The translations under genes were made by a program, and so were the position numbers. Positions 1 through 64,000 of a stretch of DNA of 64,000 nucleotides are shown one piece after another. Origin of the DNA: Burkholderiales bacterium PBB6 (GTDB lineage Bacteria > Pseudomonadota > Gammaproteobacteria > Burkholderiales > Burkholderiaceae_C); the NCBI GenBank assembly GCA_002255925.1, contig NKIH01000007.1, positions 186,001-250,000 on the forward strand, written 5' to 3'. The first letter of the stretch is position 1. The number at the start of each line of letters is the position of its first letter. Under the pieces are notes generated by a model. That model searched no databases. It had not been told where the DNA came from and saw only the letters and a list, made by a program, of their open reading frames with translations.

Positions 1-249
1 TGCACGCTTTTCGGCGTCAGCCAAACGCTTGGTCGATTCCTCGCGCGTTTGCGCAAGTTGCTCTTCCACACGCTTGTTGGCGGTTGCCAGGTCAGACTTG
101 GCACGGTCAGCCGCAGCCAGGCCGTCGGCGATCTTCAGCGCGCGTTCATCCAGTGCCTTGGTGATAGGCGGCCAGACGAAGCGCATCGTGAACCAGACCA
201 GGATCGCAAAAACGATCGCCTGGAGGATCAGAGTGGCGTTGATATTCAC
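1..249 (-). CDS. atpF: ATP synthase F0 subunit b (3' part off the left edge)
   Basis: Peripheral-stalk subunit b of the F-type ATP synthase, which holds the F1 head to subunit a in the cytoplasmic membrane. Only the first 83 residues are visible. The reading frame opens with GTG at the complement of 247-249, giving [13 protein letters not shown] membrane helix follows (about residues 6-27, with IVFAILVWF), and then the charged, Ala/Lys/Glu-rich dimerisation helix begins ([18 protein letters not shown]). It lies 36 nt downstream of atpE in the usual order I-B-E-F. The GTG start is supported by the spacing and by the conserved N terminus. No stop is visible. Confidence 0.95.
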
Positions 250-285
250 GGCTCAATCCTTTCGGTCGTGAAAGGGAGGCAGCGA

Positions 286-1495
<1,210 letters not shown>

Positions 1496-1519
1496 TGTTT
1501 GTGTCTCGTCTCTAACCGT

Positions 1520-2005
1520 TTACCTGGACCACCGCTGCATCAGCAACGCCAGCCAACTTGCCTTCAGGCCCAACACGAGCGAGACCAGCAAAGCAGTCCA
1601 GCTCAGATCGGGCACCAGCTTCGGGGCCAGCGCGAGCATGGCCACCGAAAGCGCAATTTTTCCAAACTCCCACAACATGAAACTGACGACGTAGGCGCCA
1701 GCCTTCATGCCGGGAGCTTGTCGGCCTACACCCCGTGCCATCAAGGCGCTGGGAAAGACCACGGTGGCAGCGCCATACAACGCTGACCACACAAACCCCT
1801 GTCCTTCGGTGAGCAGCCACGTCAAGGCAACCACCACCGCGCCGATTGCGGCCTGAACCGCAACCACCCGCCATGGCGACATCGGCGGATGCTTCGACAC
1901 CAATGCCTGCACCTCTTCGCGGGTCAGGGCCTTGATGTCTTCTTCTGCAGCCTCATCTGAAGTGTCATCCCAGGCAGACGGGCGTGTTTCGCGTCGGTCT
2001 GTCAT
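1520..2005 (-). CDS. atpI: ATP synthase subunit I (AtpI family)
   Basis: First gene of the atp operon. AtpI-type proteins are small membrane proteins thought to help c-ring assembly and are not part of the mature enzyme. The 161-residue product has a charged cytosolic N terminus (about 1-45) and four predicted hydrophobic helices (about 46-66, 70-90, 100-122 and 132-155). Identity rests on position (atpI-B-E-F), size and topology, since AtpI sequences are poorly conserved. The 126-nt gap upstream (2006-2131) should hold the atp operon promoter; I could not pick out convincing -35/-10 boxes there. Confidence 0.85.
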   Translation of the reverse strand: MTDRRETRPSAWDDTSDEAAEEDIKALTREEVQALVSKHPPMSPWRVVAVQAAIGAVVVALTWLLTEGQGFVWSALYGAATVVFPSALMARGVGRQAPGMKAGAYVVSFMLWEFGKIALSVAMLALAPKLVPDLSWTALLVSLVLGLKASWLALLMQRWSR

Positions 2006-2131
2006 GGAACCAATCCTTCAGCGTGAGCAGCAAAGCCTCGGGATTATATGGGCAAACCCTTGTCCGCCCTAGATGCCCCTGCGCGACGACCGAGGGTTGC
2101 GCGCCCGCTCAATTGCGGTTACTACGCAGTT

Positions 2132-3037
2132 TCACGCATGGGCGAAGTTGACGGGCAGGCCCGGCACACTGACGCGCATCTGCAACACCTGGCCGGCCCA
2201 AGGCTGCTCAGCCAGCTCGGCCGCAGGCCGGTTTTCTCGGGCGGTGGTCACGTACAAGGTGCGCAGATCATCGCCGCCGAAGCAAGGCATGGTCGCGCAC
2301 TGAACCGGCAGGTGCACGGTTTGCAACACCTCGCCAGCCGGTGACAGCCGCAGCAGGCGACGCCCTTCGAACATGGCACACCAGTAGCAGCCTTCGCTGT
2401 CCACCGCGGCGCCGTCAGGGCGGCCGGCGTAGGTCGAGAGGTCTTGCCCGGCCTGCTTCACAGGGAATGTGGCGAATACGCGTCGGCCACTCACCTCGCC
2501 CGTGGCCGGGTCGGCGTCGAAGGCATAGATGGCGTGCGCCTTGGTGTCGCTCCAGTACTGGGTGCGGCCGTCCGGGCTCCAGGCCAGGCCATTGCTGACC
2601 GTGATGCCGTCGGCTTGGCGCGACAACTCGCCGTCAGACCAGCGGTACAGCGCCGCCAGGGCGGGGTCGCGCGGCTCATAGATGGTGCCGACCCAGAAGC
2701 GGCCTTGCGCATCAGCCTTGCCGTCGTTGAAGCGCTCTTTTGCCGGCTCGTAAGGCGGCGATGCGAGGCGCTGGCGCTTGCCGGTGGCCGGGCTGAAGCG
2801 CCACAAGCCGTCGCGCATGGCCAGCACCAGGTCGCCGTCCATCAGGGGCGCGCAGCTGCAAGGCTCGGTCTCGAACGACCAGTGCCGATGCTCACCGGTG
2901 TGGGGCTGGTACCAGTTCAGCTGCTTGCCCGGGATGTCGCACCAGTACAGCGCCCGCTCGGTGGGGTGCCAGAACGGCGATTCACCAAGCAGGCTGGCGG
3001 GAACGGGCAGAGGCTGGAAGAGGTCGGGCGCGGTCAT
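2132..3037 (-). CDS. SMP-30/gluconolactonase-family protein
   Basis: Six-bladed beta-propeller of the regucalcin/gluconolactonase family; members hydrolyse sugar lactones using one divalent metal. The expected ligands are visible in order: Glu in LLGESPFW near the N terminus, Asn in ITVSNGLAWSPDG mid-protein, and Asp in DGAAVDSEGCYW. Length is 301 residues, normal for the family. The frame is open to 3073, but the ATG at 3037 has a GGAG ribosome-binding site 8-10 nt upstream and gives the expected N terminus. It lies 70 nt after the LytTR regulator gene on the same strand. The natural lactone is unknown. Confidence 0.88.
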   Translation of the reverse strand: MTAPDLFQPLPVPASLLGESPFWHPTERALYWCDIPGKQLNWYQPHTGEHRHWSFETEPCSCAPLMDGDLVLAMRDGLWRFSPATGKRQRLASPPYEPAKERFNDGKADAQGRFWVGTIYEPRDPALAALYRWSDGELSRQADGITVSNGLAWSPDGRTQYWSDTKAHAIYAFDADPATGEVSGRRVFATFPVKQAGQDLSTYAGRPDGAAVDSEGCYWCAMFEGRRLLRLSPAGEVLQTVHLPVQCATMPCFGGDDLRTLYVTTARENRPAAELAEQPWAGQVLQMRVSVPGLPVNFAHA

Positions 3038-3107
3038 GGGCGGATTCTCCCTGCCGCACCCGGTACATCGCAAGAACAGCCGGCACGGGTGGCGCCGGCC
3101 GCGCGGC

Positions 3108-3977
3108 TCACATCCCCTTGAAGAGGTGCGCGTAGCTGCGGCTGACTTCCAGCTTCTGCGTGTGACCCTTCACGGCGACGATCTGCCGGCCGCGGAAATC
3201 ACGCGTCACGCCGGCGATGGCATTCACCGCGACCAGCGTCGAGCGGTGGATCTGCCAGAAGCGCTGCGGGTCGATCTCGTCCACCAGCTCCTTGATGGGC
3301 TTGCGGATCAGTGCCTCGACGGTGGCGGTCTGCACGCGGGTGTACTTTTCATCGCTGATGAAGAAGAGCACCTCGTCCACCGGAATCATCTGGATGGCCT
3401 GGCCCACCGTGGCCTGGATCCACTGCAGGTAAGCCGGCTTGGCCTGCACGCCAGCCACGCCAAGGCCACCCAACTGGCCACTCAGGCGGTGCAGCAACTG
3501 CTGCAACGGCGGCGCGGCGGCGCTGTCACGCTCGCCACCGTCGCTGGCGTCGTCGGCCTGACGATCAGCCAAGCGCTTGCGGATGCGCTCAACCGTGACC
3601 TTCAGCCGCTCGCGCTCGGCGGGCTTCAGCACATAGTCGGCAGCGCCTTGTTCGAAGGCCTCCACGGCGTACTGGTCGTAGGCCGTGATGAACACGATCT
3701 CGGGCAACACGCCGTCGTCGCCGACATCCATCTGGGCAATCTGGCGCGCCGCGTCCACGCCCGTCATGCCGGGCATGCGGATGTCGAGGAAGACCACGTC
3801 CGGCCGATGCTGCTCCACCAGCTCCACCGCCTCGGTACCGTTGCGGGCTTCGGCGACGATCTCGAGTTCGGGCCAGGCCTCAGTGAGGCGCGCACGAAGC
3901 TGCTCGCGCATCAGGCGTTCATCGTCGGCCAGCACGGCACGGGGTGCGCCGCTTCGGGGGGTGGATGCAGTGGTCAT
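3108..3977 (-). CDS. LytTR-family response regulator
   Basis: Cytoplasmic transcription factor of the LytR/AlgR class. The N-terminal receiver domain (about residues 12-135) has the acidic pair Asp18-Asp19, the phospho-acceptor Asp65 in VVFLDIRMPG, and the conserved Lys in YVLKPAERERL. A linker with a run of charged residues leads to a C-terminal LytTR DNA-binding domain (about 185-289; VDEVLFFISDEKY, FWQIHRSTLVAVNAI). It lies 42 nt downstream of the matching sensor kinase gene, so the two form an operon. The target genes cannot be read from this window. Confidence 0.92.
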   Translation of the reverse strand: MTTASTPRSGAPRAVLADDERLMREQLRARLTEAWPELEIVAEARNGTEAVELVEQHRPDVVFLDIRMPGMTGVDAARQIAQMDVGDDGVLPEIVFITAYDQYAVEAFEQGAADYVLKPAERERLKVTVERIRKRLADRQADDASDGGERDSAAAPPLQQLLHRLSGQLGGLGVAGVQAKPAYLQWIQATVGQAIQMIPVDEVLFFISDEKYTRVQTATVEALIRKPIKELVDEIDPQRFWQIHRSTLVAVNAIAGVTRDFRGRQIVAVKGHTQKLEVSRSYAHLFKGM

Positions 3978-4019
3978 GGCTGAATGCTATGCGAGATGCC
4001 GATGGAGGTGGCTGCTCAA

Positions 4020-5507
4020 TCAGGCGGTGGGGTTGGCGGCCGGGGCAGCGCCGGCCACGGTGCGGTAAGGCACGGTCACGGTCACCACGGTGCCGCTGGG
4101 CGTGTTGGCCAGCACAGTGAGCGAGGCGGCAGTGCCGTAAAGCATCTGCAGGCGCTCACGGATGTTGGCCAGGCCGACGCCGGTACCCGAGGTGGCGGCG
4201 TTGCCGAAGCCCACGCCGGTATCAGCCACCGAGACCGCCAGCTTGCCGTGCACGATCTCAGCCTTGACACGCAACTGCCCGCCTTCGGCCTTGGGCTCCA
4301 GGCCGTGGCGGATCGCGTTTTCCACCAGCGTCTGGATCATCATGGCCGGGAACTCCGCCGAGGCCAGGCCGTCAGGCACATCGATGTGCGCGTCCAGCCG
4401 CTCTTCCATGCGCACCTTGAGAATTTCCACATAGGGCCGGACAACCGCCAGCTCGCGGGCCAGGTCACGCGGGCCGCCGTCGGAGGTTTCGCGCATCGTC
4501 GGCATGCTGGCCCGCAGCAGCGCGATCAGGTTCTTCTGCATCTGGCTGGCGCGCGGCGGGTCGGTCTCGATCAGGTGGTCGATCGAGGCCAGCGTGTTGA
4601 ACAGGAAGTGCGGCTCCACCTGGGCCTGCATGGCGGCCATGCGGGCCTCCACCACCTGCCGGCGCAGCGATTCGGCTTCGGCGGTTTCGGTGGCCTGGGC
4701 GGCCTTCACTTCGGCCTGGATGCGGCCCTTGTAGGTGATCTTGACGATGGCCGAAGCCACGATCCACAGCAGCGCCAGATCGGTCAGGAACTCGCCATAC
4801 CGATAGGTGTGGTGCTCGATGCGGCTTTCAGATTGCTGCGCCTCGCGCGCTGCTTCCTTCTCGGCTTCCACCTCGGCAGCGCGGGCTTCCTCAATGGCGT
4901 CAACGATGGCCTGCTTGGCATCTTCAACTGCCTCGCGCACATCGTCCGCCGCCACACCAGGCGGCAGGCTGATGCGCACATGCTTGTCACCGGCATCGAT
5001 CTCGACGGCCGGGGGAGCGGCCGGAGCCACGGGCGCAGCCGGCGCCACCGGTTCGGCAGGTGCAGCACCGGGCGCCGCTGAAGCCGCCGCCCCGATCGCC
5101 ACCGTCACAGCCCCATCACCCGCGCCGCTGGCAGCGTCGGCCGACCGCGCCGGCCGCTTCTGGATGCGCACGCCGTTCTCGTCGATGGAAATGTCAACGC
5201 CGTCCTTGCCGCTGGGAAAGCCGGTCCGGTCGATCTTGATCGTGCGCGAGGACGCGGGTGCCGAGGCCGGGGGCCGCGGGGTGTGCTCGGGCGTCGTCAC
5301 GATGGCTTCGGTGAAGGTCCAGCTGAACGGCGGCAGGCTCTGGACGATGTTCACCACGATCACCAGCAGCACCGACAGCACCACGAAGCGCTTCCAGCTG
5401 ATGCCGGCCAGCCAGGCGCCATAGGCGTGGAACCCACGAACTGCGGCAGCCGAGAAGGCCTGCCAGTTCTGACGCCATTCGGAGGTGGGGGTGTTGGGGG
5501 TGCTCAT
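4020..5507 (-). CDS. LytS-type sensor histidine kinase
   Basis: Membrane sensor kinase partner of the adjacent LytTR regulator. The first membrane segment is at about residues 41-57 and the second at about 238-257. Between them is a predicted extracytoplasmic region of about 180 residues: an Ala/Pro-rich stretch (135-170) and an Ala/Glu-rich helix, probably coiled coil (about 200-235). The cytoplasmic part has the His_kinase box QVEPHFLFNTL with phospho-acceptor His290 and the ATP-binding N box NAIRHGLEPK plus G-rich boxes (ADTGVGFGN, GVGLANIRERL). The domain order is typical for LytS/YehU kinases; the unusual sensor is not one I recognise. Confidence 0.92.
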   Translation of the reverse strand: MSTPNTPTSEWRQNWQAFSAAAVRGFHAYGAWLAGISWKRFVVLSVLLVIVVNIVQSLPPFSWTFTEAIVTTPEHTPRPPASAPASSRTIKIDRTGFPSGKDGVDISIDENGVRIQKRPARSADAASGAGDGAVTVAIGAAASAAPGAAPAEPVAPAAPVAPAAPPAVEIDAGDKHVRISLPPGVAADDVREAVEDAKQAIVDAIEEARAAEVEAEKEAAREAQQSESRIEHHTYRYGEFLTDLALLWIVASAIVKITYKGRIQAEVKAAQATETAEAESLRRQVVEARMAAMQAQVEPHFLFNTLASIDHLIETDPPRASQMQKNLIALLRASMPTMRETSDGGPRDLARELAVVRPYVEILKVRMEERLDAHIDVPDGLASAEFPAMMIQTLVENAIRHGLEPKAEGGQLRVKAEIVHGKLAVSVADTGVGFGNAATSGTGVGLANIRERLQMLYGTAASLTVLANTPSGTVVTVTVPYRTVAGAAPAANPTA

Positions 5508-5671
5508 GGTGCTGATCTCACGCTGGAAGCGGCCAGAAGGCCATGCTGCGCACTGTACGCACGGGCTCCAGCGGGGGTGTGGGCAAAGCGATCTGGCGCG
5601 GGAAGAGACCGACAGACTGCATCATTCGGCGACAAAACGCGGGGCCGCACGGCCCGAACAGCGGCACCCAA

Positions 5672-6769
5672 TCAGCGGCGCTCGATCAGCACGGGCACGA
5701 GTTGCAGCGCACCGCGGACCTTGTCGGCCGCCTCCCGGGCCTGCTCACGCGTGGGCCACGGCCCCGCCTGCAGGCGATGCATGCCACCTTCAGCAAACAC
5801 CGTCATCAGCGGCGCCAGCCAGTCCAGCTCATTGGCCACGCGCTGCTGGAAGGTGTAGGCGCCGTCGCCCTTGCCGAACGCGCCAAGCTGCAGCCAGAAG
5901 CCGACCGAGGCGGTGGTGTGGGCCCGGGCGACGGGCGCCCCGGGCGCGGGCGCCGGGTTGCTCACTGCGGGCAGCGGCGCAGGCGTGGAGCGTGAAGTGG
6001 CCACAGGCACGGCAGCCGGCAAAGCGTTGGGCACCGCTGCGGGCACGGGCACTGCTGCCACCTTGGGCGCCGGTGCGCTGACAGCCGCCATCTTGGTTTC
6101 AGGCTCCGGCAATACCGGCTCCGGCATCGGGCGCGCACCCAGGCCAGCGCGAATCTCGTCATGCGTCAGGCGCTGCACCTCCACCGGGGCCACGCCGTTC
6201 TGCACGCCCAGCCGCACCGCGGCGGCATACGACAAATCGATCACCCGCTGGGCGGCAAAGGGCCCGCGGTCATTCACCCGCACGATCACCTCGCGGCCAT
6301 TGGCCGGGTTGCGCACCCGGGCAAAGCTGGGGATGGGCATGGTCTTGTGCGCCGCCGTCATGGCCAGCATGTTGTAGGTTTCACCGCTGGCCGTGCGGCG
6401 GCCATGAAACTTGCGGCCATACCAGGACGCCAGCCCGCGCTCGGTGAGCGGCTCGTCTGCCGTCATCGGCACATAGGTCTGGCCCAGCACTTCGTAGGGC
6501 TTGTTCGGCCCGCCCACACGGATCGGCTCGACCTTGGGCTCGGCATCGGGCGTGCGCGCCACGTCCGCCAGCGCCACATCGGTTGGCGGGCCGTCGCGCC
6601 CGGCGGGGGTAGACACCACCGGCCGAGGCGACGAGCCGCCACCGCCCACCGGCGTGGAACTGCAGCCCACCAACACCAGCACCGCGCTCAGGCACAGCCA
6701 GGCGGCGCACCGAAGAACGGGCTTGAAGGCCGGCAAGAGTGCCGAAGCGTTGGCAGGAAGATGTTGCAT
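5672..6769 (-). CDS. rlpA: RlpA-like septal ring lytic transglycosylase lipoprotein with SPOR domain
   Basis: Predicted outer-membrane lipoprotein acting on septal peptidoglycan. The signal peptide ends in a lipobox LVGC with Cys36. The double-psi beta-barrel follows (about residues 105-200): GLASWYGRKFHGRRTASGE, NPANGREVIVRVNDRGPF and the catalytic Asp in VNDRGPF. A long Ala/Pro-rich linker (about 215-285) precedes a C-terminal SPOR domain (about 288-365) that would bind denuded glycan at the division site. Length (365) fits RlpA. It stands between a pentapeptide-repeat gene and the sensor kinase gene, with no obvious operon partner. Confidence 0.9.
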   Translation of the reverse strand: MQHLPANASALLPAFKPVLRCAAWLCLSAVLVLVGCSSTPVGGGGSSPRPVVSTPAGRDGPPTDVALADVARTPDAEPKVEPIRVGGPNKPYEVLGQTYVPMTADEPLTERGLASWYGRKFHGRRTASGETYNMLAMTAAHKTMPIPSFARVRNPANGREVIVRVNDRGPFAAQRVIDLSYAAAVRLGVQNGVAPVEVQRLTHDEIRAGLGARPMPEPVLPEPETKMAAVSAPAPKVAAVPVPAAVPNALPAAVPVATSRSTPAPLPAVSNPAPAPGAPVARAHTTASVGFWLQLGAFGKGDGAYTFQQRVANELDWLAPLMTVFAEGGMHRLQAGPWPTREQAREAADKVRGALQLVPVLIERR

Positions 6770-6820
6770 GCGGGGGCGATTTTGCTGCCTTTTGATGCGC
6801 CGCTGTTCAGCCGCGCCGCG

Positions 6821-7531
6821 TCAGCCCACCCGCACGCCCAACGCCTCGACCAGCGTGGCCGCCTGATCGTGGGAAATGACAGCGCCCTTGAAGGACTGGA
6901 CCAGGTCGTTCAAGCTCAAGCCGCCCAGGTCCACCGAGCGCACATCGGCGCCGGCAAACTGCGCGTTTTTCAGGTGGGCATTGCGCAAGCTGCCGCCCTT
7001 GAACACCGCATCGCGGAAGTCGCAGCCCGACACATCCGCATCGGCCATCTGCAACTGCTCCAGGCGCTGCTTGCGGAACGACAGGCCGCGCAGGTCAGCC
7101 CCCACCAGCAGGCATTCCACAAAGACGAGGCCCAGGGTTTCGGCGCCGCCAAATCCGGCACCCGTCAATTTGCTGGCCTCGAAGCAGGTGGCGGCCAGCT
7201 TGGCGCGCAACCAGCTGGTGTTGTTCAAGTCGCACTGCACGAAGCGGGCATCGGTGAGGTCCACCTGCCGGAAGTCGGCTTGCCCAGCCTTGCAGGCTTG
7301 CCACATCGACTCAGCCAGATTGGCCTTGGCCCAGCGGGTGGCCTGCAGGCTGCAATCCACGAAGTGCACACCGCGGGCATCCAGGCCAGACAGGTCTTCG
7401 CCGTCGAGCCGGCACCGCGTGATGGTCAAGGTGTGGCCCACCGGCACGGGCAGGCAGGTCGCCAGGTCGTCGCGCCCCAGGGTGCGGTCGGTCGGGCCTT
7501 GAAGGGCAACAGCGGTCGGGAGCGTGGTCAT
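6821..7531 (-). CDS. Pentapeptide-repeat protein
   Basis: Protein of 236 residues dominated by A(D/N)LXX-type pentapeptide repeats, which fold into a right-handed quadrilateral beta helix. Repeats such as AKLAA, ADLRG, ADVSG and AHLKN run from about residue 45 to 225. Some relatives mimic DNA and protect gyrase, but nothing here shows that role. The open frame continues upstream to 7807, yet the codons there read as noncoding, and MTTLPTAVALQG at 7531 is the most plausible start. No operon partner. Confidence 0.8.
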   Translation of the reverse strand: MTTLPTAVALQGPTDRTLGRDDLATCLPVPVGHTLTITRCRLDGEDLSGLDARGVHFVDCSLQATRWAKANLAESMWQACKAGQADFRQVDLTDARFVQCDLNNTSWLRAKLAATCFEASKLTGAGFGGAETLGLVFVECLLVGADLRGLSFRKQRLEQLQMADADVSGCDFRDAVFKGGSLRNAHLKNAQFAGADVRSVDLGGLSLNDLVQSFKGAVISHDQAATLVEALGVRVG

Positions 7532-7966
7532 GGCGGGTGACGCGTGGAGGCGCGAAGTCGAAGGGCGGCGGCGCAAGGCAGCGCAATGTAGCCGCCCCGC
7601 GTGGCCCCGCGCGTCATACCTGACTGAACGCCCCCCGGCATGCGCAAGGGGGTTTGACGAGGGCGGTGGGCTGTGTACACACCCGAGCCACGGCCGATGC
7701 CGGTGGCAAAGATCAACACCTGAATGGCTGCCGCGCGCCTCTCGACTCCACCACCCGCGACGTGATTGTTCACGCCGAGTTGCGCGGAACAGGCACCAAG
7801 GCAACACAAATCACAAGGCCACCCACACGCGGCTTGGCCGAGCCCGGCGGGTCTGCGAGGCTGCGATACGCCCTGCCCAGCCAGGCAAGGTGCCCTGCGC
7901 CCGGCCGTCCTCATCGGCCGCCGGCAAGCCCTTCCCCTTCACGCCACCCCTTCATCAAGGTGCCCC
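7532..7966. promoter_or_regulatory. Divergent intergenic region, 435 nt
   Basis: Spacer between the pentapeptide-repeat gene (minus) and the small exported protein gene (plus). It must carry the promoters of both. Frames are open here on both strands, but they have no ribosome-binding site or recognisable protein sequence. I see no RNA gene, repeat or clear terminator. Confidence 0.4.
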
Positions 7967-8368
7967 ATGAAATTTCATCGCCTGTTGCTCAGCCTCGCAC
8001 TCGTCGTGTGCTGCACCGTCGCGCACGCCGAAGCCAAACCTGCCCAGGCCAAGCCCGCCCTGGACGACCCGAACACCGTGGTGACCGTGATGCAGTTCAC
8101 CGCGAACACCGCCGCCACCCGGCCGCAACTGCAGGAGCGCATGCGCGCGATTCGCGACTACCTCCGGACGCAGCCGGGTTATGTTGAAAACGTGTTGATG
8201 GAGAACCGCAACAGCACGTCCAAGCCGGATTACGTCGGCGTCTCGCGGTGGAAGTCGGTCAAGGACTGGGAAGCCCTGTGGCTCAAGCCCGAGTTCCAGA
8301 AGCTCGTGTCTTCGGTGGCGGAAGTGGGCACGCTGAACCCGGGCATCTTTTCACCGGTCAAGCACTGA
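7967..8368 (+). CDS. Exported antibiotic-biosynthesis-monooxygenase (ABM)-like protein
   Basis: Small 133-residue protein with a Sec signal peptide (MKFHRLLLSLALVVCC, cleavage near VAHA/EA) and one ferredoxin-like ABM domain (about 38-125; VVTVMQFTANTAATR, GYVENVLMENRN, WKSVKDWEALW). Proteins of this fold range from heme-degrading and quinol monooxygenases to simple dimeric binding proteins, and no catalytic role can be assigned. An open frame extends upstream to 7766, but the ATG at 7967 begins a clean signal peptide. It converges on mdcH (17-nt gap). Confidence 0.75.
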   Translation: MKFHRLLLSLALVVCCTVAHAEAKPAQAKPALDDPNTVVTVMQFTANTAATRPQLQERMRAIRDYLRTQPGYVENVLMENRNSTSKPDYVGVSRWKSVKDWEALWLKPEFQKLVSSVAEVGTLNPGIFSPVKH

Positions 8369-8385
8369 GTGCCCAGCGGCGCGCG

Positions 8386-9291
8386 TCAATCGAGCTGGCG
8401 CGCCAGCCACGCCGCAATCGCCGACGCTGACTTGAACTCGTCAGCCGACCGGGCGACGCGGCGCGGGTCACGCTCTTGCCACATGCGCGCCAAGGCCTGG
8501 CCGGGGCCGATCTCGAGCACGACCTGCACGCCCTGGGCGGCCATCGCGTCCATGGCCTCGTCCCAGCGCACCGTCTGGGCCAGTTGCTGCGACAGCGCGG
8601 TGCGCGCGCTCTGTGCGTGGCGGATGCGGCCCAGCGCATGGCTGAACAGCACGGCATGGGGCGCCTGCATCGCCACACCCGCCAGGTGACGGTCAAAGGC
8701 CTCGGCGGCCGGCAACATCCAGCGGGTGTGCGACGCCACCGCAATGTTCAGCGGCGTGCAACGCCAGCCTCGCCGGGTGGCCTCCGCTGCAGCCGCCTGC
8801 AGATCAGCACACTGCCCGCCAACCAGGCCCGCGCCTGCGTTGATGCGAATCGCCACTTCCAGATCAAAGCTGCGGCACAGCTGCGCGATGCCGCCCGCCT
8901 CGGCCCCGGTGATGCCCAGCAAACCGGTGTCGACGCCGGCGGCGGCCTGGTCCATGAAGGCCGCCCGCTCAGCGGCCAGTGCCACGGCGGTGTGTGCGCT
9001 GAACACACCGGCTGCGGAGAACGCCGCCAGCTCACCCACGCTGTAGCCCAGCACCATGTCGGGCGGCGCAGGCAGCAGCGGCTGCAGTTGCGCCCAGGCG
9101 GCACAGGCGGTGGCGGCCAACAGCACTTGTGCGCGCACGTTGTCGCCGGCCAGGGCTGAATCGGCCAGGCGCTCACGCCAATCCGCACCACAGCGTGTTG
9201 CCAGCGCCCGCATGGTCGAGTCATCAGCCAACCACGGCAGCATGCCCGGGTGCTGCAAGCCCTGTCCGGAAAACACGAGTGCCCAGCGCAT
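8386..9291 (-). CDS. mdcH: Malonate decarboxylase epsilon subunit (malonyl-CoA:ACP transacylase)
   Basis: Loads malonyl groups from malonyl-CoA onto the acetylated/thiol form of the malonate decarboxylase carrier protein. It is an acyltransferase fold of 301 residues: N-terminal FSGQGLQHPGM oxyanion segment, nucleophile Ser84 in LGYSVGELAAF, the catalytic His in AVASHTRWML, and the C-terminal LEIGPGQAL motif. It is the last gene of the malonate operon, 11 nt after mdcB. The same fold serves in fatty acid synthesis (FabD), but the operon decides the role. Confidence 0.93.
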   Translation of the reverse strand: MRWALVFSGQGLQHPGMLPWLADDSTMRALATRCGADWRERLADSALAGDNVRAQVLLAATACAAWAQLQPLLPAPPDMVLGYSVGELAAFSAAGVFSAHTAVALAAERAAFMDQAAAGVDTGLLGITGAEAGGIAQLCRSFDLEVAIRINAGAGLVGGQCADLQAAAAEATRRGWRCTPLNIAVASHTRWMLPAAEAFDRHLAGVAMQAPHAVLFSHALGRIRHAQSARTALSQQLAQTVRWDEAMDAMAAQGVQVVLEIGPGQALARMWQERDPRRVARSADEFKSASAIAAWLARQLD

Positions 9292-9302
9292 GGTGTGCGG
9301 TA

Positions 9303-10166
9303 TCAGCCCAGGGCGCCAAGCCGGTGCAGCAGGCAGGCGGCAGACAGCGTGTCGGCGCAGCCGCCCGGCGACAGCCGCCGTGCGACGAAGGCCGCGTGAA
9401 TCTCGCGGGCCTCAGTCAGTGCTTCGGTGCGCCCAGCCCCGCCGTTCAACAGGAAGCGTTGCGCCTCGGTGCGTGCAAACGCCAGCCCTTCCAGGCCGCC
9501 GCGGTGCGCGATGTTGCAATCGTCCAGCTCGGCCATGATCTCGAAAAACACCTGCAGTTGCAGGCGCTGCCCGCTCAGGCCGCGGGCTTGCGCTGCACGC
9601 CAGGCCGGCGCGGCGCCTTCAAACAACACCGGCAAGCCGCGCGCGGCTTCTTCCGATGCGCTGCGCAGACCGTATTGCCGCGCCGCCCGCCCGCCCGACA
9701 GCACCGAAGCGCGCGCGCACCGAGCCTGCAAGGCTGCGCCCCAATGCTGCTGCAGTGCCGCGCGCCAATGGGCCGCGCTCAAAGCCAGGCCATCAGACTG
9801 CGTGGCGCCGGCCGCAGCGCACAGCAGGCCCAACATGAAGATCGCCCCGCGGTGGGTGTTGATGCCGCCGGTGGCCGCCAGCATGCGGGCCTCGGCCTCG
9901 ATGCCGCTGCGCTCCAGCGCGTCAAATGGCGCAAACGCGGCGCCCAGCTCGGCCATCTGCGTGAAGTAGCTGCGCAGCGCCAGCAAGCTGCGCATGAAGG
10001 TGTGGGCGTCCATGTCGTCATGGCTGCCGGTGTCTTCGAACGACACCAGCCCGGGCTTCGGCGCCAGCGCCAGTTCGTCATGCAAGGCCAGCGTGGCAGC
10101 GCGGCCGATGTGGGCGGGCGAGAACGCCGCGGCAACGCGCCCAGGCCGGCTCAGCAGCGCCGTCAT
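9303..10166 (-). CDS. mdcB: Triphosphoribosyl-dephospho-CoA synthase
   Basis: Makes 2'-(5''-triphosphoribosyl)-3'-dephospho-CoA from ATP and dephospho-CoA, the precursor of the prosthetic group of the MdcC carrier protein. The CitG/MdcB family core is visible: LAPKPGLVSFEDTGSHDDMD near the N terminus and GGINTHRGAIFMLGLL in the middle. The start at 10166 overlaps the mdcG stop as ATGA (10163-10166), which argues for translational coupling and against a start 12 nt further up. Length is 287 residues. Confidence 0.93.
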   Translation of the reverse strand: MTALLSRPGRVAAAFSPAHIGRAATLALHDELALAPKPGLVSFEDTGSHDDMDAHTFMRSLLALRSYFTQMAELGAAFAPFDALERSGIEAEARMLAATGGINTHRGAIFMLGLLCAAAGATQSDGLALSAAHWRAALQQHWGAALQARCARASVLSGGRAARQYGLRSASEEAARGLPVLFEGAAPAWRAAQARGLSGQRLQLQVFFEIMAELDDCNIAHRGGLEGLAFARTEAQRFLLNGGAGRTEALTEAREIHAAFVARRLSPGGCADTLSAACLLHRLGALG

Positions 10167-10840
10167 GCCGCACACCAACCGGCGTTCGCCAGCACTTCGG
10201 CATCAGAGGCCAGCACGCTGCCGTACAGACGCTTGACCAGCACCTCGCTGCAGCGCCCGGCGCGCCAGGCGGCCCACTCGCGCCAGGCCACCGCGCTGCC
10301 ATCGGGGAACATCAATTCGCCGTCGATGCGCACCGGCGACGCACACGCCTGCAGCGCCGCCACCGCGTCATCGGCCTGCGCGGTGCCGTCCACGGCCAGC
10401 CACAGGTCGATGTCGCTGCGCTCATGCACGTAGTGCAGGCCGCTCAGTTGCTGCCAGCCGGCGCTGCCGTACACATGCGCCCGCACGTCCAGGCTGGCCA
10501 GACGCGCCTCCAGTGCGCGCAACGGCGCATGGGCCTCACGCGGGCACACGCCGATGGCCGCGCGCAGCCGCGGGAATTCGCTCAGCCACGAGATGCCGCT
10601 GTGTGCCACCCGCAAGCTCAAGGGCCGGCGGCCCCAGCGCGCGGGGGCCGACAGGCCCAGCGCCACGCCCTCGTCCCGCTGCGGATGCGGCGCGCATTGC
10701 CGCGTCACCACCAGCGGCAGCGCATGGTCGGCCCAGTGCTGCAGGCAGGCGCGCGCCACGTCGTCCCAGGGCCCGCTCAAGATGTCACGCCAGGCGGCGC
10801 TGCCCAGGTGGGCCAGTTGATGGCGACGGAGCAAGGGCAT
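10163..10840 (-). CDS. mdcG: Malonate decarboxylase holo-ACP synthase (phosphoribosyl-dephospho-CoA transferase)
   Basis: Transfers the phosphoribosyl-dephospho-CoA group made with MdcB onto the serine of MdcC. It is a nucleotidyltransferase-fold protein of 225 residues. The motif is GSAGWQQLSG followed by RSDIDLWL, the usual G-S...D-x-D metal-binding arrangement. The frame is open to 11029, but MPLLRRHQLAHLG at 10840 matches the family N terminus and lies 10 nt after mdcE. Its stop overlaps the mdcB start. Confidence 0.92.
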   Translation of the reverse strand: MPLLRRHQLAHLGSAAWRDILSGPWDDVARACLQHWADHALPLVVTRQCAPHPQRDEGVALGLSAPARWGRRPLSLRVAHSGISWLSEFPRLRAAIGVCPREAHAPLRALEARLASLDVRAHVYGSAGWQQLSGLHYVHERSDIDLWLAVDGTAQADDAVAALQACASPVRIDGELMFPDGSAVAWREWAAWRAGRCSEVLVKRLYGSVLASDAEVLANAGWCAA

Positions 10841-10850
10841 GGTCCGCCTC

Positions 10851-11552
10851 TCAGGCTGCGTCCAGCACGCGTTGTGCCACGTCGCTGGCCAACTTGCGTC
10901 CACCGCGCGCCGCACCATCGGCGGCTCGGCGATCGTCTGTGGCCGCATCGGCCAGGGCGCCGCGCAAGGCCAGCGGCAAGTCACCCTGCCACAGCGCGCG
11001 CACACCGCCCATCGCCACATAGTTTTCAACGCCGGGTGCGAACACGGGGTTGTCTTGCGACAGCGCTTCCAGCAGCTCCGGCTTCAGCTTGGTGATGCGC
11101 GCCATGGCCGGCAGGCGCATGACGCGGATCTCCGCCTCAGGCAGCGCGTAGCAGGCGTCGGCGATCAAGCCCGACGTGATGAAGCCACCCGACAGCGCCT
11201 GGTCATACACCAGGCCGATCACGCGGTGGCCACGACGGCGCGCCAGGTCCAGGCACAGGCCCAGGTGCGCCATCGCGCGGTTGATGCCCAGCAGCTCATC
11301 GCGCCGGCGCAGTTGCTGGCCCTGCGTATCAATCAAAAGCAGGATCGGGCAGCCGGGGTGGTGCTCGATGGTGTCGAGCACCACGCGGGCCTGCGCCAGC
11401 GCCAGCTGAACCCCGATCGGCGCGTGCCCGGTGGTGCCGATGACCTTCAGCGGCGCGCCGTCAAAGCGCACATCGCCGGTGATGAAATCGCCCTCGGCCG
11501 TGAGCCCGTGGTCGCTGCCGAACAGGCGCTCAGCCAGTGTTTTCCAGTCCAT
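10851..11552 (-). CDS. mdcE: Malonate decarboxylase gamma subunit
   Basis: With MdcD forms the carboxyltransferase-like part that decarboxylates malonyl-S-carrier to acetyl-S-carrier. It has the crotonase/carboxyltransferase fold (233 residues): substrate segment FDGAPLKVIGTTGHAPIGV, PILLLIDTQGQQLRRRDEL, and the oxyanion-hole region YDQALSGGFITSGLIAD. It begins 10 nt after the mdcD stop. The start at 11552 (MDWKTLAERLFG) is preferred over an in-frame codon at 11597 that would overlap mdcD. Confidence 0.93.
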   Translation of the reverse strand: MDWKTLAERLFGSDHGLTAEGDFITGDVRFDGAPLKVIGTTGHAPIGVQLALAQARVVLDTIEHHPGCPILLLIDTQGQQLRRRDELLGINRAMAHLGLCLDLARRRGHRVIGLVYDQALSGGFITSGLIADACYALPEAEIRVMRLPAMARITKLKPELLEALSQDNPVFAPGVENYVAMGGVRALWQGDLPLALRGALADAATDDRRAADGAARGGRKLASDVAQRVLDAA

Positions 11553-11562
11553 CGCCAACCCC

Positions 11563-12441
11563 TCAATCCGTGCGCAGGGCACGCAGCGCCTGCACATCCA
11601 TGGACGCCACCTCTTCAGGCTTGGGCACGCCCAGGCGCTGCCACAAGGTCAAGGCTTCCACATCGCCGTCCAGTGCCTCCGGCAGCAACGCCCAACGTGC
11701 GGCCAGTTGCAGGTGTTCGGCCTCGAGGCTCTCAACCGTTACAGGCCGAGAGCCGTTCACGGCAGCGCACGCCGCCTCGCGGAAAGCAGCCACGTCGTCG
11801 TCCAGCAGCACGTCGCAGTCGCCGGTGATCCAGCGGTGTTTGCCGCCGGTGGTGCGCCACACCAGGGCGCGGTCGCGGGCATCAAACTCGTCAACCCCGT
11901 GCGAGGCTTCGATCACCTCTGGCCCCGACATCGCAAGCCGGCTGGCATCGCTCATCAGCACCTGATCGGCGCAACGCGCCACGATGCCCATGCCGCCGAA
12001 GCAGCCGTTGGCACTGCCCACCAGCACGATCACCGGGATGCCCGCAGCGCGCACATCGAGAACCGCGCGCATCACTTCAGACACCGCGATCAGCCCGGCG
12101 TTGGCCTCGTGCAAACGCACACCGCCGGAGTCGACCAGCAACAGCACCGCGTCAGGCCGGTCACGCTGTGCGCGCCGCAGCAAGCCGACAAGTTTGGCGC
12201 CGTGCACCTCGCCCACGCCACCGCCCATGAAGGCGCCTTCCTGGGCCGCCACAAACACCTCTCGGCCACCGAGCAAGGCACGGCCGATCGCCACGCCATC
12301 GTCAAACGACGAGGGCACGCCCAGCTGGGCCAGATGCGGGCTGGTGATGCGCTCGGACGGCGGCAGCCATTCGTGAAAGGTGTTCGCGTCGAACAGGCGC
12401 GCAATGCGCTCGCGGGCCGAACACTCGGCATAACTGATCAT
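11563..12441 (-). CDS. mdcD: Malonate decarboxylase beta subunit
   Basis: Carboxyltransferase-fold partner of MdcE in the decarboxylation step. The 292-residue product shows AAQEGAFMGGGVGEVHGAK, LLLVDSGGVRLHEANAG and ANGCFGGMGIVA, typical of the acetyl-CoA-carboxylase-beta-like family. The start at 12441 overlaps the mdcC stop as ATGA (12438-12441). The open frame runs far upstream across mdcC, but that part does not resemble the family. Confidence 0.94.
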   Translation of the reverse strand: MISYAECSARERIARLFDANTFHEWLPPSERITSPHLAQLGVPSSFDDGVAIGRALLGGREVFVAAQEGAFMGGGVGEVHGAKLVGLLRRAQRDRPDAVLLLVDSGGVRLHEANAGLIAVSEVMRAVLDVRAAGIPVIVLVGSANGCFGGMGIVARCADQVLMSDASRLAMSGPEVIEASHGVDEFDARDRALVWRTTGGKHRWITGDCDVLLDDDVAAFREAACAAVNGSRPVTVESLEAEHLQLAARWALLPEALDGDVEALTLWQRLGVPKPEEVASMDVQALRALRTD

Positions 12442-12770
12442 GGCTGCAGCCCCGCTTTCAGGGCGGCCACGGCCTGGTCCAGCCGCAAGCTGACCACGGC
12501 GGGCGTGGCGCCCATGTCGTTCACCGACACGCGCACACCGGCCAGCGCATGGCGGGCGTGGAAGTCGTCGAACACCGCTTGCCAGATCGGGCGAAAGCCG
12601 TGGGCCGAGGTTGCCACATGAACGTGGCAGACCGGCGGCGTGCCGGGCTCCAGCATCACCTCCAGGTTGCCGGACCCCACCACGCCCACCAGCACCGCTT
12701 GGAACGGACCGGTGGCTTGGTGGCCTTCGAAGCTGAAGTCCAGCGTTTCGATGCCTGCATGTAGGCTCAT
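12438..12770 (-). CDS. mdcC: Malonate decarboxylase acyl carrier protein (delta subunit)
   Basis: Carrier subunit bearing the phosphoribosyl-dephospho-CoA thiol on which malonyl and acetyl groups are exchanged. It has 110 residues. The conserved GSGNLEVMLEP segment contains Ser33, the probable attachment serine, and a C-terminal VNDMGATPAVV segment is also typical. It lies 17 nt after mdcA and overlaps mdcD. Confidence 0.94.
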   Translation of the reverse strand: MSLHAGIETLDFSFEGHQATGPFQAVLVGVVGSGNLEVMLEPGTPPVCHVHVATSAHGFRPIWQAVFDDFHARHALAGVRVSVNDMGATPAVVSLRLDQAVAALKAGLQP

Positions 12771-12787
12771 GTCGATGGTCTCCGGTC

Positions 12788-14470
12788 TTACCAGTTGCGG
12801 AAGCGCTTCGGGGGCTGATAGAGCCCGCCCGAAACGCGCACCAGATCACGCATGCTGCGCGCGGCCAGCAGGTTGCGGGTGGCGTCGCGCGGGTCGATGC
12901 CCAGGTCAACGGCACGGCGAATCACGCCACGGTCGCGCAGGTTTTCCACCATGCGGCGGTCGCGGCCCAGGCCGAGTGCGGTGTAGCCCGCCACGCCGCG
13001 GATGGCCTGCTCGCGCTCTTCGTCGGTGCGGCACAGCAACAGGTTGGCGATGCCTTCTTCGGTGAGCACATGCGTCACGTCGTCGCCGTAGATCATGATC
13101 GGCGGCAAGGCCATGCCGGCTTGCTCGGCGAGTTGCCAGGCATCCAGCGTTTCAACAAACGCCGGCTGCATGTGCTCGCGGAAGGTCTCCACCATCTGCA
13201 CCACCAGCTTCTGGCCACGCGGCGTGCCGGCGGCCCCGGTGCGGCCTGCGCGCGCTTCGCGACCGGCCTTCAACCAGGCCTCGCTGGCATGCCGTCGGCC
13301 ACGCGCATCGGCGCCCATGTTGGGCGCGCCGCCAAAGCCCGCGATGCGGCCCAGCGTGGCGGTGGAGCTGTTGCCCTGCAGGTCCATCTGCAGGGTCGAG
13401 CCGATGAACAGATCACAGGCGTAGTGCCCGGCCGCCTGGCAGAACGCACGGTTGCTGCGCAGGCTGCCGTCAGCGCCGGTGAAGAACACATCGGAGCGGG
13501 CACGGATGTAGTCCTCCATGCCCAGCTCGGAGCCGAAGGAATGCACCGACTGCACCCAGCCAGCTTCGATTGCAGGAATCAACGCGGGGTGCGGGTTCAG
13601 TGCCCAGTGCTGGCAGATCTTGCCCTTGAGCCCGAGCGACTCGGCATAGGTCGGCAGCAGCAGCTCGATCGCCGCCGTGTCGAAGCCGATGCCGTGGTTC
13701 AGGCGCTGCACGCCGTACTCGGCATAGATGCCCTTGATGGCCATCATGGCCATCAGCACCTGGATCTCGCTGATCTGCGCCGGATCACGGGTGAACAGCG
13801 GCTCGATGGTGTTGGGCTTGGGCGCCACGATCACGTAGTCGACCCAGCCGGCAGGCACGTCGATGCGGGGCACCTGGTCAACCAGCTCGTTCACCTGCGC
13901 AATCACGATGCCACCGCTGAAGGCCGTGGCCTCGACGATGGCCGGCGTGTCTTCGGTGTTCGGGCCGGTGTAGAGGTTGCCCTGGGCATCGGCCGAGTGC
14001 GCCGCGATCAACGAGACCTGCGGCGTGAGGTCAACGAAGTAGCGCGCGAACAATTCCAGGTACGTGTGGATGGCGCCGATCTGCAAGCGCCCTGCCCCCA
14101 CCAGCTGGGCCAGTCGACCAGCTTGGGGGCCGGAGAACGAGAAGTCCAGCTTCGACGCAATGCCGAGCTCGAACACTTCCAGGTGCTCGGGCAGCGCGAG
14201 CACCGACTGCACCATGTGCAGGTCGTGCACACGCTGCGGATCGAGCTGCACCAGCGCGCGCGCCAGGAAGTCGGCCTGCTTCTGGTTGTTGCCTTCCAGG
14301 CAGACGCGGTCGAAGGGCTCGAGCACGGCATGCAGCAAGGCCACGGCCTGGTCGGTGCTGACCAGCTTGCCGCGCAGCGCGCTGCCCAGCGCACTGGCGA
14401 CACGGGCCTGCCGCTGGCTGCGGCGCTGCGCACGCGTGCCCCAGTCGCGGGGCTCAGTGGGCGCGTTCAC
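12788..14470 (-). CDS. mdcA: Malonate decarboxylase alpha subunit (acetyl-S-ACP:malonate ACP transferase)
   Basis: Swaps acetyl for malonate on the carrier protein, producing free acetate and malonyl-carrier. It has 560 residues, the family's normal length, with coenzyme A transferase-like segments (SKLDFSFSGPQAGRL, GGIVIAQVNELVDQVPR, YGVQRLNHGIGFDTAAIE) and a C terminus with DLVRVSGGLYQPPKRFRNW. The start codon is GTG (complement of 14468-14470), overlapping the stop of the upstream TRAP permease gene as GTGA. That overlap ties transport and catabolism into one transcript. Confidence 0.95.
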   Translation of the reverse strand: MNAPTEPRDWGTRAQRRSQRQARVASALGSALRGKLVSTDQAVALLHAVLEPFDRVCLEGNNQKQADFLARALVQLDPQRVHDLHMVQSVLALPEHLEVFELGIASKLDFSFSGPQAGRLAQLVGAGRLQIGAIHTYLELFARYFVDLTPQVSLIAAHSADAQGNLYTGPNTEDTPAIVEATAFSGGIVIAQVNELVDQVPRIDVPAGWVDYVIVAPKPNTIEPLFTRDPAQISEIQVLMAMMAIKGIYAEYGVQRLNHGIGFDTAAIELLLPTYAESLGLKGKICQHWALNPHPALIPAIEAGWVQSVHSFGSELGMEDYIRARSDVFFTGADGSLRSNRAFCQAAGHYACDLFIGSTLQMDLQGNSSTATLGRIAGFGGAPNMGADARGRRHASEAWLKAGREARAGRTGAAGTPRGQKLVVQMVETFREHMQPAFVETLDAWQLAEQAGMALPPIMIYGDDVTHVLTEEGIANLLLCRTDEEREQAIRGVAGYTALGLGRDRRMVENLRDRGVIRRAVDLGIDPRDATRNLLAARSMRDLVRVSGGLYQPPKRFRNW

Positions 14471-15828
14471 GGCTTGGCACCCACCACGCCCATCACGGCG
14501 TCAGGCAGCGCGGTGGCGATGCCGGGGAACACGCAGATCAGCACCACCGACAGCAGCATCAGCACCACGAACGGCAGTACGCCCCAGATGATGTCGCTCA
14601 GCGGAATGTCGGGAGCGATGTTCTTGATGACGAAGATGTTCAGGCCCACCGGCGGGTGGATCAGGCCGGTCTCCATCACGATGGTCATCAGCACGCCGAA
14701 CCAGATCAGATCAAAGCCGGCAGCCTTCAGCGGCGGCAGGATGATCGGTGCGGTCATCAGGATGATGCTCACCGGCGGCAGGAAGAAGCCCAGCATGATG
14801 ACCATCACCAGCACCGCCGCCAGCAGCACCCATTTCGAGAGCTGCAGCGCCACGATCCACTCGGCCGTGGCCTGGCTGATGTGCAGGTAGCTCATCACGT
14901 ACGAGAACAGCAGTGACATGCCGATGATCATCATCAGCATGGTCGACTCTTTCAGCGTCGACGCCAGGATCGGCTTCACGTCCTTCGGCCGCCACACGCC
15001 GTAGATGCCGGCAATCAGCGCCAGCGCCAGCAGTGCGCCCAGGCCTGCGGTTTCGCTGGGCGTGGCAAAGCCGCCGTACAGCGCCACCATCACACCCACC
15101 AGCAACAGCACGAACGGCACCACGCGCGGCAGCATCTCGAACTTCTCGCGGGTGGAGAAGGTTTCGCGCTCCAGCAGCGGCGAGTGCGTGCCCGACGACA
15201 GATACGCCGCCTCGGCCATCTTGAACTCACGCTTGTAGCGGAACGCCGCATAACCCGCGAACAGCAGCACCAGCAGCACGCCGGGGAAAATGCCTGCCAG
15301 GAACAGGCGGCCCAGCGATTGCTCGGCAGCCACGGCGTACAGGATCATCGTGATCGACGGCGGCAGCAGGATGCCCAAGGTGCCGCCGGCCGCGATGATG
15401 CCGGCCGCAAAACCGGGCGAATAGCCGCGCTTGCGCATCTCCGGAATGCCGGCGCTGCCGATGGCCGAGCAGGTGGCCGGGCTGGAGCCCGCCATGGCGG
15501 CGAACAGCGCGCAGGCAAACACGTTGGCAATGCCCAGGCCGCCCGGAATGCGGCCCATCCAGACGTGCATCGCGGCGTACAAATCCTGGCCCGCCCTTGA
15601 TTTGCCTATGGCCGCCCCTTTCAGGATGAACAGCGGAATCGACAGCAACGTGATGCTGGCCATCTCCTCGTAGACGTTCTGGGTGATGGTGTCCAGCGCA
15701 GACGCCGGCATGAAGATGCCCATGAAGAGCACCGCGACACTGCCCAGCGCAAAGGCGATCGGTGCGCCCGAGAACATGAACAGCAGAGTGACCAGGCCGA
15801 ACAACAGGCCCATGGCAAGCATGCTCAT
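14467..15828 (-). CDS. TRAP transporter large permease (DctM/SiaM type), probably for malonate
   Basis: Membrane translocation subunit of a tripartite ATP-independent periplasmic transporter. The 453-residue product is strongly hydrophobic, with about twelve helices and family segments near AGSSPATCSAIGSAGIPEM and GGTLGILLPPSITMILY. The start at 15828 overlaps the stop of the small permease as ATGA, and its own stop overlaps mdcA as GTGA. The operon context predicts malonate or a related C3-C4 dicarboxylate as substrate; this is inference, not motif-based. Confidence 0.92.
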   Translation of the reverse strand: MSMLAMGLLFGLVTLLFMFSGAPIAFALGSVAVLFMGIFMPASALDTITQNVYEEMASITLLSIPLFILKGAAIGKSRAGQDLYAAMHVWMGRIPGGLGIANVFACALFAAMAGSSPATCSAIGSAGIPEMRKRGYSPGFAAGIIAAGGTLGILLPPSITMILYAVAAEQSLGRLFLAGIFPGVLLVLLFAGYAAFRYKREFKMAEAAYLSSGTHSPLLERETFSTREKFEMLPRVVPFVLLLVGVMVALYGGFATPSETAGLGALLALALIAGIYGVWRPKDVKPILASTLKESTMLMMIIGMSLLFSYVMSYLHISQATAEWIVALQLSKWVLLAAVLVMVIMLGFFLPPVSIILMTAPIILPPLKAAGFDLIWFGVLMTIVMETGLIHPPVGLNIFVIKNIAPDIPLSDIIWGVLPFVVLMLLSVVLICVFPGIATALPDAVMGVVGAKP

Positions 15829-16388
15829 CGCTGGCCTCCTTTGGCAACACGGTTGAGGCTGGCTGCGAGTTGAACGGCGAGCTGCAGCGTGAGCAGCGAC
15901 ATGCCGGCAAACATCAGGCCGTAAGGGATCCACAGCGGAGGCGCCCACGACGACGACGTCGTCTGGCCTTCCACCCAGGCCTCATGGAACAGCGCCCACG
16001 ACTTCCAGGCAAAGAAGCCGCAGAACAACGTGCCCATCAGGTCCACCGCCACCAGGCGGACGCGGTTCAGCACGCCGGGCAGCATCGAGGACAAGGCCTC
16101 GATGCCGACGTGCCCGCGGATCGACTGCACATACGCGCTGCACATGAAGGTGGCCCCCACCAGGCAGAACACGGCGGCTTCGTCCTGCCAGTCGGTCGAG
16201 GCCTTCAGGAAGTAGCGCGAGAACACGCTGTAGGTCAGCACCAGGGAGGCGGCCAGCAGCGCCAGCATGCCCAGGCCGAGCATGGCGCGGTTGAGCAGGT
16301 TGAGCCCGTGGGCGAGCGGCTTCAGCAGCGCCGGCGTGTGCGGATCGACCTCGTCGACCGCGACCATGGAAACGACACCGTGGCTCAT
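15825..16388 (-). CDS. TRAP transporter small permease (DctQ type)
   Basis: Four-helix membrane subunit that pairs with the large permease. There are 187 residues from ATG at 16388: an N-terminal cytosolic segment, then hydrophobic helices with the family signature VFSRYFLKASTDWQDEAAVF and IRGHVGIEAL. The start overlaps the stop of the binding-protein gene as ATGA (16385-16388), and its stop overlaps the large permease. A start at 16424 is possible but would sit inside the previous gene. Confidence 0.9.
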   Translation of the reverse strand: MSHGVVSMVAVDEVDPHTPALLKPLAHGLNLLNRAMLGLGMLALLAASLVLTYSVFSRYFLKASTDWQDEAAVFCLVGATFMCSAYVQSIRGHVGIEALSSMLPGVLNRVRLVAVDLMGTLFCGFFAWKSWALFHEAWVEGQTTSSSWAPPLWIPYGLMFAGMSLLTLQLAVQLAASLNRVAKGGQR

Positions 16389-17407
16389 AGCAGCTTCTGC
16401 GCAGCCTTCAGCAGCGCAGCACACGATTCGTTCTTGTCGCCGAAGTCCTTCCAGGCGGTTTCACGGGCGATGGTCTGCCACTTCTTGAGCGTGGCCTCGT
16501 CCATGTCGTAGACCTTGGCGCCGGCCTTGGCATACACCTCGGCGGCCAGGCGGTCGTCGGCCTTGGCGGCGTCGAGCGCAAACTTTTCCAGCTGCGCGCC
16601 CACGCCCATCACCGCGTCCTGCTGGGCCTTGGTCAGCTTGGCGAACACCTCCTTGGACATCATCAGCGGCTCGAACATGAACCAGTAGGTGTGGCTGCGG
16701 CCGGTCGTCAGGTGCTTGGCAATTTCCTCCAGCTTGAAGGAGATGAAGCTGGTGCTCGACGTCATCGCGGCGTCCATCGCGCCGGTCTGCATGGCCGCGT
16801 AAATTTCGTTCGACGGCAGCGAGATGACGGAGGCGCCGGCCTGCTTGAGCATCATGTCCATCTCGCGGCTGCCACCGCGCACCTTCAGGCCCTTGGCATC
16901 TTCCGGTTGCAGCAGCGCGCGCGGGCGGCTGGCCACACCACCGGCCTGCCAGACCCAGCTGACGATGACCACGCCCTTGTCGTCCAGCACCTTGGAGAGC
17001 AGCTTGCCCACCTCGGCCGTTTTCCAGGCCGCGCCCTGCTCGTAGCTGGGCACCAGTGCCGGCATCAGGCCGATGTTGGTTTCAGACACCTCACCGCCGG
17101 CATACGACAGCGGCACCAGCGTCATGTCGAGCGCGCCCTTGCGCATCGACGAGAACTGCGCGTTGGTCTTCATCAGCGACGAGCCCGGATACACCGACGC
17201 ACTGAGCGAGCCGTTGGTGGCCTTGGCGATGTCGGCCGCGAACTTGCGGCACAGGCGGTCGCGGAAGTCGCCTTCGGTCAGGCTGCCACTCGGAAACTGG
17301 TGCGAGATCTTGAGCTGCGTGGGGCTTTGCGCCAGCAGCGGCGGTGCCGCTAGCCCTAAGGCCGTGGCGCCGGTGCCCTGCAGGAAAGTGCGTCGGTTGA
17401 AGTGCAT
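16385..17407 (-). CDS. TRAP transporter substrate-binding protein (DctP type)
   Basis: Periplasmic solute receptor and first gene of the malonate operon. It has 340 residues. The N terminus NRRTFLQGTGATALG then APPLLA is a twin-arginine-like signal peptide. The mature protein has DctP features: LKISHQFPSGSLTEGDF, a conserved arginine region LKVRGGSREMDMM, and SLPSNEIYAAMQTGAMDAA. The start at 17407 has GGAGAC 5 nt upstream. Residues read upstream to 17623 are not family-like. It diverges from the LysR regulator gene. Confidence 0.92.
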   Translation of the reverse strand: MHFNRRTFLQGTGATALGLAAPPLLAQSPTQLKISHQFPSGSLTEGDFRDRLCRKFAADIAKATNGSLSASVYPGSSLMKTNAQFSSMRKGALDMTLVPLSYAGGEVSETNIGLMPALVPSYEQGAAWKTAEVGKLLSKVLDDKGVVIVSWVWQAGGVASRPRALLQPEDAKGLKVRGGSREMDMMLKQAGASVISLPSNEIYAAMQTGAMDAAMTSSTSFISFKLEEIAKHLTTGRSHTYWFMFEPLMMSKEVFAKLTKAQQDAVMGVGAQLEKFALDAAKADDRLAAEVYAKAGAKVYDMDEATLKKWQTIARETAWKDFGDKNESCAALLKAAQKLL

Positions 17408-17645
17408 GTTTGTCTCCGTTCGTTGTGGTGGCCCGGTGTCGTTGTCTGCGCAGGGCAGCACGCCGGATCTCGGACAAATGAACGGTAACAAGGCACCCGG
17501 CACGGCTTCAATCAACCACTTGACGCGATGTTTACGCTGCCTGAAACGATCGCGGGTTAACCCCTGCGGCCACACCCACCCCCTGAATGAAGCGCGCAGC
17601 GCGCCCGGAATGCCGCCGCACAATCACGGGCTTGAGCAGCCTTTG
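17408..17645. promoter_or_regulatory. Divergent promoter region between the malonate operon and its LysR regulator
   Basis: A 238-nt spacer that must contain the promoter of the ten-gene operon (minus strand) and of the LysR gene (plus strand). A perfect 10-bp palindrome, GGGTTAACCC, lies at 17554-17563 and is a candidate operator half-region. The ribosome-binding site of the TRAP binding-protein gene is near 17412-17418. I could not place -35/-10 boxes with confidence. Confidence 0.5.
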
Positions 17646-18611
17646 ATGAGCCCCGGGAGCGCGACCGTGCCGATCCACATTGACGAAGACATCAGCTTCA
17701 GAAAGCTGGAGATCCTGCTGGCGTTTCTGGAAGCCGGCAGCCTGGGCCGCACGGCCGAGCGACTGGGCGTGAGCACCGTCAGCGTGCACCGCGCGCTGCA
17801 CTCGCTGGAGTCGGGCACGCGCTGCACCTTGTTCCGGCTGGAGGGACGCAACCTCTTGCCCACCGACGCGGCGCTGGCCTTGGCCGACGTGGCTGCGGAA
17901 GTGCTGCACGCGATGTCGGAGGGCATCCGCTCGACGCGCGAAATCGCGGGTTATGCGGCCGACCGCATCCGCATCGGCTCGATGTATTCGCTCACCAGCC
18001 GCACCGTGCCGGCACTGATCCAAGGCCTGAAGTTGCGCATGCCCGACATCCAGACCGAGCTGGTGCTGGCCTCGAATGCCGACTTGCTGACCAAGCTGCG
18101 CGACGGCGCGATTGATGCCGCGCTGATGGGCGAGACACACGACGCCGACCTCGAATCCCAGTTGTTGTTCGAGGATGACATCTTCTTCGCAGCGCCCGTC
18201 AGCGCGAATTACCCCGCGAACGAGCCCGTCGATCTGCGCGACTGCAAGGACGTGCGCTTCGTCAGCCTGACCGACGGCTTCGTCACGCGGCAGCGCTTCG
18301 TGGAAGCGTTTCAAGGCGCCGGCTTCACGCCGAATGTCGCCATCTCGACCGGCGACATCTTTTCGCTGATGAACCTGATCGGCGGCGGCATCGGCTGCAG
18401 CCTGCTGCCGGGCCGTGTGCGCGACGTGCTGCCGCGCGACGTGCAACTGCTGGAGATGCAGCCGGCATACCACGCACCCCAGCGCATCGTGATGACCTTC
18501 CTGCGGGCCCGCGAACGCGACCCCAACCTGCTGTCACTGCTGGCGGCGAGCCGCACGTACGCGGCGGAGCGGGCTGGGCAAACAAAAGCCGCTGCAGCGG
18601 CGGGGCGCTAG
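17646..18611 (+). CDS. LysR-family regulator of malonate use
   Basis: DNA-binding regulator transcribed away from the malonate operon, presumably its activator in response to malonate (MdcR role). The N-terminal helix-turn-helix is at about residues 18-75 (KLEILLAFLEAGSLGRTAER, GVSTVSVHRALHSLE) and the inducer-binding domain at about 100-300 (RIRIGSMYSL, DGAIDAALMGET, GGIGCSLLPGRV). There are 321 residues from ATG at 17646. A GTG at 17667 is an equally possible start. The open frame upstream to 17073 runs antisense inside the TRAP gene and is not real. Confidence 0.85.
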   Translation: MSPGSATVPIHIDEDISFRKLEILLAFLEAGSLGRTAERLGVSTVSVHRALHSLESGTRCTLFRLEGRNLLPTDAALALADVAAEVLHAMSEGIRSTREIAGYAADRIRIGSMYSLTSRTVPALIQGLKLRMPDIQTELVLASNADLLTKLRDGAIDAALMGETHDADLESQLLFEDDIFFAAPVSANYPANEPVDLRDCKDVRFVSLTDGFVTRQRFVEAFQGAGFTPNVAISTGDIFSLMNLIGGGIGCSLLPGRVRDVLPRDVQLLEMQPAYHAPQRIVMTFLRARERDPNLLSLLAASRTYAAERAGQTKAAAAAGR

Positions 18612-18906
18612 AGCGGCTTGGCGTTGGGCTGGCACCTTGAAACCGTGAAAAGTTCGGCATATGAGGAACGCCAAACAAAGCAATTCGCGGCGGTTCTTGG
18701 CTCTGTTTCGGCCGCAATTTACCTCAGTCACAACCAATTGTTGGCGGCTGCTGCTCCAAGATTCAGATCAAGTGGCGCCGTGTGGATTCGTATGCCTTCC
18801 ACCTCTGTGGACGGTGGCAAGTTCTGCACCGCCAACAAATTCGGAACTGGTGTCGGCGGCATGAGTACCGCCAAAAACCGCCACGTGATGCGGCGCCTGC
18901 GCAGGA
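18612..18906. other. Spacer after the LysR gene, left edge of the island
   Basis: About 295 nt with no convincing gene. Base composition drops from here on. Short open frames on both strands have no ribosome-binding site or family resemblance. This is the probable left junction of the accessory region. Confidence 0.3.
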
Positions 18907-19350
18907 TCAGGCAGCGGAGTGGCGCAAGAGGAGTTGCTTGACCTGCCGGTACTCCTCCATACGCTCCAAGTCCTTGTCTGTCGGATTCGGGATGCGGCTC
19001 AAATCCGAATTCTTGGCGTTGTCGGCCAGCTTGACCGCTCGCGCGACCGGATGCGCTGCGGCACGCGCCGCAGCATCGAGTCGGGTCTCGCCCTGTCGCT
19101 TGGTGAGCGCATCCAGCGCCGTCAACACGCAATGAGAAGAGCCTTGCTTCCGGAGCTGTTCGATCGTGACCGGCGTGTCTTCGATCACATCGTGAGGGAC
19201 CCCGGCGATTCGCTCGTCCATAGACTGCAATCGCAACATCACTCTCATGGGATGCAGGATGTATGGCTGTCCGCCCTTATCCGTCTGACCGGCGTGCGCA
19301 GACGCAGCAATGGCGATGGCGATGGCGATGACGTTTTCAAGCGTCGACAT
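18907..19350 (-). CDS. HD-domain hydrolase of the RelA/SpoT-like (Mesh1) type
   Basis: Small single-domain protein (147 residues) resembling the (p)ppGpp hydrolase half of RelA/SpoT. Metal-binding residues are visible: His33 in YILHPMRVM, His53-Asp54 in VPHDVIEDTPVT, and Asp110 in VKLADNAKNSDLSRI. There is no synthetase domain. Relatives include small alarmone hydrolases and many uncharacterised HD proteins, so the substrate is open. The start at 19350 (MSTLENVIAIAIA) is chosen because the N terminus then matches the family. A short GGCGAT tandem repeat near the start gives the IAIAIA run. Confidence 0.75.
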   Translation of the reverse strand: MSTLENVIAIAIAIAASAHAGQTDKGGQPYILHPMRVMLRLQSMDERIAGVPHDVIEDTPVTIEQLRKQGSSHCVLTALDALTKRQGETRLDAAARAAAHPVARAVKLADNAKNSDLSRIPNPTDKDLERMEEYRQVKQLLLRHSAA

Positions 19351-19738
19351 TTGGTGATGTCCTAGCATCAACAGGGCAGTTCCGCCGCCCGGCGCTCTCG
19401 GCTGATACTTAGTACGCCAATTGCCGTAACGTGTCTTGAACCTTAACGACTGATGCAGAGAGCAAGCCACCAGCACGCATTATTGCGATGTAACCTCGCG
19501 GGTGATCCAGCATCTACTCGCAGACTTCTTCGGCCGTATTGCCAAATGCGTTTGGGCGCTTGACCAAATCTGGACACGCGTCCCGGATACGCCTGGTAGC
19601 TCTTGTCTTATAACATTAGGCCGTCGTTACACACTAGGGAAGCGCTTTTCGAGGTGTCAAAATCCGAGGACGAGACTGTGTCCTCGCAGCTAGGATGTTC
19701 GGCATTACACCAAAGCAAATTCGGGGAGCTCCTACAAG
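19351..19738. other. Spacer without recognisable gene
   Basis: About 390 nt between the HD-hydrolase gene and the small membrane protein gene. It contains short frames on both strands but none with a family signature. It should hold promoters for both divergent neighbours. Nothing else seen. Confidence 0.3.
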
Positions 19739-20176
19739 ATGGCAATGACCATTGCTTCGCTGCATCTGATTGCTGTGATCGCGATAGCGCTGCTGACAAA
19801 CAGCAAGTTACTGACGTTCTTGGCGGCACTAGGCATTCTCTACCTAGCGGTCACCGTTGGCGGGCCTAGCTATGCAATTGCGGACGCCGTATCGACCCTC
19901 CTAGGGCTTGGAATCGGGCTCAATATGATCGGCAAACCGGTAGATGTGCGCAATGCGGCACGGGCCGCAGAATCGGTCAAGACATCGGCACCGGCACCGG
20001 CACCGGCACCGGCACGGCCACCTCTGCCGGCACGAACGTCAATTTCAAGGTTCTACACAGCGCCTATTGGCCCTGCAAAGGAATTTGAGCTTCATCCAAA
20101 GCCGCGTCGGCGCATTGGCCGGTGGATCACTCTTGCATCGGTCATTCTCGCTGCTGCTTGGTGGTACTACCGCTAG
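19739..20176 (+). CDS. Small membrane protein of unknown function
   Basis: A 145-residue protein that I do not recognise. Two hydrophobic segments lie near the N terminus (about residues 5-22 and 25-65, the second long and glycine-containing), then a Pro/Ala-rich linker encoded by a CGGCAC tandem repeat, a basic stretch (PKPRRRIGR), and a third helix at the very end (WITLASVILAAAWWYY). GGGGAG lies about 12 nt before the first ATG; a second ATG at 19745 is a possible start. The membrane pattern supports a real gene. Confidence 0.5.
   Translation: MAMTIASLHLIAVIAIALLTNSKLLTFLAALGILYLAVTVGGPSYAIADAVSTLLGLGIGLNMIGKPVDVRNAARAAESVKTSAPAPAPAPARPPLPARTSISRFYTAPIGPAKEFELHPKPRRRIGRWITLASVILAAAWWYYR
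19986..20015 (+). repeat. CGGCAC tandem repeat, five units
   Basis: Five consecutive copies of the hexamer CGGCAC inside the small membrane protein gene, encoding alternating Pro and Ala. It keeps the reading frame, so unit-number changes would only alter linker length. Confidence 0.85.
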
Positions 20177-20636
20177 AGATTGTCTACAAAACTCGGCTCG
20201 CTGAGCACATGATCAACGTCCCGTAGACTCAGTTTTCACGAGCCACAGCATTGCGCATGCCTGCGTGCATCACGTTCAATTCATATCGATCATCGGCGAC
20301 AACCAACCCAGTTGCACGCACATCGCGACGACCCACGGGCGCTCGCGAGCGCGCCACCTTTCTCAACTAGCGACTGGGGATGTTGACGATCACTAGAATC
20401 TGACTTGGCGCGATCGAGCACCAGTGATTCGGGGAATGGCCTGCTTCTCCAGAGGAAGGAGTTGCGGTTGTTCGTGGGTCAATCGAAGGTGATTCCGGAA
20501 CGTTCATTGGGTCCAAACGTCGCGATCGCGAACACTCAGCGCTTCATCGCGGCTTTTGCCTAGCGGCGCTATGATACGCTTTACCTTGGTGACGCTAGAA
20601 TCTACGCTAGCGAGGAATTCAAAGGGAATATAATAA
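20177..20636. other. Spacer with palindrome and one GGGTCA motif
   Basis: About 460 nt without a gene. It contains a perfect 14-bp palindrome GCGCTCGCGAGCGC at 20339-20352 and, at 20476-20481, a GGGTCAATCG-type motif that recurs next to the TniQ-like gene (22064-22177). The promoter of the LRAT-fold gene should lie at its right end. Confidence 0.4.
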
Positions 20637-21242
20637 ATGCCAATCGGCGACCATCTGATCTCCAATCGATCGATCTCGATTTTCAAATATACACACCATG
20701 GCATTGATCTCGGACGAGGGCGTGTGCTGCACTACTCCGGGCTAGCCAACGGCCCGACGGCCGGAAAAATCGAAATAACGACCCTTAGGAAGTTTAGCAA
20801 GGGCAAGAGTTTCACTCGTGTGAGCCCCAAGGATCGCGCGTACACAAGTCGTGACGCGGTTTTGCGTGCGATATCTCGATTAGGTGAAGATGAATACTGC
20901 GTTCTCACAAATAACTGTGAGCATCTTGCAGAATGGTCAATCAATGGTCGGCATCGGAGTCGGCAGGTGGACCGAGGCTTGACAGAAGGTGTTGCTCGTG
21001 CCCGTCAGGTCAGCGCTGCGTTGCTACCGGCGGGCCCGCTCGGGAGGGCATTGGCCATTTCTATTGTTGTGGCAGCGACAGTGGCATGTGGCGCCACAAC
21101 AAAGCGACAGCGCAATAAGGCGATTTCCCTCTCCAAGCCGCGCAATTTGTCCTCGGTCAAGCGGCACACTCGGGTTCTCACTCGGACCCTGCCTAAGCAA
21201 ATCGTCGGCGCAATTCGGCATCGAGGCAAGATTGTTCGTTAG
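20637..21242 (+). CDS. LRAT-domain (NlpC/P60-superfamily) protein with C-terminal hydrophobic segment
   Basis: A 201-residue protein with the circularly permuted papain-like fold of lecithin:retinol acyltransferase-type proteins. Expected residues: His21 in YTHHGIDLG with a following VLHYSG strand, and the nucleophile Cys94 in LTNNCEHLAEW. Relatives act as acyltransferases or phospholipases on membrane lipids. The domain ends near residue 105. A hydrophobic segment follows (about 128-150, AALLPAGPLGRALAISIV) and then a very basic tail rich in Arg and Lys. An AAGGGAA element lies 8-10 nt before the ATG. The next gene, 70 nt on, encodes a hydrophobic glycine-rich protein. Confidence 0.8.
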   Translation: MPIGDHLISNRSISIFKYTHHGIDLGRGRVLHYSGLANGPTAGKIEITTLRKFSKGKSFTRVSPKDRAYTSRDAVLRAISRLGEDEYCVLTNNCEHLAEWSINGRHRSRQVDRGLTEGVARARQVSAALLPAGPLGRALAISIVVAATVACGATTKRQRNKAISLSKPRNLSSVKRHTRVLTRTLPKQIVGAIRHRGKIVR

Positions 21243-21312
21243 CGCTTGATCCACTGGCTGATGCGGGTCTTGTTGGCAATTCGGCCGCCTCCGTCATCTA
21301 ATCGGAGTTCTC

Positions 21313-21732
21313 ATGTCAGACCGCAAATCTTCCGCACGTAGCGCAGCCTTGGTCATCATTCGATCAGCCACCGAGGGCGAGCGTGCCATGCTACTGAACT
21401 GGGCGCAGCAGGTGATGGCGATCCGCGCGTCAAACATTGGTGTCGCCCAAAAGCTGACACGCATAGCAGCCGTCACTCATGAACTAGGCATGACTAAGAC
21501 GCTTCTTTCGCATCTTTTCGCGGAAGTGCAGCGAGTTGCATGGACCGAGAGAGGAAAAGCGATGCGTGGCGTCATTGGTGGCGCAGGTGTCGGCCTCATC
21601 GCATCCATCGGCGCACCAATGGCAGGCGTTGCAGCCTTTGGTAGCGCAATTGCAGTTCCGGTGGTTCTCCTTGGAGCTGGCGCGGGAGCCCTACTCATGG
21701 CGATAGTAGAAGAGCTTCAGAAGGGGGAGTAG
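21313..21732 (+). CDS. Glycine-rich membrane protein of unknown function
   Basis: A 139-residue protein I do not recognise. The first 90 residues are soluble and helical; residues about 92-132 form one long Gly/Ala-rich hydrophobic hairpin (VIGGAGVGLIASIG, GAPMAGVAAFGSA, VLLGAGAGALLMAI) with G-xxx-G spacing like a glycine zipper. The start has GGAG 8 nt upstream. It follows the LRAT-fold gene by 70 nt on the same strand, so the two may work together at a membrane, possibly as lipid-modifying enzyme and pore or anchor; that is inference. Confidence 0.6.
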   Translation: MSDRKSSARSAALVIIRSATEGERAMLLNWAQQVMAIRASNIGVAQKLTRIAAVTHELGMTKTLLSHLFAEVQRVAWTERGKAMRGVIGGAGVGLIASIGAPMAGVAAFGSAIAVPVVLLGAGAGALLMAIVEELQKGE

Positions 21733-21756
21733 TCGTGCCCAGCGAACTGGAGATCT

Positions 21757-22056
21757 TGACCTGCCCCCTTCAGCCGCACCAGCGATTTGGTCGGGGCCCT
21801 GGGGTTGAAGGTTAATGGATCTAGGCAGGGATCTCGTGACGAGCGGCGTCGCCTGCCTGCCGACGCAGTTGCTCGGCATACCTGGCTGGCGGTATGCGGC
21901 CAATGCTGCTGTGAGGTCGAACCTCGTTGTAGTCGCTGCGCCAGGTGGCGGTCTCGGTCCGGGCCTGGCGCAGGTTCTGGAACCAGTGCTCGTTGAGACA
22001 CTCGTCCCGGAACTTGCCGTTGAAGCTCTCGATGTAGCCGTTCTGTTGACGATTGC
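21757..22056 (-). mobile_element. IS3-family (IS407-like) element remnant
   Basis: Right-hand fragment of an insertion sequence. The sequence TGACCTGCCCCC at 21757-21768 looks like the terminal inverted repeat of an IS407-group element (from memory, not searched). Inside it, on the minus strand, is the last part of the transposase. The left end and about three quarters of the element are missing. Homology stops near 22056, where the TniQ-associated segment begins. Confidence 0.7.
21821..22056 (-). pseudogene. IS3-family transposase OrfB, C-terminal fragment
   Basis: About 77 residues of an integrase-core transposase. QNGYIESFNGKFRDECLNEH and YNEVRPHSSIGRIPPA are characteristic of the end of IS3-family OrfB and include the final catalytic Glu region (YIESFNGKFRDE). 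The catalytic Asp residues and the whole N terminus are absent, so it cannot be active. The stop is TAG at the complement of 21821-21823. Confidence 0.85.
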
Positions 22057-22063
22057 GTTGGAC

Positions 22064-22177
22064 TGACCCAATTTGCAGGTTTGTTGTCGGTTCGGATTGA
22101 CCCAGCGGATTGGTGGCTCCTCTAGAGGACAACGGATGCCAACCGATGGGTCAGCCCGACGCGATCCGCACGGGTCA
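22064..22177. repeat. Cluster of four GGGTCA motifs, two in each orientation
   Basis: GGGTCA occurs on the minus strand at 22064-22069 and 22098-22103 and on the plus strand at 22148-22153 and 22172-22177. The inner pair forms an imperfect inverted repeat (CCGC-TGGGTCA / CCGA-TGGGTCA) around a CCTCTAGAGG palindrome at 22119-22128. The outer plus-strand copy reads GGGTCAATCGGAGGCGAT and matches GGGTCAATCGAAGGTGAT at 20476. Arrays like this resemble transposase-binding sites at the ends of Tn7-like elements, but the motif is not one I know. Confidence 0.5.
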
Positions 22178-23347
22178 ATCGGAGGCGATCATCAACACAC
22201 TGGCCTCAAAGGCCTGCGGCACTGCACTCTCACGGGACTTTCGCCTTTCGTCGGCGGTATCAGCCTGGTTGCCAAGCAGCTCCGCGTTTGTCTCGACTGC
22301 TTGGCGGACGACGAGACAAATCGCTGTGAGCCTTACGAACGACTTTGGTGGCGTGTAGCCGCCGCCAAGTGCTGCCCGACACACGGACGCTACCTTGTAA
22401 CGCCCGCCTGCCGAGCGCCCAAGTTCAATGAGTGTGGCCGCTTTGTGCCCAAGTTGCCTGGTGTGTGCACTCACTGCGGCTCTATCGGCCACAAGTGCCA
22501 TTCTCAAACGACGCATGACGTGCCGACCTCGGATGAGATTTGGGTGGCTAATCAGGTTCGGCTGGTGATCAAAAATCTGTCCGCCATCGCGAATGCCGAC
22601 CCGAGGGCGATGAAGGACGAGCTCTCTCACTACTGCTGCGACCGGGGTGGACGCAAGCTGGTGGCTGAACGCGCAAAGATGTGCAAATCGCAGATGAGCT
22701 ACTGGCTCAACAAGCCTGCAGCGAGGACCTCACTCAGCCAACTGCTCGACATCGCATTGGCCGAGCAGTTCGATCTTGTGAGCCTGTTGATAGGAAAGCA
22801 TCAGCGCGAGCCGGTGCCAGGTAGTCGTGAGCCAAGACGCGTGCGCCGCATGAGCCTGCGCGCGGACCATGCGCGAATTCACAGGCTGCTGGTGGAGGCC
22901 AACGAACTCGGTGGCTCAGTGACCGAGGTAGCGCAGCAAGCAGGTGTCAATCTATCCACGCTGGCGAAGCATGAGGATCTTTATCTTGCACTGCGCGAGC
23001 AGCGTCAGGACGCCATGGAACACGCCGAAGCGGCCCGTCGACTGGAAGCTATTGCCGAGGCAGAGGACGTGTATGCGCGGCTCGTCAGTTCCGGTACGCG
23101 GCCAACGATGCGCGCGGCGAGCGACATGACCGGGGAGTGCTGGCGAGAGTCTCAACTACGCGGCATGTCTCTCATCCTGTTGAGGTTCAAGTTGGGCGAG
23201 AAGCAACTGAAGGTCCCCGGCCGCTACGCATCTACAGGACGAGAGTACCGATCGATGTTGCGGGCTGCTGCGGAGCGGTTGCGCGATCGCTTCGGATTGG
23301 GGCCGTCGGCGGATCCGCTGAGACGGGTGCCGTTTGTTTTGACATAG
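22136..23347 (+). CDS. TniQ/TnsD-like zinc-binding transposition protein, N terminus missing
   Basis: TniQ/TnsD proteins select targets for Tn7- and Tn5053-type transposons. The product (403 residues from the first in-frame ATG) has the TniQ zinc-finger region at about residues 45-115: RVCLDCLADDE, WRVAAAKCCPTHGRYL and GVCTHCGSIGHKC, preceded by the short conserved LRHCTLTGLSPF stretch. The roughly 100-residue N-terminal TniQ segment expected before it is absent; the gene begins right beside an IS fragment. A long C-terminal part (about 130-400) contains helix-turn-helix-like segments. No TnsA, TnsB or TnsC gene is nearby, so it is probably a relic or an orphan. Confidence 0.7.
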   Translation: MPTDGSARRDPHGSIGGDHQHTGLKGLRHCTLTGLSPFVGGISLVAKQLRVCLDCLADDETNRCEPYERLWWRVAAAKCCPTHGRYLVTPACRAPKFNECGRFVPKLPGVCTHCGSIGHKCHSQTTHDVPTSDEIWVANQVRLVIKNLSAIANADPRAMKDELSHYCCDRGGRKLVAERAKMCKSQMSYWLNKPAARTSLSQLLDIALAEQFDLVSLLIGKHQREPVPGSREPRRVRRMSLRADHARIHRLLVEANELGGSVTEVAQQAGVNLSTLAKHEDLYLALREQRQDAMEHAEAARRLEAIAEAEDVYARLVSSGTRPTMRAASDMTGECWRESQLRGMSLILLRFKLGEKQLKVPGRYASTGREYRSMLRAAAERLRDRFGLGPSADPLRRVPFVLT

Positions 23348-23568
23348 TTTCGGATTGCCTGCGCACGCCACCTTTGCGTGCCGGCTCGAATGGTCCTGAT
23401 CTTTTGCTCGGCCAGTCGTCGATCAACCTAGCGCAGCGCGTGACTGCTCTAGACTGAGTGCAGCCACTCGTTTCGCGAGGGTGAACGACGGCACCCGCCA
23501 AAACCGGCCGCTCGACCGCCACGGCCGATGGCTGCCTTTATGCCATTCCCGTCCGATAAAGGGCGAAT

Positions 23569-23962
23569 GCTGCACTCCATCAACAGATTGCCTGCTTCTG
23601 ACCTTTACAGGGGTCTAACTGGCATCGATGATGGGCACCGAATATCAGAACTCCTCCGCATGAACGGAGGCACCCACATATTTTGGCTGGGAACGTTGTT
23701 TGACTCCATCGAGGTCGATGACCGCTGGGTGCCAACTAGCGTGAATACGCTGATCGGCTGGTGCCGGCAGCACCCGCTACGGACCTGCCTGCGATCTGAT
23801 GAAATGCAGCGCCAAGCTGTGAGCCGCCATCGAAACCGGAAATTGCTACGGCTTCTGCAGTGCGGTATTCTTGTGATACTCGCGATTCCGCCGGTGGAAG
23901 TTCATTCACGTAGGACAGTCTCCTTTGCATTCGAGCTGCTGAGCAATTTGGCGCTGAACTAA
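23569..23962 (+). CDS. Small hypothetical protein upstream of the nuclease gene
   Basis: The open frame runs from 23528, but the ATG at 23569 is preferred because AAAGGGCGA precedes it. It gives about 130 residues (MLHSINRLPASDLYRGLTG...). I do not recognise the family. Features: NGGTHIFWLGTLFDSIEV, a His/Arg-rich middle (RHRNRKLLRLL) and one hydrophobic stretch (CGILVILAIPP). It ends 20 nt before the PD-(D/E)XK gene on the same strand, so the two could be co-transcribed. Codon usage is mixed, and it may be a decayed fragment. Confidence 0.35.
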
Positions 23963-23982
23963 AAAATATCCGGGCACCCTAG

Positions 23983-25260
23983 ATGGCAACCAAAGCACAA
24001 ATCGACCTCTTCCTTAGTGACCCCAGTTACCTGGCGCTCATCGGCCTGGAAAGAGAGCATCGGCTACTTTTCATCACAGACCTAACCGAGACCCGCATTT
24101 CCGCATTTTTGGGCTGGCTGTTTCGTCCCCAGGAGGGCCATGGGATCGGGGACCAGGCCTTTCGTGAACTGCTCCTCAACGTCTGGCGCACCAATCTTCG
24201 CGAAGAATTGGGGCATGACGTTCTGGCACCTCGTGACATCTTGGGTAAAACGTTCCGCGATCTGCTAGTCCACACCGAATACCGAGTGCATAGCGGCAAG
24301 GACGCAGGCAAGGGCCGGCCGATTGATTTGCTGTTGGTATCACGGCAGAACAAGTTGGTGGTGGCGATAGAGAACAAGTTCGGTAGCGCTGTCCACTCTG
24401 ACCAGTTGACGGCGTACCGAAATGGCATTGCTAAAGCCTTCCCGAGCTATCGCCAGACCTATGTTTACCTGGACTCCAACGAAGAAAACAAGCCGGGTAA
24501 TGATTACTGGATACCGTTGGGCTACCAATGGATGATCGACTTGATTTCGACGCACCAGAAATCCGGATTGCTGAGCGACCGCTCCCTTGATGCACTGGAC
24601 CAGTTCAAGGACTACCTCACGGAAGACCTGGCTTTATCAGGGAAGCGCGAGGAAGAGAAGGACACGCTCATCGAAAGCATCGCCAGGGGTCACGACTCCG
24701 TTCTGGACGTCTTTCGTAATTACAGAAAAGAACGGATCAGTGATCTGCTGGAAGACCCCTCGGTCACCATTCATGAGCCACTTCTGATTGAATACCAACA
24801 GCGCCGCGGACTGTGGAACGATGTCCTAGACCAGGCGCGCCATGTCGGGGTGGTTCAGGCGGCCAAACGGGCATTTGGCGCTCAACTGGAAGTAGCTACA
24901 GGTCCCGCAGAGGTGCGCTTGCGACTGAAGTCGTGGGCACGCTTTGAGGCCGACCCTGACAAGAACAAGTGGGTGCCACGTGTGGTGGCTTGGTCAGGGC
25001 GCGAAGGCAAAGGTAAGTACAACGTGTGGTCCTTCGCGAATTTCCGTGGCGTGAATCCAGATGTTGAAACCGGGGTTCGCGCTGCAGCACTTCAGCTTCG
25101 GGACAGCAATTTGAAGAAGCCTCCTGGTGCGGCGCAGTGGGTGAGGCTTGGGCTGGCCGAAGGATTGCCCATTGATAGAGCAGGCGCACACGTCGTCAGT
25201 GAGCTCATGCGAATGGATAAGGTACTGACAGCGGTAGAGGCAGATGCAGCAGTGTCCTGA
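23983..25260 (+). CDS. PD-(D/E)XK-superfamily nuclease-like protein
   Basis: A 425-residue protein with a PD-(D/E)XK core: Asp115 in GRPIDLLLV, then Glu130-x-Lys132 in KLVVAIENKFGS, followed by the helix SDQLTAYRNGI. An upstream helix with ETRISAFLGWLF supplies the usual N-terminal Glu. This arrangement matches the family annotated as PD-(D/E)XK nuclease superfamily (PDDEXK_4 type), often found in defence islands and near restriction genes. The C-terminal half (about 200-425) is not recognised. No methyltransferase is adjacent, so it is not a simple restriction enzyme. The ribosome-binding site is weak. Confidence 0.8.
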   Translation: MATKAQIDLFLSDPSYLALIGLEREHRLLFITDLTETRISAFLGWLFRPQEGHGIGDQAFRELLLNVWRTNLREELGHDVLAPRDILGKTFRDLLVHTEYRVHSGKDAGKGRPIDLLLVSRQNKLVVAIENKFGSAVHSDQLTAYRNGIAKAFPSYRQTYVYLDSNEENKPGNDYWIPLGYQWMIDLISTHQKSGLLSDRSLDALDQFKDYLTEDLALSGKREEEKDTLIESIARGHDSVLDVFRNYRKERISDLLEDPSVTIHEPLLIEYQQRRGLWNDVLDQARHVGVVQAAKRAFGAQLEVATGPAEVRLRLKSWARFEADPDKNKWVPRVVAWSGREGKGKYNVWSFANFRGVNPDVETGVRAAALQLRDSNLKKPPGAAQWVRLGLAEGLPIDRAGAHVVSELMRMDKVLTAVEADAAVS

Positions 25261-25818
25261 GTGATCAAGATAGTGAATCGACCATCGCTTGCAGCTTCAG
25301 GGACTTGCATCTATCGAGCTCGGCGTTAGACCGCTGTGTAGCAGTGACCGGTTAGTCGTGATGTGAACATGACAGGCTGCAACCGCTGCGTAGCTGCCCG
25401 CCAGCTCTTGGCTGGCGGCTTCAGACTGGTTGCTGACGTTCGGCTTTCGGCGCCGAATGTCGGCGCCGGCCGAAAGCGGACTTTCGGAAGACGCAGGCCC
25501 GAGTGACCGTTTCATAAAGAAACCGACCCTCGTTCGCAGTTTTGTGGAAGCGCACCAAGGGCCTCTGCCGCGCGCGGCCACCAGCGTCCGCTTTGGCTTG
25601 CCGCGAACCACAACTATCGACCCAACTGCGACATTCGCCTCGGCAAAACTGACGCCGAAAAGCCGTCAGTCGAATGAGGTGCCCTTTTGGGAAATTTCGT
25701 CGTGCAAAGCGGTTCATCGCATCCGACGTACCCAGGAATTGAACGGCATTGGGGCCGCTTGAGCGTTACTCTTAGAAGTTGAACTGCCAAAATCACCTAT
25801 TTGCGGCGCACAGTATAG
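25261..25818. other. Non-coding spacer rich in inverted repeats
   Basis: About 560 nt between the nuclease gene (plus) and the HEPN gene (minus), whose 3' ends converge here. It holds the left copy of the 41-bp repeat (25379-25419), a perfect 12-bp palindrome TTCGGCGCCGAA (25446-25457), and GCTTTCGG / CCGAAAGC arms around it. A further GTCCGCTTT element is near 25587. I see no protein gene; the short frames follow the repeats. Confidence 0.5.
25379..25419 (+). repeat. 41-bp repeat, left copy
   Basis: Identical over 41 nt to 31504-31544, in the same orientation. The core is an inverted repeat: CCGCCAGC, 5-nt loop TCTTG, GCTGGCGG. Flanks show weak further similarity after the repeat. It starts with GCAACCGCTGCG, and that 12-mer recurs at 32687-32698. 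Confidence 0.95.
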
Positions 25819-26772
25819 TCATGACACAGGATTGTGCCACTCGACTACCAAGTTCTTTTCATCCAACCAAAGCACTGAATGTCCACGACCCAATGTCCCC
25901 GCTCGGAATTCGGACTTTCGTTTGTCAATGGCAGTTCTCCCCCGATAGTGTGTTGCCAGATGTCCATCCAGATATTCGTCCCATCTCTTTTCGTGTGAAT
26001 TCCACTCAACAACCCGAATCTTCGACCTAGCACCAAGAAACTCTTCTTGTTTGAAGTTAATATTTCTTTGAGCCAATACATCCGAAGCATGCAGAAAGGC
26101 ATATTGACTCAAGCAGACATCAAAGCAGGCCGCGAATACTGGTATACGACGATAAACGTCTTCGCTAAAATCGGTCTGAAGATAGTTGAGTGGAAATGTG
26201 TGCGCAGCCGAATGCCGCTTCTTGGCCAAGCTATCAAAAATATCAAATATCTTGCTCGCGTCCGAAAAGCGAAATTTCTGCCCGACATAACTAAACGCCG
26301 CTTCAACTTCTTTGAATCCGATCGCCTGAAGCAGTCCTTTTATCATCCCGTCAGATACATTGGACGAAGATCGTCCGAAAAAGTACTCTGAGGGCACGAA
26401 CTTGCCGTTCTCACCCGTCTGACCAAGAAGCATTCCTTCAAGTTGAACGATGAAAGCCCGATCTACCTTTTCCGCTCTATCCAACGAGAAAGTTAGACCT
26501 TTGAGGGTCCCAATGAGAATGGTGGACTGCAAGCCTGCTGGTAGTGCAGCGAATGGAATATTCTGTTCCCCGAGCCACCGAACAATCTCAAAAGCCCGTC
26601 GCCTGACAAAATCCTCTAGTGCTGTAAAAGCAACGACCGAGAGTCCATTTAGCCTCAAATGTGCCGCGCTGCGGTTATTACCAAGCTGCTCCAGCGTCGG
26701 ATTTGGTAGCAGAGCGGCCTCCTCGCGCAGGCTAGTAAGTGCAGCAAGGAAGTCAGCGTAGGCGCTTTTCAC
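25819..26772 (-). CDS. HEPN-domain putative RNase, coupled to a DUF262 protein
   Basis: A 317-residue protein of the RiboL-PSP-HEPN / MAE_28990-like type. The HEPN signature R-x4-H is Arg186 to His191 in AKKRHSAAHTF, and an N-terminal helical bundle has FTALEDFVRRRAFE. HEPN proteins with this motif are usually metal-independent RNases and serve in toxin-antitoxin and anti-phage systems. The C-terminal 110 residues are of unknown function. Translation starts at GTG (complement of 26770-26772), overlapping the stop of the DUF262 gene as GTGA, so the two are translationally coupled. Codons are AT-rich compared with the chromosome. Confidence 0.78.
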   Translation of the reverse strand: MKSAYADFLAALTSLREEAALLPNPTLEQLGNNRSAAHLRLNGLSVVAFTALEDFVRRRAFEIVRWLGEQNIPFAALPAGLQSTILIGTLKGLTFSLDRAEKVDRAFIVQLEGMLLGQTGENGKFVPSEYFFGRSSSNVSDGMIKGLLQAIGFKEVEAAFSYVGQKFRFSDASKIFDIFDSLAKKRHSAAHTFPLNYLQTDFSEDVYRRIPVFAACFDVCLSQYAFLHASDVLAQRNINFKQEEFLGARSKIRVVEWNSHEKRWDEYLDGHLATHYRGRTAIDKRKSEFRAGTLGRGHSVLWLDEKNLVVEWHNPVS

Positions 26773-27878
26773 GACGCCCTCAGAATCTCGAGCACGCGAG
26801 CAACTCTTTCCCGGACGAAGGATGGGGTATTTGTACCTTGCCTAACAATTCGCTCAAACGATGCATCTTGGAAAAGCTTCGCAGTCTTTTTCAGGATTGA
26901 CGCGCTATTTCCCTTAGCTGATTTCAGCTCATTGGGTGTCAGTTCGTTTACCGCCAACATTTCCGCGTCGTAAACGCCCGCCAAAAACTGATCACGCCAG
27001 CCAGTTCCCGTGAATCTCTGAAATGCGTACTTCCCCCATATTTCTTCGCATGAATTTAAAGCCCTTTCGAACCTCTTCTTCAATGCGTCGAGTTCGGCCT
27101 TTGAATCCTTTATGTGACGCACCATGCACAAATCGAGTTCATCCCTAAGTGAGCCAGAGAAGTGCTGCCACGATTCACTCAACGCGAAGAATCGAAGTAC
27201 GTACTCAGCGTCTGCCATCTGAGCATAGGCCGGCGATTTCTCGTCCGAAATCTTGAGTTGCGCTCTCAGAAAGGTTTCGTTGGAAAGATGGTAAATCAAA
27301 TCACTAAATCCGCCCCGATAAGCCACCTTGCGCAGTTCTTGAGCGAGCATCTGTTCGCCGCCGCGATTTAGGCGCGTAAAAACTTCGAATTTTAGAGTTG
27401 GATCGGACTGCTTTAAAAGCGTTACCACTCGGACATAAGGTCTAATATTCAATGCGTTTTGAAGATCCTCCGGCAGACCATCAAAGTCATAGCCTTCGAG
27501 CTCCGAGAATGTTTCCAAGTTCTTGAGCTGGAGCTTCTCAACCATAAACGCATGTATTGCGGTTAGGCGCTGCTTACCGTCCACGACAGAATACTGGCCA
27601 TAGGCATCTTCTGCTAAATAGATGGGAGGCACCGGGACATTCATGAGAAATGATTCAATCAGTGCTGATTGCTTATCAGCCGTCCAACGTTGCCGCCGCT
27701 GAAAGTCGGGGGCCAAGTCGATTGCAGCCTTGCCTCTCGAGTCCGGCTTCAACATGCCGGCAAGCGAGGAGAGCGACAGATCGGCAGTCTGGTAAACCAA
27801 ACGGTCCTGCGCTTTGAGAAAGCGCCCCAAAATAGCCGAAGCTTTGTTCGCGGGCTTTTTAATATCAGCTTTGTTCAA
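26769..27878 (-). CDS. DUF262-domain protein (GmrSD/ParB-like)
   Basis: A 369-residue protein with a DUF262 core in the N-terminal half: APDFQRRQRWTADKQSALIE, the hallmark VVDGKQRLTAI, and FTRLNRGGEQMLAQELR. DUF262 is a ParB/sulfiredoxin-like fold that hydrolyses nucleotides in GmrS-type restriction proteins and several defence systems. Only the N-terminal domain is canonical; the C-terminal third is not the HNH (DUF1524) nuclease of GmrSD. The downstream HEPN gene would then be the effector. The start is TTG at the complement of 27876-27878, with GAGGTGA just upstream, a strong ribosome-binding site for a rare start codon. Confidence 0.88.
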   Translation of the reverse strand: MNKADIKKPANKASAILGRFLKAQDRLVYQTADLSLSSLAGMLKPDSRGKAAIDLAPDFQRRQRWTADKQSALIESFLMNVPVPPIYLAEDAYGQYSVVDGKQRLTAIHAFMVEKLQLKNLETFSELEGYDFDGLPEDLQNALNIRPYVRVVTLLKQSDPTLKFEVFTRLNRGGEQMLAQELRKVAYRGGFSDLIYHLSNETFLRAQLKISDEKSPAYAQMADAEYVLRFFALSESWQHFSGSLRDELDLCMVRHIKDSKAELDALKKRFERALNSCEEIWGKYAFQRFTGTGWRDQFLAGVYDAEMLAVNELTPNELKSAKGNSASILKKTAKLFQDASFERIVRQGTNTPSFVRERVARVLEILRAS

Positions 27879-28042
27879 TATTCACCTCAGCTCTGAATTG
27901 GCACTGGATTGCAGCGCGCGAGAATTAGTTCGTCTTGCACGATCAAAATTCGGAATAGATTACCATATGGCAACTGATCTGCCAGCCTCATAGGTAGGCA
28001 ACAACACCTATGTCCGCAGGTGGCCGGAAGCCGCTCCCGCCT

Positions 28043-28918
28043 TCAAAAAGGAATGTCGTCATCCATGTCGTCGAATCCGGTCGGCTGCGTTGGCATTTTC
28101 CTTTTGCCGGGACGGAGGGCTGGCGCAGAAAGCTCAATGATTCTGTCCTCATGCTTCAGGAAAGCATCTGTGCCGTCCTCGGTTGCCGAGAATGCGAAAT
28201 ATTCCCATCCTTGGTCGTCCAAAGCGTTGGTTTTCTCGATGTACCCAAGCTTCGACAGCTTGATCGCGCTCATCGCCAGCACGGGATCGGGGGACTGCAT
28301 TTGATTGGCGATCTGATGGAACGGGATTCCTACGACATCTGAAATTGTGCTTCTAACGCATACCGCGAGGAAGCGCAGGTCGTTGTCCTGGAGCTTGTAG
28401 TCGGGTGGGTTGGCGACGTGCCTCGCCGGGCCGATCTGCTTTGAGAAGGGCGAACGATCGATCGCGCCCTTTTCCTTAATCCTGTCCTTGATCTGCTTGC
28501 ACGCGACGTTCAAGGCCGAAGAGATGTCGCCGTCCGGTCGGTCAGCAACATAGTCAGCAGTGTTCATCCCGAGCAGATCAGAAGGCAGATGCATTTCCAC
28601 GTCTCGCGGCTTAACGACGTAGCAACGCTCCTTACCAATCGCGCCGATGAACAGCCCCAGCTCGAAGATAACGTTGTCGCGCGCGGTAGCGTGCTGCTTT
28701 TCTCGGATCGTCGTGAGATCGTCGGGCGTGAAGACAAACACCGCGAAGTCAACCGTCGAGGATTTCTTGACGAGATCGTCGATCGTTTGCGAGCTGAGCT
28801 TAAAGGTGCCCGTGCGCCAAACGGTGCAATGTACGTCGTGGTCGAGGTTCTCGTTGATCGCGTCCGCCACGTGAAGGCCCTCGACCGAAGAGGCAATGAA
28901 CAGCGCTGGCTTTGTCAT
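28043..28918 (-). CDS. TIR-like nucleotide-binding protein with C-terminal winged-helix-like domain
   Basis: A 291-residue protein. Residues 1 to about 150 match the 'predicted nucleotide-binding protein containing TIR-like domain' family (CBASS/Pycsar effector type): ALFIASSVEGLHVADAI at the N terminus, a Val/Phe-rich strand DFAVFVFTPDD, and the signature RDNVIFELGLFIG with candidate catalytic Glu86. Such domains degrade NAD+ during phage defence. Residues about 175-265 look like a winged helix (ISDVVGIPFHQIANQM, AIKLSKLGYIEK). The end is acidic (FDDMDDDIPF). No cyclase gene is present in the window, so it is either a stand-alone defence gene or responds to another signal. Confidence 0.8.
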   Translation of the reverse strand: MTKPALFIASSVEGLHVADAINENLDHDVHCTVWRTGTFKLSSQTIDDLVKKSSTVDFAVFVFTPDDLTTIREKQHATARDNVIFELGLFIGAIGKERCYVVKPRDVEMHLPSDLLGMNTADYVADRPDGDISSALNVACKQIKDRIKEKGAIDRSPFSKQIGPARHVANPPDYKLQDNDLRFLAVCVRSTISDVVGIPFHQIANQMQSPDPVLAMSAIKLSKLGYIEKTNALDDQGWEYFAFSATEDGTDAFLKHEDRIIELSAPALRPGKRKMPTQPTGFDDMDDDIPF

Positions 28919-29368
28919 TCGAGTTGTTCCCTGAATCGTGCGGCCTATGCTTGGTCTGTCGAATGTACCGCGCCCCGATCTCGCTCATGTCGGGGGTGCG
29001 TCGGGTGGCAGTTTGGATAACGCCCTCTGTGGCGCCAACTTTGGCTGCGCTATGACCGGAAAGACAAAGCGTTGCGCCGCATCGGCAACCTTCAGCGTGC
29101 GACGACTGGCTGCAGCGAGCGAAGCGCAATGGACTGCCGACTACTGCCTGCCAATACCATAAAGGAACCGGAAGTCGGCCAACGATTTGCTGGCCAGACA
29201 GTTTCCCGTCACGTTGCTGGTACGAAACAGCGGTCGCTCGCCAGCGGCTGCTTCTGGCCGGCAGCCGAAGTTCGCGATTGCGCTTGAAAGCGGTCGTCCG
29301 GACAGCGCCGACAGCGGCAAACCCGCCCAGCCGGCAGGACCGGCCGAGTGGTACCAAACGGTTCTCGA
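28919..29368. other. Spacer between TIR-like and integrase genes
   Basis: About 450 nt, back to higher GC. It carries the promoter of the TIR-like gene at its left end. Short open frames on both strands are not family-like. No attachment-site repeat was recognised. Confidence 0.3.
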
Positions 29369-29992
29369 TCAGATCTCGGTCTGTTCGGATATCTCGAGGG
29401 CGTCGTCGACCTCGATGCCCAGGTACCGCACCGTGGACTCGAGCTTGGAATGACCAAGTAATAACTGGACGGCGCGCAGATTCTTTGTGCGCCGGTAGAT
29501 CAAGGTCGCCTTGGTCCGCCGCATCGAGTGCGTGCCGTAGTCGGCGGGATCCAGGCCGAGTTCCTGCACCCAGCCTTCGAGAATCCGCGCGTACTGCCGC
29601 GTGCCCAGGTGTGGCGAGTCATGCATGCGGCTGGGGAACAGGAAGTCGTCAGACTTCAACCCCGCCAGCTTGATCCACTTGTGCAGAGCATCGCGAGTAC
29701 CTGACGTGATCTCAAATTGCACCGGGCGCTGGGTTTTGTGCTGCATCACCATGGCGCGGGATGCGACCTGGTCTCCGTGGCGAACGTCCCGGACCTTCAG
29801 GCTGACGAGATCGCAGCCCCGTAGCTTGCTGTCAATGCCCAGGTTGAAGAGTGCAAGTTCCCGGACTCGGTTTTCCATCTGAAGGCGAACTCGGAGCGCC
29901 CAGATGTCCTTGAGCTTGAACGGCGCCTTCTGGACGACGATCTTGCCCTTGTTCCATGGCTCGCGATGAGCCGCATTGGCTGCAGATCCCAT
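29369..29992 (-). CDS. Compact tyrosine recombinase / integrase
   Basis: A 207-residue recombinase with all catalytic residues of the family: Arg58 (KLRGCDL), Lys86 (QHKTQRP), His155 and Arg158 (THSMRRTKATL), His181 (LLGHSKLES) and nucleophile Tyr190 (VRYLGIE). The N-terminal arm- and core-binding domains of phage integrases are missing, as in the short stand-alone integrases common in proteobacterial islands. The start at 29992 has GGGAG 8 nt upstream; upstream in-frame codons to 30064 are less likely. It could move the island, though it lies inside it, not at the tRNA. Confidence 0.88.
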   Translation of the reverse strand: MGSAANAAHREPWNKGKIVVQKAPFKLKDIWALRVRLQMENRVRELALFNLGIDSKLRGCDLVSLKVRDVRHGDQVASRAMVMQHKTQRPVQFEITSGTRDALHKWIKLAGLKSDDFLFPSRMHDSPHLGTRQYARILEGWVQELGLDPADYGTHSMRRTKATLIYRRTKNLRAVQLLLGHSKLESTVRYLGIEVDDALEISEQTEI

Positions 29993-30262
29993 GATGGTCT
30001 CCCATCGAGTTGAAGGCCTGACAAGATGCGCCGTCGCGCAGGCGGCGTCCTTGTCTTGCATCAACTCAGGCCTGCAGCTGTTTCGGGTGCCGAAGGTCAG
30101 CTATGCGGTAGTGCTGCGAGATGCGGCTGTCGGCCATGAGCGGGCTCTGGTGGATGACCGGTCCAGGGCGACTCAGTCGCTGATGTTGGCCGCCCGCTTA
30201 CTTGAGCGCGCCCTAGGCCTGGGCCTGCAACCCCTGGGGTGTGAGGATCCCGACGGAGACGG
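29993..30262. other. Spacer between integrase and dienelactone hydrolase genes
   Basis: About 270 nt of higher GC. It contains the integrase promoter region. The hydrolase gene ends at 30263 on the same strand. No gene or repeat seen. Confidence 0.3.
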
Positions 30263-31120
30263 TCAGGCCAGCGCTTTGCCGTACAGGGCGAGCATGCGGC
30301 TCCACGCCTTCTCTGCCGCTAGCTCGTTGTAGACGAGCGTATCCGGCGGACACCAGCCGTGCGCCCCTTGGTAGACCTCGATCTCCGCGGCCAGCTTGGC
30401 TTTGTCGAACGTCTCCTTCAACACGGTCTTGTCGTTTGGCCGCCGCTGGTCGTCGTTCTCGGCGATGGCAATCAGGAACGACGCCTTTGTGGCCGCCGCC
30501 AGCAGATGCGGGCTGTCCTGGCCTGCCGCGTCATTCACTAGCCCGCCACCGTGGAACGACGCGACGGCGCCGATGCGATCAGGCACTGCTGAAGCTGTGT
30601 GGAACGACATGGGGCCGCCCATGCAGTAGCCGTGCACGCCGACTTTCCGGTTCTTGTTCACCTGTGGCTGCGCATCGAGCCAGGCGACGAACGCCTTCGC
30701 ATCCGTCATGTCAGTCGCGGCGCTCATGCCCTTGCGGAACGGCAGCATTTCCGGGATCGGCGTCGCGCCCGTGGCGCTTGGCTTGCCGTTGCGATAGAAG
30801 TGGTTGACGACAAGCACTGAATACCCGGACGCGGCGAGCCGCTGGCCCATTGTTCGCATGGCAGGCCGGAGCCCGAAGATGTCGGGCCACACCAGCACGG
30901 CCGGCGCGGCACCAGAGGCGGGGTGCACGAAATACGCGTCGCAGGTGCCGTCCGGCGTCTTGATCTCGACCTCCCGTTCGCTGGTCGCCTGCGCGTTGGC
31001 TAACGCGGGAAGCATCATGGGTGCGCCGGCTGCAACCAGGACGCCAAACTGCCGTCGGGTAATCAGCCCCCTCGCCTCATACTCCGCCACGCTTTCAGCG
31101 AAATGATCCTTGTCGCACAT
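30263..31120 (-). CDS. Dienelactone hydrolase-family protein with Tat-type signal
   Basis: Alpha/beta hydrolase of 285 residues with a cysteine nucleophile: Cys166 in VHGYCMGGPM, acid in AENDDQRRP and histidine in YQGAHGWCPP. The N terminus has an extension and then TRRQFGVLVAAGAP...ALANA, a twin-arginine-like signal, so the enzyme is probably periplasmic. The ATG at 31120 is preceded by GGGAGC, an excellent ribosome-binding site. Its GC is like the chromosome, not like the DUF262/HEPN genes. The natural substrate is unknown. Confidence 0.88.
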   Translation of the reverse strand: MCDKDHFAESVAEYEARGLITRRQFGVLVAAGAPMMLPALANAQATSEREVEIKTPDGTCDAYFVHPASGAAPAVLVWPDIFGLRPAMRTMGQRLAASGYSVLVVNHFYRNGKPSATGATPIPEMLPFRKGMSAATDMTDAKAFVAWLDAQPQVNKNRKVGVHGYCMGGPMSFHTASAVPDRIGAVASFHGGGLVNDAAGQDSPHLLAAATKASFLIAIAENDDQRRPNDKTVLKETFDKAKLAAEIEVYQGAHGWCPPDTLVYNELAAEKAWSRMLALYGKALA

Positions 31121-31723
31121 GTCAGCTCCCTATCGCCCAGGTGATCACCGCGGGACGCGGCACCAAAAATTACACCAGAAACTGCGTTGAGTGCAGCGGG
31201 CTTGCAGCTTGACCCTCGTGCGAGCAGTGCGCCCACATTGATCGTGTCATCGCCCGGCGGCGTGGTTGTCGCGCTGGTGGGCCGCTGTCGGGCACCGAAT
31301 CGCGCGACATAGAGGACCGCAATGGGTCGATTTCAGCCTGTCGCAGGTTGCGAAAGCAGTCGTTCGCGCTGCAAAACCGGGAAGCTTCGGCGCTGACGTC
31401 AGCTGTGCGCCTAATAGTTGGCGCCTGTGGCGCTACCTGCCTTCAATGCGAATGTCAGCTTGGTGGCGCTCACCGGAAGTTCAGATGTGGACGGCGACCG
31501 TCAGCAACCGCTGCGTAGCTGCCCGCCAGCTCTTGGCTGGCGGCCTCAAACTGTACTCAGCCGTTCGTGGTCTAGCTCTTGAACTACCGGTCCTACGAAT
31601 ACCGACCATTCGCTGTTGCCCGCCGCTGCTCTTCAGAGACTAGCCGCAGGCTCCTTGGAACCTGCGACGTATTGGTGGCATCTGGAATCGCGCCCCTGCG
31701 TGCCGATCGCCAAGCGGCGAGGC
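31121..31723. other. Long spacer with right copy of the 41-bp repeat
   Basis: About 600 nt. A frame at 31266-31643 is open, but its codons cross the repeat and it has no ribosome-binding site or family resemblance, so I do not call a gene. Holds the 41-bp repeat at 31504-31544. Confidence 0.4.
31504..31544 (+). repeat. 41-bp repeat, right copy
   Basis: Exact copy of 25379-25419 in direct orientation, with the same 8-bp inverted repeat. Together they bracket about 6.1 kb that includes the HEPN/DUF262 pair, the TIR-like gene, the integrase and the hydrolase. Confidence 0.95.
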
Positions 31724-32392
31724 TCAAGCTAAGTCGAATTCCTCTGCTGGGTAGCTGAGCCGAGGTTCGCCGTGCTGCACGACTGACTTGAGCACAGGCG
31801 CTGCATACATGCGCCGGCCCACTCGTTCAAAGGCGAACTCGCAAAGCATCGGGACGGCCCAGCCAGAGTAAGAGGTGCAGTAGACGCAGATTTCTCCATG
31901 CAGCGTCACGACCGTGCGCTCAGGCAGGACGCCGCCATCGTCTTCTGTCTGCGGGTTGTACGACATCGCCTCGCGAACCAACTGGCGGAAGCTCTCTTTA
32001 GTCCCGTGTGGCGCTAGTAAATCCGCTATGCGCGGATCTTCCACCTTCTGAAAGGCCATTCGCGCCATCCACCCCAGCAGTCCGGGGTGTTCATGTAGCT
32101 CTAGCGCGCCAGTCACCTGCTTTGCATTAAGGTCATCAATCAGCAGCGACCAATGGTCACGGTTCATGCAGAAGCCAAAATCCATGGCGCGCAGCATGGC
32201 CGAATCGGGGACCAGCATCGCTGACCCGGCACAACTATCAAACGCCGCGGCGTCGGCTTCTTTGAAGGATGCGTAGGTGTTGTGCCCCAGGGCCGCTGCC
32301 AGCAGCTGCTGTGCCTGGCCTATCGCGATGTTGGGGTAGAAGGTGCGCAGCTTTGCGTGTGCGACCTTGGCGCAGTCCTTGAATCGAGTCAT
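31724..32392 (-). CDS. Hypothetical protein
   Basis: A 222-residue protein without a family I can name. The first 50 residues (MTRFKDCAKVAHAKLRTFY, QQLLAAALGHNTYASFKEAD) resemble a short helical module seen at the start of various island-encoded proteins, where it is followed by unrelated domains. The rest has no visible catalytic motif; a Cys/Tyr-rich segment (EICVYCTSYSGWAVPMLCEF) stands out. AAGGAAA upstream of the ATG supports translation. It has no clear operon partner. Confidence 0.6.
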   Translation of the reverse strand: MTRFKDCAKVAHAKLRTFYPNIAIGQAQQLLAAALGHNTYASFKEADAAAFDSCAGSAMLVPDSAMLRAMDFGFCMNRDHWSLLIDDLNAKQVTGALELHEHPGLLGWMARMAFQKVEDPRIADLLAPHGTKESFRQLVREAMSYNPQTEDDGGVLPERTVVTLHGEICVYCTSYSGWAVPMLCEFAFERVGRRMYAAPVLKSVVQHGEPRLSYPAEEFDLA

Positions 32393-33056
32393 AGCGATTT
32401 CCTTGAAGCAGACCTTGAGCGCTTACGGCCCGCTTGAAGAATCGCCAGATGGATTCAGGTTGCGAGTGGGCAAATGCCGTGACGAGAACGCTGGACGAGC
32501 CAGCTCTGCTTTAAGTCGCTCAAAACTTCGGTGCAGATACCTTGTGATCACTCTAGCACGGGTTGGTCGCAAGCTGAGTTGAGCATGGCGAGCGGCTGCA
32601 ACGTCACTGCATTGCGCGCCAGCCAGCCAATCCGAAGGTCGGCTTGAGGCGCTGACCGTAAATGCACAAGTCGACCGCGAATGGCCGCAACCGCTGCGAA
32701 GCGATCATTGAGGTTTTGGGTAAGTCCAGCCAGCAAGGGCAGAGAACCAATCGGCATTCACTGCCGAAGCGCTTTCACAAGCGCAACAGGCTCGTAGCGT
32801 TGCAACTCGCTGGCGAACGACGCCAGACATGCACGCAGCGATCTCGCTAAAAGAAGAGGACTGCGTAGGCGGTACCTAGCGAGTATCGGGACTCTAGTGC
32901 GGCACGCTCTAGCTGGCTGGCTGGCGCCAGTCGCCTCCGCATTCGCCTAGGCCACAACCAACATGTGGCGAATTTTGACAACAACCAACAGCTGGCAAAA
33001 CCGCCACGTATTGGTGAACTTGTCACCGAGCGCAACGCGCTGCAAGGTCAGCAAGA
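32393..33056. other. Long spacer between hypothetical gene and tRNA-Arg
   Basis: About 660 nt. No gene found. It contains a 12-nt match (GCAACCGCTGCG, 32687-32698) to the start of the 41-bp repeat, which suggests a decayed third copy. This is the right flank of the accessory region; an attachment site, if any, would overlap the tRNA 3' end. Confidence 0.4.
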
Positions 33057-33132
33057 TGGTGCGCCCGGCTGGGATCGAACCAGCAACCCCTGGCTTCGGA
33101 GGCCAGTACTCTATCCATTGAGCTACGGGCGC
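33057..33132 (-). tRNA. tRNA-Arg (anticodon CCG)
   Basis: The minus strand reads as a complete tRNA: 7-bp acceptor stem GCGCCCG/CGGGCGC, D arm with AGCTCAATGGATAGAGT, anticodon stem CTGGC/GCCAG around loop CTCCGAA (anticodon CCG, reading CGG), and a T arm with GGTTCGATCCC. Discriminator A and an encoded CCA end are at 33060-33057. Its 3' end faces the accessory region, making it the likely integration target. Confidence 0.97.
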
Positions 33133-33220
33133 AGCATGGAAAGGCGAGATTCTAGCAGGCGGGTCCGTGGCTTCTTTGCCCGGCTGCGGCGCCAACGTGA
33201 CATTCAGCTCACCCGCTGAT

Positions 33221-33249
33221 GCCCCGAGGCGCTGGCTGCTGCATATAAT
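33221..33249 (+). promoter_or_regulatory. Candidate promoter of the cytochrome c5 gene
   Basis: A perfect TATAAT lies at 33244-33249, 61 nt before the cytochrome c start codon. The -35 region at 17 bp spacing (near 33221-33226) is not a good match to TTGACA, so the call rests on the -10 box and location. Confidence 0.4.
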
Positions 33250-33309
33250 CCGCCGGCTGTACGGGGTGCATTGGGTGCCCCGGCCTCATGCCCAGCGACC
33301 GAGGATTCC

Positions 33310-33849
33310 ATGAGCGACGCTCACGATCAAGCACACGACGCCCCGCACGAAGGGCCGATCAAGACGCCCAAGCAACTGATTGCGACCGTGGTCGCCTCGT
33401 TTGTGGTGCCGATTCTGGCCATCATCCTGCTGATCAACTACGTGTCGCTCAGCCCGAAGAAAGCCGCTGGCACCGAGGCCCTCGAAGCCGAAGCCACGGC
33501 AGCCCGCATCCAGCCGGTTGGCCAGATCGTGCTGAAGCCGGCAGGCGCTGCCGCCGTGCTGCGCGCCGGCGAAGAAGTCTTCACCGCGCAATGCTCGGCT
33601 TGCCACACCGCAGGCGCGATGGGCGCACCGAAGTTCGGTGACGCTGCAGCCTGGGGCCCGCGTCTGGGTCAAGGCTACGACAAGCTGCTGACCTCGGCCC
33701 TGAAGGGCAAGGGCAACATGGCTGCCCAGGGCGGCGGCGAATACTCCGACGTCGAAATCGGCCGTGCCGTGGTCTACATGGCCAACAAGGGCGGTGCCAA
33801 GTTCGACGAACCCAAGGCCCCGGCTGCTGCTGCCAGCGCAGCCCAGTAA
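33310..33849 (+). CDS. Membrane-anchored cytochrome c5-type protein
   Basis: Electron carrier of 179 residues: an N-terminal membrane helix (about residues 24-45, VVASFVVPILAIILLINYV), then one class-I cytochrome c domain with heme-binding CSACH (about 94-98) and an axial Met in GKGNMAAQGG. The C terminus is Ala/Pro-rich. This layout is common in Burkholderiales, where it passes electrons to terminal oxidases. The ATG at 33310 has GAGGA upstream. It is followed by a strong terminator and stands alone. Confidence 0.92.
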   Translation: MSDAHDQAHDAPHEGPIKTPKQLIATVVASFVVPILAIILLINYVSLSPKKAAGTEALEAEATAARIQPVGQIVLKPAGAAAVLRAGEEVFTAQCSACHTAGAMGAPKFGDAAAWGPRLGQGYDKLLTSALKGKGNMAAQGGGEYSDVEIGRAVVYMANKGGAKFDEPKAPAAAASAAQ

Positions 33850-33898
33850 GTGCCTGCCGGGCAGCCTGCGCTTGATGCGCGGTGCCCAGCCAAGAAGA

Positions 33899-33921
33899 AG
33901 CCACCCTCGGGTGGCTTTTTT
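33899..33921 (+). terminator. Rho-independent terminator after cytochrome c5
   Basis: Stem AGCCACCC / GGGTGGCT with a 2-nt TC tip, followed by six T residues (33916-33921), about 50 nt after the stop codon. In the other direction it could also serve the convergent gene at 33985. Confidence 0.9.
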
Positions 33922-33984
33922 GTTGCCTGCCTGGAGCTGGCGATGCGGGGGCGCAGCCTCAGTGCGCCACGTCACTGCGCCAAG

Positions 33985-34530
33985 TCAGCGCGCCAGCGCC
34001 TGCGGGCTGAGCACGTAGCCAAACCGGGCGGGCATGTCGGCAAAGACCAATTCAAGCGGCTCGGGCCAGGCACCGGTTTCGATGGCGTCTGCCGCCAGGC
34101 CCATGTCGAGCGTGTGCACCAGGCCGAAGCCGATGTTGGTATCGACGAACAGGCGCCCGTGCTCGTCGAGCCAGGTGGCCGCCACCTGCGCCGGCTCACC
34201 CGCCGCTGATAACAATTCCGGCGCCACCGCCCCACTCACCGGCGCATTCAGGCGCCAGACCCGAGGTGCCGCTTCGAGCTCGATGAACACGCGCTGCGGG
34301 CCGTTCTGGAAGTACCAGCAGCCGCGCTCGTCAGACGCGCAATTGCGCTCGATGAAGGCACGCAGCTGCACATGCAGCACCTGGCTGCCCTTGGGGTGCG
34401 GAAAGGGCCCGGCCGCCTGCGTGGGGTCGTCGCGCATGAACCATTCACCGCGCGCATCCAGCCCGAGCCAGTTGTAGCAAGCCGGCACCTGCGGCCATTT
34501 GGCCATCGCGGCCTTGACGATGTCATCCAT
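33985..34530 (-). CDS. Conserved betaproteobacterial protein of unknown function (DUF2946-like)
   Basis: A soluble 181-residue protein. Its start (MDDIVKAAMAKWPQVPACY, WLGLDARGEWFMRDD) is one I associate with a family of unknown function that is widespread in Burkholderiales and often annotated DUF2946/DUF2944; the exact number is from memory. No catalytic motif is visible. It overlaps the 3' end of the YheT-type hydrolase gene by 8 nt, so the two are co-translated. Confidence 0.75.
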   Translation of the reverse strand: MDDIVKAAMAKWPQVPACYNWLGLDARGEWFMRDDPTQAAGPFPHPKGSQVLHVQLRAFIERNCASDERGCWYFQNGPQRVFIELEAAPRVWRLNAPVSGAVAPELLSAAGEPAQVAATWLDEHGRLFVDTNIGFGLVHTLDMGLAADAIETGAWPEPLELVFADMPARFGYVLSPQALAR

Positions 34531-35506
34531 GCGCTGCCTCGCTCAACCAGTGGCACACCGCCTGCGGCATGCGCCACACATGCCCCGGGAAACGCCCGGC
34601 CGGAAAGCCCACATGCCCACCGTGAGGTGGCTGCCACAGCGTCACATGGCTGCCCACATCGCTCTGCACGGGCAAGCTGCTGGCGGGCACGAAGGGGTCG
34701 TTCAGCGCATTCAGCACCAGCCCCGGAATGCGCAGGCTGGCCAGATGCGGCTTGGCCGAGGCCCGCGCCCAGTAATCTTCCGTGTCGCGAAAGCCGTGCA
34801 GCGGTGCGGTGAAGATGTTGTCGAACTCGTAGAGGTCTTGCGCCGCCATCAGGCGCTCGCGCGAGAACAGGCCCGGGTGCTGGTCCAGCTTGGCCAGCGC
34901 CTTGGGCTTCATGCTGCGCAGGAACATCCGGGTGTAGATCTGCCGGCTGAAGCCCCGGCCGATGGCCTCGCCGCTGCGCGCCAGGTCGATCGGTGAGCAG
35001 ATGGCGGCCACACCGCTCGCCACGGCGGCGGCGCTGTCGCCGGCCTCCTGCGCCCACCGCAGCAGTGCATTGCCGCCCAGCGACACACCGGCCGCCATCA
35101 GCGGCTGCCGGGTGCGTGCGCGCAGCCGGGTCAATATCCAGCCGATCTCCTCGAAGTCGCCCGAGTGATAGGCCCGCGGCGCCAGGTTCAGCTCACCCGA
35201 GCAGCCACGGAAATGCGGAATCGCGAACGACCAGCCCAGGGACTGCGCCTGCTCGGCAAAGGCCTGCGAGTAGTGGCTGGACGACGAGCCTTCCAGCCCG
35301 TGGAACATCACCAGCCAGGGCGCGTTGACGTCGGGTGCGGGGCGCAGGTCGACGTCGATGAAATCGCCGTCCGGTGTGTGCCAGCGCTCGCGCAGGAACA
35401 CCGGCGTCGGCCCGCGGGTGCGGCGGCCCATCAAGGCTGGCCAGATGGTTTGCACGTGGCCGGTGGGCAGCCACGCGGGCGCGCGGAAATGCTGCATCGG
35501 CTGCAT
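34523..35506 (-). CDS. YheT-family alpha/beta hydrolase
   Basis: Hydrolase of 327 residues. Typical YheT features: PAWLPTGHVQTIWPAL at the N terminus, the oxyanion segment MFHGLEGSSSSHYS, the conserved PHFRGCSGELN, and the nucleophile Ser142 in AGVSLGGNAL. The catalytic Asp (LNALNDPFVP) and His (PHGGHVGF) follow. E. coli YheT is a predicted esterase with no settled substrate. A second ATG 9 nt in is an alternative start. It is in an operon with the following small gene. Confidence 0.92.
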   Translation of the reverse strand: MQPMQHFRAPAWLPTGHVQTIWPALMGRRTRGPTPVFLRERWHTPDGDFIDVDLRPAPDVNAPWLVMFHGLEGSSSSHYSQAFAEQAQSLGWSFAIPHFRGCSGELNLAPRAYHSGDFEEIGWILTRLRARTRQPLMAAGVSLGGNALLRWAQEAGDSAAAVASGVAAICSPIDLARSGEAIGRGFSRQIYTRMFLRSMKPKALAKLDQHPGLFSRERLMAAQDLYEFDNIFTAPLHGFRDTEDYWARASAKPHLASLRIPGLVLNALNDPFVPASSLPVQSDVGSHVTLWQPPHGGHVGFPAGRFPGHVWRMPQAVCHWLSEAAHG

Positions 35507-35532
35507 CGGCTGAACGAGCGGCGTGGCGGTGG

Positions 35533-35985
35533 TCAGTGCAGCACCGCCGGGGTTTCGATCACCTCGGGCGGCTCGTTCGGCGTGCCGGGGCTGGCATGGT
35601 GCGCCACCATGCGCCAGCCATGCGCGGTTTTCAGATAGACGTTGGTGGCCATCACATAGCCGGTGCGCGCACCCTCGGCGGTGGCCAGCTGCACCTTTTC
35701 AACCACGCTGTGCATGGCGCAGCCCAGGCTGTGCACGCGGCGCACATTGCCGGGCTCGACATGCACGGCGCCGTTGCTGAACACGGCTTCAAAGGCCGCC
35801 CGCACCGCCGCCTGGCCCACCATGCGCGGCCCGCCCGGGTGCACGCAGATCACTTCTTCGTCGTCCGCCCAGACGGCCATCAGCTTGTCGAGGTCGGCTT
35901 CACGCAGAGCCTCGTAGAACTGCTGCTCGACGTCTTCGGGCGACGCCATCAGCGCGGCAGTCTGAACCTTCTTGGCACGGGTCAT
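35533..35985 (-). CDS. NTF2-like (SnoaL/DUF4440-type) protein
   Basis: A 150-residue protein with the cone-shaped NTF2 fold: ASPEDVEQQFYEALREADLD helix, LMAVWADDEEVICVHPGG, RAAFEAVF, and the late strand WRMVAHHASP. Such proteins are small enzymes or ligand-binding proteins. The genomic position next to YheT and purU is common in Burkholderiales. The start at 35985 follows a G-rich tandem repeat. Function unknown. Confidence 0.85.
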   Translation of the reverse strand: MTRAKKVQTAALMASPEDVEQQFYEALREADLDKLMAVWADDEEVICVHPGGPRMVGQAAVRAAFEAVFSNGAVHVEPGNVRRVHSLGCAMHSVVEKVQLATAEGARTGYVMATNVYLKTAHGWRMVAHHASPGTPNEPPEVIETPAVLH

Positions 35986-36004
35986 GGGCAGCCTCTCGGA
36001 CGCG

Positions 36005-36030
36005 GGGGCAGGGGCAGGGGCAGGGGCAGG
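36005..36030. repeat. GGGGCA tandem repeat, four units
   Basis: Four copies of GGGGCA followed by GG, lying between the purU stop and the NTF2-like gene start. The plus strand has four G-runs with 2-nt spacers, enough for a G-quadruplex. On the transcript (minus strand) it is a C-rich tract 20-45 nt before the start codon. Confidence 0.85.
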
Positions 36031-36042
36031 AACTGAAGGGTG

Positions 36043-36927
36043 TCAGCGGAACACGACCGTCTTGTGACCGTTCATCAGCACGCGGCGCTCGACATGCCAG
36101 CGCACCGCGCGGGCCAGCACCACGCACTCCACATCGCGGCCCACGGCCGTCAGGTCTTCGCCCGACAGCGAGTGGTCCACGCGCTCGACGTCCTGCTCGA
36201 TGATCGGACCTTCATCCAGATCGGGCGTGACGTAGTGGGCGGTGGCACCGATCAGCTTCACGCCGCGCGCATGGGCCTGGAAGTACGGCTTCGCGCCCTT
36301 GAAGCTGGGCAGGAAGCTGTGGTGGATGTTGATGGCACGACCCCGCAGCGCAGCGCAGAACTCGGGCGACAGGATCTGCATGTAGCGCGCCAGCACCACC
36401 AGGTCGATGCCCTGCTGCTCGACGATCGCTTCGATCTGCTGCTCCTGCGCGCGCTTGGTGGCGGAGTCCGAGCCCCCCACCAGCGGCAGGTGATGAAAGG
36501 CGATGCCGTAGCTTTCGACCAGCGACTTGAAGGTGGTGTGGTTCGAGACGATGGCCGGGATGTCGACCGGCAGCTGGCCGCTCTTCCAGCGGAACAGCAG
36601 GTCGTTCAGGCAGTGGCCGTGCTGGCTGACCATCAGCAGCACCTTCGGGCGGGCATCCACGGCGTGGATGGTGGCGCTCATCTGGAACTGCTCACGCACG
36701 TGGCCGAACAGGCGGTCCAGCGTGGCCACGTCGGCCAGGTGGGCGGGGGCCTCGAAGTGGACCCGCATGAAGAACAGGCCGGTGGCGCCCTCGCCCAGCA
36801 CGTCGCCGAACTGCTGCGAATCGATGATGTTGCAGCCGGCCTGATAGAGCAGGCCCGAGACGTTGTGGACGATGCCCTTGGTGTCGCGGCACGACAGGGT
36901 GAGGATGAATTCTTGCGGACGAGACAT
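36043..36927 (-). CDS. purU: Formyltetrahydrofolate deformylase
   Basis: Hydrolyses 10-formyltetrahydrofolate to formate and tetrahydrofolate, balancing one-carbon pools. It has 294 residues with an N-terminal ACT domain (about 6-85; EFILTLSCRDTKGIVHNVSG) and a C-terminal formyltransferase-like domain (about 90-290). The active-site segment INIHHSFLPSFKGAKPY and the conserved Asp in TPDLDEGPIIEQD are present. Length and domain order are normal. It diverges from the ECF sigma gene. Confidence 0.95.
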   Translation of the reverse strand: MSRPQEFILTLSCRDTKGIVHNVSGLLYQAGCNIIDSQQFGDVLGEGATGLFFMRVHFEAPAHLADVATLDRLFGHVREQFQMSATIHAVDARPKVLLMVSQHGHCLNDLLFRWKSGQLPVDIPAIVSNHTTFKSLVESYGIAFHHLPLVGGSDSATKRAQEQQIEAIVEQQGIDLVVLARYMQILSPEFCAALRGRAINIHHSFLPSFKGAKPYFQAHARGVKLIGATAHYVTPDLDEGPIIEQDVERVDHSLSGEDLTAVGRDVECVVLARAVRWHVERRVLMNGHKTVVFR

Positions 36928-37022
36928 AAGGCGCGATTGTACGGACGCACCCTAGAATCAGTCGGTCTCCCCCCACACGGAGGCACGGCCATCCCGCCTG
37001 AACCCTCTTTGCCTCGAGCACC

Positions 37023-37679
37023 ATGGCCCTGAACGCCCCCTCTTCGGCCAACGTTTCAGCCACCGCGCCGCCCGCCCAGGACCGCGCGCAACTGCTGGCC
37101 AGCACCCTCGCCCGGGTGGCGATGGGTGATCGCGTGGCATTTCGCACGCTTTATGACCTGACCGCACCGCATCTGCTGGGCGTGATCCTGCGTATCAACA
37201 AGGACCGGGCACAGGCGGAAGACCTGTTGCAGGAAGTGTTTGTGAAGGTCTGGGGGGCTGCGGGCAGTTTTGACGCGCAGCGCGCCCAGGCCATGACATG
37301 GCTGACGAGCATTGCCCGGAATCGGGCGATCGACAGCCTGCGACGCAAACAGACCGAACCCACATGGGTCACCAGCCGACCAGGCGCCGAGGACCAGGAC
37401 GACGACATGCTTGACCAGATGGCCAGTGACAACGATGGACCGATGGACCTGCTCGGGCAGGCGGTGCAGGCGCGCGCCATCAAGGTGTGCATGGGCGGCT
37501 TGAGCGGCGAGCAGCAGCAAAGCCTGGCGCTGGCCTTCTACCAGGGCCTGAGCCATGCCGAGGTGGCCGAGCACCTGAAGCAGCCGCTGGGTTCGGTGAA
37601 GAGCTGGGTGCGCCGCGGTTTGCAGGCGCTGCGGACCTGCCTGGAGCGCGCTGGCGCCCTTCAGGCGCTGGAGAGCTGA
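37023..37679 (+). CDS. ECF sigma factor (RpoE/SigK-like)
   Basis: Extracytoplasmic-function sigma factor of 218 residues. The region 2 core is DLLQEVFVKVWGAAGSF ... MTWLTSIARNRAIDSLRRKQ; region 4 is LALAFYQGLSHAEVAEHL ... PLGSVKSWVRRGL. The linker is long and acidic (DQDDDMLDQM). The stop is followed 1 nt later by the ATG of an anti-sigma gene, so the pair is one unit. The stress signal is not evident. Confidence 0.93.
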   Translation: MALNAPSSANVSATAPPAQDRAQLLASTLARVAMGDRVAFRTLYDLTAPHLLGVILRINKDRAQAEDLLQEVFVKVWGAAGSFDAQRAQAMTWLTSIARNRAIDSLRRKQTEPTWVTSRPGAEDQDDDMLDQMASDNDGPMDLLGQAVQARAIKVCMGGLSGEQQQSLALAFYQGLSHAEVAEHLKQPLGSVKSWVRRGLQALRTCLERAGALQALES

Positions 37680-37680
37680 C

Positions 37681-38379
37681 ATGGACTATTCACGCCCCCG
37701 CCTCGCTGATCGCCTGGCCGCCAACTATGTGCTGGGTACCCTGCGTGGTGCCGCTCGCCGCCGTCTCGAAACCCTGCTGCCCGCCCACCCGTCGCTGCGC
37801 CAGGCGGTCAACCGCTGGCAAGACGCGCTGGTGCCGCTGGCCAGCACGGTGCCCCCGGTCGCCCCCACCGCGGCTGTGTGGACGCGCCTGGAAACCCGCC
37901 TGTTCGGCGCCGCAGAAGCCCCGCTGTCGTGGTGGCAGCGGCTGTTGCCCTGGCGCGCCGCCACTGGTGTTGCCACCGCTGCGGCCCTGGTGATGGGCGT
38001 GGCCTTGAGCATTCCGCCGCCGGCGCAATCGCCCGTGGTGATCGTCATGTCGCCCAATGAAGCCGCGGCTGCCGGCCCGGCGCTGCTGTCGAAGGCGAAG
38101 TTCGTCGCCAGCGTCAGCGGAGATGGCCGCGCCCTGGTGCTGAAGCCGCTGGATGCGCTGCCGCTGGATGCCGGCCGGGCGCTGGAGCTGTGGGCCGTGC
38201 CGGCACAGGGCGCGCCGCGGTCACTCGGCCTGGTGGCCGGTGACCACAGCACCCAGGTGCTGCGGGCCAAGCTGCTGAAAGACACCGCAGCGTTCGCCGT
38301 GAGCGTCGAGCCCAACGGTGGCTCGCCCACCGGCGCCCCCACCGGCCCGATCATTTCGGTGGGCAAACTGGAAACCTGA
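37681..38379 (+). CDS. Anti-sigma factor (RskA-like)
   Basis: Single-pass membrane protein of 232 residues that would hold the upstream ECF sigma factor. The N-terminal cytosolic part (about 1-95) has LADRLAANYVLGTLRGAARRR, a form of the anti-sigma zinc-less helix bundle. The membrane helix is at about 100-118 (ATGVATAAALVMGVAL). The C-terminal domain (about 130-230) matches the RskA C-terminal fold, with ALVLKPLDALPLDAGRALELW. It is 1 nt after the sigma gene. Confidence 0.9.
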   Translation: MDYSRPRLADRLAANYVLGTLRGAARRRLETLLPAHPSLRQAVNRWQDALVPLASTVPPVAPTAAVWTRLETRLFGAAEAPLSWWQRLLPWRAATGVATAAALVMGVALSIPPPAQSPVVIVMSPNEAAAAGPALLSKAKFVASVSGDGRALVLKPLDALPLDAGRALELWAVPAQGAPRSLGLVAGDHSTQVLRAKLLKDTAAFAVSVEPNGGSPTGAPTGPIISVGKLET

Positions 38380-38429
38380 AAGTTTCTGGCATCGGCCTGC
38401 ATCCGTTCTGGCAACGGCTGCGTACAAGT

Positions 38430-38461
38430 AGAGGTGCCCCGAGTGGCACCTCTATTTTTTT
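38430..38461 (+). terminator. Rho-independent terminator after the sigma/anti-sigma pair
   Basis: Stem AGAGGTGCC / GGCACCTCT (9 bp), loop CCGAGT, then A and seven T residues. It lies 51 nt after the anti-sigma stop. Confidence 0.93.
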
Positions 38462-38491
38462 CGCAGCCCACATCGTCAAAAAGGATCCGCC

Positions 38492-39061
38492 ATGAACCGC
38501 CACCCTCTCGTTCGCGCCGCCACCCTGGTCTCCCTGATCGCCTCCGCCGCCGTGCTGAGCGCCTGCGGCAGCATGGCCCCGGCCGCCATGGCGCCGAAGA
38601 TCGACAACGCCAGCCTGCCTGAAGCCGTGCGCGTGCCGGCGGGCCAGCGCCAGACCATGTTCACCGTCGGCAAGGGTGAGCTGACCTATGAGTGCCGCGC
38701 CAAGAAGGACATGCCGAGCGCGATGGAATGGGCCTTCGTGGGCCCGGTGGCCGGCCTGACGGACGCGGGCGGCAAGGCTGTCGGCAAGTACTACGCCGGC
38801 CCGACCTGGGAATCGATGGACGGCTCGAAGGTCACCGGCAAGCAAGTCGCCGTGGCCCCGGCCATGGCCGGCAGCATCCCGCTGCAACTGGTGAAGGCCG
38901 ACCCGGCCACCGGCATGGGCGCCATGCAGGGCGTGAGCTACATCCAGCGCCTGAACACCAAGGGCGGCGTGGCCCCGGCTGAAGCTTGCAGCAGCGACAA
39001 GCTCGGCCAGCGCCGCGTGGTGGCCTACCAGGCCGACTACGTGTTTTACGCCGCCAACTGA
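38492..39061 (+). CDS. DUF3455-family lipoprotein
   Basis: Small 189-residue exported protein. The signal peptide ends at a lipobox LSAC (Cys25), so it should be lipid-anchored. The mature part (about residues 40-189) has the DUF3455 features RVPAGQRQTMFTVGKGELTYEC and YYAGPTWESMDGSKVTGK. Relatives are secreted fungal and bacterial proteins of unknown function. It follows the sigma/anti-sigma terminator, but its linkage to that regulon is only by position. Confidence 0.85.
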   Translation: MNRHPLVRAATLVSLIASAAVLSACGSMAPAAMAPKIDNASLPEAVRVPAGQRQTMFTVGKGELTYECRAKKDMPSAMEWAFVGPVAGLTDAGGKAVGKYYAGPTWESMDGSKVTGKQVAVAPAMAGSIPLQLVKADPATGMGAMQGVSYIQRLNTKGGVAPAEACSSDKLGQRRVVAYQADYVFYAAN

Positions 39062-39121
39062 GCCGGCAGCCCTGAGCCCGGCTCCGGCCGGGCCATGCAT
39101 CGCCCTGGTGGCGCAGCGCCC

Positions 39122-39142
39122 TGATGGTGCGCCGCACCATCA
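39122..39142. other. Hairpin after the DUF3455 gene
   Basis: Perfect 9-bp stem TGATGGTGC / GCACCATCA with loop GCC, 60 nt after the stop codon. No T-tract follows, so termination is uncertain; it may protect the transcript end. Confidence 0.4.
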
Positions 39143-39225
39143 AGTGCCGCCCCTTCGGGCACAGCACTGGTGCATACCCTCATCGGTCAGCCCTTCGCAA
39201 GGAGGGTGAGCCGGCAAAACCCGCT

Positions 39226-39241
39226 TGGCACACCGTTTGCA
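39226..39241 (+). promoter_or_regulatory. Sigma-54 promoter of the nitrate transporter operon
   Basis: TGGCACACCGTTTGCA matches the sigma-54 consensus TGGCAC-N5-TTGCA exactly, with the GG (-24) and GC (-12) dinucleotides spaced correctly. Transcription would begin near 39252, just before the leader hairpin. Sigma-54 dependence fits nitrogen control by NtrC. Confidence 0.8.
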
Positions 39242-39251
39242 TGTGCATGTC

Positions 39252-39273
39252 TGCAGTCCAACGGTGGGCTGCA
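39252..39273 (+). promoter_or_regulatory. ANTAR-type antiterminator hairpin
   Basis: An 8-bp stem (TGCAGTCC / GGGCTGCA, one G-T pair) closes a six-base loop AACGGT with A at position 1 and G at position 4, the defining features of RNA targets of ANTAR antiterminators such as NasT/NasR. A second, weaker hairpin (CCAA / TTGG around GCGGAT, 39290-39304) precedes the terminator stem. Confidence 0.65.
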
Positions 39274-39306
39274 CGATCAGGTTGTTTTACCAAGCGGATT
39301 TGGACA

Positions 39307-39361
39307 AAGGCGTCCGACCGACCCGGCTTCAGCGTCGGGTTGTCGGGCGCCTTCTTTTTTT
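39307..39361 (+). terminator. Leader terminator (attenuator) before nrtA
   Basis: Strong GC-rich hairpin: AAGGCG-T-CCGAC on the left pairs with GTCGG-G-CGCCTT on the right, an inner ACCCG / CGGGT stem extends it, and seven T residues follow (39355-39361). It sits 38 nt before the nrtA start, so transcription of the operon must read through it. That fits antitermination control. Confidence 0.85.
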
Positions 39362-39398
39362 GCCGTCTCACTTTCATCCAGCACGAAGGACTTGCCCC

Positions 39399-40679
39399 AT
39401 GCATTCCCCCGACAACGCCGCGCCGTCTTCGCGTGATGTGACCGCGAGCACTGCCCCCGATCTCAGCCGCCGCCTCGTCCTGCAGGCCGCCGGTGCGGCC
39501 GTGGCCGGCGCCGGTTTGCTGCCGGGTGGCGCCTGGGCCCAGGGCTCGGACAAGCCCGAGAAGGAAGAAGTGCGGATCGGCTTCATCCCGCTGACCGACT
39601 GCGCCAGCGTGGTGATGGCCTCGGTGCTGGGCTTCGACAAGAAGTACGGCATCAAGATCATCCCGACCAAGGAAGCCTCCTGGGCTGGCGTGCGCGACAA
39701 GCTGGTCAACGGCGAGCTCGACATGGCGCATGTGCTGTACGGCCTGATCTACGGCGTGCACCTCGGCGTGAGCGGTCCGAAGAAGGACATGGCCGTGCTG
39801 ATGACCCTGAACAACAACGGCCAGGCCATCACGCTCTCCAAGAAGCTGGCCGACGCTGGCGCGGTGGACGGCCCGTCGCTGGCCAAGGTGATGGCCAAGG
39901 ACAAGCGCGAGTACACCTTCGCCCAGACCTTCCCGACCGGCACCCACGCGATGTGGCTGTACTACTGGATGGCCGCCGCGGGCGTGAACCCGATGAAGGA
40001 CGCCAAGGTCATCACCGTGCCGCCGCCGCAGATGGTGGCCAACATGCGCGTGGGCAACATGGACGGCTACTGCGTGGGTGAGCCCTGGAACCACCGCGCC
40101 ATCATCGACAACATCGGCATCACGGCCGCCACCACCCAGGACATCTGGAAAGACCACCCCGAGAAGGTGCTGGGCACCACGGGCGACTTCGTCAAGAAGT
40201 ACCCGAACACCGCACGCGCCGTGGTGATGGCCGTGCTGGAAGCCGGCCGGTGGATCGACGCCAACCTGTCGAACAAGAACAAGATGGCCGAGACGATCGC
40301 CGACAAGGCCTACGTCAACACCAGCGTCGACGCCATCAACCAGCGCATCCTGGGCCGCTACCAGAACGGCCTGGGCAAGACCTGGGACGACCCCAACCAC
40401 ATGAAGTTCTTCAACGACGGCGCGGTGACCTTCCCGTACCTCAGCGACGGCATGTGGTTCCTCACCCAGCACAAGCGATGGGGCTTGCTGAAGGAGCACC
40501 CGGACTACCTGGGCGTGGCCAAGCAGATCAACCAGATCGACATCTACAAGCAGGCCGCCTCGGCCCTGAAGATCAGCGTGCCCAAGGACGTGATGCGCAC
40601 CAGCAAGCTGATGGACGGCGTGGTCTGGGACGGCAAGGATCCGAAGAAGTACGCCGACAGCTTCGCCGTGCGCGCCTGA
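39399..40679 (+). CDS. nrtA: Nitrate/nitrite-type ABC transporter substrate-binding protein
   Basis: Periplasmic binding protein of the CmpA/NrtA family (426 residues). The N terminus carries a twin-arginine-like signal (LSRRLVLQAAGAAVAG...GAWAQ). The mature protein has the family segments EVRIGFIPLTDCASVVMA, ELDMAHVLYGLIYGVHLG, GDGYCVGEPWN-like (MDGYCVGEPWNHRA) and FPYLSDGMWFLTQ. Nitrate is inferred from the regulators (sigma-54, ANTAR leader) and from the downstream siroheme gene; bicarbonate transporters of the same family cannot be excluded. AAGGAC precedes the start. Confidence 0.9.
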   Translation: MHSPDNAAPSSRDVTASTAPDLSRRLVLQAAGAAVAGAGLLPGGAWAQGSDKPEKEEVRIGFIPLTDCASVVMASVLGFDKKYGIKIIPTKEASWAGVRDKLVNGELDMAHVLYGLIYGVHLGVSGPKKDMAVLMTLNNNGQAITLSKKLADAGAVDGPSLAKVMAKDKREYTFAQTFPTGTHAMWLYYWMAAAGVNPMKDAKVITVPPPQMVANMRVGNMDGYCVGEPWNHRAIIDNIGITAATTQDIWKDHPEKVLGTTGDFVKKYPNTARAVVMAVLEAGRWIDANLSNKNKMAETIADKAYVNTSVDAINQRILGRYQNGLGKTWDDPNHMKFFNDGAVTFPYLSDGMWFLTQHKRWGLLKEHPDYLGVAKQINQIDIYKQAASALKISVPKDVMRTSKLMDGVVWDGKDPKKYADSFAVRA

Positions 40680-40746
40680 CCTTGATCACCTCCGGGCGGC
40701 GTCTGTTGCCGCCGCCCTCACCTGTTGCCACGCACTGGAGCCCACC

Positions 40747-41667
40747 ATGGTCAGCGCCGTTTTTCACAGCCCGATGAACCCGACCCCCACCGCCTCGGCG
40801 CCTGCGGGCACTGACGCCACTACAGCACACACCGTGGCAGAGGTCGTGGCGCCCGCCGCGGTGGTCGCCCCGAAGCCCGCCCGCAGCCCCTTCGACTGGC
40901 GCGGCCTGTGGCTGCAGGTGCTGCCACCGGTGCTGGGCCTGGGCCTGATGATCGGCATCTGGGCGCTGCTGACGATCAAGTCAGGCAGCGGCATCCCGAC
41001 GCCGATGCAAACCTGGGAAGCCGCCGTCAAGCTGTTCGCCGATCCGTTCTACCGCAACGGTCCGAACGACCAGGGCATCGGCTGGAACATCCTGTTCTCG
41101 CTGGAGCGGGTGGCAGTGGGCTTCGGTCTGGCGGCGCTGGTGGGCATTCCGCTGGGCTTCATCATCGGGCGCTTCACCTTCATCAACCGCATGGTGTCGC
41201 CGCTGATCAGCCTGCTCAAGCCGGTGTCGCCGCTGGCCTGGCTGCCGATCGGCCTGCTGGTGTTCAAGAGCGCCAACCCGGCGGCCATCTGGACGATCTT
41301 CATCTGCTCGATCTGGCCGATGGTGGTGAACACCGCGGTGGGCGTGCAGCGCGTGCCGCAGGACTACCTGAACGTCGCGAAGGTGCTGAACCTGAGCGAA
41401 TGGAAGGTGCTGACGAAGATCCTGTTCCCCTCGGTGCTGCCCTACATGCTGACCGGGGTGCGCCTGAGCGTGGGCACGGCCTGGCTGGTGATCGTGGCGG
41501 CCGAGATGCTGACCGGCGGCGTCGGCATCGGCTTCTGGGTCTGGGACGAATGGAACAACCTGAATGTGCAGCACATCATCATCGCCATCTTCGTGATCGG
41601 TGTGGTGGGCCTGCTGCTGGAACAGGCGCTGATGCTGCTGGCGCGCCGCTTCTCGTTTGACGACTGA
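40747..41667 (+). CDS. nrtB: Nitrate-type ABC transporter permease
   Basis: Inner-membrane permease of 306 residues, 67 nt after the binding-protein gene. It has an Ala/Thr-rich N terminus, about six membrane helices, and the permease coupling (EAA) loop region NVAKVLNLSEWKVLTKILFPSVLPYM, which contacts the ATPase. The NrtB family segments SPLAWLPIGLLVFKSANPAA and FICSIWPMVVNTAVGV are present. Confidence 0.92.
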   Translation: MVSAVFHSPMNPTPTASAPAGTDATTAHTVAEVVAPAAVVAPKPARSPFDWRGLWLQVLPPVLGLGLMIGIWALLTIKSGSGIPTPMQTWEAAVKLFADPFYRNGPNDQGIGWNILFSLERVAVGFGLAALVGIPLGFIIGRFTFINRMVSPLISLLKPVSPLAWLPIGLLVFKSANPAAIWTIFICSIWPMVVNTAVGVQRVPQDYLNVAKVLNLSEWKVLTKILFPSVLPYMLTGVRLSVGTAWLVIVAAEMLTGGVGIGFWVWDEWNNLNVQHIIIAIFVIGVVGLLLEQALMLLARRFSFDD

Positions 41668-41685
41668 ACCCGAAAGGCCCAAGCC

Positions 41686-42486
41686 ATGTCCGCATTCATC
41701 GAAGTCCAGGGTGCTGAAGTCACCTTCCAGACCCGCAAGGGCCCGTTCCAGGCGCTGCGCGACATCGATCTGAAGATCGAGAAGGGCGAGTTCGTCACGC
41801 TGATCGGCCACTCGGGCTGCGGCAAGTCGACGCTGCTGAACCTGATCGCCGGCCTACTGGCGCCCACCGGCGGCGTGCTGATCTGCGACAACCGCGAGAT
41901 CAAGGGCCCGGGCCCCGAGCGCGGCGTGGTGTTCCAGAACCATTCGCTGCTGCCCTGGCTGACCTGCTTCGACAACGTCTACCTGGCGGTGGAGCGCGTC
42001 TTCAGCGCCACCGAAGGCAAGCCGGCCCTGAAAGCCCGCACCGCGGCGGCGCTGGAGCTGGTGGGCATGAGCCACGCCACCCACAAGCGGCCGCATGAGA
42101 TCTCGGGCGGCATGAAGCAGCGCGTGGGCATTGCCCGTGCGCTGGCGATGGAGCCCAAGGTGCTGCTGATGGACGAGCCCTTCGGCGCCCTGGACGCACT
42201 GACCCGCGCCAAGCTGCAGGACGAGCTGCTGAAGATCGTGGCGCGCACCAAGAGCACCGTGGTGATGGTGACCCACGACGTCGACGAAGCCGTGCTGCTG
42301 AGCGACCGCATCGTGATGATGACCAACGGCCCGAGCGCCACCATCGGCGAGATCCACGACGTGCGCCTGGCCCATCCGCGTGACCGCGTCGCGCTGGCCG
42401 AAGACCCGGTCTACGTGCAGGCCCGCAAGGCGGTCATCGACTTCCTCTACACCCGCCACGCGCACGTCGAGAAGGTCGCGGCCTGA
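41686..42486 (+). CDS. nrtD: Nitrate-type ABC transporter ATP-binding protein
   Basis: ATPase of 266 residues, 18 nt after the permease gene. Walker A GHSGCGKST, Q-loop VFQNHSLLPWL, signature EISGGMKQRVGIARAL, Walker B VLLMDEPFGALD and H-loop MVTHDVDEAV are all present. It lacks the C-terminal binding-protein-like domain of cyanobacterial NrtC, so it is the NrtD type. Confidence 0.93.
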   Translation: MSAFIEVQGAEVTFQTRKGPFQALRDIDLKIEKGEFVTLIGHSGCGKSTLLNLIAGLLAPTGGVLICDNREIKGPGPERGVVFQNHSLLPWLTCFDNVYLAVERVFSATEGKPALKARTAAALELVGMSHATHKRPHEISGGMKQRVGIARALAMEPKVLLMDEPFGALDALTRAKLQDELLKIVARTKSTVVMVTHDVDEAVLLSDRIVMMTNGPSATIGEIHDVRLAHPRDRVALAEDPVYVQARKAVIDFLYTRHAHVEKVAA

Positions 42487-42562
42487 GCGACAAGGGGGGG
42501 ATGTTCGCCGCGGTTGTCACAGAGACCATTCGCAGCAGCAAGGCTCCGAAGACAATCGCGCC

Positions 42563-43486
42563 ATGAGCATCGCCCCCTACCTGAAAGAAATCGGCCGCGG
42601 CAAGGACGGCGCCCGCGCCCTGAGCCGGGCCCAGGCCTGCGACTTGATGAGCCAGCTGCTTGACGGCCAGTTGAGTGATCTGGAGAAGGGCGGCTTCGCG
42701 CTGGCCATGCGCATCAAGGGCGAAACGCCCGACGAGCTGGCCGGCTTCATGGACGCGGTGCTGCCGCGCACCCTGGCCCTGCAGGCGCCCGCGCCGGCCA
42801 TCGTGCTGCCCAGCTACAACGGCGCCCGCAAGCTGCCCAACCTGACGCCGCTGCTGGCGGGCCTGCTGGCGCGCAGCGGTGTGCCGGTGCTGGTGCACGG
42901 CTTTGCCGAAGACCCGACCCGCGTGACCACCGCGCAGATCTTTGAAGCGCTCGGCTGGCCCGTGGCCACCGACGCCGCCAGCGCGCAAGCCGCCTGGGGC
43001 CGCGCGCAGCCGGTGTTCATGCCGCTCGATGTGCTGCACCCCTCACTGGCCGGCCTGCTGCGGCTGCGGCAGGTGCTGGGCCTGCGCAACCCCGGCCACA
43101 CGCTGGCCAAGCTGCTGCCGGCCGTGCCCGGCGCGCTGCGCGTGGTCAACCACACCCACCCGGAATACGCGGTGAGCCTGGCGGAGTTTCTGGCGCTGAC
43201 CCAGGCCCACGCCCTGCTGCTGCGCGGCACCGAAGGTGAGCCCGTGGCCGATGCCCGCCGTCTGCCGGCGCTGAAGTGTTTTGTGGCCGGCCAGCTGAGC
43301 CCACAGCTCAGCCTGGACGCCCAGGGCGGCTCACTCGCGCATGTGCCCGAGCTGCCCACCGCGATCGACCCCGCCACCACCGCGCAGCTGGTGAACGCCA
43401 TGCTCGCGGGCGAGTTGCCGGTGCCACAGCCCATCCAGCGCCAGCACGCCTGCCTACTCGCGTTGCGCCAGGCGGTGCCGGCCTGA
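42563..43486 (+). CDS. ybiB: YbiB-type (TrpD2-like) DNA-binding protein
   Basis: Homologue of anthranilate phosphoribosyltransferase that does not make anthranilate; E. coli YbiB binds nucleic acids. 307 residues: helical N terminus (SRAQACDLMSQLLDGQLSDLEKGGFALAMRIKGE), LPSYNGARKLPNLTPLLAGLLA, VNHTHPEYAVSLAEFLAL. The TrpD glycine-rich phosphate site GTGGD is replaced by PSYNGARK. It is a frequent member of nitrate-assimilation clusters in Burkholderiales, 76 nt after the ATPase gene. Its role there is not known. Confidence 0.85.
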   Translation: MSIAPYLKEIGRGKDGARALSRAQACDLMSQLLDGQLSDLEKGGFALAMRIKGETPDELAGFMDAVLPRTLALQAPAPAIVLPSYNGARKLPNLTPLLAGLLARSGVPVLVHGFAEDPTRVTTAQIFEALGWPVATDAASAQAAWGRAQPVFMPLDVLHPSLAGLLRLRQVLGLRNPGHTLAKLLPAVPGALRVVNHTHPEYAVSLAEFLALTQAHALLLRGTEGEPVADARRLPALKCFVAGQLSPQLSLDAQGGSLAHVPELPTAIDPATTAQLVNAMLAGELPVPQPIQRQHACLLALRQAVPA

Positions 43487-43519
43487 AGCACCGTCATCCC
43501 CTCACGCCTTGAGCCCACC

Positions 43520-44383
43520 ATGTCCACCACGCCACCGCTGACCGTGCACCCCGTTCACCTGGTCGGCGCCGGCCCGGGCGATCCGGAGCTGCTGACGCTG
43601 AAAGCCGCGCGCGTGCTGCGCGAAGCCACCGTGGTGCTGGTAGACGACCTGGTCGGCGAGCAGGTACTGGCCTCGGTGCTGCAAGGCACGGGTCGGGCAC
43701 CGCGCCTGGTGCAGGTCGGCAAGCGTGGCGGTTGCGCGTCGACACCGCAGGCCTTCATCAACAAGCTGCTGGTGCGCGAGGCCCTGGCCGGCGAAAAGGT
43801 GGTGCGGCTCAAGGGCGGTGACCCGCTGATCTTCGGCCGTGCCGGCGAAGAAGTGGCGGCCCTGCGCGAAGCGGGCGTGCCGGTGGTCGTGGTCAACGGC
43901 ATCACCTCGGGCCTGGCCGCCGTGAATGCCCTGGGCTGCGGCTGGACCGACCGCGCCGCGGGCGCCCAGGGCGTGATGCTGGTCACCGGCCATCCACAAC
44001 CCGGCAGCGACGGCCCCGACTGGCCCGCCATCGCCCGCGTGGCCGCCAGCGGCGTGACGCTGGTGATTTACATGGGCGTGTCGCAGGCGTCCAGCATCGT
44101 CACCGGCCTGCTCAGCCATTTGCCGGCGGACCTGCCCGCCGCCGCCGTGCAGCACGCCAGCACAGCGCTGGAGCGCCGCACCGTCACCACCCTGGGCGCG
44201 CTGGTGGACACGCTGGCGCGCGAGCGCATCGGCAGCCCGGCGGTGCTGGTGATCGGGCGCGTGCTGGAGGTGGCGGTTGCGATGGACGTTGCGGCGTATG
44301 TTGCGGTGGACGTTGTAGTGGATGCTGCTCCAACCGCCCTTCAACCCGCCACAGTCACCGCAGCAGCCGCCGCCGCCGCCTGA
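43520..44383 (+). CDS. cobA: Uroporphyrinogen-III C-methyltransferase
   Basis: S-adenosylmethionine-dependent enzyme that makes precorrin-2, on the route to siroheme, the cofactor of assimilatory nitrite reductase. It has SUMT motifs: VHLVGAGPGDPELLTLKAAR, RLKGGDPLIFGRAGEEV, VVVNGITSGLAAVNALG, and YMGVSQASSIVTGLL. There are 287 residues, but the last 35 (VAVAMDVAAYVAVDVVV ... AAAAAA) are low-complexity and extend past the usual end. This tail overlaps the convergent acyltransferase gene by 43 nt. 33 nt after ybiB. Confidence 0.93.
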   Translation: MSTTPPLTVHPVHLVGAGPGDPELLTLKAARVLREATVVLVDDLVGEQVLASVLQGTGRAPRLVQVGKRGGCASTPQAFINKLLVREALAGEKVVRLKGGDPLIFGRAGEEVAALREAGVPVVVVNGITSGLAAVNALGCGWTDRAAGAQGVMLVTGHPQPGSDGPDWPAIARVAASGVTLVIYMGVSQASSIVTGLLSHLPADLPAAAVQHASTALERRTVTTLGALVDTLARERIGSPAVLVIGRVLEVAVAMDVAAYVAVDVVVDAAPTALQPATVTAAAAAAA

Positions 44384-45459
44384 CGCCGCTGCCTCCGGCG
44401 GTGCAGCCACTCCAGCGCGGGTGATTCCACCGCATACCAGGAAGCCACCGCCAGCGCCAGCGTGATGACGCCGGCCACGCCCGTCAGCCCCCATGGCCCC
44501 AGCCCCGGCCAGGCCAGCAGGCACAGCTGCTGCACCGGAAAGGCGTAGATGTAGACGCCGTAGGAATAGTCGCCCAGCCGGTTCCAGGCGCGCCACGGGC
44601 CGGCCGGCACGAAGGCCATCCAGCACACCACCAGAGGCATCGCCAGCCGGTACACCGGCTCGAATACGCGCGGTGACACGGCCGCGCCAGCCACCATCGC
44701 CAGCAGCGCCACCGCCACCATCAACAGCCCGCGCGGCCCGCCCAGCTGCACCTGCTGCCGCCAGGCATGCAGCGCCGCACCGGTGAAGAACATGCCGCCC
44801 ATGCGGACCAGGTCAGAGCGGTCGCTGGCGCCAAGTTGCCACAGCGCCAGCGCGCTCAAGCCCACCGCCGCCAGCGTCACCAGCCACTTCAATCGGTCCA
44901 GCGCACGGCCCGGCGCCCAGCGCTGCAGCAGCCACCAGGCCAGCGCCAGCAGCAGGTACAGGCGCAGCTCATGCCGCAGCGTCCACAAAGAGCCATTGAC
45001 CACGCCGGCAAACGGCTGAGCCTCGAACGCGCCGGGCAACACGGCCTCGGCACCAAGCACCATCGTGCCGTTTCGCAGCAGGTAGCGCCAGGTCTGCGGG
45101 TCAGTGAAAAAGGCGGCGGGCGATGCCGACGTGGCGCACCAGCCCACCACCAGCACGGTCAGCAGCAAGGCCACCCACAGGCCGGGGTAGATGCGGACGG
45201 CACGCGCCATCAGGTAGGGCCCGATGCTGGCTTGCTTGACCAGGCTGCCACTCACCAGAAAACCGCTGATGACAAAGAAGATGTCGACGGCCATGCCGCC
45301 CGGCGAGCGACCCAGCACGGCGTCCCAGGGCTCGGCATGCGGGTTGCCGCTGGCGATCACGAAGCTGTGGCTGACCAGCACCATGGCGGCGGCCACGATG
45401 CGGATCAGGTTGAGGTTGTTGTCCCGGCCGCGGGCGAGGTGATCGAGCGAAGTGGTCAA
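44341..45459 (-). CDS. Acyltransferase family 3 membrane protein
   Basis: Integral membrane acyltransferase (about 372 residues) of the family that modifies surface glycans and lipids. The N-terminal motif is NNLNLIRIVAAAMVLVSHSF (catalytic His in this segment), then SPGGMAVDIFFVISGFLVSGSL and a conserved Arg in RAVRIYPGLW. About ten helices. The start is uncertain: no ATG is near the conserved N terminus, so I take TTG at 45459; a GTG at 45525 is the alternative. The C-terminal tail overlaps cobA. It diverges from the GH51-like gene, with which it might act on the same polysaccharide. Confidence 0.82.
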   Translation of the reverse strand: MTTSLDHLARGRDNNLNLIRIVAAAMVLVSHSFVIASGNPHAEPWDAVLGRSPGGMAVDIFFVISGFLVSGSLVKQASIGPYLMARAVRIYPGLWVALLLTVLVVGWCATSASPAAFFTDPQTWRYLLRNGTMVLGAEAVLPGAFEAQPFAGVVNGSLWTLRHELRLYLLLALAWWLLQRWAPGRALDRLKWLVTLAAVGLSALALWQLGASDRSDLVRMGGMFFTGAALHAWRQQVQLGGPRGLLMVAVALLAMVAGAAVSPRVFEPVYRLAMPLVVCWMAFVPAGPWRAWNRLGDYSYGVYIYAFPVQQLCLLAWPGLGPWGLTGVAGVITLALAVASWYAVESPALEWLHRRRQRRQAAAAAAAVTVAG

Positions 45460-45602
45460 GGCGAATCCGGTGGGAAGGTGGCTGGCGCGCAGGGCATTGT
45501 GTTGGCAGTGTGGCTGCCAAATCACGCGCTGGTGTGGCGGGTGTGCCGTGTCCCCCCCAATCCGGCACACGGCTGCAGCGCGAATGCCGCGACACTGCCG
45601 GC

Positions 45603-47354
45603 ATGCCGCCACGCACCGCCCGCACCGCCAAGCACCGCCGCCCGCCCGCACACACACTCACCCGCCGCCGCGCGCTGCAAGGCGCCGTGGGCGGCTCGGT
45701 GGGCCTGGGCGGTGCGCTGGATAGCCTGGCCGCCGCACCGCCGCGCGTGCCGGTGCAGGCCGCCAGCCACCTTGTGCGCCTGCGCGTGGACGCCACGGCC
45801 ACCGGCCGGCCGGCACGGCCCCAGCTGCTGGGCAGCAACACGCCCTGGGTGTATGGCAGCGAAGGCCTGATGGATGCGCGCGGGCAATGGCTGCCGCACA
45901 TGATCCGCCGTGCCCGCGAACTGGCGCCCACGCTGCTGCGTTACCCCGGCGTGCCCGACACCCACGACTGGCGCCAGGGCATCGGCCCGCTGGCCAGCCG
46001 ATCACCCGTGTTCGCCTACCCCGGCCAGCCACACCAGACCATCGTCTACGGCACGCAGGAGTTTCTGGAAACCTGCGAAACCGTGGGGGCCGAGCCGATG
46101 ATCCAGCTCAACCTGCACGACGGCGACGACGCCACGCTGGCCCGGCTCGCGGCGGCCTGGGTGACCCACGTGAACCAGGGCACGCTGGTGTCGCGCATCA
46201 CCGGCCGGCCCTTGCCGAAAGTGCGCTGGTGGGAGCTGGGCAATGAGCCCTACCTGATGGAGGCCACCGAGGCCGACGGCCGCCCCAACCGCCTGATGCT
46301 GACGCCCGAAGCCTATGCACAGCGGGTGAACGCCGTGATGGCCGCGGCCCGTGCGGTAGACCCGACGCTGAAGTTCGGCCTGCCCTTCGCCATCGACACC
46401 CACTCGGGCCAGCCCTGGCGCAACGGCGGTGACGAGATGGCCAACGTGGTCGGCCCGCAGCTGGGGTTTGCGCGGCGCGTGCTGGGCAAGCTGCAACGGC
46501 CGCAAGACATCGGCTGGCTCTCGCTGCACTGCTACATGCCGCAGCTCAATGACCCGCAGGATGCGCAGGGCCGCCCCCTGCCCTTGCCCGATGCCCGCAG
46601 CCTGTTCTGGGCGACGGTGGCCGGCAGCGAAACCTGGCGCCACAGCCTGGGCCGCGCCGTGCGGCTGTGGCGTGACCATGCCAGCACGCGGCACCTGCCC
46701 GCGCCGCCGATCGCCGTCACCGAATACAACGCGTTCTACAGCACGCGCCGCATCAACGGCCAGGACGCACCAGAGAACACCTGGGTCACCACGCTCACCG
46801 GCGCGCTGTATGTGGCCGACCTGCTGCGCATGATGAGCGAGCTGCCCGAGGTGGGCGCGGCGCTGCACTGGTCGCTGAATGGCAACTGGGTGTTTGGCGC
46901 GCTGGCCGCCACGCCCGTTGGCGCGCCCGAGCGCGAACGCCCTGCCGCCGGCGCGCTGCGCCTGGCCGCACAGGTGCTGCGTGAAGGCCGGTTGCTGGAC
47001 TGCGGCGTGCGGGTGGCCACCACCGGCGCCGTGAACAAACGCGTGGGTTTTTGCGCGCCCTGGCCCGACATGCCGCTGGCCAGCGCCATGGCCAGCCGCA
47101 ACGGCCAGACGCTGCAGGTGCTGGTGATCCACAAAGACCCCGACCGCGACGCCGACGTGAGCCTGCAGCTGGACCATGCCCAGGTGCGCAGCGCGCAGTT
47201 GAAAACCTTGCAGGCCGACGCGGCCTTTGATGCGCCCGAAACCGCCCGCGCCAGCCGTCTGGTTCAGCGCGATTGGCAACCGGCTGCGGGCGGGGACGTG
47301 ACCTGGCGCATGCCACCGGGCAGCATCGCGCTGCTCACGCTGACCCTGGCGTAG
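45603..47354 (+). CDS. Tat-exported GH51-like glycoside hydrolase (alpha-L-arabinofuranosidase-like)
   Basis: A 583-residue protein with an N-terminal twin-arginine signal (TRRRALQGAVGGSVGLGG). The catalytic (beta/alpha)8 part has the acid/base Glu near residue 215 in WWELGNEPYL and the nucleophile Glu near residue 374 in IAVTEYNAFY, the clan GH-A pattern of family 51. The C-terminal beta domain (about 490-583) fits. Upstream in-frame sequence to 45510 overlaps the start region of the acyltransferase and is unlikely. Substrate (arabinosyl or related) is inferred from the family only. Confidence 0.83.
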   Translation: MPPRTARTAKHRRPPAHTLTRRRALQGAVGGSVGLGGALDSLAAAPPRVPVQAASHLVRLRVDATATGRPARPQLLGSNTPWVYGSEGLMDARGQWLPHMIRRARELAPTLLRYPGVPDTHDWRQGIGPLASRSPVFAYPGQPHQTIVYGTQEFLETCETVGAEPMIQLNLHDGDDATLARLAAAWVTHVNQGTLVSRITGRPLPKVRWWELGNEPYLMEATEADGRPNRLMLTPEAYAQRVNAVMAAARAVDPTLKFGLPFAIDTHSGQPWRNGGDEMANVVGPQLGFARRVLGKLQRPQDIGWLSLHCYMPQLNDPQDAQGRPLPLPDARSLFWATVAGSETWRHSLGRAVRLWRDHASTRHLPAPPIAVTEYNAFYSTRRINGQDAPENTWVTTLTGALYVADLLRMMSELPEVGAALHWSLNGNWVFGALAATPVGAPERERPAAGALRLAAQVLREGRLLDCGVRVATTGAVNKRVGFCAPWPDMPLASAMASRNGQTLQVLVIHKDPDRDADVSLQLDHAQVRSAQLKTLQADAAFDAPETARASRLVQRDWQPAAGGDVTWRMPPGSIALLTLTLA

Positions 47355-47355
47355 T

Positions 47356-48873
47356 TCAGCCGGCCAGCGGGGCCGAGGGCATGGTGAGCGTGAAGACCGA
47401 CCCTTGGCCGTGCTCACTCCGGGCGGTGATGTGCCCACCCATGCTGAGCGCCAGCGCCTGGGCCAGCGCCAAGCCGAGGCCCGCGCCCGACACCGGGCCG
47501 TGGGCCTGACCGAGGCGGTTGAACGGCTCGAACAGGAAGGGCATCTGCTGCGGCGCGATGCCTTGGCCGGTGTCGTGCACCTGCACTTGCCAGGCACCGG
47601 CTTGATCGGCCTGCAAGACCACCCGCACCTCACCGTCCACGCGGTTGTATTTGATGGCGTTGGTCAACAGGTTGATCAGGGCCTGCTGCAGGCGCTTGCG
47701 ATCGGCCAGGACCTGCGCAGCAGTTGCGGCCGGGCCGTCCGGCAGGCTCACGGTCAGGCGCACCTGCGCGGCCTCGGCCTGCGATCGCACCATCGCGATG
47801 CAATCCTGCACCAGCGGCAACAAGGCCACCGGCGTGGCCTGCAGCGACAACTTCTCGCCCTCCACCAGCGACAAATCAAGCAGGTCGCTGATGATGCCGA
47901 GCAGGTAATCACCCGCCTGGCGCACCAGTGCCAGGTGCTGCTGCTGGGTGGTGTCGAGGCGCCGGTCGGGGTCCATCTGCAGCAGCTGGGTGAAGCCCAG
48001 CACCGCATTCATCGGCGTGCGCAGCTCATGGCTCACCCGCGACAGGAACCGGGTCTTGGCGGCGCTGGCCGCCTCCGCAGCCAGACGTTCACGCTGCGCT
48101 TCGGCCAGGGCCACCTGCGCGGTGGCATCGGTCTGGGTGCCGACCATGTAGAGCGGCTCGCCATGCGGATTGCGCTCGACCACGCGGCCGCGCTCTTCCA
48201 CCCAGCGCCAGTCGCCATTGGCCGCCTTGGCTCGGTAAACCGCGCGGTAAAACGGCGCTTCGCCGTTGACGTGGGCCTCGTAGGCTGCCTCGATGCCGTC
48301 GAGGTCATCCGGGTGGATGAGCCGGTTCCAGTCGACCTGGGTGTGGCCGATCTCGCCGACCTGGTACCCCAGCATCACCGCGCCTTCGTCGATGTCGCCC
48401 AGCACGTCGGTATGAATGTCCCACTCCCAGACGAAGCTGCCGCCTTCGCGCATCGCTTGGCGGATCAGCGTCAGCGATGGCGGCGGGCCGGCATCAGATT
48501 CCTGCAGCCAGACGGCCATCATCGAGCCAGCTGTGTCGGTCAGTGGCTGCAGGGCATCGAGCAGGCTGCGGCTGCTGCCCTCGGCAGGCAGGCACAGCCA
48601 GCCTTGCAGCTGCCCGGCAAAGCACAGCGGCTCCACATCTACCAGGGTGTGGCCAGCGACACGGCCGGCATCGAAGCCGGCCACCGCGGTCTGGCCAGCC
48701 ACCACCCGCAGGCGGCACGGCAGGCCGCTGAGGTGGGTGATGGCGCGCGCCAGACGCTGCAGCGCATGCGCGCAGTCCTGGCGCTGCAGCTTTTCCAGCA
48801 GCACCCCGTGGGCCTCGGCCAGCACCGCCTCACGGCTGGGCAAACCGGGCTGATCTGGTGGCGGCAGGCTCAT
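47356..48873 (-). CDS. PAS-domain sensor histidine kinase
   Basis: Soluble-looking sensor kinase of 505 residues. The N-terminal region (about 1-135) is an unrecognised sensor, possibly GAF-like. It is followed by a PAS fold of the PAS_3 type (about 145-265; VWEWDIHTDVLGDIDEG, WNRLIHPDDLDGIEAAY, WRWVEERGRVVE), the dimerisation box with phospho-His in RFLSRVSHELRTPMNAVLGF, and the ATPase domain (NAIKYN, VHDTGQGIAP, GAGLGLALAQAL). No membrane segment and no partner regulator in the window. The start at 48873 is preferred over 48972. Confidence 0.9.
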   Translation of the reverse strand: MSLPPPDQPGLPSREAVLAEAHGVLLEKLQRQDCAHALQRLARAITHLSGLPCRLRVVAGQTAVAGFDAGRVAGHTLVDVEPLCFAGQLQGWLCLPAEGSSRSLLDALQPLTDTAGSMMAVWLQESDAGPPPSLTLIRQAMREGGSFVWEWDIHTDVLGDIDEGAVMLGYQVGEIGHTQVDWNRLIHPDDLDGIEAAYEAHVNGEAPFYRAVYRAKAANGDWRWVEERGRVVERNPHGEPLYMVGTQTDATAQVALAEAQRERLAAEAASAAKTRFLSRVSHELRTPMNAVLGFTQLLQMDPDRRLDTTQQQHLALVRQAGDYLLGIISDLLDLSLVEGEKLSLQATPVALLPLVQDCIAMVRSQAEAAQVRLTVSLPDGPAATAAQVLADRKRLQQALINLLTNAIKYNRVDGEVRVVLQADQAGAWQVQVHDTGQGIAPQQMPFLFEPFNRLGQAHGPVSGAGLGLALAQALALSMGGHITARSEHGQGSVFTLTMPSAPLAG

Positions 48874-48908
48874 GGGATGGCCGGAGATGGAGGATTCCGG
48901 CCGCAGGC

Positions 48909-49121
48909 TCAGTGGCCTGCCGAGATCTTCTCGCCCGCCTTCAGGCGGTACACGGTGCCGCAGTACGGGCACTTGCCTTCACCGGTGTGGCTCAGGTCCA
49001 CGTAGACCTTGGGGTGGTTGCTCCACAGGGTCATCTTGGGGTTCGGGCAGAAGACCACGCCAGGGCCGTGCAGGTCCTGGGCGGTGACTTCAACGACGGC
49101 GGCGGTTTGCTGTTCACTCAT
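48909..49121 (-). CDS. CHCC-type zinc-finger protein
   Basis: A 70-residue protein of the zinc-finger CHCC family (bacterial relatives of complex I subunit NDUFS6). Putative zinc ligands: Cys25 in VVFCPNP, His36 in SNHPKVY or His45 in LSHTGEG, and Cys51 and Cys54 in GKCPYCGTVYRL. It lies 26 nt downstream of ilvE on the same strand, an arrangement often seen in betaproteobacteria. Confidence 0.88.
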   Translation of the reverse strand: MSEQQTAAVVEVTAQDLHGPGVVFCPNPKMTLWSNHPKVYVDLSHTGEGKCPYCGTVYRLKAGEKISAGH

Positions 49122-49147
49122 GGGGTGCCTTGTGCGTTGCGCGGGGG

Positions 49148-50071
49148 TCAGACCAGGGTCAGCCAGTGCGCGTATTTCTCGTTGCGGCCGTTGACGATGT
49201 CAAAGAACGCAGCCTGGATCTTTTCGGTGATCGGGCCGCGTGAGCCGCAGCCGATCTCGATGCGGTCGAGTTCGCGGATCGGCGTCACTTCAGCGGCGGT
49301 GCCGGTGAAAAAGGCTTCGTCGGCGATGTAGATCTCGTCGCGGGTGATGCGCTTTTGCACCAGCTCCAGCCCCAGGTCCTTGCAGATGTGGAAGATGGTG
49401 TTGCGGGTGATGCCGTTCAGGGCGCCGGCCGACAGGTCAGGCGTGTAGACCACGCCGTTCTTGATGACGAAGAGGTTCTCGCCCGCGCCTTCCGACACGA
49501 AGCCGGACGCGTCGAGCAGCATGGCTTCGTCGTAGCCGTCGTCCGTGGCTTCCATGTTGGCCAGGATGGAGTTGGTGTAGTTGCTCACCGCCTTGGCCTG
49601 CGTCATCGTGATGTTGACGTGGTGGCGGGTATAGCTGCTGATCTTCACGCGGATGCCGCGCTTCAGGCCTTCTTCGCCGAGGTATGCACCCCAGGGCCAG
49701 GCGGCGACCATCAGATGGATGGTGTTGCCCTTGGGGCTGACGCCGAGCTTCTCGGAGCCGATCCAGGTCAGCGGACGCAGGTAGCAGCTCTCGAGCTTGT
49801 TCTCGCGCACCACCTGCTTCTGCGCTTCTTCGACCTGTTCCATCGTGAACGGGATCTTCATGCGCAGGATCTTGGCGCTGTTGAACAGGCGCTCGGTGTG
49901 CTCACGCAGGCGGAAGATCGCCGTGCCCTTGGCCGTGTTGTAGGCGCGCACGCCCTCGAAGGCGCCGCAGCCGTAGTGCAGCGTGTGGCTCAGCACATGG
50001 ATCTTCGCGTCGCGCCAGTCCACCAGCTGCCCGTCCATCCAGATCTTGCCGTCGCGATCGTCCATGCCCAT
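49148..50071 (-). CDS. ilvE: Branched-chain amino acid aminotransferase
   Basis: PLP-dependent aminotransferase class IV catalysing the last step of leucine, isoleucine and valine synthesis. 307 residues: MDGQLVDWRDAKIHVLSHTLHYG, the PLP lysine Lys160 in MTQAKAVSNYTNS, SEGAGENLFVIK and ITRNTIFHICKDLG. The start at 50071 has AAGGA 8 nt upstream; longer frames to 50230 overlap the next gene. It is the normal length. Confidence 0.95.
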   Translation of the reverse strand: MGMDDRDGKIWMDGQLVDWRDAKIHVLSHTLHYGCGAFEGVRAYNTAKGTAIFRLREHTERLFNSAKILRMKIPFTMEQVEEAQKQVVRENKLESCYLRPLTWIGSEKLGVSPKGNTIHLMVAAWPWGAYLGEEGLKRGIRVKISSYTRHHVNITMTQAKAVSNYTNSILANMEATDDGYDEAMLLDASGFVSEGAGENLFVIKNGVVYTPDLSAGALNGITRNTIFHICKDLGLELVQKRITRDEIYIADEAFFTGTAAEVTPIRELDRIEIGCGSRGPITEKIQAAFFDIVNGRNEKYAHWLTLV

Positions 50072-50117
50072 GGCGAATTCCTTGTTGATTGAGGTCGAAG
50101 AACCAAAGAAATCGATT

Positions 50118-50507
50118 TTACGAGGTGGCGGCCCGAACCAGCTGCCAGCGGGCCAGTCGCCCCCCCTCGAAAACCAGCTCGACGCTGTCGCCGCCGGCGT
50201 CTTGCCAGGCCCAGGTCTCGGGGTCATCACCCACCTTGCGGCCCAGGCTGCCGGCCAGCGGCAGCACCTTGAGCATCGGCCAGCCAGCCTGCAGCTTGGA
50301 CTGGAACATCACCGCATTGGCCACGCTGCCCATCGGTGCGCCGCCCGCGTCCTTCATCACCCGCAGGCTGCGGCTGAACTGCAGCACCAGCCAGAACACC
50401 ACCACCGTGGCCCCCAGCGCCAACCCGGGCAAGCCGAATTGCCAGGCCGCCGTGACCATCGCCAGCAGCGCCAGCGCCCAACCCCATCGTGCATCCATTG
50501 CGTTCAC
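50118..50507 (-). CDS. Small membrane protein of unknown function
   Basis: A 129-residue protein with two close hydrophobic helices at the N terminus (about residues 8-24 and 26-45; WALALLAMVTAAW, LALGATVVVFWLVLQF) and a soluble remainder (VMKDAGGAPMGSVANAVMFQSKL). I recognise it only as a type of protein found upstream of ilvE in related genomes. ATG at 50498 is a possible alternative start. It is 46 nt before ilvE, so it may share its promoter. Confidence 0.65.
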   Translation of the reverse strand: MNAMDARWGWALALLAMVTAAWQFGLPGLALGATVVVFWLVLQFSRSLRVMKDAGGAPMGSVANAVMFQSKLQAGWPMLKVLPLAGSLGRKVGDDPETWAWQDAGGDSVELVFEGGRLARWQLVRAATS

Positions 50508-50582
50508 CTGTCCAACATCCAGCGCCGGATTGTCGGCGAGGCGCGCCCGGGCCTGCAGCCGCCCGCGGTCGCACCCGCCTCG

Positions 50583-50912
50583 TCAGCCTTGCTGCCAGCT
50601 GTAAGCCCGCTCAACCCGCGCGATGCGCAGCTCGTAGGCGCTGTACCACTGCGCCCGCCCTTGATCGCGCGCCGCCGTGTGTTCAACGTCGCGGCGCCAG
50701 GCCGCAATGTCCTCCAGCGAACGCCAGTACGACACGGTGATGCCCACGCCGTCCGCGCCGCGGCTGCTGTCGACACCCAGGTAGCCCGGCTGCTGCGCTG
50801 CCAGCTCGGCCATGCGCTCAGCCATCGCGCCGTAGCCGGCATCGCCCTCGGTGCGGTGGCTGACGAAGATCACCGCGTAATAAGGCGGTTCGGGCATCAC
50901 GGGGCTCGTCAT
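50583..50912 (-). CDS. Antibiotic-biosynthesis-monooxygenase (ABM)-like protein
   Basis: Cytosolic dimeric alpha/beta-barrel protein of 109 residues. The ABM fold is suggested by YYAVIFVSHRTEG, MAERMAELAAQQPGYLGVDS and VSYWRSLEDIAAWRRDVEH. Often involved in oxidation or degradation of small aromatic compounds, but no specific activity can be read. The start at 50912 has AGGA upstream. It sits 11 nt after the J-domain/protease gene. Confidence 0.85.
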   Translation of the reverse strand: MTSPVMPEPPYYAVIFVSHRTEGDAGYGAMAERMAELAAQQPGYLGVDSSRGADGVGITVSYWRSLEDIAAWRRDVEHTAARDQGRAQWYSAYELRIARVERAYSWQQG

Positions 50913-50923
50913 CGGAATTCCTT

Positions 50924-52345
50924 TCAGTTGCGGCTGCACACCAGGCGCCGCGCGTCGCCGCTGTTGAGCACCATGCGGCCGGGTTTCAACTCTTCCACCT
51001 GGAAGCTGGCCGTGGTGCCCGACATCAGGTGCAGCACCCCGTTCTGCAGCGCATACCGGCCGGCGAAGGGCTTGCCCTCGAAGGAGCCGGTGACGCGGCT
51101 GGAGGCTTCCAGCACCATGGTCAGGCCACGGCCGGTGATGGGGCCGTAACACTGCCAGCTGCCCACCAGCAGGTTGACCGGGCTGTCGGGCTTGGCGGCA
51201 TCTGGCGTGTTGGCGCCGATCTGCATGGCCCGCGAGCGCTCACCGCTGCCGAGCTGCGTGGCGCTCATGCGCTGGATCCAGGACACCGGCACCGCGAAAT
51301 TCAGGTTCTGCCCGCTGGTGGACTGGAAGGTGACCAAGCCCACCAGTTGCCCGGTTTCATTGAACAAGCCGCCGCCGCTGGAGCCGGGCGAGACCGGTGC
51401 CGTGGTCTGAATCACCTCGCCGTCCGGCGTGCTGCGCAGCGATGACACCAGGCCGTCGCTCAGGGTCAGGTCCAGGCCTTGCGGCGAGCCGATCGCAAAT
51501 ACCTTCTGGCCGACCCGCACCGGCTCGCTGCCGGCCAACGTGACGGACGGCGCCGCCAGGCCAGGCACGCTGAGGCGGCACAGGTCGTGCTGCTCATCGG
51601 CCAGTTGCAGCCGGGCGTCGAATTCACCGCTGGCATGGCGCACCTTCAGCCGGTTGGAGCGGCGCACCACGTGGCAGTTCGTCAGCACCTCTTCGCGGCC
51701 CATGACCACGCCAGAGCCCAGCGAGCCGTCGCCCGCCTCACCGGCGGCATTGATGCGCACCACCGACGGCGCCACCGCGGCGAACAGCGCCTCCGGGCTC
51801 AGGGCGCCGGCTGCAGGTGCTGCCGCCAGGGCCGGCTGAGTCTGTGCGGTGGGCATGGCCGGTGCGGTGGCGTCACCACCCATCTGCGTCAGCGCAGGCC
51901 GGGCGATGGCGCCGCCGCCTTGCTCGGCGGCTGCTTGCTGGGTGGCCAGTTCCGCCGCGCGTTGGGCACCCTTGTGGGATTGGCGCCAGAACAGGCCCGC
52001 CGCCGCCAGCAGCACCGCCGCGCCCACCCACCACCACAGCGGCGAGATGCCGGTGGGCTCGGCCACCGGCAACTGCGCCCGCCGTGCGCGGCGCGCCGCA
52101 GTGGCGCCGGCCGTGGCCGTGGTTGCGGCCGCGGCATCGGCCTGCTGCGCCAGGTGGTGCAGCGACGCGTCATAAGCGGCGCGGCGCTGCGGGTGGCCCA
52201 GCGTGCTCCAGGCCTCGCGCAGGGCCAGGGCGCCCGCGTTGTCGTCGGGGGCCAGCAGCGCCCGACGGCGGTTCACGGCGTCACGGATGACCTCGGCGTC
52301 CGCGTCACGCGGCACGCCCAGCAGGGTATAGAGGGTCTTGCTCAT
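50924..52345 (-). CDS. Membrane-anchored trypsin-like protease with degenerate N-terminal J domain
   Basis: A 473-residue fusion. Residues 1-62 resemble a J domain (TLYTLLGVPRDADAEVIRDA, then LREAWSTLGHPQRRAAYD), but the essential HPD is APD (Ala32-Pro33-Asp34), so it should not stimulate Hsp70 normally. A membrane helix is at about 102-120. The trypsin-like domain has His225 (LTNCHVV), Asp254 (EQHDLCRL) and Ser323 (VSPGSSGGGLF), a complete triad. The last 100 residues are a separate beta-rich domain. The domain order puts the protease outside and the J part inside. 4 nt after radA. Confidence 0.85.
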   Translation of the reverse strand: MSKTLYTLLGVPRDADAEVIRDAVNRRRALLAPDDNAGALALREAWSTLGHPQRRAAYDASLHHLAQQADAAAATTATAGATAARRARRAQLPVAEPTGISPLWWWVGAAVLLAAAGLFWRQSHKGAQRAAELATQQAAAEQGGGAIARPALTQMGGDATAPAMPTAQTQPALAAAPAAGALSPEALFAAVAPSVVRINAAGEAGDGSLGSGVVMGREEVLTNCHVVRRSNRLKVRHASGEFDARLQLADEQHDLCRLSVPGLAAPSVTLAGSEPVRVGQKVFAIGSPQGLDLTLSDGLVSSLRSTPDGEVIQTTAPVSPGSSGGGLFNETGQLVGLVTFQSTSGQNLNFAVPVSWIQRMSATQLGSGERSRAMQIGANTPDAAKPDSPVNLLVGSWQCYGPITGRGLTMVLEASSRVTGSFEGKPFAGRYALQNGVLHLMSGTTASFQVEELKPGRMVLNSGDARRLVCSRN

Positions 52346-52349
52346 GGCT

Positions 52350-53726
52350 TCAGTGGTTGGCGACCAGGTCACGCAGGGCATCGATGGCCTGCTCGATGCG
52401 TTCCACCGCATGGATGGTCAGCCCTTCGATCGGTTTCTTGGGCGCATTGGCCTTGGGCACCACGGCCACGCTGAAACCCAGCTTGGCGGCTTCCTTGAGG
52501 CGCTCCTGGCCGCGGGGCGCCGGGCGCACCTCACCGGCCAGGCCCACCTCGCCAAAGGCGATGAAGCCGCGTGGCAGAGCCTTGCCGCGCAGCGAGCTTT
52601 GAATGGCCAGCAGCACGGCCAGGTCGGCCGCAGGCTCGCTGATGCGCACACCGCCCACGGCGTTGACGAACACGTCCTGGTCCATGCAGGCCACGCCGGC
52701 ATGCCGGTGCAGCACGGCCAGCAACATGGCCAGCCGGTCACGGTCGAGGCCCACGCTCAAGCGGCGCGGGCTGGGGCCGCCGGCATCCACCAGCGCCTGA
52801 ATCTCCACCAACAGCGGGCGGGTGCCTTCCAGTGTCACCAGCACGCACGCGCCGGGCACCGGCTCGGCATGGGTCGAGAGAAAGATGGCGCTGGGGTTGC
52901 TGACGCCCTTCAGGCCCTTTTCCGTCATCGCGAACACGCCGATCTCGTTCACCGCGCCAAAGCGGTTCTTGATGGCGCGCACCAGGCGGAAGCTGCTGTG
53001 GGTATCGCCCTCGAAATACAGCACCGTATCGACGATGTGTTCCAGCACGCGCGGCCCGGCGAGTGCACCTTCCTTGGTGACGTGGCCCACCAGCACGATG
53101 GCGCAGCCGCCGGCCTTGGCCGTGCGGGTGAGTTGCGCCGCGCATTCACGCACCTGCGCCACCGAGCCCGGGGCCGAGCTGAGCTGCTCGGAATACAGCG
53201 TCTGGATCGAATCGATCACGCAGAAAGCCGGCTGCTCGGCCTCGATGGTGGCGAGGATCTTCTCCAGGCTGATCTCGGCCAGCACCCGCACCGATGTACC
53301 GCTCAGCCCCAGACGCCGGGAGCGCAGGGCGACCTGTGCGGGGGATTCTTCACCGGTGACATAAAGCACCTTCACTCTGTTCGCCAGCGCATCGACCGCC
53401 TGGAGTAACAAAGTGCTCTTGCCGATACCCGGGTCGCCGCCGATCAGCACCACACCGCCTTCGACGATGCCGCCACCCAGCACCCGGTCGAGCTCGTCGA
53501 TGCCAGTGGGGGTGCGGTCGATGTCGGTGGCCTCGATCTCGCTCAGCGTCGTCACCGGCTGGCTTTTGGCCAAAGCCTGAAAACGGTTCTTTGCGGTGCC
53601 GGAAACAGGCTCTGCGACCCCTTCTTCGAGCGTATTCCACGCTTTGCAGTGCGGGCACTGGCCCAGCCAGCGCGGGCTGGTGCCGCCGCAGTCCTGGCAG
53701 GTGTAGACGGTTTTGGCTCGGGACAT
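52350..53726 (-). CDS. radA: DNA repair protein RadA
   Basis: RecA-like helicase that helps branch migration in recombination. 458 residues: N-terminal C4 zinc finger (YTCQDCGG ... CPHCKAWNT), Walker A GDPGIGKSTLL, Walker B region FCVIDSIQTLYS, the RadA-specific IKNRFGAVNEIGVF motif, and a C-terminal Lon-protease-like domain (GRALA... GLDRDRLAMLLAVLHRHAG). Normal length and order. It is the first gene of a two- to three-gene run with the J-domain/protease and ABM genes. Confidence 0.96.
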   Translation of the reverse strand: MSRAKTVYTCQDCGGTSPRWLGQCPHCKAWNTLEEGVAEPVSGTAKNRFQALAKSQPVTTLSEIEATDIDRTPTGIDELDRVLGGGIVEGGVVLIGGDPGIGKSTLLLQAVDALANRVKVLYVTGEESPAQVALRSRRLGLSGTSVRVLAEISLEKILATIEAEQPAFCVIDSIQTLYSEQLSSAPGSVAQVRECAAQLTRTAKAGGCAIVLVGHVTKEGALAGPRVLEHIVDTVLYFEGDTHSSFRLVRAIKNRFGAVNEIGVFAMTEKGLKGVSNPSAIFLSTHAEPVPGACVLVTLEGTRPLLVEIQALVDAGGPSPRRLSVGLDRDRLAMLLAVLHRHAGVACMDQDVFVNAVGGVRISEPAADLAVLLAIQSSLRGKALPRGFIAFGEVGLAGEVRPAPRGQERLKEAAKLGFSVAVVPKANAPKKPIEGLTIHAVERIEQAIDALRDLVANH

Positions 53727-53905
53727 GGCGGCGCGGCCGCAAGCGGCCTTCAGGAATCGGGTTGGCAGTGATTCTCGCCGAGGTGTTGCAACACGCCTGA
53801 CGTTTCCACACCGCTCCTTACAAGCGGTCGCTTCGGCCGGACCGGCGCGCCCCGATAACCCGGGCTGGCGGCCAACCCGGCCGCTCCAACCGGACCTTCA
53901 CTGCC

Positions 53906-55300
53906 ATGCACTTCCGCTTCACCACCACCATCCGTCCCGTGTTCATGGCCATCGCACTGCTCCTCTCAGGAGCGGCTTCCTACGGCCAGAGCACCCCTGT
54001 CACGGTCGCCGTCGGCCCGGTCAACCCCATGCCCGCAGGCGCCATTCAGATCTCCCGGCTGATGGACGTGCCCTGGTCCAACCTGCCACCCGGCTCGGTG
54101 GTGCTGGTCGGCCCGGGCAACCAGCCCGGCCCGATCACCATCACCTCCCAGGGCACGGCCGCGCAACCGATCACGGTGCGCGCCGCTCTCGCAACCCAGC
54201 CGCCCATCATCGGCAGCGCCATCGACTTCCAGGGTGCCGCCTACGTGAAGCTGAAGAACATGGTGGTGGACGGCTCACCCTGGGCCTCGGTCGTCGTGCG
54301 TCGCGGCAGCCACCACCTGACCATCGACCACAACACCCTGCGCAACTCCGACCAGGGTCTGTCGATCAGCGACGGCGCCGGCACGGGCCACCAGATCACG
54401 AACAACCTGATCGAGGGCCACCGCACCGGGGGCATCGGCATCGGCCTGGTGAACGCCTCGCCCACCGACCGCACCCGCATCGCCGGCAACCTGATCCGCA
54501 ACAACGGCCACCACGGCATTGAGCTGAACGCCTCGAACTACCTGGTCGAATACAACACCACCACCGGCAACGGCATGGCCATCGGCGGCACCTCGGGCAT
54601 CCACATCTATGCCAAGGATGCGGCCGAGAACAGCGGCGACGACAACATCATCCGCTTCAACTTTTCCTACGCCAACCACGACCGGATCGCCTATGACGGC
54701 AACGGCATCCAGATCGACCAGTGGTGCGACCGCAATGTGGTGGAGAACAATGTGGTCTGGGGCAACGACGGGGCCGGCATCATCGTCTTCGATGCCAGCG
54801 ACAACCGCGTCGTCGGCAACACCGCCATCGGCAACATGCGCGACCCCAAGCGCGGCCTGTGGGGCGCGGGTGAGCTGATCGTCAGCACCTTCAGCCCGGC
54901 TGTGGACCGCACCCGCAACAACCTGATCGCGAACAACGTGCTGGTATCGACGCGGGCCGATGTGCCAGCGCTGTTCGTGGACGCCGCCACGAACGACAAC
55001 CCCAACACCATCGGGCCGAACTTCATGTCGAACCGCCAGGGCGGCTGGCTGCTGCAACGCGGCACCGGCATGACTCGCGTGGCGGCTGAACTGGACGCGC
55101 TGGCCGGCACCACCGGCAACCTGGGCACCGCCGTGAGCTTCATGGACGAAGCGAACCCGCTGGGCCACGGCATGCGCCTGCAGCACACCCCGCCCGGCCT
55201 GGGCGTGCGACTGCCAGGCATGCACCGCGACATGATGGGCGGCGCACCGCTGAAGGGCTACAGCCTGTTCGGGGCCTATTACACTGCCCCAGGCCTCTGA
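53906..55300 (+). CDS. Secreted right-handed parallel beta-helix protein
   Basis: A 464-residue exported protein. The signal peptide is followed by Ala/Ser (ALLLSGAASYG/QS). The body has repeated beta-helix turns rich in Asn and Gly (NTLRNSDQGLSIS, NLIEGHRTGGIGIG, NNVVWGNDGAGIIVF, NTAIGNMRDP), typical of pectate-lyase-like NosD/PL-type folds. Such folds include polysaccharide lyases, epimerases and surface proteins; no catalytic residues can be fixed. It stands alone between radA (divergent) and the LysE gene. Confidence 0.83.
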   Translation: MHFRFTTTIRPVFMAIALLLSGAASYGQSTPVTVAVGPVNPMPAGAIQISRLMDVPWSNLPPGSVVLVGPGNQPGPITITSQGTAAQPITVRAALATQPPIIGSAIDFQGAAYVKLKNMVVDGSPWASVVVRRGSHHLTIDHNTLRNSDQGLSISDGAGTGHQITNNLIEGHRTGGIGIGLVNASPTDRTRIAGNLIRNNGHHGIELNASNYLVEYNTTTGNGMAIGGTSGIHIYAKDAAENSGDDNIIRFNFSYANHDRIAYDGNGIQIDQWCDRNVVENNVVWGNDGAGIIVFDASDNRVVGNTAIGNMRDPKRGLWGAGELIVSTFSPAVDRTRNNLIANNVLVSTRADVPALFVDAATNDNPNTIGPNFMSNRQGGWLLQRGTGMTRVAAELDALAGTTGNLGTAVSFMDEANPLGHGMRLQHTPPGLGVRLPGMHRDMMGGAPLKGYSLFGAYYTAPGL

Positions 55301-55329
55301 CTCAAAGCGCCCGCCCGGGCCACTCCCCC

Positions 55330-55980
55330 ATGGACTTCGCAACCTGGCTGCCCTTTTTCGTGACCACCCTGGTGGTCAGTCTTTCGCCCGGCCCGGGTGC
55401 GATTGCCGCCATGGGCGCAGGCCTGAACCACGGCTTCCGCCGTGGCCAGGCCGTCGCCTTTGGCCTGGCGGTGGGGGTGTGGACTCAGTTGCTGGTAGTT
55501 GGCGTGGGCCTGGGTGCGCTGCTGGCCACCAGTGAAACTGCGTTCACGGTGGTGAAGTGGCTGGGCGCGGCCTACCTGGTGTGGATGGGCATCCAGCAAT
55601 GGCGCTCACCCGCCAGCCCGATCACGGCCCAGGACGCCACCAGCACCGACGCTGACGCCCAGGCGCCAGGCAGCCACCGCAAGGCGCTGTTCCTGCGCGG
55701 CTGGACGGTGAACGCGCTGAACCCCAAAGGCACGGTCTTCCTGCTGGCGGTGCTGCCCCAGTTTGTCGACATGCACCAGCCGCTGCTGGCGCAGTACCTG
55801 ACCATCGGCATCACCTTCGGCCTGATCGAATGCACCGTGATGACCGGCTACGTGGCGCTGGCCGCACGCGTGCTGGGCCTGCTGCGCACGCCGCGTCAGA
55901 TCAGCTGGCTGAACCGCACTTTCGGCAGCCTGTTCGTGGTGGCGGGTGTGGTGCTGGCCGGCTTCAAGCGCAGCACCTGA
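55330..55980 (+). CDS. LysE-family amino acid exporter
   Basis: Inner-membrane transporter of 216 residues with five to six helices. Typical family features: SLSPGPGAIAAMGAGLNHG near helix 1, AAYLVWMGIQQWRS, and GWTVNALNPKGTVFLLAVLPQF. Members export lysine, threonine, homoserine lactones and other small metabolites. Starts 29 nt after the beta-helix gene and converges with oxyR (7 nt apart). Substrate unknown. Confidence 0.9.
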   Translation: MDFATWLPFFVTTLVVSLSPGPGAIAAMGAGLNHGFRRGQAVAFGLAVGVWTQLLVVGVGLGALLATSETAFTVVKWLGAAYLVWMGIQQWRSPASPITAQDATSTDADAQAPGSHRKALFLRGWTVNALNPKGTVFLLAVLPQFVDMHQPLLAQYLTIGITFGLIECTVMTGYVALAARVLGLLRTPRQISWLNRTFGSLFVVAGVVLAGFKRST

Positions 55981-55987
55981 AGGCCGC

Positions 55988-56911
55988 TCAGGCGCTGAGG
56001 CGAACCACGCCCGGCAGCGCGCAGGCGTAGATGGCGTTGCGCAGCGCCGCGATGGCCTCGTAGCGGGTGAAGCTGCGGCGCCAGGCCAGCACCACCCGGC
56101 GCATCGGCACCGGCGCCTCGAAGGGCACATGCACCAGGTGGGGCTGCGGCGTGGCCGGCACCGACAAGCCCGGCACCACCGTGATGCCCATGCCCGAGGC
56201 CACCATGTGCTTGATGGTTTCGAGGGATGAGCCCTCAAAGCTCTTCTTGATGCCCTCGGTGTCACTGGAGAAGCGCGCGAACTCGGGGCAGACCTCGAGC
56301 ACATGGTCGCGGAAGCAGTGGCCGGTGCCCAGCAGCAGCATGGTTTCCTGCTTCAGCTCCTGCGAGCTGATCTGGCTGCGCCCGGCCAGCGGATGGCTGG
56401 CGGGCATGGCCACCATGAAAGGCTCGTCGTAAAGCGGCGCCAGCGCCAGGCCGGTGTCGGGGAAGGGCTCGGCCATGATGGCGCAGTCGATCTCGCCGGT
56501 GCGCAGCATGTCGAGCAGCTTCACGGTGAAGTTCTCCTGCAGCATCAGCGGCATCTGCGGCGTTTGCTCGATGGCGTTTTTCACCAGATCGGGCAGCAGG
56601 TAGGGGCCGATCGTGTAGATGATGCCCAGGCGCAGCGGGCCGGCCAGGGGGTCTTTGCCGCGCTTGGCGATTTCACGGATGCCCTGGGCCTGCTCGATGA
56701 CGCTCTGGGCCTGGCGGACGATGGCCTCACCAAGCGGGGTCATCGAAACTTCGCTGGAGCCGCGCTCGAAGATCTTCACGTCGAGCTCTTCTTCCAGCTT
56801 CTTGATGGCCACCGACAAGGTGGGCTGGGAAACGAAGCAGGCTTCTGCAGCGCGGCCGAAATGGCGCTCCCGCGCCACGGCCACGATGTATCGAAGTTCA
56901 GTCAGGGTCAT
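55988..56911 (-). CDS. oxyR: Hydrogen-peroxide-inducible activator OxyR
   Basis: LysR-type redox sensor of 307 residues. The helix-turn-helix is at about residues 1-60 (ELRYIVAVARERHFGRAAEA, CFVSQPTLSVAIKKLEEEL). The redox pair is conserved exactly: Cys199 and Cys208 in GTGHCFRDHVLEVC, with His198 and Arg201 as in E. coli OxyR. It would activate peroxide-defence genes after disulfide formation. A perfect hairpin lies immediately upstream of the start. Confidence 0.96.
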   Translation of the reverse strand: MTLTELRYIVAVARERHFGRAAEACFVSQPTLSVAIKKLEEELDVKIFERGSSEVSMTPLGEAIVRQAQSVIEQAQGIREIAKRGKDPLAGPLRLGIIYTIGPYLLPDLVKNAIEQTPQMPLMLQENFTVKLLDMLRTGEIDCAIMAEPFPDTGLALAPLYDEPFMVAMPASHPLAGRSQISSQELKQETMLLLGTGHCFRDHVLEVCPEFARFSSDTEGIKKSFEGSSLETIKHMVASGMGITVVPGLSVPATPQPHLVHVPFEAPVPMRRVVLAWRRSFTRYEAIAALRNAIYACALPGVVRLSA

Positions 56912-56937
56912 GCCGCGATTGTGCAGACAATCGCGGC
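56912..56937 (-). promoter_or_regulatory. Perfect hairpin directly before the oxyR start codon
   Basis: Minus-strand stem GCCGCGATTGT / ACAATCGCGGC, 11 bp with no mismatch and loop CTGC. The 3' arm ends at the ATG of oxyR. No Shine-Dalgarno sequence is visible elsewhere, and no T-run follows, so it is not a terminator. It may be an operator dyad or an RNA structure that hides the start. Confidence 0.7.
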
Positions 56938-56959
56938 CCCTGGCTGAATCAGGCGACGA

Positions 56960-58534
56960 TCACGGACGGTTGACGGCCGTCCAGGCGGCGGCCACGGCCA
57001 GCGCTTCGGTGGAGCCGGCGCCGTACAGGTCAACCGCAGCCTTCAGCGTGTCGGTGCGGGCCTTGGCGTAGGTTTCGCTGGCGGTCATGTAGACCGTCAG
57101 GGCCCGGTACCAGATCTTCGCGGCCTTGTCGCGGCCGATGCCGGTCAGGCTGCCCGAGCCCGTGGCCACGCGCGTGTCACCCGCCTGGCAGGTGGGCGAC
57201 GCCGGCAAACCAGCCGGTGCCGTGCCTTCGGCCAGCAGGAAGAAGAAGTGGTTGGCCACGCCCGACGAGTAATGCACGTCGATGTTGCCCACGCCCGAGT
57301 ACCAGCAGTCGGCGGACGAGCCGTCGCGGCTGGGCTTGTTCATGTAGCGCAGCGCCTTGCCGGGGGTCTTGGAGATTTCCTCGCCGATGTCGTAGTCACC
57401 CGGGTCATTGGCGTTGGCCGCGTAGTACTCGACCATGGAGCCGAAGATGTCCGAGGTGCCTTCGTTGAGGCCACCCGACTCACTGGAGTAGATCAGGCCG
57501 GCGGTGCGCGAGGTCACGCCGTGGGTCATTTCGTGGCCCGCCACATCCAGCGACACCAGCGGGTTGAAGAAGCTGCCGTCGCCGTAGGTCATGCAGAAGC
57601 AGGAGTCGCTCCAGAAGGCGTTGTCGTAGTTGCTGCTGTAGTGCACGCGGGAATAGGCGCCCTTGCCGTCGTTGGCAATGCCGCTGCGGCCCAGCACGTT
57701 GAGGTAGTAGTCCCAGGTGGTGTTCTGGCCGTAGGCGGCGTCGGCAGCAGCGGTCTGCTTGTCGGTCTTCAAGCCGTTGCCCCAGGCGTTGTTCGCATCC
57801 TTCATGACCTTGCCGCCGCTGGTGGCGTTGGCCATGTCCTTGACGGTGTGGCCGCCGCGGGTCAGGTCTTCCAGGGCGTACTTGGTGCCCTTGTTGTTCA
57901 GGTTGCCGTGCAGCGGCACGACGCCGGAGTACAGCGTGTTGCCCGTGCCCACCGCGTCAGCGGTGTGGATGTCGTCCCAGCGGTCGATCAGCGCGCCGGT
58001 GCGGGCGTCGATCAGCAGGTGGGCTTCGCTCGGGGTGCCGTCGGCGCGCACGCCGTGCACCTGCACGTCCCAGGCCAGGCGCGCATCCGCGGTGCGGGCG
58101 TGGATCACCAGTTCCTTGCCGACGATCTGGCCGTCGAAATGACCAAACTTGGCCAGCGCTGACTTGGCGGCGGCATCGGCCTTCACGGTGGGCTTGACGC
58201 TCAGCGTCAGCACTTGCTCTTGCTGACGGCTCACGTCGATCAGGCGGCCACCGGCGGCGCTGTGCACCACCACGTCACCACCGATCACGCGCAGGCCCTG
58301 GTGGCTGCGGTTCAGGCGGACGTGCTCGGTGCCGTCGGCATCAACCACGAGGTCCACGGGCGAGAAGGCGTCGGCGCTGCTGACGCGCGCATCAGACGAC
58401 GCAGCGGCACTCAACTGGGCCAGTGCACGCTGCACGGCAGGGTGGTCATCGGCGGGCTTGGCAGCCAGCGCCAGGCCTGAGGTACAGGCCAGCAGAGCAG
58501 CCAGGGCCGCAGCGCGAAGAGGAAAGCGGGTCAT
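56960..58534 (-). CDS. M4-family (thermolysin-like) metallopeptidase, secreted
   Basis: Extracellular zinc protease of 524 residues. The signal peptide MTRFPLRAAALAALLACTSGLALA is followed by an FTP/PepSY-type propeptide (to about residue 190). The catalytic domain has the zinc helix DVAGHEMTHGVTSRTAGL (HExxH) and the third-ligand motif GGLNEGTSDIFG. The start at 58534 has AAGGAA upstream. It lies between recG and oxyR, which are neighbours in many relatives, so it may be a later insertion. Confidence 0.92.
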   Translation of the reverse strand: MTRFPLRAAALAALLACTSGLALAAKPADDHPAVQRALAQLSAAASSDARVSSADAFSPVDLVVDADGTEHVRLNRSHQGLRVIGGDVVVHSAAGGRLIDVSRQQEQVLTLSVKPTVKADAAAKSALAKFGHFDGQIVGKELVIHARTADARLAWDVQVHGVRADGTPSEAHLLIDARTGALIDRWDDIHTADAVGTGNTLYSGVVPLHGNLNNKGTKYALEDLTRGGHTVKDMANATSGGKVMKDANNAWGNGLKTDKQTAAADAAYGQNTTWDYYLNVLGRSGIANDGKGAYSRVHYSSNYDNAFWSDSCFCMTYGDGSFFNPLVSLDVAGHEMTHGVTSRTAGLIYSSESGGLNEGTSDIFGSMVEYYAANANDPGDYDIGEEISKTPGKALRYMNKPSRDGSSADCWYSGVGNIDVHYSSGVANHFFFLLAEGTAPAGLPASPTCQAGDTRVATGSGSLTGIGRDKAAKIWYRALTVYMTASETYAKARTDTLKAAVDLYGAGSTEALAVAAAWTAVNRP

Positions 58535-58663
58535 GGTCAGGTTCCTTGTGGGTGTGATCCGCGGCCAGTATCCAGAGCCGTCGGGGCGCCTCACATCCCC
58601 TGCTCATGGGAGCACAAACCCGAACCCGGAGTGGCAGCACCCGACAAGGCCGCCAGCGCTAGA

Positions 58664-60796
58664 TCAAGCCTTCAGGAACTCGGCCCGTGCACCCAGCCAG
58701 CGCGCCACCTGCGCCTTGGCCGCCCCCGGATGGGCGTCCAGCAGGCGCGGCGCCACCTCGCGGGCCAGCTCCAGCAGGCCGCTGTCCTCGGCCAGATCGG
58801 CAAAACGCAGCAGGGCATCGCCCGACTGCCGGGCGCCCATGAACTCGCCGGGGCCGCGGATGTCGAGGTCGCGCCGGGCAATCTCGAAGCCGTCGTTGGT
58901 TTCCGCCATCGCCTTCAGCCGCTGCTTGCCGGTTTCCGACAGCGGGTTGGAGAACATCAGCACGCACACGCTGGCCACCGCGCCGCGCCCCACCCGGCCG
59001 CGCAGCTGGTGCAGCTGGGCCAGGCCGAAGCGCTCGGCGTGCTCGATCACCATCAGGCTGGCGTTGGGCACGTCCACGCCCACCTCGATCACCGTGGTGG
59101 CCACCAGCACGCCCATCTGGCCGCCGCTGAACTGGGCCATCACCGCTGCCTTCTCAGCCGGCGGCATGCGGCCGTGCAGCAGGCCCACGCCGGCTTCGGG
59201 CAGCGCCGCCGTGAGGTCGGCATGCGTCTGCGTCGCGTTGCTCAGCTCCGACAAGGGCTTGCCGCGGCCGTCGCCCTCGGATTCACTTTCCTCGATCAGC
59301 GGGCAGACCCAATACACCTGCCGACCCTTCACCACCTCGTCGCGGATGCGCTCGATGACCTCCAGCCGGCGGCTCTCGGCAATCAGCTTGGTGACGATGG
59401 GCGTGCGGCCGGGCGGCAGCTCGTCGATGGTCGAGACCTCCAGGTCGGCGTAATAGGTCATCGCCAGGGTGCGGGGGATGGGCGTGGCACTCATCATCAA
59501 GAGGTGCGGCTCCATCTGCAGGCCGCCAGTGGCTTCACCGGCCTGCAGCTTGTGGCGCAGCGTCAGCCGCTGGGCCACGCCGAAGCGGTGCTGCTCGTCA
59601 ACGATGGCCAGCCCCAGCTTGGCGAAGTGCACATCGTCCTGGATGACCGCGTGCGTGCCCACCACCAGCCCGGCCTCGCCGCTGGCGACCTTGTCGAGCA
59701 TGGCCTGGCGGGCCTTGCCCTTGCGGCTGCCGGTCAGCCAGGCGACCGTCACACCCAGCGGCTCCAGCCATTGCACGAGCTTGGCAAAGTGCTGCTCGGC
59801 CAGAATTTCGGTCGGCGCCATCAGCGCGCACTGCCAGCCGGCGTCCATCGCCACGGCCGCGGCCAGCGCAGCCACCACGGTCTTGCCGGCGCCCACATCA
59901 CCTTGCAGCAGGCGGTGCATCGGCTGGTCAATCGCCAGGTCGGCCGCGATCTCGTCGCCCACGCGCTGCTGCGCGCCGGTCAGGCCCCAGGGCAAGGCGG
60001 CCAGCAACTGGTCGTGCAAGCCGCCGCCCCGCCGCGTCAGCACCGGCGCCTTGAGCCGGGCACGCTCGCGGCGCGACTGCATCTGCGAGAGCTGCTGCGC
60101 CAGCAATTCCTCGTACTTCAGGCGCTGCCAGGCGGGGTGGCTCTGGTCCTCCAGCGTCGCCAGCCCGGCGCTGGCCGGCGGCTGGTGCAAGAAGAACAGC
60201 GCCTCACGCAGCGAGGGCAGCCCGGCCGGCACGGCGTCCCGCGGCAGCACCTCTGACAAGTCGGCGCGCCGCAGCCCCGCCGCCACCGCCTTGCGCAGAT
60301 AAACCTGCGGCAGCTGCGCGCTGGCCGGGTAGACCGGCGTGAGCTCGGTGGCCAGCGGCGTGTCTTCGCCCACGCCTCGGAACTGCGGGTGCACCATCTC
60401 GCGGCCGAAAAAGCCGCCGCGCACCTCGCCCCGCACCCGCACGCGCTGCCCGGCGGCCAGCGCCTTCTGGTGCGAGGGATAGAAGTTCACGAAACGCAGC
60501 ACCAGCTCGTCGCCAGCGTCGTCCTGCAGATGGGCCACCAGCTGCCGGCGCGGGCGGAACTCCACCCGGCAATCGGTGATCGTGCCTTCCACCTGCGCGC
60601 TGCGCCCGGCTTGCGCCTCGGCGATGGGCACCAGGCGGGTTTCGTCCTCGTAGCGCATCGGCAGGTGCAGCGCCAGCGCGATGGGCGTGGTCAGCCCGAG
60701 CCGGTCCAGCGCCTTGGCCGGCGCCGAACGGGCAGCGCCGGCCGATTTGGCGGCGGGCGTTTCAGCGGCGGTGGCGGTGCGTTTGACGGCGGGCAT
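58664..60796 (-). CDS. recG: ATP-dependent DNA helicase RecG
   Basis: Branch-migration helicase for stalled replication forks. 710 residues from ATG at 60796. N-terminal wedge domain with RPRRQLVAHLQDDAGDELVLRF-like sequence (about 90-150), motif I GDVGAGKTVVAALAAA, motif II IVDEQHRFG, motif III LMMSATPIPRTLAMT, and the C-terminal box QLRGRVGRG. Upstream in-frame ATGs (60817) are possible. Divergent from queA region genes. Confidence 0.95.
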   Translation of the reverse strand: MPAVKRTATAAETPAAKSAGAARSAPAKALDRLGLTTPIALALHLPMRYEDETRLVPIAEAQAGRSAQVEGTITDCRVEFRPRRQLVAHLQDDAGDELVLRFVNFYPSHQKALAAGQRVRVRGEVRGGFFGREMVHPQFRGVGEDTPLATELTPVYPASAQLPQVYLRKAVAAGLRRADLSEVLPRDAVPAGLPSLREALFFLHQPPASAGLATLEDQSHPAWQRLKYEELLAQQLSQMQSRRERARLKAPVLTRRGGGLHDQLLAALPWGLTGAQQRVGDEIAADLAIDQPMHRLLQGDVGAGKTVVAALAAAVAMDAGWQCALMAPTEILAEQHFAKLVQWLEPLGVTVAWLTGSRKGKARQAMLDKVASGEAGLVVGTHAVIQDDVHFAKLGLAIVDEQHRFGVAQRLTLRHKLQAGEATGGLQMEPHLLMMSATPIPRTLAMTYYADLEVSTIDELPPGRTPIVTKLIAESRRLEVIERIRDEVVKGRQVYWVCPLIEESESEGDGRGKPLSELSNATQTHADLTAALPEAGVGLLHGRMPPAEKAAVMAQFSGGQMGVLVATTVIEVGVDVPNASLMVIEHAERFGLAQLHQLRGRVGRGAVASVCVLMFSNPLSETGKQRLKAMAETNDGFEIARRDLDIRGPGEFMGARQSGDALLRFADLAEDSGLLELAREVAPRLLDAHPGAAKAQVARWLGARAEFLKA

Positions 60797-61060
60797 GGCT
60801 GCATTCTCGCCGCGCATTTCACGCTTGCAGCACCACGGCCCGCGCGGTTTCAATCGTGACCAACTTGGCAGGCGATGAGAGCCCCGTGGACGGCCCGCCA
60901 CATCTGCTGACAGACATTGCCAAAACTCGCTAACCACTACTTGAAAGCCTCATGGCAGAAGAGACAATCAGCGTGATGCCTCGGGTGTGTACCGGCTTGT
61001 AGCCACGCCGCCCAAGGTGGCCGTACTTCCTGTCGTGATTCCCTCTTCTGCCCTTCTGCC

Positions 61061-61216
61061 ATGCGCATCGTTGCCCGTTTGTTGACCCTGATGGCCCTGG
61101 TGCTCGGTTTGAGCGTCGCCTTCGCCTGGGCCTGGGACCGCTCTGACCGCCAGCAGCTGCCCGGCAGCGCCCAGAACCCCGCCACCACGGCCACCGCGGC
61201 TGCACCAATGCGCTGA
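61061..61216 (+). CDS. Small exported or membrane peptide, 51 residues
   Basis: Short frame, ATG to TGA: a basic N terminus (MRIVAR), one hydrophobic helix (LLTLMALVLGLSVAFAWAW), then DRSDRQQLPGS and an Ala/Thr-rich end. It looks like a signal peptide or single-pass micro-protein. No good ribosome-binding site beyond a weak polypyrimidine-flanked region is visible. It lies in the queA-recG divergent gap; a chance frame cannot be excluded. Confidence 0.45.
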   Translation: MRIVARLLTLMALVLGLSVAFAWAWDRSDRQQLPGSAQNPATTATAAAPMR

Positions 61217-61285
61217 GCACGGGCTTGCGGCCCGTGGAACAATCACGGGCTGTATCCACTTGAAGGCCGGTGAAGCCTGCAAGCC

Positions 61286-62374
61286 ATGACCTCTGCCCTG
61301 ACGCCGTCGTTCACCCTGAACGACTTTGATTTCGATCTGCCGCCCGACCTGATCGCGCAGCACCCGGCCACCGAACGCAGCGGCTCCCGCCTGCTGGATG
61401 GCCGCGGCAATCAACCCCACGACCTCGTCTTCCGCAGCCTGCCCGACCTGCTGCAGCCCGGCGACCTGCTGGTGTTCAATGACACCCGGGTGCTGAAGGC
61501 TCGCCTGCACGGTGAAAAGCAGACCGGCGGCTCGGTCGAGGCGCTGATCGAGCGCGTGCTGCCCCGCCAGGGCAACGACGCCGGCGAGATGCTCGCCCAC
61601 ATCCGCGCCAGCAAATCACCCAAGCCCGGCAGCACCGTGCGCCTGGGCACCGACGGCTCCGAGCCCTTCGAGGCCCTGGTGCTGGGCCGCGGCGGCCCGG
61701 ACGGCTCGCTGTTCCACCTGCAGGTGGCCGGTGACCCCTTCGCGCTGCTGGAGCGCTGCGGCCATGTGCCGCTGCCGCCCTACATCAGCCACGACGACGC
61801 CCCGGAAGACGCCGAGCGCTACCAGACCGTGTTCGCCCGCACCCCCGGTGCCGTGGCGGCCCCGACGGCGGCGCTGCATTTCGACGAAGCGCTGCTGGCC
61901 CGACTGGCCGAGCGCGGCATCGGCACGGCCCGTGTCACGCTGCACGTGGGCGCCGGCACCTTCCAGCCGGTGCGCACCGAGAACCTCGCGGAGCACAAGA
62001 TGCACAGCGAATGGTTCGAGGTGGGCCAGGAGACGGTCGACGCCATCCAGGCCACGCGGGCTGCTGGCGGTCGCATCGTGTCGGTGGGCACCACCACGCT
62101 GCGCGCGCTTGAATCAGCGGCCGTGCAGACCGCCTCCCGCGAGGGGCTGGACCGCCCGTGCAGCGGCGAAACCGACATCTTCATCACCCCGGGTTTCCGC
62201 TTCAAGGTGGTGGACACGCTGGTGACCAACTTCCACCTGCCCAAGAGCACGCTGATGATGCTGGTGAGCGCCTTCACCGGACACGCCCATGTGATGGGCC
62301 TGTACCGGCATGCCATCGAGGCCCGCTACCGCTTCTTCAGCTACGGCGACGCGATGCTGCTGCAGCGCCGCTGA
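61286..62374 (+). CDS. queA: S-adenosylmethionine:tRNA ribosyltransferase-isomerase
   Basis: Transfers and rearranges the ribosyl part of SAM onto 7-aminomethyl-deazaguanine in tRNA, giving epoxyqueuosine. 362 residues: [65 protein letters not shown], and the C-terminal [17 protein letters not shown]. Normal length and all expected blocks. It is 63 nt before tgt, the usual operon. Confidence 0.96.
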
Positions 62375-63583
<1,209 letters not shown>

Positions 63584-63708
63584 CCCCGCTTTCGCGTTCG
63601 CGGCACCCACCGGCAGTGCCGGCCCGGTGCCGCGCCCGGCGTGCCCCTCGCACCTGCTGAAGAACCCGCAGCGCGCGCACGCCCAACCACCACGGAACCA
63701 CACCGCCC

Positions 63709-64000
63709 ATGGCGACTTCCTCCCGCCGCCGCCCGTCGGCGCAGCCTGCTGCCAACCCGGCCACGCCGGCCGATGACCTGAGCACCACGCCCGCCAGCGA
63801 TCGGCCAGCTGCCAAGGCCAGCCCGACGCGCAAGCCGGCCAAGGCGACACCGGCGGCACCGGCGGCACCGGCGGCAAAAGCCGCGAAGGCCACGAAGGCC
63901 ACCAAGACCGGCGACACCACCAAAGCGGTCAAGCCGGCGAAGGCGGCCGCCGCCACGCCCGAGGTGAGCAAGCCGGCGCGTCAGGCGCGCAAGAAGCCCG
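63709..64000 (+). CDS. Lys/Ala/Pro-rich protein (start only, cut by right edge)
   Basis: The first 97 residues of a protein whose end is outside the window. The visible part is all low-complexity: Ala, Pro, Lys and Thr (TPAAPAAPAAKAAKATKAT), with three copies of ACCGGCGGC in the DNA at 63849-63875. This could be a histone H1-like protein, or an N-terminal extension of an enzyme. ATG at 63709 follows GGAACC. Not recognised. Confidence 0.55.
   Translation, partial: MATSSRRRPSAQPAANPATPADDLSTTPASDRPAAKASPTRKPAKATPAAPAAPAAKAAKATKATKTGDTTKAVKPAKAAAATPEVSKPARQARKKP

Follow-up and report, generated by a model that had tools for sequence, protein, structure and literature searches.

A diverged DUF262-HEPN gene pair in a Burkholderiales genome as a candidate anti-phage operon

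The stretch of DNA analysed here, 64,000 nucleotides from contig NKIH01000007.1 of Burkholderiales bacterium PBB6 and hereafter called the window, carries a real and intact pair of genes encoding a DUF262 protein and a HEPN protein (Table 1). The original prediction, made from the sequence before any database search, had described the two as a co-expressed pair, and its coordinates and reading frames were found to be exact; the strand, absent from that prediction, is the minus strand. Inspection of the sequence together with Pfam searches verified that the DUF262 gene comes first and that the HEPN gene follows directly on the same strand, and the sequence itself verified the 4-nt GTGA overlap and the ribosome-binding site in front of the TTG start of the DUF262 gene, whereas the HEPN gene starts with GTG. 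The GC content is 48% for the HEPN gene and 50% for the DUF262 gene, as opposed to 65.5% for the window. Judging by the surrounding genes, the neighbourhood resembles an island into which defence-type genes have been acquired. They include a TIR gene of the CAP12/Pycsar-effector type, and no cyclase was found among the nine ORFs scanned. Note also that one relative of the TIR protein (L148, 67%) has one TGA inside its frame, and that plasmid relatives of this protein are annotated as "nucleotide-binding protein."

Table 1. The DUF262-HEPN gene pair and neighbouring features, with positions counted from the first nucleotide of the window.
Feature	Position	Strand	Description
LRAT-like domain gene	20637-21242	+	PF04970, 4e-15
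Transposon-like remnants	21821-23347		rve_3 integrase-core fragment (-); ORF with sub-threshold TniQ match (+)
PD-(D/E)XK nuclease-family gene	23983-25260	+	PDDEXK_4, 7e-20; PADLOC candidate PDC-S26, 3e-37
HEPN gene (RiboL-PSP-HEPN-like)	25819-26772	-	317 aa, second of pair; predicted RNase effector, R186-x4-H191
HEPN protein, C-terminal part	25819-26118	-	residues 219-317, past the HEPN domain; without family match
GTGA overlap, 4 nt	26769-26772	-	HEPN GTG start and DUF262 TGA stop (sequence)
DUF262 gene (GmrSD_N, ParB/Srx-like fold)	26769-27878	-	369 aa, first of pair; predicted NTP-binding sensor
GAGGTG ribosome-binding site	27883-27888	-	4 nt before DUF262 TTG start (sequence)
TIR gene, CAP12/Pycsar-effector type	28043-28918	-	PF10137, 5e-34; weak winged-helix match in C-terminal part
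Tyrosine recombinase, 231 aa	29369-30064	-	XerC-type models matched in C-terminal part only; possibly truncated

The first protein matches the Pfam family GmrSD_N (PF03235, E 1.1e-22) and has the motifs DFQRR, DGKQR and FTRLNRG intact, which bears out both its predicted identity and the two motifs, DGKQR and FTRLNRG, on which that identity had been based. The DUF1524 nuclease was likewise correctly predicted to be missing as far as the nine ORFs scanned by Pfam are concerned (the DUF262 protein and eight others), and Pfam found no other nuclease domain in the DUF262 protein. A PDB sequence search with this protein returned zero matches. Among the PADLOC models, NsnA matched it best (227 bits), and PD-T4-2_A reached 107 bits (E 2.4e-31). 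The same genome holds a second DUF262 match (L001, G000:C20:446175-446840) in a frame of 747 aa, long enough to be compatible with a GmrSD-type fusion.

The sole Pfam match of the second protein up to E 1 is PF18735 (HEPN_RiboL-PSP; E 0.0041), and its 17.5 bits lie below the Pfam cut-off of 28.4 bits; two relatives discussed below, the HEPN proteins of loci L005 and L006, score above (30.1 bits) and below (24.8 bits) this cut-off, respectively. The R-x4-H motif predicted at Arg186-His191 is present as RHSAAH (residues 186-191), but such a motif on its own is at chance level, because at least one is carried by 48.6% of 5000 composition shuffles of the protein; the assignment rests on homology. 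When an alignment of the window, Ideonella and Quisquiliibacterium HEPN proteins was compared by hhalign with 14 DUF262-linked HEPN proteins, a match with a probability of 90% (E 1.6e-6) was obtained, spanning 161 columns and with R-x4-H in register. Conservation of the motif among homologues, which had been proposed as a check, is seen in the alignment of R and H in 29/29 DUF262-linked HEPN proteins, a count biased towards conservation because these rows were collected with an HMM built partly from those same rows. Taken together, the hhalign match and the alignment establish the motif as real. The HEPN domain ends at residue 218 according to the Pfam match and at residue 213 according to the hhalign match. 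No PADLOC model, PD-T4-2_B included, matched the protein up to E 10, in a search where HMMER filters discard most weak matches, and a PDB sequence search gave one weak, irrelevant match. Searches of genome contigs, plasmids and phages with the HEPN protein alone found no homologues, and the DUF262 protein was therefore used as the query for relatives of the pair. The profile comparison and the conserved motif identify the second protein as a diverged RiboL-PSP-HEPN homologue.

Of 94 loci with DUF262 relatives retrieved from genome contigs, 80 were kept. In Ideonella alba (L005) and Quisquiliibacterium transsilvanicum (L006) the DUF262 proteins are 65-68% identical to that of the window, and in the same order a HEPN gene with the motif RHSSAH starts 7 nt after the DUF262 gene; the neighbouring ORFs, judged by eye, are unlike those of the window, and both loci lack the TIR gene. 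Locus L004, from a genome labelled as the same genus as that of the window, has both protein sequences identical to those of L005, and the two were counted once; the shared genus label suggests that the window comes from Ideonella or one of its GTDB neighbours. Approached from the HEPN family, PF18735 gave 57 matches in 53/398 genomes of one phylum, and 30 of these 57 loci were read, nearly all of them the best-scoring matches. Adjacency in other genomes, set as a test by the original prediction, was found in 15 of these 30 best-scoring loci, where a DUF262 gene lies directly upstream, and in 32 of the 33 DUF262 rows that fall with the window in the tree described below; the remaining 15 HEPN loci are without DUF262 directly upstream or unjudgeable, as is L133, whose start is only 24 bases from the end of its contig. 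The intergenic gap is between -80 and +30 nt in 27 of 29 HEPN-partnered loci, and the genes overlap in 16 of the 29 when the longest ORF is taken. Locally the pair is rare, one other genome having a HEPN match among the 149 searched (its own included).

DUF262 genes followed by a Pfam-supported HEPN gene also occur in phage records (L088, L139, L140 and L141) and on plasmids (L085, L087 and L144); no DUF262 was found in the viral contigs scanned. One of the phage loci, L140, belongs to the P2-like phage Peduovirus P24B2, where the genes for DUF262 and for a HEPN of the MAE_28990 type lie close to a DNA methyltransferase and the replication nicking gene; this pair is present at 99-100% identity in 3/5426 E. 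coli genomes. HEPN is not the partner of every DUF262 relative, ATPase or unassigned genes being common. In phage vB_EcoM-689R6 (L143) the second gene is without a Pfam match, another phage locus (L142) is annotated as Menshen, the partner on plasmids L145 and L146 is an ATPase, and on plasmid L086 the DUF262 gene is split over two frames and no HEPN was found.

The distribution of partners was compared with a tree of 81 DUF262 proteins, from which duplicates with identical sequence were excluded, as were L002-L004, copies of one and the same locus, and in which the ATPase rows were thinned to every second one. A single branch (100/98) splits 33 rows from 48. On the 33-row side, 29 rows have a HEPN partner by HMM and three more (L094, L100 and L103), whose labels were changed by eye, have directly downstream genes with RNKIAH, RNDLAH or RNKLAH; for L090 no partner was found in the stretch read. 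On the 48-row side, 40 rows have a Menshen-type ATPase partner and in eight the partner is unassigned. The window DUF262 lies on the HEPN-partnered side and clusters with L005 and L006 (100/100), and then with L088, the pair of a Vibrio phage, and with L132 (99/97). In a reduced quick tree, to which the PD-T4-2_B-matching locus L138 was added, the 30 ATPase rows again all fall to the same side (99), a clean split that owes something to the 18 rows left out, which include the eight unassigned ATPase-side rows and the long row L054; here the starred grouping of the window takes in L005 and L006, the link to L088 and L132 being unstarred. As the tree is unrooted, no order of HEPN and ATPase partnership is claimed. 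Judging from these trees, DUF262 proteins with a HEPN partner form a wide and deeply branching group and do not reflect a recent swap in the window. The earlier description of HEPN as taking the place of DUF1524 is fair as a statement of architecture, but would not be as one of recent replacement.

The two proteins differ in their conservation. Between the window and L005 the identity is 66% for DUF262 and 25% for HEPN, compared with 83% and 73% between L005 and L006; in six other close pairs it ranges over 54-76% for DUF262 and 31-65% for HEPN. In a HEPN tree, computed by a quick method and subject to a long-branch warning, the window, L005 and L006 group together (SH-aLRT 99), so that both proteins of the window group with the same two relatives. 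A recent swap of the HEPN partner in the window is disfavoured by this grouping, which favours, without proving it, fast divergence of the HEPN protein after joint descent.

The association of DUF262 with HEPN is not new. That it had been noted in genome surveys is confirmed by a survey table in which RiboL-PSP-HEPN is listed as "operon with ParB" (Anantharaman 2013, PMC3710099); as entered there, the class has the same domain pairing, is bacterial and has its active-site motif marked as present. It differs in being a survey class only, and the window HEPN falls below the Pfam cut-off. The named relative is PD-T4-2, which blocks T4 in E. coli: its deletion from E. coli ECOR65 is described as greatly raising T4 plaquing (PMC9519451). 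PMC10952713 lists PD-T4-2 among the systems with DUF262 as well as among those with HEPN PF18735, and states that DUF1524 is missing from PD-T4-2, Menshen and Dazbog alike. The similarity lies in the two genes, DUF262 and then a HEPN with R-x4-H (RDNAAH), which are directly adjacent in L138, the sole locus found to match PADLOC PD-T4-2_B, a model that matched 1/299 genomes. The window pair differs in that its DUF262 reaches only 107 bits with PD-T4-2_A, less than with NsnA, in that its HEPN is without a PD-T4-2_B match, and in HEPN length (317 aa vs. 169 aa, about twofold); hhalign aligned the window HEPN with the L138 protein over 19 columns around the motif with a probability of 5%. Whether the pair might prove to be a known, named system, which the original prediction had set down as one way to refute it, has a divided answer: the pairing is of a known kind (as tabulated in PMC3710099) and has a named relative in PD-T4-2, but the window pair has diverged from the latter. 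It is a divergent cousin within the DUF262-HEPN kind that includes PD-T4-2. A literature search, limited mostly to papers outside subscription and without bioRxiv preprints, found no mechanism paper for a DUF262-HEPN pair.

The best PADLOC match of the window DUF262 calls for comparison with Menshen. NsnA is a related DUF262 that is first in its operon and often overlaps the following gene by 4 nt. The partner in Menshen, however, is an AAA_15/AAA_21 ATPase and not a HEPN protein, the gene directly downstream of the window DUF262 encodes a HEPN protein rather than the NsnB ATPase, and the two types lie on opposite sides of the DUF262 tree. NsnA was the best PADLOC match for all ten distinct HEPN-partnered DUF262 proteins scored (203-257 bits), and the sole ATPase-partnered one scored reached 471 bits; because of this difference, the NsnA label on the window DUF262 is a breadth effect and not a sign of membership. 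Since the HEPN protein has no PADLOC match and lies below the Pfam cut-off, annotation would miss the window pair or label it in part as "NsnA." Single-gene calls with the NsnA model (PDLC03877) could mislabel HEPN-partnered DUF262 proteins.

More distant systems share single elements with the pair. GmrSD, BrxU, SspE and GrwAB are described as having DUF262 with QR, DGxQR and FxxxN motifs, but their effector is the His-Me nuclease DUF1524, whereas here it would be a HEPN protein encoded by a separate gene. CoCoNuTs are alike in outline, as summarised in PMC11090510, with a HEPN RNase beside a restriction-type NTPase, a missing or inactive DNA nuclease and often overlapping frames; they differ in using the McrB GTPase and not DUF262 as the NTPase, and in having many more genes. 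CoCoNuTs, which belong to the McrBC-type group of Type IV restriction, are thus a parallel and not members of the same family.

We consider it probable that the two genes form an anti-phage operon, gained by horizontal transfer, whose DUF262 protein gates a HEPN RNase. The DUF262 protein, a predicted NTP-binding switch with a ParB/Srx-like fold, would be made first, with its translation coupled to that of the HEPN protein, which it would keep from assembling or from being active. On infection, DUF262 would read a cue from the phage, probably some property of its DNA or of nucleotide metabolism, and change its own nucleotide state; the R-x4-H site of HEPN would then cut RNA, translation and phage production would stop, and the infected cell would undergo growth arrest or death. 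A role in defence is suggested by PD-T4-2 and by the mobile-element contexts, and RNase activity by the HEPN motif; the abortive outcome is likewise presumed. Sensing by DUF262 is suggested by SspE, whose DUF262 NTPase is described as being set off when modified DNA is recognised and as then switching on the nuclease domain, and by GrwAB, where activity is reported to be lost on changing the DUF262 arginine of either protein. Because of this analogy, and because QR, DGKQR and FTRLN are intact, we assign the role of switch to the window DUF262 and that of output to HEPN.

A different division of labour, with DUF262 acting chiefly as an antitoxin to the HEPN RNase and sensing nothing, so that shut-off of host expression by a phage would free the toxin, seems to us unlikely, if the strongest of the competing readings. 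The gene overlap and the small, two-gene size do resemble toxin-antitoxin operons, and HEPN RNases are reported from toxin-antitoxin systems in passages of PMC9519451 and PMC12839542. However, DGxQR is kept in 28/29 and FxxxN-type motifs in 27/29 of the aligned HEPN-partnered DUF262 rows, which suggests a working nucleotide site, and the much better conservation of DUF262 than of HEPN (66% vs. 25% for the window and L005) would be unlike a simple binding antitoxin. It is improbable that DUF262 itself acts on phage DNA and that HEPN serves as a backup suicide effector. The ParB-like fold is counted, in the R-M contexts covered by PMC3710099, among the endoDNase domains found with HEPN, and DUF262 is described as tied to modified DNA in GmrSD-type systems; against this, the accounts of GmrSD, BrxU and SspE assign DNA cutting or nicking to DUF1524, the very domain absent from the nine ORFs scanned, and the Pfam scan of the DUF262 protein revealed no nuclease domain of another kind.

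The TIR gene, of the CAP12/Pycsar type, on the same strand and 164 nt upstream, could be imagined as the second effector of a three-gene system, which we regard as very improbable. A tblastn search of 152 loci with the TIR protein gave matches in the loci of the window itself and in those collected as TIR relatives, but none elsewhere, so that L005, L006 and all further DUF262 loci are without it; the relatives L148, L149 and L150 are without DUF262 or HEPN within about 1.5 kb, and the GC content of the TIR gene is 56% vs. the 48% and 50% of the pair. As its relatives lack the pair nearby and it stands beside no other DUF262 locus, the TIR gene was left out of the system and is probably independent of it. 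A Menshen-type system in which HEPN had replaced NsnB/NsnC, to which the 227-bit NsnA match might point, is scarcely credible and was rejected on the identity of the partner and the DUF262 tree, where HEPN- and ATPase-partnered proteins fall on opposite sides of one branch (100/98; 99 in the quick tree), and in view of the gap between 203-257 and 471 bits.

On one speculative and rather doubtful reading, the clade of the window would be a distinct DUF262-HEPN branch, a sensor-gated RNase system that responds to a trigger of its own and could not stand in for PD-T4-2. Its sensor would be near-constant, whereas the HEPN protein, with its extra C-terminal region of ~100 residues, would change at an unusual pace, as though to evade inhibitors made by phages or to follow another RNA target.

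The DUF262-HEPN pairing was thus known already, and what sequence comparison adds here is a diverged member with relatives in Ideonella alba and Quisquiliibacterium. The lineage as a whole is suggested to be common, since half of the 30 RiboL-PSP-HEPN loci read, nearly all of them top-scoring matches from a single phylum, belong to it. Existing models cover it poorly, PD-T4-2_B being found in a single one of 299 genomes and the sensor receiving the Menshen label "NsnA." The interest lies not in the copy in the window but in this broad, under-annotated lineage and its trigger. The window pair, which is small and intact and has the base composition of foreign DNA, is well suited as a test case. 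DUF262 is known as a gate for DNA nucleases; the HEPN-partnered lineage would make it a switch for RNA cutting too.
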